Below, in pieces: positions 1 to 34,403 of a stretch of 34,403 nucleotides of DNA. This DNA comes from Candidatus Gottesmanbacteria bacterium. GTDB lineage: Bacteria > Patescibacteriota > Microgenomatia > UBA10105 > UBA927. The DNA is taken from positions 1-34,403 of the forward strand of contig JACRMP010000009.1 in NCBI GenBank assembly GCA_016214885.1, in the 5' to 3' direction. The number at the start of each line of letters is the position of its first letter. Within the stretch, counting starts at the first letter, position 1. The notes beneath the pieces are model-generated. The model had not been told where the DNA came from. It did not search any database and was given only the letters and a program-made list of their open reading frames with translations. Position numbers and translations under genes: made by a program.

Positions 1-35
1 GTTGGTATGATGCTTCCTTTGAAGGGAAAATCGTT

Positions 36-60
36 GGGAAAAAACCGTAGGTTTTGTCCC
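36..60 (-). terminator. possible intrinsic terminator downstream of era
   Basis: Imperfect inverted repeat GGGAAAAAACC-GTA-GGTTTTGTCCC just past the era stop; weak T-tract on the minus strand. Confidence 0.3.
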
Positions 61-79
61 AAAGTGAACCACCTCTATG

Positions 80-949
80 TTACACGAAGTCTATCCAGTG
101 TTCGTCGGTCTCAACAGTAAGCTCCAGATATACCTTTTTATTTGACGCCACTTCCAGTTCTTTTCTGGCCGCCATGCTGATCTCTTTTATCATTTCGCCG
201 TTTGCACCGATGATCATACCCTTGTAGCGATCGGCAGAGGTGAGAAGCCGTGCCTTGATGTAGGTAACTCCGTTATCGCGTTCTTCTATGTCGTCAACAA
301 CAGCTGCTATGGCATACGGCACTTCGCGGCGCAGGTTGAGAAACGCTTTTTCCCGGATGATTTCGGAGATAAATGTTTTGCTGTCGAGATTTAGCCCCGG
401 CTGCACCATTTCGGCGGTATCAACGATTGCAGATCCTTCCGGAAGACGTTCAAATATCTTTTCCAGAAGTATGGGGATGTGTTTGTTTTCCAGCGCGGAT
501 ATTTCTACAACTTCATCAAACTCATCTTCCATAAAACGGTACTGCACGATGTGCGTGGGTGTTTTGACATCGACTTTGTTTACGACCAGGATTTTCGGGA
601 TCTGCAGTTTACGGACCATACCAAGCACCCGGCTTTCTTCCTCTGCGCGTTCGCGGGTGTGATCGACCATATAGACGATAACATCTATTCCTTTTTCTAT
701 GGTTTCTTCTGTCCGCATATTAATCCGCGCTGCTACCTGGTCTTTTACCTTGGTGAATATTCCCGGGGTATCGACGAATATAATCTGACCCCGTTCGTCT
801 TCATAGACGGCCTGTATGGGGAAGCGGGTAGTTTGCGGTTTCGGAGACGTAATAGAAACCTTCTGACCCAGTAACGTGTTCAGAAGTGTGGATTTGCCTA
901 CATTGGGGCGCCCGACGAGGGCGACGATGCCTGATTTCATTCTACTCAT
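80..949 (-). CDS. era: GTPase Era (start at 949 or 940)
   Basis: MKSGIVALVGRPNVGKSTLLNTLLGQKVSITSPKPQTTRFPI, DTPG and NKVD motifs, C-terminal KH-like region (GMIIGANGEMIKEI). Confidence 0.95.
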   Translation of the reverse strand: MSRMKSGIVALVGRPNVGKSTLLNTLLGQKVSITSPKPQTTRFPIQAVYEDERGQIIFVDTPGIFTKVKDQVAARINMRTEETIEKGIDVIVYMVDHTRERAEEESRVLGMVRKLQIPKILVVNKVDVKTPTHIVQYRFMEDEFDEVVEISALENKHIPILLEKIFERLPEGSAIVDTAEMVQPGLNLDSKTFISEIIREKAFLNLRREVPYAIAAVVDDIEERDNGVTYIKARLLTSADRYKGMIIGANGEMIKEISMAARKELEVASNKKVYLELTVETDEHWIDFV

Positions 950-974
950 TATACTATATAATGAAGCCCGTAGT

Positions 975-1505
975 ATGAATAACACTTCTGATGAGGTATT
1001 GGTGAGCGAAGTGCAGGAGGGGAGCGTCTCGGCATTTGAGACGCTCGTAATCCGGTATCAGGCTAAGCTTCACTCGTTTGTAACCTACCTGGTGCATGAT
1101 CCCGCGGCTGCCCATGACGTGGTACAGGAAGCATTTATCAGTCTGTATAAAACAATTGAACGTATAGATACAGGCAAAAAGTTTTCTTCATATCTTTTTT
1201 CAATTACCCGAAACCTCTCTATATCCTATCTCAGGAAAGCCAAGTTCCATGTGCCGTTGGATCAGGCGTTACATATTGCGTCTTCTGAATCGCCGGAAAA
1301 CGATCTGATAGAAACAGATGAAACACTCCGGATTGAAGCCGCTTTGGATGCTATTGACCAAAAATACCGGAAGGTGATTACACTTTACTATTATGATAAT
1401 TTGTCGTATGAAGAAATAGGGAAATTGTTGGGTACGCCAGTAAACACCGTAAGAACCCATCTCAGGCGAGCGAAAGACGCACTTAAAAAGGAGCTTGTTA
1501 AATGA
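975..1505 (+). CDS. ECF-type RNA polymerase sigma factor
   Basis: Sigma70 region 2 (VVQEAFISLYKTI) and region 4 (YYYDNLSYEEIGKLLGTPVNTVRTHLRRAKDAL). Start set to MNNTSDEV rather than the longer ORF start at 876. Confidence 0.9.
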   Translation: MNNTSDEVLVSEVQEGSVSAFETLVIRYQAKLHSFVTYLVHDPAAAHDVVQEAFISLYKTIERIDTGKKFSSYLFSITRNLSISYLRKAKFHVPLDQALHIASSESPENDLIETDETLRIEAALDAIDQKYRKVITLYYYDNLSYEEIGKLLGTPVNTVRTHLRRAKDALKKELVK

Positions 1506-1921
1506 AACAAACCGATGTTACCCAGTCTGTGATGGAAAAAGTAGCCGAATACGAAGAGCGGCGCTCAAAAGGATGGCTTGCCGCATTTTTTGTAACGCTT
1601 ATCATCATCGGCATCAGTATTACTGTATTGCTGTACCGCGCGTACGGTATTATGGCGGAGCGCCACACACTGGATCTTTTTGAAATTCTATACCAGGATA
1701 AAGAGATTATCGAGGAATTTTGGGCTGATACTTTTCTGGTAATCCTGGCAGAGCTGCCACAGCGGACAGTGCTTTTGGGAGGCATATTTTCCACACTTCT
1801 TATTTGTGTGTGGATTATCACTCGTCACCGGCGGAGAATTGTAAAACGGCGGCTTGCCGAACTTGCAAAAAGGAAGAAAAGTCGTAACAATACAAACGCT
1901 AGTACGAAAGGAGTGTTATGA
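1502..1921 (+). CDS. membrane protein with two predicted TM segments, co-transcribed with the sigma factor (anti-sigma-like by position only)
   Basis: ATGA-type overlap with the sigma gene; two hydrophobic segments; charged C-terminus. Confidence 0.55.
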   Translation: MKQTDVTQSVMEKVAEYEERRSKGWLAAFFVTLIIIGISITVLLYRAYGIMAERHTLDLFEILYQDKEIIEEFWADTFLVILAELPQRTVLLGGIFSTLLICVWIITRHRRRIVKRRLAELAKRKKSRNNTNASTKGVL

Positions 1922-2367
1922 AAAAATACCTTCCAGCCATTGTTGTTGTTCTTGTTATCGCTGTGGCAGCTTTTGCCATCCGGCAGTTCCGGACAGCACA
2001 GGACACAGCTACATTACCCAGCCTGTCTGAAACCGCTCCATCGCAGCCTTCGGATGACGGATCGGAGGTTGAGTCTGTGTTGTCACCCACACCGGCTTCT
2101 ACCGTAAGCAGGGCGACAGGCATCTCACTTACCGTGAGTTCGCCCACCAATAATACGACAACATCCTCAGAGTCGATATCGGTTAAAGGGAAAACAGTGG
2201 CAGGCGCCGAAGTGTTTGTAAATGATGTGGAAACACGGGCTGATGCCAGCGGAAATTTTTCCGTAACAATAACCCTTGATGAAGGGGAAAACTACATACT
2301 CATCGTAGTAAACGATGCATTGGGCAACTATAGCGAAAAGGAGCTGACGGTTATCTACGCACGGTAG
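1918..2367 (+). CDS. exported protein with N-terminal TM/signal and Ig-like domain
   Basis: MKKYLPAIVVVLVIAVAAFAI, low-complexity linker, then Ig-like repeat (VSSPTNNTTTSSESISVKGKTVAGAEVFVNDVETRADASGNFSVTITLDEGENYILIVVNDALGN). Confidence 0.7.
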   Translation: MKKYLPAIVVVLVIAVAAFAIRQFRTAQDTATLPSLSETAPSQPSDDGSEVESVLSPTPASTVSRATGISLTVSSPTNNTTTSSESISVKGKTVAGAEVFVNDVETRADASGNFSVTITLDEGENYILIVVNDALGNYSEKELTVIYAR

Positions 2368-2468
2368 AGCCTGCAGGGTCATTCTGAGCGTCTTTGCTGA
2401 ACAAAAGCTTAAGTGAAACTTTTTATACATGCCCTGCGTACTACATATAGAAAGGGAACATTGCCATT

Positions 2469-3224
2469 ATGAAAACCACACAAACAGTTGCTTTAGTTGT
2501 CATGACCCTAGCTTTAGTTATGTGGGCGCCGCAGGCGTCAGCCACCTCACTTGAAGATATCCGTGAAGAACGCCGTGAGGCGAGGGAAGAATACAAGGAA
2601 AACCGCAAAAATCTTTTTGAACAGTTTAAGGAGAGGATGAGTTCCAAGACTGCTGAAATCAAAAATTACATGAGTGTTGGCATCACTATCGCGGGCGCCA
2701 AAGTGACCGCCAAAACAGACACCACACTTACTATAGAAAAAGACGGTAAAACCTATACCGTAAACTTCGATTCCAAAACACAGCTACGGCGCCGATTCTG
2801 GGGGAAATCAACTCTGGACGAATTCAGTGTCGGGAACATCGTGAATGTTATCGGTCGCTGGACGGATGATACCCATACCGCGATAAATGCCCGGTTGGTG
2901 CGGAATATATCCATACAGAAACGGTTCGGTGTGTTTTTCGGAGAAGTGAAATCTATCCTTGGAACCGGTTGGGTAATGAGTACCAAAAGTGAAAACCGCG
3001 CAGATCAAACCGTAACAGTTTCGTCTGAGACAAAGTTTGAAAACAGACGCGGAGAAACGATGACTCAGGCAGAGGTACAAGTCGGCCATAAGGTGCGCGT
3101 GCGCGGCCTGTGGGATCGGACGCTTAATACGGTAACGGAAGTAACGAATGTTAAGGACTTCAGTCTGCCGCAGGTCCCTGAAGCAACCGTTACGGCCACG
3201 GTGACTGTCACACCGACGCCATAA
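2469..3224 (+). CDS. secreted DUF5666-like protein
   Basis: Signal peptide; two repeats of 'AKVTAKTDTTLTIEKDGKTYTVNFDSKT' type followed by 'VGNIVNVIGRW' / 'VGHKVRVRGLW'; T/P/V-rich tail. Confidence 0.55.
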   Translation: MKTTQTVALVVMTLALVMWAPQASATSLEDIREERREAREEYKENRKNLFEQFKERMSSKTAEIKNYMSVGITIAGAKVTAKTDTTLTIEKDGKTYTVNFDSKTQLRRRFWGKSTLDEFSVGNIVNVIGRWTDDTHTAINARLVRNISIQKRFGVFFGEVKSILGTGWVMSTKSENRADQTVTVSSETKFENRRGETMTQAEVQVGHKVRVRGLWDRTLNTVTEVTNVKDFSLPQVPEATVTATVTVTPTP

Positions 3225-3246
3225 AATACGTAAAAATGTATTTTTA

Positions 3247-3274
3247 CCCGGCTCCGAAAGAGCCGGGTTTTTTT
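3247..3274 (+). terminator. rho-independent terminator
   Basis: CCCGGCTC-CGAAA-GAGCCGGG followed by TTTTTTT. Confidence 0.9.
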
Positions 3275-3313
3275 GTGGCAGGTCTGCCATGAAATCATGG
3301 TAAAATGAACAAC

Positions 3314-4132
3314 ATGAGGGTGTCCCCCGCAAAAATTGCTAAGCTTAGGACGCTGATATTTACCTGGTGGAAGAGTAACCGTAGAGACCTCCCGTGGCGC
3401 AATACCCATGACCCCTACCGCATACTCGTTTCCGAGGTAATGCTTCAGCAAACACAGGTTTCCCGGGTGCTTGTTAAGTATGAGGAATTTCTTCGTGAGT
3501 TTCCTGATGTGCAAAGCCTAGCAAAAGCAACTCCCTCCCAAGTGCTCACCGTGTGGCGGGGGATGGGATACAATCGGCGTGCGCTGTATCTTAAGAAGAC
3601 TGCAGAAACAGTTATGGAAACATATGGCGGTATATTTCCGGATACACAGGCAGAGCTTACTAAACTGCCGGGATTGGGGTTATATACTGCTCGAGCAATT
3701 ATGGTGTTCGCATTTGAGAAAAATGTCGCAATGGTAGACACCAATATACGTCATATTATTACTCACTTTTTGTTTGACGGACTACCACAGAGCGAAAAAA
3801 TCATCCACGAATCTGCGGATTTGCTTGTACCAAACGGACGAGCTTGGGAATGGCATCAGGCACTTATGGATTATGGCGCTCTTGCGATGAAAAAAGAAAA
3901 AAAAGCAATGAATTTGGTTAAGAAGCAAAAGCCCTTCAAAGATTCTCACCGTTATTACCGGGGGAGAGTAGTTGATTTGCTGCGCCTGGGGAGGGTAAAG
4001 GAAAAAAAACTGATTACTGATTTTATAAATCAGTATGGCAAGGTGTGGGACTATTTTGAAGAAATTATTTCGGGTTTGATCCGTGACGGGCTAATTGAGC
4101 GGAAAAAAGAGTATCTTTCTCTTCCCGGCTAG
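3314..4132 (+). CDS. MutY-like A/G-specific adenine glycosylase (HhH-GPD), no Fe-S cysteines and no C-terminal 8-oxoG recognition domain
   Basis: PWRNTHDPYRILVSEVMLQQTQV, LPGLGLYTARAIMVFAF, MVDTNIRHI. No cysteine in the protein. An upstream in-frame ATG lies at 3305. Confidence 0.85.
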   Translation: MRVSPAKIAKLRTLIFTWWKSNRRDLPWRNTHDPYRILVSEVMLQQTQVSRVLVKYEEFLREFPDVQSLAKATPSQVLTVWRGMGYNRRALYLKKTAETVMETYGGIFPDTQAELTKLPGLGLYTARAIMVFAFEKNVAMVDTNIRHIITHFLFDGLPQSEKIIHESADLLVPNGRAWEWHQALMDYGALAMKKEKKAMNLVKKQKPFKDSHRYYRGRVVDLLRLGRVKEKKLITDFINQYGKVWDYFEEIISGLIRDGLIERKKEYLSLPG

Positions 4133-4134
4133 TA

Positions 4135-4464
4135 TTACCGGTTGTCACCTTCGCCGGATAGGACGCCCCGGGCTTGGCGGTCTTCCACTTTTTTGGCATT
4201 ACGCGTGGCTACTTCCTCCAGATCCACACCAAGCTCGCTTGCACATGCCGCAAGATACCAAAGCACATCTCCCAGCTCTTTTACCATTTCCTGCCGTTTG
4301 TCGGGTGTAAGGATTCCGTTGGAATCACGGATAAGTTTTTTGACTTTGTCTGCCACCTCGCCTGCTTCTCCTGCAAGCCCCAGAGTTGCATACGCGACAT
4401 TATTTCCCTGATTAGGGTATATGGATGTTTTTTTGACAATATTCTGGAAATCAGTAAAGTTCAT
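4135..4464 (-). CDS. MazG-like nucleotide pyrophosphohydrolase
   Basis: GLAGEAGEVADKVKKLIRD...EMVKELGDVLWYLAACASELGVDLEEVATRNAKKVEDR. Confidence 0.88.
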   Translation of the reverse strand: MNFTDFQNIVKKTSIYPNQGNNVAYATLGLAGEAGEVADKVKKLIRDSNGILTPDKRQEMVKELGDVLWYLAACASELGVDLEEVATRNAKKVEDRQARGVLSGEGDNR

Positions 4465-5291
4465 GTTTGGCTTAGTATATATAAATCCTGACCATATGTG
4501 TTTATACCCACGTGGGTGGCTTTGCCAACCAGCACGGATTCATAGGGGCGGCATGCCCTGCAGCCGTCCTCGCGGCATTTAAAGTGTCCGAGCTTTCTCG
4601 CCAGCGCCACCTTCTTGGCGAGATCAAGGATTTTTTTCTCCGATGATTCAATGTCCGGGAGCGGCATGTCTATAGGCTCGTTATCGCGATCAAGATACCA
4701 ATAGCTTATGCCGCTTATGGGTTTTGTCTGGGTGTGACTGGTGAGCAAATAATAAATTGGCAGCTGCAGGGAGTCCGGATCCTCGTCAAATTTACCTGTC
4801 TTAAAGTCTATGATGCGGACACTGTCGGAATCTTGTTTGTATTCCAGCCAGTCTACTTTGCCGCAAAGAATTATATTATCTTCTTCGGAGAGCCAATAAT
4901 AGGGGAGCTCCTGGCGGATTTTTATGGCTTTTTGTTTAAGCGGACCGGGGTTTGTTGATACCCGGGTGATCATATCCCTTGCGCGGGTTTTAAATTTCTC
5001 TTCCTGTTCGGGATCCGTAAATCCGCCTTTAAGACCTGTTACGTTTTGCCAGATTGTCTCGAAGGTGTCCATGAGGGGAACCGTAAACCGTGCTTCCACC
5101 GGGAGTTTGGACAGCGTGTCTATCGTGTCATGCACCGCCTGACCTAATGCAAGGGGCGGTTCCATAACGGAGATTTTGCGGTTTGTTTTGGGGTCGCGGT
5201 ATACGTTACGTAAAAAATAGGCACGTGGGCACTTGAGATAGTCGCTTATCGATGAATGGGATACCCAGACAGCAGAGTATTTATCCTTCAT
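4461..5291 (-). CDS. RecB-family PD-(D/E)XK nuclease, probable Fe-S cluster type
   Basis: SDYLKCPRAYFLRNV, GKVDWLEY, RIIDFKTGKFDEDPDSLQLPIYYLL, C-terminal C-x4-C-x2-C. Confidence 0.82.
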   Translation of the reverse strand: MKDKYSAVWVSHSSISDYLKCPRAYFLRNVYRDPKTNRKISVMEPPLALGQAVHDTIDTLSKLPVEARFTVPLMDTFETIWQNVTGLKGGFTDPEQEEKFKTRARDMITRVSTNPGPLKQKAIKIRQELPYYWLSEEDNIILCGKVDWLEYKQDSDSVRIIDFKTGKFDEDPDSLQLPIYYLLTSHTQTKPISGISYWYLDRDNEPIDMPLPDIESSEKKILDLAKKVALARKLGHFKCREDGCRACRPYESVLVGKATHVGINTYGQDLYILSQT

Positions 5292-5294
5292 ATA

Positions 5295-6137
5295 TTAACG
5301 GATGAGAAATATGCCGATCGTGGTGAGTATAGCACCTATTATTTTTTTGCCAATATGCGACCGTTCTTTCAGAAATATGGCGCTTAAAATAACGGTGAGG
5401 ATTATGGTTACACGCCCGAGAGCGCTCATCTGAGACACATAGGTTCCCGACTGGAGCGGCAGATAAAACATAAGGCCAGCGAATGCATAAAGCACACTAT
5501 AGATGATGAGATTAATATCAACTTTTCTTATGTCGCGGACAATAGTTTTCATAGACCGGGGGAATGACACCATCAGAATAAGGGCAATAAGGAAGGAGCC
5601 TACAGGCATATATGATGTTGCCGGATAAAACTTCAGTATATAGGTGTCGATAATGACAGCGGAGCCGAAGAACGCTGCTCCCAGGAGTGCATACCATGCG
5701 CCCGTACTGAGTGTAAATTTGTGCCGCGTGTAATTAACGATCACAACTGATGCAAGGATGAAGACAAGTCCAGCAAATTGGGTGACACTCAGGCGCTCGT
5801 TAAGAAATACATAGGACAAGATAACGGTTACGAGAGTGCCCACACTCCCCAGAATTGCCATTTCGGATGCTTCTATGGTTTTTATTGCCTTAAAGAAAAA
5901 CAGCCCGCCGTATCCGTAAAGGAAACCGATGGCGCATAGTGCGAGCCACACGTTTTGAGGCGGAAGCGAAAAGCCGGTGAAGATGGTGACTATTCCTGTG
6001 ACGACAGCCAGAAGTAGTTCAAAAATAATGGTGGAAGCTACGGGATCACTTCCTTCTTTTTTCATCGCCAACCGCTGGAAGATATTCGCCACAGAGAACG
6101 CCACTACGTTGAGCGCCCCAAAAATAAGCCAATGCAT
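5295..6137 (-). CDS. EamA/DMT-superfamily transporter
   Basis: About ten hydrophobic segments; EASEMAILGSVGTLVTVILSYVFLNERLS and final LSAIFLKERS repeats. Confidence 0.85.
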   Translation of the reverse strand: MHWLIFGALNVVAFSVANIFQRLAMKKEGSDPVASTIIFELLLAVVTGIVTIFTGFSLPPQNVWLALCAIGFLYGYGGLFFFKAIKTIEASEMAILGSVGTLVTVILSYVFLNERLSVTQFAGLVFILASVVIVNYTRHKFTLSTGAWYALLGAAFFGSAVIIDTYILKFYPATSYMPVGSFLIALILMVSFPRSMKTIVRDIRKVDINLIIYSVLYAFAGLMFYLPLQSGTYVSQMSALGRVTIILTVILSAIFLKERSHIGKKIIGAILTTIGIFLIR

Positions 6138-6175
6138 TCACACATTATACGTCATCTGCAGATGATTCATGCATG

Positions 6176-7258
6176 TTAAATACTTCCCAGCACTTTTATG
6201 GTGTGACGAATATCAGCCGGCGTTATATGAAAACCAAGTGGTAAAAATAATACGCCCCGTTTTTTGCTCCATGGTGCATCAGGAAACTTGAACCAGGAGA
6301 TCACATTGTGTTCATGGAGGTGTGATTGGACATGCACAAATACATCCGAATTCCGAACCCTCCGCAATCCAAGAGGAAATACGTGGAGGTCTTGTTTGAT
6401 GTGCCGGGGAATTTTTATTTCATACCATGCGGGATGTTTTTTGATAACACTCTTTATCTCTTTTGCATAAAGAGAGACTTGGTCGTGTTTAATTTTTTTA
6501 ATCTTATTAAAGTTTAAAAATGCATGAATGAGTGGTACCAAACAGTTGCCCGCATATCCACTCCGGCTGTCTCCGATGAGATTATCATGGGAAGCTAGTA
6601 CACGTTCATGAGCCAGACGGATAAGGTTGCTGCTGTGAATAATATTCCCCCAGACAAAGATCAAGCGGAATAGTAGATATTTTATATACACCCCGGTAAT
6701 ATACTGCCATTCGCGCATACTTCTGTCGGGTTGTATCGGCTCTGATGCCGCAGATCTATACAGGAAGCTTCCGGGAAGCGGGGATACCTTGCGGAGACTG
6801 TCGATAATATAGTGGTTGGGATGGACAAGCGTAATTTTTTCGGGATGGATGAGCCGGTGAACGCTGTCTTCTATAACCAGCATGTCCGGGTGCTGCCGGA
6901 ACAATGGGGCAAGCTGAGTGCCGCTTAAATGGATTATACCGCATGCATGGAATAGTATAGTGACAGCAGGACGCTGTTTTTTTATATGCAGGAGAAGTTG
7001 TGATTTTGGAATCCGGAATTGCTCATCCAGCGGATAAAAAACAGGTTTGTATCCGTGCGCGCGGATGTTATTCACCACATCGATACAATAAAAATCAGGA
7101 AGCAGTATGACAGATCCTTTGGGAACATTCCGTTGTTTGAGCAATACCCAAAGTCCATCTTCAAACGATATGAAATACGTTCTTCGGATGGAGTCAGGAA
7201 CCCGGTAGGGTTTGATGCCGAGAAACGGGAGCAGAAATGGTTGATAATAGTTGATCAT
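6176..7258 (-). CDS. divergent DegT/DnrJ-like (fold-type I PLP) aminotransferase homologue
   Basis: VILLPDFYCIDVVNNIRAHGYKPVFYPLDEQFRI, MLVIEDSVHRL, SLRKVSPLPGSFLY resemble DegT-family landmarks. Start set to MINYY (ATG) rather than the GTG at 7267. Confidence 0.45.
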   Translation of the reverse strand: MINYYQPFLLPFLGIKPYRVPDSIRRTYFISFEDGLWVLLKQRNVPKGSVILLPDFYCIDVVNNIRAHGYKPVFYPLDEQFRIPKSQLLLHIKKQRPAVTILFHACGIIHLSGTQLAPLFRQHPDMLVIEDSVHRLIHPEKITLVHPNHYIIDSLRKVSPLPGSFLYRSAASEPIQPDRSMREWQYITGVYIKYLLFRLIFVWGNIIHSSNLIRLAHERVLASHDNLIGDSRSGYAGNCLVPLIHAFLNFNKIKKIKHDQVSLYAKEIKSVIKKHPAWYEIKIPRHIKQDLHVFPLGLRRVRNSDVFVHVQSHLHEHNVISWFKFPDAPWSKKRGVLFLPLGFHITPADIRHTIKVLGSI

Positions 7259-7287
7259 ACGGGACACGGAAAAAACAAAACATAAAA

Positions 7288-8160
7288 TCAGAGGGAGGCA
7301 CCGGGCGAAGGGAGACCGAAGTGATCGAATATGCCGATAATGCCGTTTTCATCTACATGCCCGCCGATAAATCCTGACGAGCCTCTTTCGGTAACCAGCT
7401 TTTTAAGGGGATCCTGACCGTTTTCCAGTGTGGCGGTAAGTCCCGTAAGTTCCATAAATTTCCAATCACTCGCGCTGTCTCCGACACTCAGGGTGTCTCT
7501 TGGATTAATACCGAGGTGGGAGAGAACGTTGAGTGTCGCCTGCCGTTTGGATACATTTTTTGGTGCAATATTACAAAACTGATGGGGATTGGCGATGGGG
7601 TGAATGCTCCACGTTGTTTCGATTGAGTCGGTAAAAGGGGCGAGCACTTCCGTTACTTTTGGTATACCGGACTCATCCGGTACTATGGGAAGAATTTTAT
7701 AGATTTCGTTTTTTTCCGCTATTGCTTTCAGCGAGTCAACCAGAACCGGTTCCTGCTGGAGTATATGCGTGTGTACACGGGTGAGGTCAGATACCTGTTG
7801 ATGCAGTACATAATAGGCATCTTTGGTATAGAGCTCCATGTAGAAGCCTCCGGCAAGACATGCACTCAAGACGCTGTTAGCGAGAGAAGCTGGTATCGGG
7901 TGGGATTCTATAACGGTATTTTTAATAGTGTCGATGACGATGCCTCCGGCAAAAGTTATGTGCGGATTGGCAAGATTAGCTGATTCAACAATGGATTTTA
8001 TTGAATAATGCGGCTTAGCGGTACACAAAACTACCGGGATACCCGCAGACGAAATTGTTTTGAGGTGGTGTATGACGTCAGTGTGCGGGTTGGGGGTGTT
8101 GTACCCGATTTTTTCGCCCACCAATACCCCGTCAATGTCCAAAAGAAGCGCCTTGATCAT
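7288..8160 (-). CDS. HAD-superfamily hydrolase (Cof-like)
   Basis: LLLDIDGVLVG (DxD), PVVLCTAKP, LSVGDSASDWKFMELTG. Confidence 0.85.
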   Translation of the reverse strand: MIKALLLDIDGVLVGEKIGYNTPNPHTDVIHHLKTISSAGIPVVLCTAKPHYSIKSIVESANLANPHITFAGGIVIDTIKNTVIESHPIPASLANSVLSACLAGGFYMELYTKDAYYVLHQQVSDLTRVHTHILQQEPVLVDSLKAIAEKNEIYKILPIVPDESGIPKVTEVLAPFTDSIETTWSIHPIANPHQFCNIAPKNVSKRQATLNVLSHLGINPRDTLSVGDSASDWKFMELTGLTATLENGQDPLKKLVTERGSSGFIGGHVDENGIIGIFDHFGLPSPGASL

Positions 8161-8255
8161 GTACCGATTATACCAGAGTTACCGGATAAAAAGATCCATA
8201 TTCTCAAATGCCCTCAATAGTTGTATAGTACATTCACTGCCCCAAAGTTTGCTTC

Positions 8256-8972
8256 ATGAAAGAAAATATTTCCCGACAAGAAAAGCGTGAAAAAAAGCCT
8301 GAACAGCCGTTCCACGTGACGATTGTGGGACCTGCATGCTCCGGTAAGTCAACGCTTTTGGGTGCCATCCAGGACAAGGGGTTCACGGTGCATACTGAGC
8401 CAGTTAATCCTGTGTTCCCGCTGTTTGTTGAAAACCCCAAGAAGTTTGCGTTTGAAAACCAACTCCATAAAACAATCCAGCTTATGCAGTTAGAGATTCT
8501 GGATACCAAGGCAGAGGGTCTTACTAACCCGCATTTTCGAGAAAGCGGGGTTTTAGCGACCGAAGTATACAACCGGTACTTGCATGATCAGGGGTTGTTG
8601 TCTGATGACCAGTACGGGTATCTCCACTGGCTCCATGAACATCATATGGTGACATTCCCGACGCCGGATTTGGTGGTATATCTTCATGCACCTGATGCGG
8701 AGATACGTAAACGTATGTTGAAGCGCGACGGATTTGTGGCACATGACCCTGCGGAATTGCAGCCGTATTGGGACAGGCTTCTGGTTGATCTTGAAGATCG
8801 CGGGGTGCCTGTGTACCGGATAAATACCGGTGAGCATCCGGTGGGAGTTACCGAACAGCTCATTCTGGGCCAGGTGGAGAAACTTAAAGCAGGCGAGGGC
8901 ACAAAAAGGGTTTCTGCTCCGACACTCCGGTTTGCTAACGCCATGCGGTCCCCCGTTGCACAACTAGGCTAA
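8256..8972 (+). CDS. P-loop (deoxy)nucleoside-kinase-like ATPase
   Basis: VTIVGPACSGKSTLLGAIQ, TEPVNPVFPLFVENP, PDLVVYLHAPDAEIRKRMLKRD. Confidence 0.65.
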   Translation: MKENISRQEKREKKPEQPFHVTIVGPACSGKSTLLGAIQDKGFTVHTEPVNPVFPLFVENPKKFAFENQLHKTIQLMQLEILDTKAEGLTNPHFRESGVLATEVYNRYLHDQGLLSDDQYGYLHWLHEHHMVTFPTPDLVVYLHAPDAEIRKRMLKRDGFVAHDPAELQPYWDRLLVDLEDRGVPVYRINTGEHPVGVTEQLILGQVEKLKAGEGTKRVSAPTLRFANAMRSPVAQLG

Positions 8973-10157
8973 TTACTTTCCCGTCCCACCTTTTTTGTCG
9001 TGGGTAAATATCATCCGGTAGAAAATAAGCGGCAGGAGAAGCAGTATATGCGCCATTATCATAGCTGCTCTTGCGTCGAATCGGTCTGCGACAAATCCCA
9101 GTAGTACAGAAAATATACCAAAAAGTATGCTTCCCCCCAAAGATGCAATGGAGCTCATGGTGGCACGCTGTGCCTGGGTAAATTCTTTTTGGAGAAGGCT
9201 GTTTATGGCGACCGAGCCCGCGCCATAGGTGAGGGATGACGTCGTCATAAGTGCCGGTGATAATATTGTGGGGAAGATCAGGGCGATAAGGTTAACTATT
9301 CTGTTAAAGAGAATTTCAAAATTAAGTACTTTAAGATGGCTGAATCGGTTAATGATACGTCCGCTGAAGTGAAACCCCAGCGCCCCTCCTACATGGGAAA
9401 GAGAGTACGATATGCCGATCGCCCACAGCGGCCAGAGGGAGCTTATAAATACCGAGCGCAGGAAGAACGTGGACTCTCCTATGCCGAAGCGCAGAATAGA
9501 TGATGCGGTGAGAAGCTGTAGTTTATAGTTTTTTCGGAATTGGGACAATGACGCCCGCAGGTGAAAAAATACGTTAGTGACTTTTTCTGTATAAATTGTG
9601 GGTTCAGTAATCTGTAGCGCGATTACGAGGGCAATAATCTGCGGGATTACCGACGCCCACATGACCAGAGGGAAAGAAACGGATGCCATAATTCCTCCAA
9701 TACCGGTAGCTACCGCAAGCGCTATCTGGAACATACCGCTCGCTTTGCCCAGGTAGTCATGGTACTCATTTTCTTTGCCGGATTCTTTGAGGGTGTCATG
9801 GAGGAGGGCGTCATTGTTGCCGCTGTAGAACGCTCGGGAGATCCCCTGAAACACCGAGCCCAGAATCAGCGCCCAATAGGTTTGTGCCATTGCATAGAGG
9901 ATGACGCACAAAACAGAAGCAATCGCCCCCAGTACCATTGTTTTTTTCCTCCCTACCATGTCGGAGATGACCCCTGTTGGAACCTCAAAAACCGCTGATG
10001 ATACGTACGCAACGGAAAATACGCTCATGCCCAGTGCATAGGAGCCTGTCACTTGTGCAAAGTAAATAATCGCCACCGGGGCGAAAAATACAAAGTCGGT
10101 GAAGAAATTAAACCATGATAATAGCCTGATATTTCTGTGCATACGATATTGACTCAT
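8973..10157 (-). CDS. MFS transporter
   Basis: Twelve-TM-like hydrophobic pattern; EVPTGVISDMVGRKKTMVLGA motif. Confidence 0.9.
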   Translation of the reverse strand: MSQYRMHRNIRLLSWFNFFTDFVFFAPVAIIYFAQVTGSYALGMSVFSVAYVSSAVFEVPTGVISDMVGRKKTMVLGAIASVLCVILYAMAQTYWALILGSVFQGISRAFYSGNNDALLHDTLKESGKENEYHDYLGKASGMFQIALAVATGIGGIMASVSFPLVMWASVIPQIIALVIALQITEPTIYTEKVTNVFFHLRASLSQFRKNYKLQLLTASSILRFGIGESTFFLRSVFISSLWPLWAIGISYSLSHVGGALGFHFSGRIINRFSHLKVLNFEILFNRIVNLIALIFPTILSPALMTTSSLTYGAGSVAINSLLQKEFTQAQRATMSSIASLGGSILFGIFSVLLGFVADRFDARAAMIMAHILLLLPLIFYRMIFTHDKKGGTGK

Positions 10158-10224
10158 TCATTATAGCCGATTCATGGGTAGGCTCCAGGAAATTTCATAA
10201 TAAATCTTATATAATAGAAGCTGG

Positions 10225-10694
10225 ATGTTTAAGTTAAGTACTTCTCAGAAAGATTTTGTTCTCGTCAGACATCATTCCGGTGTCTGACTTGTCGTGCCAT
10301 CGTCTCCAATATTTCCGTAGGAACCAAGCATAGAAATCATTGTCCGTTATGTCTGTGGTCACGCCATTTGGATGAAACTATTCCCGGCGACAGAATGTCT
10401 TTGTGCGGCGCCCGTATGAAGCCGATAGGACTGATGTTTAAACATGCACAAGTGAATCCGTTTACGGGAAGAACAAACGGCGACCTCATGATTGTCCACG
10501 AGTGTACAAATTGCGGCAAAATATCACCGAACAGAATAGCGGGTGATGACAATGTGTATATGATTTTGAGCATATTGGATGAATCCTTATCTGTCAGTGA
10601 CACAGTGGGAATAAGATTGCTACAACGGGGCATATCCATGCTTACTCAAGCTGATAAAAATGATGTAAAGACAGCGCTCTTTGGACTGCGGTAG
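10225..10694 (+). pseudogene. RNHCP-domain protein with a frame disruption near the 5' end (intact ORF only from 10368)
   Basis: The frame open from 10233 reads ...SFRCLTCRAIVSNISVGTKHRNHCPLCLWSRHLDETIPGDRMSLCGARMKPIGLMF, the RNHCP domain. It has no ATG/GTG/TTG upstream of the CxxC. ATG 10225, behind TATAAT, is in another frame. Confidence 0.6.
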
Positions 10695-10716
10695 GTACCG
10701 TGATATAGTTATTCAC

Positions 10717-11253
10717 ATGAAATACGTAGCGCTTCTCCGCGGGATAAACGTAGGCGGCAATAACAAAATAAAAATGGCGGATTTAAAGATCGCCGTTGAA
10801 AAAGCTGGATATGCCAATGTGGTCACACTTATCCAGAGTGGTAATGTAATTTTTGATTCCGCAATTCTCGATCAGAAGAAAATTGCCAAACAGCTGGAAC
10901 AGGTTATTCTCAAAACATTCGGGGTAGTAAGCCGGGTTGTGATCCGGTCGCTTCCGCAAATGAAAAAGGTTATAAGTAATATGCCTGCGTCGTGGAAAAA
11001 GGATGACATCAGAAAATACGTGGCGTTTATTAAAGAGCCGGTGACTGCTGCTTCTGCCGCTAAACAAATTCCCGTCCGTGAAGGGGTAGATATATTAGAT
11101 GTAGGGGACGGTGACCTGTATATGGCGACGAAAATGGAAGGTCTCACTAAAAGCGGATATACCAAAATTGTGGGGACAAAAATATACCAGGATATGACGA
11201 TGAGGAATTTCAACACAACGTTGAAAATTCTCGCCCTTATGGAGGGAAGGTAG
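10717..11253 (+). CDS. DUF1697 family protein
   Basis: MKYVALLRGINVGGNNKIKMADLKIAVEKAGYANVVTLIQSGNVIFDS is typical of DUF1697. Confidence 0.92.
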   Translation: MKYVALLRGINVGGNNKIKMADLKIAVEKAGYANVVTLIQSGNVIFDSAILDQKKIAKQLEQVILKTFGVVSRVVIRSLPQMKKVISNMPASWKKDDIRKYVAFIKEPVTAASAAKQIPVREGVDILDVGDGDLYMATKMEGLTKSGYTKIVGTKIYQDMTMRNFNTTLKILALMEGR

Positions 11254-11295
11254 TCGGTTTTGTATTTGTAGAACGATTTGCCTATAATGGCGCAG

Positions 11296-12132
11296 ATGTC
11301 TGCAGCTATTCAGGAATCATCCCGTTATTACAATCCGGGCGTTCTTAATACCCATTTATTACCCCGGGCAAAAAGAATAGCTATTTATTTGTTGCCCTAT
11401 ACGAAATCTTTAGATATTGAAGATTCTCTGGAAGAATTGCCTTTTCCTGTGATCACCATGCGGTTGCCGTTTAAAACTGCTAAAGAAGATGGCATCTTTC
11501 CCCAAGATGCAGGAATGGTTGTTGATGGTGTATTCCATACGACGCAGAAAGTTTTCCGGGAGATTGGCAGTTTATTTAATCAGGCTGATTTGCCTAAATT
11601 ATGGGGACGGGTGCGTCATATGATTGTCGACCGTGCTCCGGACGGGGGGAGTGCCGCTGTTTCCAGTACAAGCAGGGATGTAGTGACTACCGATAGAGGC
11701 GCTGTTGCGCTGTTTGGTAGTCACGGATATAGAACATATAAATTGCCCGATGGGACATTAAAACGGTTACGCGGTCTGTACCCGAATGACTGGACGTACG
11801 TATTATCCAGTCATGTGGATCATGTGGCCACCCTCGTGGATGAATCCGATGGGGTGACACTATTTATAGATGAACACGTTGACCGGTTGCTAACCAGGCG
11901 GGCGTTTCCCAGAGGTTGGAATATTTCACCGGTCGATCATGGTGAAGTCCAGGAAGGTGTTCTCAATCTCGCCTTTTTGGGGAAACGGCATGTCCTCGCA
12001 CCTGAGCGTATGAGAAGCACTGAATTAGGAGAGCGAATAAGCCGCAATCGACGCGTAGTCTATCAGCCACAAAGTATCGTGAGTGATTATGCCGGCGCCA
12101 AGTGTAGGTCGCTTCTCCTGTCGTTGATGTAG
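11296..12132 (+). CDS. candidate pentein-fold (amidinotransferase/arginine-deiminase-like) enzyme
   Basis: FPQDAGMVVDG, DGGSAAVSSTSRDVVTTDRGAVAL, SSHVDHVATLVD (HxD-like), C-terminal AGAKCRSLLLSL. Family call is by motif only. Confidence 0.45.
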   Translation: MSAAIQESSRYYNPGVLNTHLLPRAKRIAIYLLPYTKSLDIEDSLEELPFPVITMRLPFKTAKEDGIFPQDAGMVVDGVFHTTQKVFREIGSLFNQADLPKLWGRVRHMIVDRAPDGGSAAVSSTSRDVVTTDRGAVALFGSHGYRTYKLPDGTLKRLRGLYPNDWTYVLSSHVDHVATLVDESDGVTLFIDEHVDRLLTRRAFPRGWNISPVDHGEVQEGVLNLAFLGKRHVLAPERMRSTELGERISRNRRVVYQPQSIVSDYAGAKCRSLLLSLM

Positions 12133-12160
12133 CTGGATTATAAAAAAGGGTATTTTAGGG

Positions 12161-12166
12161 TATAAT
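12161..12166 (+). promoter_or_regulatory. -10 box of tRNA-Gln
   Basis: TATAAT 10 nt upstream of the mature tRNA. Confidence 0.65.
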
Positions 12167-12176
12167 AAGCCATACT

Positions 12177-12247
12177 TGCGGGATCGTATAATGGTAGTAC
12201 AGCAGACTCTGAATCTGCTTATCTAGGTTCGAGTCCTAGTCCCGCAG
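12177..12247 (+). tRNA. tRNA-Gln (anticodon CUG)
   Basis: Acceptor TGCGGGA/TCCCGCA, anticodon arm GCAGA-CTCTGAA-TCTGC, T-arm CTAGG-TTCGAGT-CCTAG, U1-A72. Confidence 0.95.
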
Positions 12248-12259
12248 CATATGCAAACT

Positions 12260-12277
12260 CTGCCCCGGATGGGGCAG
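12260..12277 (+). terminator. hairpin downstream of tRNA-Gln, possible weak terminator
   Basis: CTGCCCC-GGAT-GGGGCAG followed by TATTTGTAT. Confidence 0.4.
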
Positions 12278-12288
12278 TATTTGTATAT

Positions 12289-12431
12289 ACGGGACATTAG
12301 ATGAGAACCTATCCGACGAAGGAGGAATGGTTCGGGAGTACGATGCATTATTGCAACAACGATTGCAATAATAAGCGTAATACTCATGGAGTCCCGTTGT
12401 ACGGGACGAACATCGTCCTAGTCCCACAGCA
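12289..12431 (+). repeat. structured palindromic element ending in a 17-nt copy of the tRNA-Gln 3' end
   Basis: ACGGGAC (12289-12295), hairpin ATTATTGCAA/TTGCAATAAT (12347-12372), GTCCCGT-TGT-ACGGGAC (12391-12407), then GTCCTAGTCCCACAGCA (12415-12431) versus tRNA GTCCTAGTCCCGCAGCA (12233-12249). Confidence 0.6.
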
Positions 12432-12486
12432 AAAGGCGAGGCGAACAAATCATGTTGCGCCGGGAAAATAATTTGACGTATCTGTC

Positions 12487-13098
12487 TTATCCTTTGGGTT
12501 TATATTCCGTCTGGTACCCCGGATTTTCTGAAGGCCTGAGTTTATTCGGATAATTCCAGTCGGTTTTAATATTGACGGATACTGTTTTAATTTTTTTAAA
12601 TACTTCATACGGGTTGGTAATGGCGGTAAGTGAATCATATACCGGAGTTCCCTTGTTGCCGGTAAGTCCTGTATTTATTCTTATCGAACCAACTCCAAAC
12701 ATATTTTCGATAGGATTGACATCCACCCGGAGATCCATGATTTTGTCGTAATCTGCGGACTTAAAATCTATTCCCCAGAATCCGCTCCTGAGAATAACCC
12801 GTTTGTTGGTGATGGAGTAGTGTGTGTTGTTAAACACCAGGAAGAGTTTGATCATATTAAAAATTCCGATCCACAGAGGAGCCAGATGCAGTACAAAAAA
12901 CGGAATGAGAAATGCAGCCATGCTGCCGGGCGCTGCGGCGGTGTTTCTTATAAACGCATAATCCATAATGCCCCACAGTATGCCAAAGGCCAAAAGGGGC
13001 AAGCCGTTCACGATAAAGGGAATGAATGTCGGCCCGCCTTCCCAAAGGATTTTTTCGTCGGCATCGAGGATGTGGCTCATTTGGTCCGGGGTATTCAT
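12487..13098 (-). CDS. membrane protein with bacterial PH (DUF304-like) domain
   Basis: ILDADEKILWEGGPTF, two TM segments, HYSITNKRVILRSGFWGIDFKSADYDKIMDLRVDVNPIENMFGVGSIRI. Confidence 0.8.
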   Translation of the reverse strand: MNTPDQMSHILDADEKILWEGGPTFIPFIVNGLPLLAFGILWGIMDYAFIRNTAAAPGSMAAFLIPFFVLHLAPLWIGIFNMIKLFLVFNNTHYSITNKRVILRSGFWGIDFKSADYDKIMDLRVDVNPIENMFGVGSIRINTGLTGNKGTPVYDSLTAITNPYEVFKKIKTVSVNIKTDWNYPNKLRPSENPGYQTEYKPKG

Positions 13099-13200
13099 AG
13101 ATATACTCGCATTTAGTATCAGGCGTTCAGTGAGAGAAATCAAGCGTATATTACCGCGCAGCCGTGGTAAATCAGAACAAATGTTTGCTATCATACATAT

Positions 13201-13455
13201 ATGATTTTCATTCATGTCATCATTGCTGTTCTCAGTCTGTTTACCGCATCACTTACCGCTTACCGTCCGACAAAGGGAAAACTCATTTTCACCTATATCA
13301 TGACAGTAGGGACACTTATCAGCGGAGTATCCTTAATGGTTCTGGAATCAGCCGCCGCTGCAAAAGTGTGTATTAGCGGAGGCGTGTATTTAGTTGGGGT
13401 GATCAGTCTTATCCTCATCGCCCGCCGGAAAATTGCTGCCGCCCTCCTTTACTAA
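13201..13455 (+). CDS. small membrane protein
   Basis: 84-aa hydrophobic ORF with -10 TATCAT 6 nt before the ATG. Confidence 0.55.
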   Translation: MIFIHVIIAVLSLFTASLTAYRPTKGKLIFTYIMTVGTLISGVSLMVLESAAAAKVCISGGVYLVGVISLILIARRKIAAALLY

Positions 13456-13486
13456 AATAAGCGGCTCCTCTATAGTGAGACTCCGT

Positions 13487-14659
13487 ATGCCCGTACTCTC
13501 CAATGACCAAAAAGCAGCCCTCGACCACGTCATGGAGTGGTATACCAAAGATCGGGAAAATATGCCGTTTGTAACCTTGGGCGGTTACGCCGGAACAGGT
13601 AAGACCACGCTCATCGGTGTTATCCGGCGCGAACTCCATAAAATAGATCCCGGGCTCAAAGTGGGATTTGTCAGCTTCACCGGAAAAGCGGCAAGGATTC
13701 TTAAAACCAAAATCAAAGAGGCAGAAGTAATGTTCAGGCAGGATACGGTGGGTACCATCCACTCGCTTATCTATACACCCATTCTTAACGCTAAAGAAGA
13801 GATAGTGGGTTGGAAAACAAAAGAGGAGATAGAATGCAGCCTCATCATCGTTGATGAGGCGAGCATGGTGGACGCACTCATCTGGGAACACCTCAAGTCC
13901 TACCGCGTTCCCATGATTGTTGTGGGTGACCACGGACAGCTGCCGCCCATTAGGGGAAACTTTACCCTCATGCAGTCTCCGAATCTTAAGCTGGAAGAAA
14001 TTCACCGGCAGGCAAAGAAAAACCCGATTATCGGCGTATCCATAACCGCAAGGGAAACGGGCAACATCCCTACGGGAAGATATGGAGATACTGTGGTTAA
14101 GTACGGCCGCGAAAACAGTGAGACGCCGGAGATACTGCAGGAAATGCTGAATAATTATCATCCAGAAACACTCATTCTTTGCGGGTACAACAAAACAAGA
14201 AAACGCTTAAACGCATTTATCAGAAACGCACTTGGCATAGAATCCAAGGAGCCGGTCGAAGGGGACAGGGTTATATGTCTTAGAAATAACCATAAAGCGC
14301 AGATTTATAACGGTATGCTCGGAACAGTAACCCGAATATCACGGAAAAATGACCAAGTGTATGCTGCCGATATAGAAATTGACGGGGAGGATGATATGTA
14401 TTCGGGGTTTATTGCCGTCGACCAGTTTGATGCGGACACGGCGCTCAACTTTACCGAGAATAGACGGTTATTTAACGGTATTGATTTATTTGATTTCGGG
14501 TATGCGCTTACTGTCCATAAAGCGCAGGGGTCTCAGGCGCGGAAGGTAATTCTGTTTGAGGAGCGTTTCTCCAAAATGTCCGATGATGACTGGAAGCGCT
14601 GGCTCTATACAGCAGTCACCAGGGCTGAGGAGGAGCTCTATATCTTTCCCTCGCCATGA
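13487..14659 (+). CDS. SF1B RecD/Dda-like DNA helicase
   Basis: GGYAGTGKTTLI (Walker A), IIVDEASMVD, VVGDHGQLPPI, DFGYALTVHKAQGSQ, WLYTAVTRAEEELYIF. Confidence 0.92.
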   Translation: MPVLSNDQKAALDHVMEWYTKDRENMPFVTLGGYAGTGKTTLIGVIRRELHKIDPGLKVGFVSFTGKAARILKTKIKEAEVMFRQDTVGTIHSLIYTPILNAKEEIVGWKTKEEIECSLIIVDEASMVDALIWEHLKSYRVPMIVVGDHGQLPPIRGNFTLMQSPNLKLEEIHRQAKKNPIIGVSITARETGNIPTGRYGDTVVKYGRENSETPEILQEMLNNYHPETLILCGYNKTRKRLNAFIRNALGIESKEPVEGDRVICLRNNHKAQIYNGMLGTVTRISRKNDQVYAADIEIDGEDDMYSGFIAVDQFDADTALNFTENRRLFNGIDLFDFGYALTVHKAQGSQARKVILFEERFSKMSDDDWKRWLYTAVTRAEEELYIFPSP

Positions 14660-14678
14660 CGTATACTGTGAGACACGT

Positions 14679-15254
14679 ATGAGCGATTCTTCCATAGAAG
14701 CCAACTACGTTAAAAGCATAAACGGCACCGATGATATAATCCGCGACAACAGACCGAAAGTCACGTTTATCGGCCGATCCAATGTAGGCAAATCCAGTCT
14801 TATTAACTCCCTTGTCGGTAAGAAGCTCGCCCGCTCCAGCAGCAGGCCCGGCAAAACCGTCAAGCTGGATTTTTTCCTCGTCAATAAGTCTTTGTTTTTT
14901 GTCGACCTTCCCGGTTACGGATATGCAAAGCGGAATAAGGACAATCTTGAACATTACCGCAAGCTTATCGCCTGGTATTTATTCCGGTCCGAGGTTGTCC
15001 ACAAGCTGATAGTCCTTATTATCGATGCGAGTATTGGGATCACTGACTATGATAGGGAATCCATAAATCTGCTTATTGATCATCACCTTCCGTTTGTGAT
15101 TGCAGCAAACAAAGTAGACAAGCTCAAGATGGGTGAGCGTGACCGCTCACTTATGGCAATAAAGGCTGAATGCGGTGATATCCCCGTCATTATCTATTCC
15201 TCCGTGACCGGCGAAGGCAAGGGAGCGTTAACCAACCTCGTGCTTAAAAAGTAA
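14679..15254 (+). CDS. engB: ribosome-biogenesis GTPase EngB/YihA/YsxC
   Basis: VTFIGRSNVGKSSLINSLVGKKLARSSSRPGKT, FFVDLPGYGYAKRN, NKVDKL. Confidence 0.95.
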   Translation: MSDSSIEANYVKSINGTDDIIRDNRPKVTFIGRSNVGKSSLINSLVGKKLARSSSRPGKTVKLDFFLVNKSLFFVDLPGYGYAKRNKDNLEHYRKLIAWYLFRSEVVHKLIVLIIDASIGITDYDRESINLLIDHHLPFVIAANKVDKLKMGERDRSLMAIKAECGDIPVIIYSSVTGEGKGALTNLVLKK

Positions 15255-15940
15255 TGGAGCAAGTCAAACTTCTATCATGGAATATTTGGGGCGGTATATT
15301 TTTGCCGGAGATAATCCGTTATCTCAAAGTTGCAAACGCAGATATCGTAGGTCTTCAGGAGGCAGAGGAGTCGGGGGATACAAACACTGCAGAAATACTG
15401 GCAAAAGAGTGCGGGTATTCATTCGTTTATTCCCGTAGTATGGAATATGAGTGGAAGGGTAGAATGACAAACCGCGGCAATGCGGTTCTCAGCAGGTTTC
15501 CTATAGTAGGACACAAAACCCATTTGTTAAACGGGGAAAAACCGCGTACCGCAATGCAGGCGGATATCCGGGTAGATAACCGCATCCTTCATGTTGTGTC
15601 CGTTCATCTTGTGCATACGGGAGATCAGGAGAATCAGGCAGAACGGCTTCTCAATTTAGTTCCCAAAAATAATGCAGTCATTATGGGTGATTTTAATGCC
15701 ACGCCGGACAGCAAAACAATTGAGCGTATGCGTGCAAGTTTCCGGGACACTGACCAAAAGGATTTGCCCAGCTGGTGTTTGTATCCTGACGGACCGGAAG
15801 AATGTAAGCCAGACAAAGTTATATCCAAATACGATTATATTTTTGTTTCGTATGATTTGCGGGTTAACGGTTTTGCTGTCGGGGATACAAAAGGCTCAGA
15901 CCATCTGCCGGTATCCGCCATGTTTGAACATGGCCAATAG
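15254..15940 (+). CDS. endonuclease/exonuclease/phosphatase family protein
   Basis: LLSWNIWGG, VGLQE, MGDFNATPDS, KGSDHLPVSA. Confidence 0.9.
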   Translation: MEQVKLLSWNIWGGIFLPEIIRYLKVANADIVGLQEAEESGDTNTAEILAKECGYSFVYSRSMEYEWKGRMTNRGNAVLSRFPIVGHKTHLLNGEKPRTAMQADIRVDNRILHVVSVHLVHTGDQENQAERLLNLVPKNNAVIMGDFNATPDSKTIERMRASFRDTDQKDLPSWCLYPDGPEECKPDKVISKYDYIFVSYDLRVNGFAVGDTKGSDHLPVSAMFEHGQ

Positions 15941-15949
15941 ATAGGTATA

Positions 15950-17443
15950 TTGTGGTACACTCCCCATACTGTTTCATCTAACAATCTGATGCAAATTTTT
16001 CGTTTTATCACGCGGAAAAATATTCCTTCACTAATTCTCTGGCTCCTGATTATTGGGTTTTCCGTATATTTTATTTTCGTCGCAATTTCCCGGCATGATA
16101 ATTTCCATTCCCGCAGGCTGGACTTGGGCAACATGGAACAGACCGTATGGAATATAGCTCACGGAAACGGATTTACGCTCACCGATCCGATGGGGACAGA
16201 AAATATTTCCCGACTTGCAGTGCATGCTGATTATTTGCTGTATTTCATGGTGCCGTTTTATAAGTTGTGGGAAGATCCGCGTATTCTGATTATTGTTCAG
16301 ACAATCGTAATATGCCTGGGAGCACTTCCCATATATTGGATAGCTGCTGACCGGTTAAAAAATAAGTACATCGCTCTTATATTTGCCGCGGCATATCTTC
16401 TGTATCCATCCGTACAGCGGATGATGCTTCATGATTTTCATGCCGTGGCGTTGTCTATGACTCTTCTTCTGTTTGCGTATTGGTATATGCATGGGGGGAG
16501 GTATGGTTTATTTATTTTGTTTGCTGCGTTTGCAGGTTTAGGCAAGGAAACAGTGTGGATAGCAGTATCACTCATGGGAGTATACATAGCCGTTTTTCAG
16601 CAGAAGAAAATTATCGGTGTCGCAGTAGCAGGTATCGCAGGGTTTACCTTTTATTATTTGTTTTGGCATGCCATCCCCGGGGTTACTGCCGGCGAGCAGC
16701 ATTTTGCCCTTCAGTATTTATCTGAATTCGGCGATAGCCAGACAAACGTTATTCTCAATATACTAAGCCGTCCGTTTGCTGTGCTTGGGGAGTTTGTTAA
16801 ACTCGACCGTTTGTATTATTACTATCAATTATTGCTTCCCCTGGGGTTTCTTCCGTTGTTTTCGCCGTTTTATATGCTGTTTGCCGCCCACAGTGTTCTC
16901 ATTAACGCACTCAGCACCAATACGCATATGCGGCAAATTGATTATCAGTATACCGCAGACATTATCCCCTTCCTCTTTGTATCCGCTATAGAAGGCTTCC
17001 GTTTTATACGGGTTAAAATTCAGCAACTCAGGGAAAAAAAGTATGTGGCCATTCGCATAATAACAGTGTGTTTCGCAGGGTGTATTGTATTGGCTTCATA
17101 CATGTGGGGAGAGTTGCCGCTAACGGGTCAGGACAGATTTTTTTACTTTATTTGGGAGCTTCCGGAAAAAAATACTATGAAACGAGTGGAAGAACGTATC
17201 GCACCTATGTATACTGTGTCGGTTACCAATAACATCGGATCTCATTTTGCCGGACGTAAATATCTGTATAACTTTCCGGTGAATGCACTGACGGCGGATT
17301 ATGCGGTAGTCCATACCGGTGACCAATATGCCTGGCCAAGCGGAAATGAACAGCGCCGGGTTGTAGAAGAATTATTGAAAAGCCCTAGTCATACTCTTAT
17401 TGCCCGGGACGGTGAGTTTTATGCATTCGAGAGGAAGCGATGA
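15950..17443 (+). CDS. DUF2079 multi-pass membrane protein (start may be MQIF at 15989)
   Basis: FHSRRLDLGNMEQTVWNIAHG...RLAVHADYLLYFMVPFYKLW...HDFHAVALS pattern typical of DUF2079. Confidence 0.85.
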   Translation: MWYTPHTVSSNNLMQIFRFITRKNIPSLILWLLIIGFSVYFIFVAISRHDNFHSRRLDLGNMEQTVWNIAHGNGFTLTDPMGTENISRLAVHADYLLYFMVPFYKLWEDPRILIIVQTIVICLGALPIYWIAADRLKNKYIALIFAAAYLLYPSVQRMMLHDFHAVALSMTLLLFAYWYMHGGRYGLFILFAAFAGLGKETVWIAVSLMGVYIAVFQQKKIIGVAVAGIAGFTFYYLFWHAIPGVTAGEQHFALQYLSEFGDSQTNVILNILSRPFAVLGEFVKLDRLYYYYQLLLPLGFLPLFSPFYMLFAAHSVLINALSTNTHMRQIDYQYTADIIPFLFVSAIEGFRFIRVKIQQLREKKYVAIRIITVCFAGCIVLASYMWGELPLTGQDRFFYFIWELPEKNTMKRVEERIAPMYTVSVTNNIGSHFAGRKYLYNFPVNALTADYAVVHTGDQYAWPSGNEQRRVVEELLKSPSHTLIARDGEFYAFERKR

Positions 17444-18381
17444 CGAAAAAAAATCTTATCAGTATTGTGGTGCCCCTATTTAACGAACGTGAAAGTCTGA
17501 CCGAATTGGTGAGGTCTACTGACGCAGCATTCCGGCAGGGGAAAGTGCCCATCGAATATATATTTGTTGACGACGGGAGCACCGATGGATCGTTTGCGCT
17601 GTTAACGTCACTCCGGGCAAAAGAAAAAAATTCCATGACAATTGTCCGCCTGCGGAAGAGGAGCGGTAAATCAGCGGCACTGTCTGAAGGGTTTATGCAC
17701 ACCCGCGGGGATATTGTTGTTACCATGGATGCTGATTTGCAGGATGACCCGGCCGAAGCATATAGGCTCGTCGGAAAAATGAATAGTACGACCGACCTCA
17801 TCGTCGGATGGCGGAAGAATCGTATGGATTCCCAGGGAAAGCTTGGTGTTTCCCGGCTGTTTAATCGGGCGGTGTCAGTAAGTACAGGGCTTAGACTTCA
17901 TGATATGAACTGCGGCCTTAAGGTGATGCGCAGCGGTGTAACGCATGAATTGGATATATACGGGGAGCTGCACCGGTTTATCCCGGTGCTTGCTCATGCA
18001 CGGGGATTCCGGGTAACGGAAGCAGCGATAAGCCACCGGCCGAGAAAATACGGCGCATCCAAATTCGGTATTGAGAGGGTATTTGCTGCATTTGATCTGC
18101 TCTCTACATTATTTTTGGCGGGGTTCGGCACCCGGCCGCTTATAATTTTCGGACCTATAGGTTCCGTTATGGTTTTGCTGGGTCTTGTTGCTTTGGTGTA
18201 TTTATCTGCCATTCACTTTATGGGGCAGTCAATCGGTACACGTCCGCTGCTTCTTCTGGGGGTTATGTTTGTGATTTTTGGGGTACAGCTCCTGTCTACC
18301 GGTTTGTTGGGTGAGCTTATTATCAGTTCATCGACGGGTAGAAAACGGGCATCAGTTGAGCAAATTATTAAGCCTTTATGA
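17440..18381 (+). CDS. GT2 (DPM1-like) membrane glycosyltransferase
   Basis: SIVVPLFNERESLTELV, FVDDGSTDGSF, VTMDADLQDDP, two C-terminal TM segments. Confidence 0.93.
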   Translation: MTKKNLISIVVPLFNERESLTELVRSTDAAFRQGKVPIEYIFVDDGSTDGSFALLTSLRAKEKNSMTIVRLRKRSGKSAALSEGFMHTRGDIVVTMDADLQDDPAEAYRLVGKMNSTTDLIVGWRKNRMDSQGKLGVSRLFNRAVSVSTGLRLHDMNCGLKVMRSGVTHELDIYGELHRFIPVLAHARGFRVTEAAISHRPRKYGASKFGIERVFAAFDLLSTLFLAGFGTRPLIIFGPIGSVMVLLGLVALVYLSAIHFMGQSIGTRPLLLLGVMFVIFGVQLLSTGLLGELIISSSTGRKRASVEQIIKPL

Positions 18382-18650
18382 ATATAACTTTTGATGGCTG
18401 GGTTATTTTCGGGTTTCTTGCACAGTTTATATTTTTTCTCCGGTTTGCCGTACAGTGGTGGGCATCGGAGAAGGAAAAAAAGAGTGTCATACCCATAAGC
18501 TTTTGGTATTTAAGCATCGTGGGATCTGTCATGATTCTTGTTTATGCTATAAAACGCGAAGATATTGTATTTATCACGGCACAGTTTCTGGCGCTGTTTA
18601 TTTATGTGCGGAACATAATGCTCCGTAAAAAAGAGAATACAGACTTATAA
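18378..18650 (+). CDS. LAB_N (lipid A biosynthesis N-terminal domain) small membrane protein
   Basis: GFLAQFIFFLRFAVQWWASEKEKKSVIPISFWYLSIVGSVMILVYAI is the characteristic LAB_N signature. Confidence 0.88.
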   Translation: MNITFDGWVIFGFLAQFIFFLRFAVQWWASEKEKKSVIPISFWYLSIVGSVMILVYAIKREDIVFITAQFLALFIYVRNIMLRKKENTDL

Positions 18651-18653
18651 AAA

Positions 18654-18678
18654 ATCAGCCCCGGAGTGCGGGGCTGAT
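18654..18678 (-). terminator. rho-independent terminator of the cupredoxin gene
   Basis: ATCAGCCCC-N7-GGGGCTGAT followed on the minus strand by TTTTTTATAAG. Confidence 0.85.
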
Positions 18679-18699
18679 GTGAATAGCTTTATATATTTT

Positions 18700-19161
18700 T
18701 TACTCGGTAACGGTGATTTTTCCCACCATGCCATTTTCGCGGTGTTTGCCGACGGAGCAGTAGTATTCAAATACGCCTGCTTTATCCGGGGTAAACTCGA
18801 TAACCTCAGTAGTCCCGCTGCTTATGACTTTGGTGCGGATCCCAAGTTCATCTACGACCCAATCATGGGGCATCTTACCGGTGTTTTTGAACGTCAGCTT
18901 TACCTTTTCGCCCTTTTTGACGGTGAGTGTGTCGGCTACGAACTTAAACTCCAAGCCCTCTACGGTTACTTCTTTTGCCGTTGAGTCAGTAGCGGTTGTG
19001 TTGCTTTTTTCCATGACTGCGGTTGTACTGGCTTCGGGAGAAGGGGAAACCTGTGACGCTTCTTCCACCGGGCTTGGCAATGGCGCTGATTTGTTCACAT
19101 ACCAAATGCCGCCTGCTGCGAGAACAACGAGTACCACTACTATCGCAATATTATTTTTCAT
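18700..19161 (-). CDS. secreted cupredoxin (plastocyanin/azurin-like)
   Basis: N-terminal TM/signal, KMPHDWVVDE, FEYYCSVGKHRENGMVGKITV (H, C, H, M copper ligands). SD AAGGAGG upstream. Confidence 0.9.
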   Translation of the reverse strand: MKNNIAIVVVLVVLAAGGIWYVNKSAPLPSPVEEASQVSPSPEASTTAVMEKSNTTATDSTAKEVTVEGLEFKFVADTLTVKKGEKVKLTFKNTGKMPHDWVVDELGIRTKVISSGTTEVIEFTPDKAGVFEYYCSVGKHRENGMVGKITVTE

Positions 19162-19236
19162 ACTGCCTCCTTAATGTAATTTATCTTACCGTATGTGCAT
19201 GGAGTTTACCAGTGGGTGTAGGTGCTATAGGCAGGT

Positions 19237-19617
19237 TTATTTCTGGCCGAAAAACTGGAGGATGTTGCCCTCAGGATCCGTGAGTGTCATACACCATACG
19301 GTGCCGGTAGGCGACAGGAATGGTTTGGCGATCCAATTAATCTCCTTGTCTTTGATGCTTTCGTATGCTTCCGAAATGCTTGCAACCGGAAACCCTACCA
19401 TGATGCGGTACGGATCTTTACTGCTCCCGTGTACCTTATCATGCCTTCCTATGGAAAAATACGTTTCACCGAAATCAAAACCGATGCAAGAATCATCGGG
19501 ATGGGTAGTTACTTCGCGTACGGTAAAACCTAAAACATCTTCATACCACTTGGCAAGCTTCTCATGATTATCGGACCAGATGATGACCGAAAGCATTTTG
19601 GCTCGTAGTTTGACCAT
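19237..19617 (-). CDS. VOC/glyoxalase-family protein
   Basis: VIIWSDNHEKLAKWYEDVLGFTVREVTTHPDDSCIGFDFG ... LTDPEGNILQFFG. Confidence 0.9.
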   Translation of the reverse strand: MVKLRAKMLSVIIWSDNHEKLAKWYEDVLGFTVREVTTHPDDSCIGFDFGETYFSIGRHDKVHGSSKDPYRIMVGFPVASISEAYESIKDKEINWIAKPFLSPTGTVWCMTLTDPEGNILQFFGQK

Positions 19618-19644
19618 ATAGCCTATATAATAGTAGGTAGTGAG

Positions 19645-20148
19645 GTGAAGTCAATGCGGCAAACCATAAAAACTAACCCAATGTACAGAAAACCGGCGCG
19701 TATCCCGTTTACCAAAGAGGGATATCAAAAAGTGCTGGAGCAGCAGGCTAAGCTATTGGGTGAGCGGCCGGAGGCGGTGGAGAATCTCAAAAAAGCCCGT
19801 GAGATGGGGGACCTGTCAGAAAACGGATATTATAAAGCATCGAGAGCTAGACTTTCATTTATCGACGCGCAGCTGCGGCGCCTTGATAAGCTGGTGCGTC
19901 TTGGTACGGTGGTGGGGCACACAACCCTGTCCGGTATAATTGGATTCGGCAACACGGTAACGGTCAGGAGCCCGAAGATTACACGAACGTTTACTATAGT
20001 GGGCGGCTACGAATCCAACCCTTCAGATAATTCGATATCCCACATTTCCCCGCTTGGCAAAGCACTTCTTGGTCACAAACAGGGTGATGTAATTGTACTT
20101 AGCGCCCCCGGAGGGGATATAGAATACACGATAGAAGCAGTAGCCTGA
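19645..20148 (+). CDS. GreA/GreB-family transcription elongation factor (start GTG 19645 or ATG 19654)
   Basis: PFTKEGYQKVLEQ...KAREMGDLSENGYYKASRARLSFIDAQLRRLDKLV; ISHISPLGKALLGHKQGDVI. Confidence 0.9.
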   Translation: MKSMRQTIKTNPMYRKPARIPFTKEGYQKVLEQQAKLLGERPEAVENLKKAREMGDLSENGYYKASRARLSFIDAQLRRLDKLVRLGTVVGHTTLSGIIGFGNTVTVRSPKITRTFTIVGGYESNPSDNSISHISPLGKALLGHKQGDVIVLSAPGGDIEYTIEAVA

Positions 20149-20190
20149 TATGATAGTAGGGAAGGTAATCGTTACAAAAGGAGGAATGCT

Positions 20191-20397
20191 ATGAAAATGA
20201 AAATGTCTGAACTTGACTGGGCGGCGTGGATATTCGTGATCATTGGTGCGCTTAATTGGGGGCTTGTTGGATTATTTAAGTTTGACGTGGTTCAGGTGAT
20301 TTTTAGCACGAGTCCTGTTCTTGGAAGGATCTTATACGTATTTGTGGGAGCTGCGGGGTTGTATTGGCTATTTAAACTCTTCAAAATGGAAAGGTGA
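20191..20397 (+). CDS. DUF378 membrane protein
   Basis: LDWAAWIFVIIGALNWGLVGLFKFDVVQVIF...GRILYVFVGAAGLYWLF; SD AAAGGAGG. Confidence 0.92.
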   Translation: MKMKMSELDWAAWIFVIIGALNWGLVGLFKFDVVQVIFSTSPVLGRILYVFVGAAGLYWLFKLFKMER

Positions 20398-20435
20398 GGT
20401 TCTCTTTTTTTGTGAAATAGGTTACTATACAGGTC

Positions 20436-21209
20436 ATGAAAAAGATGCTCGCGGTGTTTGCCCACCCGGATGATGAGTCCTACATGGCGGCAGGTACGAT
20501 AGCTAAATACGTGAAATCTGACTGGTCTGCACATTTGGTATGCGTGACGAGTGGGGAGGGGTCTCCCGGGGGCGAGTACGCTGCTATGGCTACAGATGAT
20601 TTTATCGCCCTCCGGAAGAAGGAGGTAGAAAGTGCGGTCTCCCACATCGGAGTAAGTACTGTTACATTTTTAGATTATAAAGACGGGGAAGTGTCCGCTC
20701 TTCCTCCGGGGAAATTAGAGGAAAAACTCATTAATATATTTCACGAACAGCAGCCTGACGTGGTGATTACTATGGAACCTTCGGGAGTTACCAACAATCC
20801 GGATAACGTAAAAGTATCACTCGCACTTACTTTCGCGTTTCAAAAATATGCATTTGACAGGAATGTCGTTAATGCCGACGATCCTAATCCGCCTAAACTG
20901 TATTATGCATGCATGCCGGAAAGTATCGTGTCGTACTTCGTGCGGCAAAAATATCTACCCGCGGAAGCGTATGGACGGCCATGGAGAGGGGTAGAAGATA
21001 AGCGAATTTCCACCGTTATCGACATCAAGCGTTTCAAGGGTATAAAAGCAGAAGCACTCGCCGAGTATCAGAGTCAGGCCGAAGAAATTGGCCCATACCT
21101 TATGATTCCTAAAAATCCGTTTTTTTCCCAGGAATATTTTATCCTCAGGTATATTGGTCTTACCGAGGCGTTTATGGGGAAAAATGACCGTGTTGCCGAC
21201 CGCCTATGA
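20436..21209 (+). CDS. PIG-L/LmbE-family deacetylase
   Basis: MLAVFAHPDDESYMAAGTIAKY, VCVTSGEGSPGG, RKKEVESAVSHIGV. Confidence 0.93.
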   Translation: MKKMLAVFAHPDDESYMAAGTIAKYVKSDWSAHLVCVTSGEGSPGGEYAAMATDDFIALRKKEVESAVSHIGVSTVTFLDYKDGEVSALPPGKLEEKLINIFHEQQPDVVITMEPSGVTNNPDNVKVSLALTFAFQKYAFDRNVVNADDPNPPKLYYACMPESIVSYFVRQKYLPAEAYGRPWRGVEDKRISTVIDIKRFKGIKAEALAEYQSQAEEIGPYLMIPKNPFFSQEYFILRYIGLTEAFMGKNDRVADRL

Positions 21210-22018
21210 ATACATTAACCATTTCACATCTCTATGCCGGAGTTTCCGGAAAAGAAATACTCCACGGTGTTGATATAACCGTCAAAGCGGGAGAGGTACA
21301 TGCAGTGATGGGTCCCAACGGAAGCGGTAAGTCGACACTTGCCCAAGTGCTTCTGGGACACCCCGCTTACGAAACGTATAAACGGAAAGGTAAAACATCC
21401 AAAATTTTCTTGGGTAGCAAAAACATAATTCCGTTGCCGACCGAAGACCGTGCGAATATGGGTTTATTTCTGGCGTTCCAGGCGCCGGTAGCTATCCCCG
21501 GAGTAACCGTTATGAATCTACTCCGCGCCGCATACGAAGCGCGCCACGAATCTAAAGGCGGCAAGAAACCAAAATCGGTGCAGAACCCGGTTCTTGCCAG
21601 AAGGTTTCAAGTTGGCGGCATGCCCATAGGCGAATTTACCGATCTTGTTAAATCCCACGCTAAAATACTCCGTATCACCGACGATATGTTACGGCGCGGA
21701 ATCCATGACGGGTTTTCCGGCGGCGAGAAAAAGAAGATAGAAATGCTGCAGGCATTAGTATTGCCGCATACGTTTGCCGTGTTTGATGAAATAGATACCG
21801 GACTGGATGTGGATGCACTGCGTACGGTATCAAAGGGAATAGCTCTTCTGAGGAAGCAGGGAGTGGGAGTAATTATCATTACGCATTATCAGCGGATATT
21901 GCGGTATGTAAAACCTGATGTTGTACATGTACTCGTAGCGGGGCGTGTTGTTGATCGGGGCGACGCCACACTAGCCCGCAGAATAGAAGCAAAAGGGTAC
22001 GAAAAATACCTCGGATAA
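21206..22018 (+). CDS. sufC: Fe-S assembly ATPase SufC
   Basis: VMGPNGSGKSTLAQVLLGHPAYE, FSGGEKKKIEMLQALVLPHTFAVFDEIDTGLDVDAL. Confidence 0.96.
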   Translation: MNTLTISHLYAGVSGKEILHGVDITVKAGEVHAVMGPNGSGKSTLAQVLLGHPAYETYKRKGKTSKIFLGSKNIIPLPTEDRANMGLFLAFQAPVAIPGVTVMNLLRAAYEARHESKGGKKPKSVQNPVLARRFQVGGMPIGEFTDLVKSHAKILRITDDMLRRGIHDGFSGGEKKKIEMLQALVLPHTFAVFDEIDTGLDVDALRTVSKGIALLRKQGVGVIIITHYQRILRYVKPDVVHVLVAGRVVDRGDATLARRIEAKGYEKYLG

Positions 22019-22059
22019 TAACAAGAGAAATACCGCTCCGCGTTGTCTAGGTATACGTT

Positions 22060-23457
22060 ATGAACACCAAGTCACCGATTCAAGGTAAGTATAAGTACGG
22101 CTTCCATAAGCCTGAAAATTACGTATTCAAATCCAAAAAAGGGCTGGATGAGGAAGTAGTAAAAAGTATCAGTGCGCATAAAAATGAACCCGCATGGATG
22201 ACAGAACGGCGCCTCATGGCCCATATGATATTCGGTAAGAAAAAAATGCCCATGTGGGGAGCCGATCTTTCTACCATAAATTTTGATGACATATTCTATT
22301 ACATCAAACCGACCGAAAAAGGGGTATCGCGCTGGGAGGATCTACCTCCGGAAATTCGTGACACGTACGATAAAATAGGTATCCCCGAAGCGGAGAAAAA
22401 ATTCCTGTCGGGAGTAAGCGCCCAGTACGAGAGCGAAGTCGTGTACAAAAGTATCCAGTCAGCGCTTTCTAAAAAAGGAGTTATTTTTTTGGACATGGAC
22501 TCGGCGCTGCGGGAATATCCGGAAATCGTGCGGCAGTATTTCGGAACGGTTATTCCATCAGGTGACAACAAGTTTTCTGCGTTAAATACCAGTGTATGGA
22601 GCGGAGGATCGTTTGTGTATGTGCCAAAAGGCGTCCATGTGGATCTGCCCCTTCAGGCATATTTCCGTATTAATGCCGCCAATATGGGGCAGTTTGAACG
22701 TACGCTCATCATCGCGGAAGAAGGAAGCTATGTGCACTATGTGGAGGGGTGTACCGCTCCCATATACACGACAGATTCACTCCATTCAGCGGTTGTTGAA
22801 ATTGTGGTAAAAAAAGGCGCACGAGTCCGGTACACCACCATCCAGAACTGGAGTAATAACGTATATAACCTGGTGACCAAACGGGCGCGCGTCGAAGAAG
22901 AGGGAACTATGGAGTGGGTGGACGGCAATTTGGGGAGCAAAATAACCATGAAGTACCCCAGTGTGTATCTGATGGGTCGCAAAGCCCGCGGCGAAGTATT
23001 GTCCATCGCGTACGCGGGAGCTAATCAACATCAGGATGCCGGGGGTAAAGCCGTGCATTATGCTTCCGAAACTACATCACAGATTATTTCCAAGTCCATA
23101 AGCAGGGCCGGGGGAAGGACGTCATACCGCGGGTTGGTGGAGGTATTTAAGGGCGCAAAAAACTGCAGATCCAAAGTAGTGTGTGATGCGCTTATTCTGG
23201 ATGAGAGGTCGCGTTCCGATACTTATCCTACAATGAAAATTAACGAACATCAAACACAAATTGAACACGAGGCAACTGTTTCCAAGATCGGGGATGAGCA
23301 GCTGTTTTACCTGCAAAGCAGGGGAGTGACTAAGGCACAAGCAGAGTCAATGATTGTCAACGGATTTATCGAACCGATAGTTAAAGAATTGCCGCTTGAG
23401 TACGCGGTAGAAATGAACAGATTAATTCAGCTTCAGATGGAAGGATCCGTGGGATGA
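22060..23457 (+). CDS. sufB: Fe-S assembly scaffold SufB
   Basis: [66 protein letters not shown]. Confidence 0.96.
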
Positions 23458-24089
23458 AAACAATTGCAAAAGATACGACTATCGTCAAAGCAGTAACCAG
23501 GGGCACTTTCCGCGAAGATTTTGCCGTGGGAAAAAACGCCCATCTTATCGTCGTGTATGTAGTTGCGGCGAAAGGTAAGATGGAATTATACCCATCGGTG
23601 CATTTAACGGGCGCGGGTGCTACAGCAACTCTCATCGGTTTGGTAACCGGCACCGGATCCGCAGAGGTAAAAATGAGCACCCTTCAGCACCATAAAGCGC
23701 CTAATACGACGAGTAATCTGTTGGTAAAAAGCATACTGTCGGATAACAGTTCATTCGCATACGACGGGAGCATTACCGTCGATAAGAAGGCGCAGAAAAC
23801 TGACGCCTACCAGCGGAATGAGAATATGCTCCTGGACACAGAAACCCAGGCCATCAGTTCGCCCGCGTTGGAAATTCTGGCAAATGACGTGCGGTGCACC
23901 CATGGAGCTACGGTGAAAACTATTGATGAAAACGAACTATGGTATCTGGCAAGCAGGGGTATTGACCCGGAATCCGCGCGCGCTATGATAGCATCAGGCT
24001 TTTTACGCAGCGCGTTTTCTCTTATTCAGGACGATGATACAAGGAGCCGTGTCGAAACGATGGTGTCGGAGTTGGAGAAAGGAAAATAG
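23454..24089 (+). CDS. sufD: SufD-like Fe-S assembly protein (short)
   Basis: Position after suf[53 protein letters not shown]. Confidence 0.88.
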
Positions 24090-24091
24090 TC

Positions 24092-24403
24092 ATGAGTGAC
24101 TTTGTTTCTGTGTGCAAGGTTACAGATATTTCCCCGGGAAGTATGAGAACATATTCAGTGCGGGGTAAACAGGTGGCGCTGGCCAACGTAGACGGTGAGT
24201 TTTTTGCCGTCAGCGATACGTGCTCGCATGAACAGTGTTCATTGGGAACCGAAGGGGCGCTTGATGGGAATGTCATTGTCTGTGGGTGCCACGGGGCGCA
24301 GTTTGATGTGACCAACGGAAGTGTGATGGCACCTCCGGCTCCCACCGATATTACGTCGTACGAGACAAAAGTGACAGGCAACGAGGTGTTTGTGCAGATA
24401 TAA
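24092..24403 (+). CDS. Rieske-type [2Fe-2S] ferredoxin
   Basis: CSHEQCSLGTEGALDGNVIVCGCHGAQFDVTNG. Confidence 0.93.
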   Translation: MSDFVSVCKVTDISPGSMRTYSVRGKQVALANVDGEFFAVSDTCSHEQCSLGTEGALDGNVIVCGCHGAQFDVTNGSVMAPPAPTDITSYETKVTGNEVFVQI

Positions 24404-24408
24404 ATACC

Positions 24409-25638
24409 ATGTTCGATCCAAATGTCATCAAAAAGGATTTTCCCCAGTTAACCCGCTTGATAAACGGGAAGCCCATTGTGTATCTTGACTCCACCGCAAC
24501 TTCGCTTAAGCCCCGGCAGGTGATCGATAAAGAAAATGAATACTATACCAAATACACCGCAAATGTTTTCCGCGGTATATATACGACAAGCGAAGAGGCA
24601 ACTGCAGAATACGAAAAATCCCGTGAACTTACCGCGGCATTCATCGGAGCGGTTAGCGCTGATGAGATAGTGTTCACCCGCAATACTTCTGAATCTATCA
24701 ATCTTGTCGCCTATAGCTATATCCTCAACTCATTTAATCCGGGTGACCGTGTGGTGACCACAATCATGGAACACCATTCCAACTTTGTCCCTTGGCAGCA
24801 GCTGGGGAAGCGCCGCAATATTTCTGTCGATATTTGGTACACGGATGAAAAAGGCACACTCGATTTGTCTGCATTGGAGAAGCTGGTAACTCCAAAAACC
24901 CGTCTGGTGGCCCTCACTGCTGCATCAAATGTGTTAGGAACTATCACCCCGGTTACCCAAATCGTGAAGATGGTCAAAAAAATTAATCCGAAGTGTTTAG
25001 TACTTATTGATGCTGCCCAAGCTGCACCCCATATGCCGGTAGACGTTGGCGCATGGGGGGCGGATTTCGTCGCGTTTTCCAGTCACAAAATGCTTGGGCC
25101 TACCGGTATCGGTGTACTATGGGCGAGGCCGGAATTGTTAGAGGAAATGACGCCGTTTAACTATGGCGGGGATATGATTTCCGAGGTACATGTCGATAAA
25201 ACCGTGTTTAAGAAGCCCCCGCATAAGTTTGAGGCGGGTACTCCCCATATCGCCGGAGTAATCGGGTTTGGTGCTGCTGTGCAGTATCTTTCTGCTTTGG
25301 GGATGGATAATATCCGGATTCATGAAAAGGAGCTTACGAAGTACGCGATAACCAAGCTTGAGGCGGTGTCGGGATTATCATTCATGGGTCCCAAAGATCC
25401 GCTCGTGCGCGGAGGCGTGTTTGCCTGCACTATGAAAGAAGCGCATCCTCACGATATTGCCCAGCTTCTCAACGAAGATAATATTTTTATCCGGGCGGGT
25501 AATCATTGCGCCATGCCGCTCCATGAACACTACGGTGTATCGTCTACGGCACGGGCATCATGCTATATTTACACAACGCGTGAAGATATTGATGCGTTCG
25601 TTGCAGGATTATTAAAAGTGCAAAAGACTTTTTCCTAA
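24409..25638 (+). CDS. sufS: cysteine desulfurase SufS
   Basis: YLDSTATSLKPRQVID, MEHHSNFVPWQQL, DFVAFSSHKMLGPTGIGVLW, RAGNHCAMPLHEHYGVSSTARAS. Confidence 0.96.
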   Translation: MFDPNVIKKDFPQLTRLINGKPIVYLDSTATSLKPRQVIDKENEYYTKYTANVFRGIYTTSEEATAEYEKSRELTAAFIGAVSADEIVFTRNTSESINLVAYSYILNSFNPGDRVVTTIMEHHSNFVPWQQLGKRRNISVDIWYTDEKGTLDLSALEKLVTPKTRLVALTAASNVLGTITPVTQIVKMVKKINPKCLVLIDAAQAAPHMPVDVGAWGADFVAFSSHKMLGPTGIGVLWARPELLEEMTPFNYGGDMISEVHVDKTVFKKPPHKFEAGTPHIAGVIGFGAAVQYLSALGMDNIRIHEKELTKYAITKLEAVSGLSFMGPKDPLVRGGVFACTMKEAHPHDIAQLLNEDNIFIRAGNHCAMPLHEHYGVSSTARASCYIYTTREDIDAFVAGLLKVQKTFS

Positions 25639-26015
25639 TGGACCTATACCGAGAACAGATCCTCGACCACTATAAGCATCCCCGGAATTTCGGTCACCTC
25701 GAAGGGGCAAATGTTACCAGTGAAGAAATTAACGTAAGCTGCGGTGACCGCATTGTGATTGAGCTTAAGTTGAAAGGCAAAGGATCAGCAGCTGTCATAG
25801 AAGCAATTAGGTTTAACGGCGAAGGGTGTGCTATAGACCAGGCTAGTGCATCCATGCTTACCGAAGCGGTAATGGGGATGGGTGTAGCTAAAGTTATGAC
25901 TCTGGATTTGGCGTATGTGGAGAAAATGCTGGGAACCACACTTACCCCATCACGGGTGAAATGTGCGCTTCTTCCGCTGGAGGCGATACAGAAGGCAGTG
26001 CAGAGTGTGAGATGA
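25638..26015 (+). CDS. sufU: SufU/IscU-type Fe-S scaffold or sulfurtransferase
   Basis: YREQILDHYKHPRNFG, NVSCGDRIVIEL, GEGCAIDQASASMLTE, RVKCALLPLEAI. Confidence 0.92.
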   Translation: MDLYREQILDHYKHPRNFGHLEGANVTSEEINVSCGDRIVIELKLKGKGSAAVIEAIRFNGEGCAIDQASASMLTEAVMGMGVAKVMTLDLAYVEKMLGTTLTPSRVKCALLPLEAIQKAVQSVR

Positions 26016-26057
26016 TTCATTGTTTTCGGTGGGTATGGTGCTGTATATTTAATTATT

Positions 26058-26312
26058 ATGGATTCGAATGACCCAAAAATTATTAGAAAAATCAGGAACT
26101 GGACGATGCGCATCGACCGCGACCTTTGTATCGGCGCTGCCACCTGTATAGCACTTGCCCCTAAGGCCTGGGCATTGGATGATGAAGCCAAGGCGATAAT
26201 TCTGGATACTTCTGCAGAGGAAACTGATGACGCCCTCATGGAAGCGGCTAAGGGATGTCCCGTTATGGCGATATTTATTACCGACGAAACCGGCAAGCAA
26301 ATTTACCCGTAA
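26058..26312 (+). CDS. single-cluster ferredoxin, three cysteines
   Basis: IDRDLCIGAATCIALAPKAWAL...AAKGCPVMAI. Confidence 0.85.
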   Translation: MDSNDPKIIRKIRNWTMRIDRDLCIGAATCIALAPKAWALDDEAKAIILDTSAEETDDALMEAAKGCPVMAIFITDETGKQIYP

Positions 26313-26356
26313 CGCGTGATTTGTTCTATCATCCCCGACAACATACAATAGATACT

Positions 26357-28090
26357 ATGCGTGATAATGTCACATGGAAAATTGGCGGAGAAGCCGGATT
26401 CGGCATAATGTCCGCAGGTAACGTGCTTGCAAAAACATTTACCCGTGCGGGTTACCATATATTTGCCGTTAACGATTATCCGTCCCTCATCCGCGGCGGA
26501 CACAATGTGGTGTCCGTACGTATCGGAAGCACAGAGTTTTCCGGCATCAATCGCGATCTTCATATACTGGTTGCCTTAAACAGTGAAACAGTTACGATTC
26601 ACAAAGACGAACTGAACGAAAATGCACTCGTGCTGTTTGATCCGGCGGAAAAGGAATGGACAGCCGCAGATTTCCCGAAATCCGTGCGTCTTCTTCCGGT
26701 ACCCCTCCGGGATATCATAAATAATCTCCACGCGGATATGGTTATGCGCAACACCGTAGTACTTGGGGCATCCGTTGCTCTTTTGGGAGCGCCGTTTGAG
26801 GCGCTTTTTTCGGTGATCCACGATCAGTTTATCCATAAAGGGGCTGAGGTGGTCGACCAGAATGAAAAAATTGCCCGTGCCGGATTTGATTACATCAAGG
26901 AACATTTTGCCGACGCGACCGACATGCATCTGTCACCCGGAACCATTACCGAAAAGCAATTGGTAATAAACGGAAGCGAAGCTGTAGGTCTGGGAGCGGT
27001 GAGGGCAGGGCTCAAGTTTGCCGCTATCTATCCAATGACTCCCATAAACGCCATTATTACTTTTTTGGCAGACCACGCCAAAGAGTTGGGTATTGTGTAT
27101 AAACAGCCTGAAGATGAGATAGCGGGGATCACTATGGCAATAGGCGCTTCGGTGGCAGGCGCCCGGAGTATGGTGGCTACCTCCGGCGGAGGCTTCGCTC
27201 TTCAGGTCGAGGGATTATCACTTGCCGGCATGATAGAAGTACCTATTGTTATTGATCTTGGCATGCGTGTGGGACCTGCTACCGGTATGCCGACGTATAC
27301 GGAGCAGGGGGAACTTCTCTTTGCTATTCATGCAGGGCATGGCGAGTTTGCCAGGATAATCCTTGCTCCCGGCGATGTGGAGGAAGCATACCATCTGACG
27401 ATCGACGCATTTAATCTGGCGGATAAATTCCAGATCCCCGTGTTTGTGCTGACGGATAAGTATCTAAATGAAAGTCAGTGGTGCATGAAGCTGTCGCATT
27501 TCCAAAAAACGGTGGCTATCGACCGGGGTAAGCTTATCATGGGCGATACGGGTAAACCGGAAGGCGAGTTCCAACGGTACGACCTAACCCCTGCGGATGG
27601 AGTGTCCCCGCGAAGTGTGCCTGGTACCAAAAACGGCCAATATTATGCCAATTCGTATGAGCACGATGGGTTAGGGCATGTTACCGACCAGGCAAAAATG
27701 AGAAGCGATATGGTAGAGAAGAGGCTTCGTAAAGTGACCAGTATCGAAGCTATGGTTCCGCCGCCCAAAACATACGGTGATGAAAAAGCAGAGATAACGT
27801 TTGTCACCTGGGGGACGACAAAGGGAGCCGTCGTAAGTGCCATGGAGCAGATGAGGCACGAGGGAAAGAAAGTATCGGTGGTGACCTATCCGTGGATATA
27901 TCCGTTCCCGGCAGAGGCCACCAAGGCGCTGCTTGCAGGGTCAGCCAGGGTTATCGCAGTGGAACAAAATGCGACCGGCCAGCTGTGTAAATTAATTCGT
28001 GCAGAAACAGGGATCGATATTACCGAGAAATTCCTAAAATATGACGGAAGACCCTGGCTGCCGGAGGAGATACTAAGTAGACTACAATAA
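26357..28090 (+). CDS. 2-oxoacid:ferredoxin oxidoreductase, fused gamma-alpha subunit
   Basis: WKIGGEAGFGIMSAGNVLAKTF (gamma domain), then GLGAVRAGLKFAAIYPMTPINAIITFLADH and ATSGGGFALQVEGLSLAGMIEVPIVI (alpha domain). Confidence 0.93.
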   Translation: MRDNVTWKIGGEAGFGIMSAGNVLAKTFTRAGYHIFAVNDYPSLIRGGHNVVSVRIGSTEFSGINRDLHILVALNSETVTIHKDELNENALVLFDPAEKEWTAADFPKSVRLLPVPLRDIINNLHADMVMRNTVVLGASVALLGAPFEALFSVIHDQFIHKGAEVVDQNEKIARAGFDYIKEHFADATDMHLSPGTITEKQLVINGSEAVGLGAVRAGLKFAAIYPMTPINAIITFLADHAKELGIVYKQPEDEIAGITMAIGASVAGARSMVATSGGGFALQVEGLSLAGMIEVPIVIDLGMRVGPATGMPTYTEQGELLFAIHAGHGEFARIILAPGDVEEAYHLTIDAFNLADKFQIPVFVLTDKYLNESQWCMKLSHFQKTVAIDRGKLIMGDTGKPEGEFQRYDLTPADGVSPRSVPGTKNGQYYANSYEHDGLGHVTDQAKMRSDMVEKRLRKVTSIEAMVPPPKTYGDEKAEITFVTWGTTKGAVVSAMEQMRHEGKKVSVVTYPWIYPFPAEATKALLAGSARVIAVEQNATGQLCKLIRAETGIDITEKFLKYDGRPWLPEEILSRLQ

Positions 28091-28094
28091 TAAT

Positions 28095-28958
28095 ATGAGC
28101 TCACTTACTGCTAATTCATACAATACCGGTTTTTTGCCCACCTGGTGCCCGGGGTGCGGCGATTTCGGGATATGGAAGTCACTACAGGGTGCATTTGCCA
28201 GTTTAGGGATCGGCCCGGATGACGGATTGGTAGTATACGGCATAGGATGCCATGGGAACATGTATGATTGGATGAGGATGTACGGGTTTGCCGGTCTCCA
28301 TGGTAGGGCGCTCCCGGTAGCGCAGGGCGCTAAGCTTGCCAACCATAACCTGCCGGTTGTTGTGGTGTCGGGCGACGGGGATTGTCTGGGAGAAGGAGGC
28401 AATCACTTCATGCATGCGGCCAAGAGAAACCCCGATGTGACGGTAATACTTCACGATAATCAGGTATACGGACTTACGACAGGACAGGCATCACCAACCG
28501 CAAAACCAGGTTTTAAGACTAAGTCCACTCCGGAGGGGGCAACCGATGCGCCGATGAATCCGTTGGCTCTAGCAATCGTATCGGGAGCAACTTTTGTCGC
28601 CCGTGGATTTGCGGGAGATCTGCCGGGGCTAACTGCTATTATGGTAGAAGCAATGAAGCACAAGGGATTTGCGGTAGTCGACGTATTGCAACCCTGCGTG
28701 ACGTTTGATAAAGTACACACGTACCAGTGGTACCGGCAAAGATTATATAAGCTGGAAGCGGAAGGACATGTCCCTGATAATAAATTGAAGGCGCTCGAAA
28801 AAGCGATGGAATGGGGAGATAAAATTCCGCTTGGTATTTTTTACAAAGAAGACAAACCGACCAGTGAAGGTTTGGAACCTGCACTTTCCGGAGCCCCGCT
28901 TGTCAGCTTACCTCTTGAAGTGGCGCACTGGGACAAGCTGTTAAATGAGTTTGTGTGA
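28095..28958 (+). CDS. 2-oxoacid:ferredoxin oxidoreductase beta subunit
   Basis: LPTWCPGCGDFGIWKSLQGAF, GIGCHGNMYDW, VVSGDGDCLGEGGNHFMHAAKRNPDVTVILHDNQVYGLTTGQASPT. Confidence 0.94.
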   Translation: MSSLTANSYNTGFLPTWCPGCGDFGIWKSLQGAFASLGIGPDDGLVVYGIGCHGNMYDWMRMYGFAGLHGRALPVAQGAKLANHNLPVVVVSGDGDCLGEGGNHFMHAAKRNPDVTVILHDNQVYGLTTGQASPTAKPGFKTKSTPEGATDAPMNPLALAIVSGATFVARGFAGDLPGLTAIMVEAMKHKGFAVVDVLQPCVTFDKVHTYQWYRQRLYKLEAEGHVPDNKLKALEKAMEWGDKIPLGIFYKEDKPTSEGLEPALSGAPLVSLPLEVAHWDKLLNEFV

Positions 28959-28986
28959 GTTAATTTTCTTTTCTATAAATCGGGTG

Positions 28987-29014
28987 TTGACATTTATTTA
29001 GCACTTGGTATACT
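28987..29014 (+). promoter_or_regulatory. sigma70-type promoter of lon
   Basis: TTGACA (28987-28992), 16-nt spacer, TATACT (29009-29014). Confidence 0.85.
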
Positions 29015-29024
29015 AGAGTGCTAA
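28998..29024 (+). promoter_or_regulatory. CIRCE-like (HrcA) operator overlapping the lon promoter
   Basis: TTAGCACTT-N9-GAGTGCTAA versus consensus TTAGCACTC-N9-GAGTGCTAA (one mismatch). Confidence 0.88.
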
Positions 29025-29032
29025 ATACCCTT

Positions 29033-31456
29033 ATGAGTACTTCATTAGACAATCCAAACCAAATTCTTCCAGTCGTTCCTATCCGTGATGGCATCGTATT
29101 TCCGGGAACGGAAATGATACTTACCTTCGGCCGTCAGCGGTCTGTCGCTGCTATCGAAGCGGCGCAAAACGCAGGAAAAAGGGTGGTTCTGGTGATGCAA
29201 CGAAATCCCAGTATAAATGATCCGACTCCCAGCGACTTAAATCAGATAGGTACGGTGGGAGAGATTGTGCAGATGATGCGTAATGAAGGCGAGATAAACG
29301 CACTTGTCCGTGGTATTTCTAAGGTGGAGCTTACTTCCTATGAAGCAGTTGAGCCTTTTTTTGTCGCACGGGTTGCAGAAGTTGCTGATGTCATAGAAGA
29401 AGACGAAGAAACCAAGGCACTGTTTAATCACCTCACCGGTCAGCTTCGGCAAGCAGTCAAGCTTGGCAAAACGATGGATTTTCTGACATTTATGAACATT
29501 ATGTCCGGTATGTCTCCCGTTACTCTGTCGTATCAACTGGCAGGGGTTCTGGACACCAAACCCAGTGAACGGCAGGAGCTATTGGAGATCAATTCCGTGA
29601 AGGCCCGCTTTGAGAAGGAAGCGGCATATTTGGCTAAAGAGGTGAAAGTGCTGGAGCTGGAGCGAAAGATTGCTACCAAGACTCAGGAAAAGTTTGAAAA
29701 GAACGTCAAAGAGCAGGTGCTTAGAGAGCGCATTAAAACCATCGAAAAAGAGCTGGGTGATGACGATGAAAACAAAGAGTTTAAAGAGTTGGCCGACAAA
29801 ATTAAAAAAGCCGGTATGCCGCTCGAAGTGCGCGAAAAGGCAGAAAAAGAGCTCCGCAGATTAACACAAATGTCACAGTATAATCCGGAAGCTTCGTATG
29901 TCCGTACGTACCTCGACTGGCTTGTCGAAGTGCCGTGGATGGAAACCGAGACGGGCAAAGTAAATCTTACCGATGCAGAAAAGGTTTTAAACCAGGACCA
30001 CTACGCATTAGCAAAGATTAAGGAACGCATACTGGAGTTCCTTGCGGTTATGAAGCTTCGGAATGCTTCCGAGGAAGCTCCGGCAAAAACGACAAAGACC
30101 GACAAAAAAGAGGAAGCCAAGCCGGCTGGTAAAGGCAGTAAGTCAGCGCCCACCATTTTGTGTTTTGTCGGGCCGCCCGGAGTGGGAAAGACTTCTATCG
30201 GTAAATCTATAGCACGCAGCCTGGGGAGAAAGTTTGTAAAAATGTCATTGGGTGGTATCCGTGACGAGGCAGAAATCCGTGGGCACCGGAGAACCTATGT
30301 AGGCGCCATGCCGGGACGCATCATCCAGGGTATAAAACAAGCGGGAACCAAAAGCCCGGTGTTCATGCTGGACGAAATAGACAAAGTGGGAGCCGACTTC
30401 CGTGGTGATCCGTCTTCCGCCCTTCTTGAGGCGCTCGATCCGGAACAGAACTATGCATTCTCTGATCATTACTTGGAAGTGCCGTACGATCTATCGGAAG
30501 TGTTTTTTATTACCACCTGCAACCAGTTGGATACTATCCCTCCGGCGCTGCGGGACCGTCTGGAAATCATCCGGTTTGCCGGATATACGGAAGATGAGAA
30601 GTTCCATATTGCAAGCGATTACCTGTTTGAGAAACAGCGCGTGATCCACGGCGTGCCCAAGGGTGTCGTCGAACTTTCCGATGAGGCGCTGCGTGAAATA
30701 ATCCGCCGTTACACCAGAGAAGCGGGTGTGCGTAATTTGGAGAGGGAAGTGGCGACACTATTTAGAAAGACCGCTAAAAAAATCGCAGAGGTGGAAACCA
30801 AGGACAGGAAGAAATATAAGATCGACCCTGATGATCTACAGTCCTATCTGGGTCCCACAAAATTTACCTCATCACTTGCCGAGAAAAAGGATGAAGTAGG
30901 CATGTCGACTGGTTTGGCCTGGACGGAAGCTGGCGGAGATATTCTGTTTATCGAAGTAGCACTCATGCCGGGCAGAGGGACACTTATCCTGACGGGGCAA
31001 CTCGGAGACGTGATGAAAGAATCAGCCCAGGCCGCCATGTCATATGTGCGGAGCCGCTGGAAGGCGCTCAAATTGCCGGAGAAGTTTTATCAGAAACTTG
31101 ATGTGCATGTTCATGTACCCGAAGGCGCAGTCCCCAAAGACGGCCCGTCTGCAGGAGCAGCAATTGCTACCGCCATAGTATCCGCACTCAGCAAGAAACC
31201 CGCACGCAGATTAGTCGCCATGACAGGCGAGATAACACTGCGAGGCAGAGTGCTTGAAATAGGGGGAGTCAAAGAAAAGATGATAGCTGCCCACCGCGCG
31301 GGTATAAAGGAAGTGATACTGCCGAAGAACAATAAAAAAGATCTGGAAGATATCCCGAAAGCGGTGATAAGTGACCTCAAGTTCAACTTTGTCGAACACA
31401 TGGACGAGGTGCTGAAAGTAGCAATCCCCGGGCTTAAGTTTTCTGCAAAATCCTAA
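29033..31456 (+). CDS. lon: ATP-dependent protease Lon
   Basis: [48 protein letters not shown], catalytic [14 protein letters not shown] and [14 protein letters not shown]. Confidence 0.97.
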
Positions 31457-31459
31457 TGG

Positions 31460-32404
31460 CTATTTAGACAGGTATTCGTAAACCACCTTAGATACTTCTG
31501 CCATAAGGGCATCTGTCTGTTCGTTTTCTGCAGTTCCCTTGGTGAATATTCCTATGTAATAGGTGGTCTTGCCGTCGGTAATTATCCCCGCATCATGGAT
31601 AACCCCCACCTCTGTCCCTATTTTGTGGTAGGTGATGGCCTTATCCGGAAGTTTGGCAGGGAGCCGGGTTTCGTGGTCGGTGTCCTTAAGGAACGAAAGC
31701 ATTTCCTGGGTGTGAGCGTTGTCGGTGATTTTTCCGTCATGGATCATGCGGAAAAGCTTGGCGATATCCTGATTGGAGGTATTGTTTTTTACCATGTCGG
31801 TTTGGGTGAGTCCCCATTGGGTAGCAAGATCGGCAAGTTTGGTAAATCCGATAGTGTGGTTGGCAAGTATGTAGGCTGCGGTATTGTCGCTTTGTTTGAT
31901 CATGAGCTTGGCAAGCGTTTTTATGGAATACACGGTCCCCGGTTTATCGTAACGGATTGATCCTGTGCCGTAATCCTGTACGTCTGCCGCCTGCAGGGTG
32001 ATGGTATCATCAAGGTCTATGTCGCCTTTGTTGGCTAAGTAATACAACGCGGCAAGAATGGGGAGTTTGTTTATCGATGCGGCAATAAATATTTCCGCTT
32101 CACTCTGCCGAAGGGCGAAATCCGATCCGTAATCTTCGATGACTATGGAGTAATCGTTCCACTCATCATTAATTACGGTATTTATTTTTTGTGCCAAATC
32201 ATCCGGCGTTTTTTTCTTCTGGAAAAAAGTGAATTTTTTGGGGGCCTGTGTGGGTTGGACTATCGGTGTATCGGGAATGGGAGAGATGATTGTTTCTTTT
32301 CTGCCGAAGATCATTTTGTAAGCGCCTATACTAAGCCAGATCATAAAAAGAAGAAAAAGGATAAAACGGAGCCATCTGTTTTTCTTTTTGCGGGGCGCAT
32401 CCAT
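31460..32404 (-). CDS. membrane-anchored class-A-beta-lactamase-like serine hydrolase
   Basis: N-terminal TM; SINK (SxxK), QSDN (SDN), HKIGT (KTG-like). Confidence 0.8.
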   Translation of the reverse strand: MDAPRKKKNRWLRFILFLLFMIWLSIGAYKMIFGRKETIISPIPDTPIVQPTQAPKKFTFFQKKKTPDDLAQKINTVINDEWNDYSIVIEDYGSDFALRQSEAEIFIAASINKLPILAALYYLANKGDIDLDDTITLQAADVQDYGTGSIRYDKPGTVYSIKTLAKLMIKQSDNTAAYILANHTIGFTKLADLATQWGLTQTDMVKNNTSNQDIAKLFRMIHDGKITDNAHTQEMLSFLKDTDHETRLPAKLPDKAITYHKIGTEVGVIHDAGIITDGKTTYYIGIFTKGTAENEQTDALMAEVSKVVYEYLSK

Positions 32405-32442
32405 GCCAAGATTGTACCATTTTTATTCGATCGATCAGAAAA

Positions 32443-32555
32443 CCATGAGTCTTAGCTCACGGATGAATGATCGCCCGGATCCGCCAACTGGCGGAGGAGG
32501 TGAGAGAAACTCATTAGTTTCGCTTGAAACCATGGGCGTTAGCCCATGGAGTTTC
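32443..32555. repeat. cluster of four intergenic palindromes
   Basis: CCATGAG-tcttag-CTCACGG (32443-32462), TCCGCC-AACT-GGCGGA (32480-32495), GAAACT-CATT-AGTTTC (32506-32521), GAAACCATGGGC-GTTA-GCCCATGGAGTTTC (32526-32555). Confidence 0.75.
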
Positions 32556-32556
32556 C

Positions 32557-32585
32557 TTGTAATTGGCTTACAGGAGTACTATACT
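32557..32585 (+). promoter_or_regulatory. promoter of the purine nucleoside phosphorylase gene
   Basis: TTGTAA, 17-nt spacer, TATACT, then 7 nt to the ATG. Confidence 0.7.
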
Positions 32586-32592
32586 CGGCGGA

Positions 32593-33543
32593 ATGGTTCA
32601 AAAGGAGCACCATCACGTATATCCCCGTGAACAGCCTGTATTTTTTAATGCGGAAGAATACCGGCACCGCATAGACCATGCAGCCAGCTTTATCAAAGAG
32701 AGGTTGCCCAAAGATTTTGTCCCCAAAGCGGTAGTGACTCTGGGTTCCGGCGGGTTGGGGGCTATTGCCGAGAGCATGGAAAAAGTAGCTACAATCCCGT
32801 ATGGCGATATCCCCGGATTTTTTAAGCCCACAGTGGTAGGTCACGCAGGCAATCTGATAGCCGGCTACATTGAAGGTGTTCCGGTCATCGGGTATCAGGG
32901 GAGGCGGCACTATTACGAGGACGGCGGGCAACCAAACCAGGTGGTAGCACTCAAAGATGTGGTGTTCCCGGTATATGTTGCCCGTGCGCTTGGAGCTGAT
33001 TTATACATTGCCACCAATGCAGCGGGGGGATTAAACCCTGCGCAAAAACCCGGTGACCTGATGACGATCACTTCCCATATCGATATATATTTCCCCAATG
33101 TACTGCTTGGTCCGCAGGTGGACTTTATGAATGCGATGCGGTTCCAGCCCCAACACGGGCAATACAATAAAGATTTGCGAGCACTCGTAAATCAAGCTGC
33201 GCACCGGGTGGGAGAGGGTAACCGGGTCCATCAGGGAGTATATGCAGCGCTTACCGGGCCCACATTTGAATCCAATGCAGACTCCCTGTTGCTGAGAAAA
33301 AATGGCGCTGATGCGGTGGGCATGTCGACGGTTCCGGAGATAATCACTGCTTCCAATATCGGCATGGAAACGTTGGGGATTTCGCTTATTTCTAATGTGA
33401 TTGCCGCTGATGGTACTAATGCCACGAGTCATGAGGAGGTGACGGCGGCACTGGAAGATCCGGCTACCCGCAAGCGGGCAACAAGCGTGCTTCATGAATT
33501 TTTCCGTCTGTATGCCCAAACGTTAGCTAGCCCGCAACGCTGA
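32593..33543 (+). CDS. purine nucleoside phosphorylase (PNP/MTAP family)
   Basis: VVTLGSGGLGAIAE, VVGHAGNLIAGYIEGVPVIGYQGRRHYYEDG, IATNAAGGLNPAQKPGDLMTITSHID, GTNATSHEEV. Confidence 0.92.
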   Translation: MVQKEHHHVYPREQPVFFNAEEYRHRIDHAASFIKERLPKDFVPKAVVTLGSGGLGAIAESMEKVATIPYGDIPGFFKPTVVGHAGNLIAGYIEGVPVIGYQGRRHYYEDGGQPNQVVALKDVVFPVYVARALGADLYIATNAAGGLNPAQKPGDLMTITSHIDIYFPNVLLGPQVDFMNAMRFQPQHGQYNKDLRALVNQAAHRVGEGNRVHQGVYAALTGPTFESNADSLLLRKNGADAVGMSTVPEIITASNIGMETLGISLISNVIAADGTNATSHEEVTAALEDPATRKRATSVLHEFFRLYAQTLASPQR

Positions 33544-33567
33544 GAAAATATTGGTATACTGATCGTT

Positions 33568-34041
33568 ATGAGCCGAATAGTTATCCGCAGGGCAACCCTC
33601 AAAGATCTTGACGCTATATGTACGCTTAGCCAGTACCTCTTTGATCATGAACGCCAGTTTACCGATGAATATCATATGGCATGGTCGCAGGAGCCTGCGG
33701 GCAGGAAGTTTTTTACTAAATGCCTCCGAAGCCGGAAGTCATTTACACTTCTTGCGGTAAGCGACGGAAAAGTAGTGGGATATATTCTGATAAAGTTATT
33801 AACGTTCGCATGGCGGGACTTTAACCCGATAGCGGAAGTGACGAATGTAAGTGTAGATCCCATGTACCGTGGTCAGGGGATAGGCACCAGGCTGTTTACC
33901 CGCGCTATTGATCTAGCCAAAAAGCGGGGAGCCAAACGGATGAGTGTGGAAGCACTCACCGATAACCTCGCCGCCGTGCGCTTCTATAAGCGTTTGGGGT
34001 TTTCGGACTTCAGCGAAACCCGCCTCATGAAGCTCCAGTAA
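33568..34041 (+). CDS. GNAT-family N-acetyltransferase
   Basis: VVGYILIKLL...EVTNVSVDPMYRGQGIGTRLFTRAIDLAKKRGAKRMSVEALTDNLAAVRFYKRLGF. Confidence 0.93.
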   Translation: MSRIVIRRATLKDLDAICTLSQYLFDHERQFTDEYHMAWSQEPAGRKFFTKCLRSRKSFTLLAVSDGKVVGYILIKLLTFAWRDFNPIAEVTNVSVDPMYRGQGIGTRLFTRAIDLAKKRGAKRMSVEALTDNLAAVRFYKRLGFSDFSETRLMKLQ

Positions 34042-34131
34042 TTATTTGAGAGTGTTCATTTTTTAAAAGCTCCGTTCGTTAAGCTCCGCACTTTACGATC
34101 CATTCCCATGGGAGTATTAGTGCGGGTTAAT

Positions 34132-34271
34132 GCCGCGTAGTCGCGGCCAGTCCAGGAGTTAACGCCTAAATTATGGTAAAATAGCGCTATAGCCCCGTTC
34201 GCAGTCCAGGAGTTAATGAGTCAATTCTCATTGACGAATATTACTCCTGGTGAGTGTCGCGTAATCGCGAC
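34132..34271 (+). repeat. hairpin and direct-repeat cluster upstream of tRNA-Glu
   Basis: GCCGCG-TAGT-CGCGGC (34132-34147); CAGTCCAGGAGTTAA twice (34148-34162, 34202-34216); long hairpin CCAGGAGT...ACTCCTGG (34206-34250); GTCGCG-TAAT-CGCGAC (34256-34271). Confidence 0.8.
34191..34201 (+). other. partial copy of the tRNA-Glu 5' end (AGCCCCGTTCG)
   Basis: Identical to 34327-34337 at the intact tRNA; a second piece CTAGCGGCC is at 34273-34281. Confidence 0.65.
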
Positions 34272-34327
34272 GCTAGCGGCCGGAGGTGTACTATAAGAAG
34301 CAAGAGATTCGTTAACAAGTAAATAGA

Positions 34328-34401
34328 GCCCCGTTCGTCTAGCGGCCTAGGACGGTTCCTTCTCAAGGAACAAATCGCCGGTTCGAATCCGGCACGGGGT
34401 A
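34328..34401 (+). tRNA. tRNA-Glu (anticodon CUC)
   Basis: Acceptor GCCCCGT/ACGGGGT, anticodon arm GTTCC-TTCTCAA-GGAAC, T-arm GCCGG-TTCGAAT-CCGGC. Confidence 0.94.
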
Positions 34402-34403
34402 CA

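Follow-up and report, generated by a model that had tools for sequence, protein, structure and literature searches.

The stretch of DNA under study, referred to as the window, comprises 34,403 nt and represents contig C5 of a 1.12-Mb assembly of Candidatus Gottesmanbacteria, which, like all genomes compared, is a metagenome assembly. It harbors two intact tRNA genes, tRNA-Gln(CTG) and tRNA-Glu(CTC), each associated with hairpins and with a displaced piece of its own sequence (Table 1). The 3' end of tRNA-Gln, GTCCTAGTCCCGCAGCA (12233-12249), is repeated 166 nt downstream as GTCCTAGTCCCACAGCA (12415-12431) with 16/17 identical positions, and the inserted element is assumed to have supplied the 3' part of the intact gene, from the T-loop to its end. 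In a scan of the 400-nt flanks of 50 of the 51 tRNA matches of the own genome, the Gln copy scored 13, as compared to a maximum of 12 in 569 isotype-mismatched controls. Moreover, a 264-nt fold at this locus, to which the tRNA itself contributes, attains -105 kcal/mol (z = -6.3) and is matched by none of 200 shuffles. The recurrence of the tRNA-Gln 3' end across a folded element, as described in the initial annotation, is thereby corroborated, and the same applies to its statement that each tRNA of the window is accompanied by a partial self-copy, which is a 3' copy in the case of Gln and a 5' copy in the case of Glu. Apart from both tRNAs, Rfam yielded one sub-threshold chance match in the window, with no match to a group I/II intron or any other known RNA family. 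No integrase gene lies near the tRNA-Gln, and no ORF for a GIY-YIG nuclease was found within the window, neither in nor beside the Gln and Glu elements.

Table 1. Features of the tRNA-Gln and tRNA-Glu loci in the window
Feature	Position	Strand	Basis
tRNA-Gln(CTG), intact	12177..12248	+	ARAGORN; Rfam tRNA 63.6 bits
Terminator-like hairpin CTGCCCC..GGGGCAG with TATAC/GTATA ends, directly 3' of tRNA-Gln	12250..12289	+	sequence
Family motif ATGAGAACC-n-GGTTCG (hairpin hp0, GAGAACC...GGTTC)	12301..12334	+	0.01 expected in window
hp1 of the Gln element, long A/T-rich hairpin GGAGTA...TACTC, Gln-specific	12335..12385	+	fold
Second hairpin of the Gln element, short, G/C, GTCCCGttgtACGGGAC	12391..12407	+	sequence, fold
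Displaced copy of the tRNA-Gln 3' end, starting in the T-loop, 16/17	12415..12431	+	sequence, copy scans
Degenerate copy of the Glu double-hairpin module	34073..34131	+	covariance model 24.6 bits
Displaced tRNA-Glu 5' copy GCCCCGTTCG	34192..34201	+	~10 nt after TAAAAT -10 box
Double-hairpin module in the D-arm of the displaced tRNA-Glu copy: hp1, then GTCGCGTAATCGCGAC	34202..34271	+	covariance model 84.7 bits
Remainder of the displaced tRNA-Glu D-arm, CTAGCGGCC	34273..34281	+	sequence
tRNA-Glu(CTC), intact	34328..34402	+	tRNA call; contig break inside tRNA

Several components of the Gln element recur at other tRNA genes. The terminator-like hairpin is found in equal layout at L009, L010 and L011 and at Glu and Asn loci, and the family motif following the terminator is common to the 3'-type elements of tRNA-Gln, Lys, Glu and Asn. 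The subsequent hairpin hp1 bears a partial likeness to a related hairpin after tRNA-Gln(TTG) of genome G005 (L011), and the Gln hairpin is otherwise shared only with the other tRNA-Gln of the own genome (82% over 69 nt). A search for Gln-type hairpins in 286 genomes returned the two own tRNA-Gln loci and one isolated match, and no others.

At the tRNA-Glu locus (34073-34402), the spacing between the -10 box and the displaced 5' copy resembles that of the tRNA in element-free relatives. The window terminates (34403) within a repeat: both the end of C5 and the start of contig C4 (G000:C4 1-118) contain tRNA-Glu(CTC), so that the two contigs probably join there, and on C4 this gene is followed by a 3'-type element. 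Within the genus, the double-hairpin module also occurs at tRNA-Glu, Asn, Cys and Arg. Two-sided changes affect 11 of its 15 pairs across 29 matches, a degree of covariation that none of 500 shuffles reached, in an alignment which was fitted to the tested structure and hence favours covariation. A tandem G-A mismatch in hp1 is nearly invariant. The hairpin fold which the initial annotation had supposed to be common to the Gln and Glu elements did not withstand comparison, as the Glu covariance model reaches no more than 2.4 bits when applied to the Gln element. Scanning of 85,462 species genomes for the module pattern yielded matches in Gottesmanbacteria only, plus one chance coding match.

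Partial self-copies are by no means confined to the window. Among 194 tRNA genes from five Gottesmanbacteria genomes (the own genome and four relatives, the latter partly chosen via module hits), a copy of the same gene's 3' end was detected within 400 nt at 26 and of its 5' end at 14 (score at least 12), while the rates in 3755 controls were 0.27% and 0.37%, respectively; a few of the weaker copies may be due to chance. Hence, the pattern initially noticed at two tRNAs extends to others and to relatives, and in the own genome 3' copies are additionally located beside tRNA-Pro, Glu, Lys and Ile. The breakpoints fall into loops: in 15 of 17 cases the 3' copy starts in the T-loop, and many tRNAs are flanked by a 5' and a 3' copy whose loop breakpoints match, which places the intact gene within a split version of its own sequence. 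This arrangement is seen for tRNA-Pro in G021 (nt 1-16 on one side and a perfect 16-74 on the other) as well as for Gly, Ile, Val and Gln, and some of the inner and displaced pieces are identical. The hairpins of displaced 5' pieces vary, as different ones are present at tRNA-Gln, Lys and Pro (L017 in G001, L279 and L265 in G006), and within this group two hairpins appear in swapped order between two tRNA-Pro elements.

Since the neighbouring genes of the window's tRNA-Gln differ, the comparison of a site with and without an insert comes from tRNA-Lys instead. In the present assembly, this locus exists without (C19) and with (C37) a 3'-type insert, a nuclease-less element. The downstream flanks of both versions agree in 140 of 143 positions, the tRNA sequences do not differ over the part that both contain, and the insert on C37, at which the tRNA end is regenerated, is followed by a repeat of TCCCAGCGGGCTCAC. 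We read C19 and C37 as two strains in the population, the alternative being an assembly error. In addition, DNA upstream of displaced 5' copies was compared with the promoter region of element-free orthologues, giving values of 52 for Lys, 49 for Thr, 45.5 for Gly and 25.5 for both His and Thr-GGT, against a background with a mean of 9 (sd 5.6), while DNA upstream of the intact tRNA never exceeded 13. The outer 5' piece hence occupies the former site of the tRNA. Outer pieces of Val, Thr and Ile furthermore feature complementary acceptor stems of their own, which differ from those of the inner tRNA (for Val, GGATCGT/ACGATCC outside versus GGTCGGT/ACCGACC inside), as expected of a former native gene. 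Presence and absence of the element at orthologous sites are therefore documented by the promoter-matched, element-free orthologues of the full-length relatives and by the C19/C37 pair.

The full-length relatives encode a protein with a GIY-YIG domain, which the Gln and Glu elements of the window lack. The space that separates an intact tRNA from its outer 5' piece often contains a small GIY-YIG ORF, which frequently overruns into the start of the tRNA. Of 29 small GIY-YIG ORFs in the five genomes, 17 terminate no more than 150 nt before a tRNA in the same orientation, with 0.09 expected (binomial P ~1e-35). The nuclease is a single-domain protein of about 80 amino acids encoded on bacterial chromosomes; six proteins match Pfam PF01541 with E values from 4e-13 to 2e-17, the catalytic positions (Tyr, Gly of YIG, Arg, His and Lys/Glu) are kept in 11 sequences, and the nearest solved proteins belong to UPF0213. 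In the nuclease tree, proteins from different genera or families cluster together when both are associated with Glu or both with Pro; in addition, Ile is joined with His, and Leu with Thr, the last two having the common site GCCCRGA-TGG. Across isotypes, the type of hairpin present in a displaced 5' piece is tied to the clade of the nuclease, with a similarity of 0.60 within and 0.26 between clades for hairpins selected by eye (0 of 20000 permutations). Hence, hairpin and nuclease seem to travel together.

Two loci from other families link these ORFs to the layouts of the window. At L007 in G056, tRNA-Gln is followed by a GIY-YIG ORF and the 3' copy CCTAGTCTGGCAGCCA, which equals the Gln layout of the window with a nuclease added. 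At L125 in G035, the tRNA-Glu 5' copy GCGGCGCCTTCG precedes a double hairpin, CTAGCGGCC, a GIY-YIG ORF and tRNA-Glu, and the D-arm position of the hairpins is identical to that of 34202-34271 in the window. Upstream of tRNA-Lys in G035, a decayed nuclease is present of which only the C-terminus is left. Because most 3'-type elements of the genus are devoid of a nuclease, the connection between this type and the nuclease is drawn mainly from L007. No description of tRNA-linked GIY-YIG proteins in CPR bacteria was found in open-access papers.

Taken together, the Gln locus of the window probably represents a small mobile element inserted at the T-loop of tRNA-Gln, belonging to a family that regenerates tRNA ends and whose full-length members carry a homing-type nuclease; we assign a probability of roughly 0.62 to this reading. 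Since the window contains no GIY-YIG ORF and its layouts match those of G056 and G035, both of its elements are classified by layout as nuclease-less members of the family, and they would have been derived from, or moved by, such nucleases. The element would have entered tRNA-Gln at the T-loop and brought along a fresh tRNA 3' end, by virtue of which the gene would have stayed intact, while the original 3' end would have been shifted 166 nt downstream with the hairpins occupying the gap. More generally, the family would be distributed over Gottesmanbacteria and other Microgenomates and use tRNA genes in two orientations. The proposed 5' type comprises the promoter, a displaced tRNA 5' piece with its hairpin, the cargo and the intact tRNA, and the proposed 3' type an intact tRNA followed by a terminator, hairpins and the displaced 3' end; a tRNA that received both types would end up enclosed by the two parts of a split self-copy. 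The nuclease is predicted to cut element-free tRNA genes at a loop, whereupon repair of the break would copy the element in, a process resembling intronless homing, and regeneration of the tRNA end would render the insertion harmless. The hairpins may serve to block renewed cutting of the displaced copy or to prevent its mispairing with the real tRNA.

A different origin was implied by the initial annotation, which likened the Gln locus to a tiny insertion bounded by att sites. A small insertion at the 3' end of the tRNA is indeed what is found, but the remnant of an integrative island is not its best reading. In such a remnant, left by a tyrosine or serine integrase, attL would correspond to the tRNA, as the regenerated half, and attR to the copy, as the displaced end, with subsequent loss of the cargo by deletion. 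T-loop breakpoints as such are also typical of integrases. Copies reaching from the T-loop to the 3' end are classical for islands (Islander, PMC4383910). Large serine recombinases are present at tRNA 3' ends in this lineage, and module arrays with cargo genes exist at G021:C16, G005:C9 and G048:C8. Nevertheless, an island remnant predicts neither 5' copies nor nested whole tRNAs nor GIY-YIG ORFs, and no integrase adjoins the window's tRNA-Gln. Moreover, six tRNAs with an island of a large serine recombinase show no copy of at least 13 nt over 20 kb, and the island junction in G048 coincides with the tRNA 3' terminus (GGGGTAC) instead of the T-loop. On account of the 5' copies, the nested tRNAs, the GIY-YIG ORFs and these six copy-less tRNAs, we regard an island remnant as unlikely. 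That large serine recombinases produced the copies was rejected, given that the six tRNAs with their islands lack T-loop copies. As an observation in its own right, these recombinases repeatedly adjoin tRNA 3' ends (Asn, Pro, Glu, Lys) in antisense direction (L203-L208, G000:C3 62861-63999).

Two further explanations dispense with a mobile element of this kind. Tandem duplication or replication slippage at tRNAs, followed by decay and by entry of unrelated palindromic repeats into the dead copies, would be in line with the tandem repeats that contain the tRNA 3' end at E. coli tyrT, and hairpins such as CCCGCCCGCCATCGC... are present at a nuclease-less tRNA-Ile as well. Such neutral debris would leave the confinement of breakpoints to loops, the recurring layout and the nuclease linkage unaccounted for, and it is further opposed by the hairpin type tracking the nuclease clade and by the clean pair with and without insert at tRNA-Lys, all of which makes it very improbable. 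Still slightly less credence is given to a selected RNA built from the displaced pieces and hairpins, for instance a tRNA-like structure around the real tRNA which controls tRNA processing. The strong covariation of the Glu hairpin with its invariant tandem G-A mismatch speaks for selection, as do the complementary acceptor stems, distinct from the inner tRNA, which the outer pieces of Val, Thr and Ile retain; yet an outer copy that once was the native tRNA would show this complementarity in any case, the presence of the elements is sporadic among close relatives, and many of them lie downstream of a terminator. For the hairpin module as such, a selected tRNA-like RNA is a possible interpretation.

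The preferred reading of a homing-type element that regenerates tRNA ends finds its closest precedents in the mORF gene-end duplications of fungal mitochondria and in SegB of phage T4, which, like the GIY-YIG insertions of CPR rRNA genes, lend support to the predicted mechanism. Nuclease ORFs of fungal mitochondria invade genes while supplying a substitute gene end, the native one being left behind (PMC3630166), and in the tRNA elements, likewise, a replacement end is carried and the native end lies displaced beyond the insert. The mORF cases (Allomyces atp6; Glomus atp6, atp9, cox2 and nad3) thus share an endonuclease ORF and a replacement end in an essential gene, with nucleases of the LAGLIDADG or GIY-YIG type (PMC3630166), the latter being the type of the tRNA elements. 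On the other hand, mORFs concern C-terminal ends of mitochondrial protein genes only, whereas here the 5' end, the 3' end or the whole of bacterial tRNA genes is involved, hairpins reside in the displaced copy and many versions lack a nuclease. SegB, a GIY-YIG enzyme of phages T4/T6, is linked to tRNA genes and cuts inside them (PMC2988022, PMC13096335), preferring RAWTSGAAC (PMC13096335), which in our reading is the reverse complement of the T-loop consensus GTTCSAWTY. Both systems have in common a small free-standing GIY-YIG nuclease, as in intronless homing, and linkage to tRNA genes, and the T-loop sequence preferred by SegB corresponds to the place at which the 3' copies start, but SegB is located between phage tRNA genes and no spare tRNA end is described for it, while the present proteins are single-domain proteins of about 80 amino acids on bacterial chromosomes.

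Other known systems are more remote. In CPR rRNA genes, GIY-YIG ORFs occur in insertions that are not tied to group I/II introns (PMC11270868); hosts are similar and homing nucleases reside in stable-RNA genes in both cases, but these insertions are mainly introns with LAGLIDADG enzymes, and tRNA is absent from that report (PMC11270868). Mitochondrial double-hairpin elements and GC clusters are likewise small, mobile and palindromic, often with two hairpins, yet the available part of the source describes them without tRNA-end regeneration or linked nuclease clades (PMC4478555). Genomic islands targeting tRNAs also combine a regenerated tRNA with a displaced 3' fragment, but are of kilobase size with an integrase and, as far as the accessible portion of the source extends, have neither 5' copies nor nested tRNAs (PMC4383910).

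If the proposed reading is true, a homing element enters essential, intron-free genes by rebuilding the very gene end that it destroys. Homing elements which regenerate gene ends are a known kind from fungal mitochondria, whereas the use of bacterial tRNAs at either end, hairpin-marked displaced copies and abundant nuclease-less versions were not found in the open-access papers searched. This reading would offer an explanation for the numerous orphan GIY-YIG genes of single-domain type in Gottesmanbacteria, for the GIY-YIG insertions without an intron that CPR rRNA genes contain, and for unusual surroundings of tRNA genes, which may be mistaken for integration scars. More tentatively, and with the odds against it, the family might constitute a natural bacterial cleave-and-rescue system, in which elements with a tRNA-cutting GIY-YIG nuclease carry a replacement tRNA end or a whole tRNA, and a swarm of nuclease-less double hairpins spreads by the same route. 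An essential gene would then be target and reward at once, with inner and displaced tRNAs of Val, Thr and Ile differing by compensated stems. Natural cleave-and-rescue elements would be of wider interest.

Finally, some observations concern the double-hairpin module itself. The Glu/Asn module forms arrays with cargo between its copies at L154 (G021:C16), L155 (G021:C8), L088 (G005:C9) and L157 (G048:C8), the cargo including a 125-aa ORF between two identical 90-nt repeats, an RsgA-like GTPase and defence-like genes. These arrays resemble tRNA-anchored cassette arrays and suggested an integron-like reading, with the module as a folded att site and the cargo as cassettes, which was dropped as the main reading because the GIY-YIG link is far stronger. 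The hp1 motif TTAACGAG..CGAGTNTTA is also encountered alone directly after terminators (L100/L126 at secE of G016, L120 at G000:C3 10938 and L119 at G005:C11), upstream of secE, a metG-like gene and other genes, and a general leader RNA was considered for it. At L072 (G002:C29), one module joins two tRNA-Glu genes, combining a T-arm left flank with a D-arm right flank, which suggests recombination between modules.

Follow-up and report, generated by a model that had tools for sequence, protein, structure and literature searches.

Why is an intact tRNA-Glu gene preceded by a broken copy of its own 5′ half? The question arises at the right-hand end of the window, i.e. the whole stretch of 34,403 nucleotides analysed here, for which a sequence-only reading had offered two answers: that an element inserted into or beside the tRNA and the tRNA 5′ half was duplicated, or that tRNA-like pieces are kept as part of a leader.

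A split tRNA-Glu copy ahead of the intact gene

Read directly, the intact tRNA-Glu(CTC) is GCCCCGTTCG-T-CTAGCGGCC, and we agree with the earlier reading that its 5′ half recurs upstream, broken by a 71-nt insert (Table 1); the split copy is one T short of the intact gene. A further, degenerate tRNA-Glu relative reported at 34068 is likewise present, where it flanks a further copy of the insert on the left. When the flanks of the 49 tRNAs of the genome served as a control, whole neighbouring tRNA genes being set aside, matches that were anchored at the 5′ end of a non-cognate tRNA reached at most 9 nt, and this ceiling together with the exact-join scan described below rules out chance similarity as the source of the split copy.

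Table 1. Features at the right-hand end of the window
Feature	Position	Strand	Basis and remarks
Degenerate 5′ piece of tRNA-Glu, AGCTCCGTTCG, before the upstream element copy	34068-34078	+	Direct reading
Second, diverged element copy (H1 + H2)	34081-34149	+	Covariance model R2, 61.5 bits; fold z = −5.1
Orphan fragment (5′ end) from a third element copy, CAGTCCAGGAGTTAA, 15 nt	34148-34162	+	Direct reading; identical to 34202-34216
Candidate −10 box TAAAAT	34177-34182	+	Direct reading; positioned for the split copy, not the intact tRNA
Left piece of split copy, AGCCCCGTTCG (tRNA-Glu nt 1-10 plus one leader base)	34191-34201	+	
Two-hairpin element, 71 nt	34202-34272	+	Model R2, 89.3 bits; covariation
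Hairpin H1	~34206-34250	+	
Hairpin H2	~34255-34272	+	
Right piece of split copy, CTAGCGGCC	34273-34281	+	
Spacer with AU-rich leader GTTAACAAGTAAATAGA at its end	34282-34327	+	Resembles leaders of other filled tRNA-Glu and tRNA-Leu genes
Intact tRNA-Glu(CTC)	34328-34402	+	ARAGORN; Rfam RF00005, 57.6 bits

The −10 box that had been proposed ahead of the split copy stands in part: TAAAAT is there, and its distance of 9 nt from the split copy equals the spacing at other tRNA promoters of the same genome, but a promoter scan returned no plus-strand match at this position. Because this promoter precedes the split copy, a single transcript probably covers leader, element and tRNA. The strand from 34192 to 34286 folds at −44 kcal/mol (z = −5.5). 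A like arrangement, at 80% identity, precedes tRNA-Glu(TTC) of the same genome, and the tRNA-Glu 5′ arrangement is also found in the relatives G002 and G004. Both the position of the promoter and the maintenance of the arrangement at two loci of the genome and in these relatives speak for a functional explanation, namely that the split copy and its hairpins make up a structured leader on the 5′ side (or a 3′ tail) regulating tRNA transcription or processing, for instance by an extra tRNA 5′ strand pairing with the acceptor 3′ strand. We regard this as unlikely, for reasons that emerge from the other copies of the insert.

The window ends at the end of its contig, and its last 119 nt are also the start of contig C4 of the same genome; judging by this overlap, the locus very probably continues there. 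Contig C4 carries a terminator and two copies, one degenerate (C4:207-269) and one clear (C4:311-381), the clear one lying where the T-arm and 3′ end of the tRNA are repeated, and the window's own tRNA-Glu probably has a further element copy downstream.

Structure and distribution of the insert

The insert belongs to a small, non-coding, dispersed element of ~58-80 nt that consists of two neighbouring hairpins, H1, with a nearly invariant internal motif (GTTARCGA...GAGTNTTAC), and H2, which is unconstrained in sequence. The two-hairpin structure with compensatory changes was obtained from an alignment of ten copies made by sequence alone. The same picture is given by a 29-copy model, in which paired cells amount to 93.5%, both sides change in 19 of 21 pairs and the covariation score is 0.64 (vs 0.19 shuffled and 0.05-0.10 slid), an alignment fitted to the structure and thereby favouring covariation. 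Covariation of this strength would also suit a functional leader. Rfam scans of the element yielded no RNA family reaching its gathering threshold, and literature searches no description of it.

Second copies of 34202-34272, proposed earlier as a check on the insertion reading, exist in the genome itself and in its relatives. The covariance model R2 matched 22 of the 280 genomes of the class sample at E≤1e-3, 16 of them from the window's order and six from two other families, and the first model found a match at E≤0.1 in 19 of the 27 genomes of the order. A viral origin was rejected: the single viral pattern match (L208), on a phage-like contig, is without the element's second half and is a chance match.

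Copies interrupt repeats of tRNA ends

The 75 copies examined comprise nearly all R2 matches at E≤1e-3. Forty of them have a tRNA gene within 200 bp, where about two would be expected from tRNA density (binomial P ~1e-43), and the neighbouring tRNAs represent at least nine isotypes (including Glu, Leu, Cys, Pro, Arg, Asn, Val, Gly, Thr and Ala), which rules out a tRNA-Glu-specific element. For 23 of the 40 tRNA-linked copies the flanks match their own isotype better than all others, and in 17 cases they join exactly into the neighbouring cognate tRNA, the scan tolerating small boundary shifts and scoring diverged copies roughly. Most split copies adjoin an intact tRNA of the same isotype. The self-copies in tRNA flanks are bounded by mature tRNA ends: copies of the 3′ side stop at the mature 3′ terminus (e.g. 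59-75 of 75 or 55-76 of 76), and copies of the 5′ side start with the first mature nucleotide (1-17).

Insertion points recur. The T-arm is entered in both orientations, in sense between nt 57 and 58 of the T-loop (Glu, Cys) and in antisense two to three bases further upstream in the same loop (Pro, Gly), while the D-loop is entered in tRNA-Leu and tRNA-Cys; tRNA-Arg and tRNA-Val have shorter joins at the same insertion places. In split tRNA-Glu 5′ ends the element comes after GTTCG, a single base being lost or altered, and falls in an alternative hairpin. That each insertion position can be drawn within a hairpin loop of the empty sequence suggests folded DNA as the target. As the element also occurs in 3′-end copies, on either strand and beside other isotypes, the insertion event is, on sequence grounds, no peculiarity of tRNA-Glu. 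A regulatory leader does not account for the exact T-loop joins, and it fits poorly with copies that lie antisense, 3′ of tRNAs behind terminators, or far from tRNAs. The earlier notion that tRNA-like pieces are kept as a leader retains some probability, the promoter before the split copy being in its favour.

Filled and empty sites at tRNA-Leu(CAA)

The earlier reading had also called for empty sites in relatives. None comes from the window's tRNA-Glu locus, whose adjacency to a GNAT gene, followed as a guide to orthology, is not conserved in relatives, but such sites were found at tRNA-Leu(CAA), a locus that we identified across genomes by shared neighbouring sequence. It is empty in G001, G005, G006, G008 and G013, with TATAAT ~8-11 nt before the tRNA. 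In G003 it is filled by a tandem element array, a 17-nt 5′ piece being followed by 113-bp units; other hairpin inserts fill it in G002 and G004. The promoter stands at normal spacing before the split piece both in the window and in G003, and what precedes the restored tRNA is an AU-rich leader, a layout that fits an insertion leaving the old 5′ end at the promoter. Neither a transposition event nor a genome pair differing by one insertion alone was found. Together with the further element copies, the orthologous empty sites support the earlier proposal of an element insertion into or next to the tRNA, accompanied by duplication of its 5′ half, and tRNA genes whose orthologues do without the element also count against a regulatory leader.

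Copies away from tRNAs and other inserts

A T-run stands directly before 16 of the 35 copies that are not tRNA-linked, vs 1 of the 40 that are; these T-runs derive mostly from a terminator hairpin, and some of the 16 copies lie upstream of rRNA operons. Several of the 35 are tRNA-derived, at greater distance. The terminator-type copies L104, L105, L117 and L108 are found a few hundred bases away from rRNA genes, either upstream of 16S or downstream of 5S, and in several of them a longer conserved hairpin with GGCTGTAAGCC replaces H2.

The genome contains other repeated structures at its tRNA genes. About 11 of the 49 have another repeated structured leader upstream, GTCGCAACACC..AGGAAAANCGTTGGG and then a hairpin, e.g. 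GGGGAAAAACC-TCGG-TTTTGCCCC (loci L302, L304, L305, L307, L312, L321, L324, L327, L328 and L329). At L287 (CAA) and L334 (TAA) of the same genome, an intact tRNA-Leu is separated from a GCCGAGG 5′ piece by an insert of a second family, CYCGCCTCGACTCGCRAATACG..GTCGACGCGAGGCGG, which at L287 is flanked by the 23-nt repeat TTAATAAACAAATATTGCCGAGG. A third insert, CCCTCAAAGCMACTGGGGCAACAGC, is placed between direct repeats of ~30-38 nt made of leader and tRNA 5′ end (L339 in the window's genome, L278 in G002), and at L331, a tRNA-Lys(TTT) locus of the window's genome, a different insert of ~105 nt occupies a displaced T-arm copy downstream of the tRNA. Repeated leaders at other tRNAs and other hairpin inserts behind 5′ pieces are what one might also expect if such structures served the tRNA genes as leaders.

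Recombinases and candidate enzymes

Integrases acting on tRNA genes offer another source of duplicated tRNA ends, with the hairpins as part of attachment sites. Serine recombinases are encoded in 22 of the 27 genomes of the order, and several loci point in this direction: directly behind tRNA-Asn in G005 lies a 563-aa serine recombinase, with element copies on the far side; the tRNA-Glu of G048 has an island that contains a truncated recombinase and is bounded by copies; and G021 has a 125-aa ORF enclosed by perfect 95-nt repeats of which the element is a part. Yet most units are geneless and only 100-250 bp long, the element is also found in D-loops and after terminators, and the crossovers of the tRNA-Asn and tRNA-Glu recombinases, their junctions read by eye, are placed at the tRNA 3′ end and not in the T-loop or the element. 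A direct repeat of the tRNA end bounds the recombinase island on both sides at tRNA-Asn of G005 and partly in G048, but not the small units, the window included. Copies are present in G001, G003, G006 and G022, which have no such recombinase, so that a large serine recombinase was rejected as the only mover, and XerC/XerD-like recombinases are nearly ubiquitous with or without the element. We therefore consider it rather improbable that the split copies are remnants of integrative elements.

The island of G005 (L175, contig C9) spans ~10 kb. Besides the serine recombinase, its products include a member of the Beta protein family (PF14350), an Mrr-like nuclease and a protein in which HTH and M78 peptidase domains occur together. 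The 125-aa ORF of G021 (L176, 6616-7227 of contig C16) is the single ORF between its two repeats and belongs to no known family; a 1.4-kb unit of G005 has two ORFs between two element copies. These two units could be cassettes or plain duplications.

Other enzymes were tried and set aside. Thirty Y1-transposase loci had no element copy nearby and Y1 genes are absent from G000, G003 and G005, a lack of association on which mobilisation by Y1/IS200-RAYT was rejected; IS110 or bridge-RNA mobilisation was rejected with a DEDD transposase in 1 of 27 genomes. Of the two tyrosine recombinases of G000, the one scanned best matched XerC/XerD, integron integrase scoring far below the cut-off. A constant short left target such as GTAG was not found among the left ends, which read TTCG, TTCA, AATG, GAAG, CTCG or T-runs.

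Discussion

Given the many isotypes, both tRNA ends, both strands, the exact joins, the arrays and the empty orthologous sites, the insert is on balance best read, from sequence comparison, as one copy of a MITE-like dispersed element that enters DNA hairpins. Multiple copies, no ORF and presence or absence at orthologous sites were all found, as for MITE-like elements, and the family looks like a previously undescribed one. The element may move as folded single-stranded DNA and enter hairpin loops, and since it does not encode the mobilising enzyme, its movement is presumably in trans. Perhaps only those insertions survive in which the tRNA end is locally duplicated, which would leave an intact tRNA beside a split remnant. 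The old 5′ end in the window would then have remained at the promoter, and transcription would cross the element before reaching the restored tRNA. Ordinary transposition does not account for a duplicated tRNA end, and the tRNA-Glu 5′ arrangement, common to several species, could alternatively be read as a sign of usefulness.

If the reading of a hairpin-entering element is right, a tiny hairpin element resides preferentially in the tRNA genes of a bacterial order, where it breaks tRNA arms on both sides and both strands while the intact tRNA persists alongside. It would provide a clear test case for DNA-hairpin-targeted insertion and account for broken tRNA fragments that are otherwise annotated as pseudogenes or att remnants.

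Among known systems, Rfam RF01696 (Chlorobi-1 RNA), listed for Chlorobi only (PMC2864571), similarly has two hairpins beside a terminator, and the terminator-type copy L129 (960-1048) matches it weakly on the opposite strand, terminator side included. The match scores 26.3 bits against a gathering score of 50 and no other scanned copy matches, for which reason identity with this RNA was rejected. The tRNA-based att sites of genomic islands share the repeat of the tRNA 3′ end downstream of the intact tRNA, but here 5′ ends are repeated too, the element breaks the copies and most units are geneless. With integron attC sites and cassettes the element has in common a folded hairpin site, tandem arrays and an occasional small ORF between two copies; it differs in its targets, which are tRNA pieces and terminators, and in that the one tyrosine recombinase scanned gave no integron integrase match above the cut-off, and we noticed no attC R′/R″ core by eye in the element alignments. 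A bolder proposal, which we hold to be quite unlikely, is an undescribed mobile system in which tRNA hairpins serve as folded single-stranded recombination sites, each insertion splitting an arm and rebuilding the tRNA end and some units carrying genes, so that tRNA genes would act like integron attachment sites. REP/BIME and MITE-like palindromic repeats, e.g. those linked to RAYT or IS200/IS605 (PMC3733652), are likewise short, non-coding, palindromic, dispersed and extragenic, with no gene of their own and with compensatory stem changes. Unlike REP/BIME, the element has neither a constant flanking tetranucleotide nor a Y1 transposase beside its copies, and it is composed of two different hairpins that lie, exactly joined, inside the hairpin loops of tRNAs.
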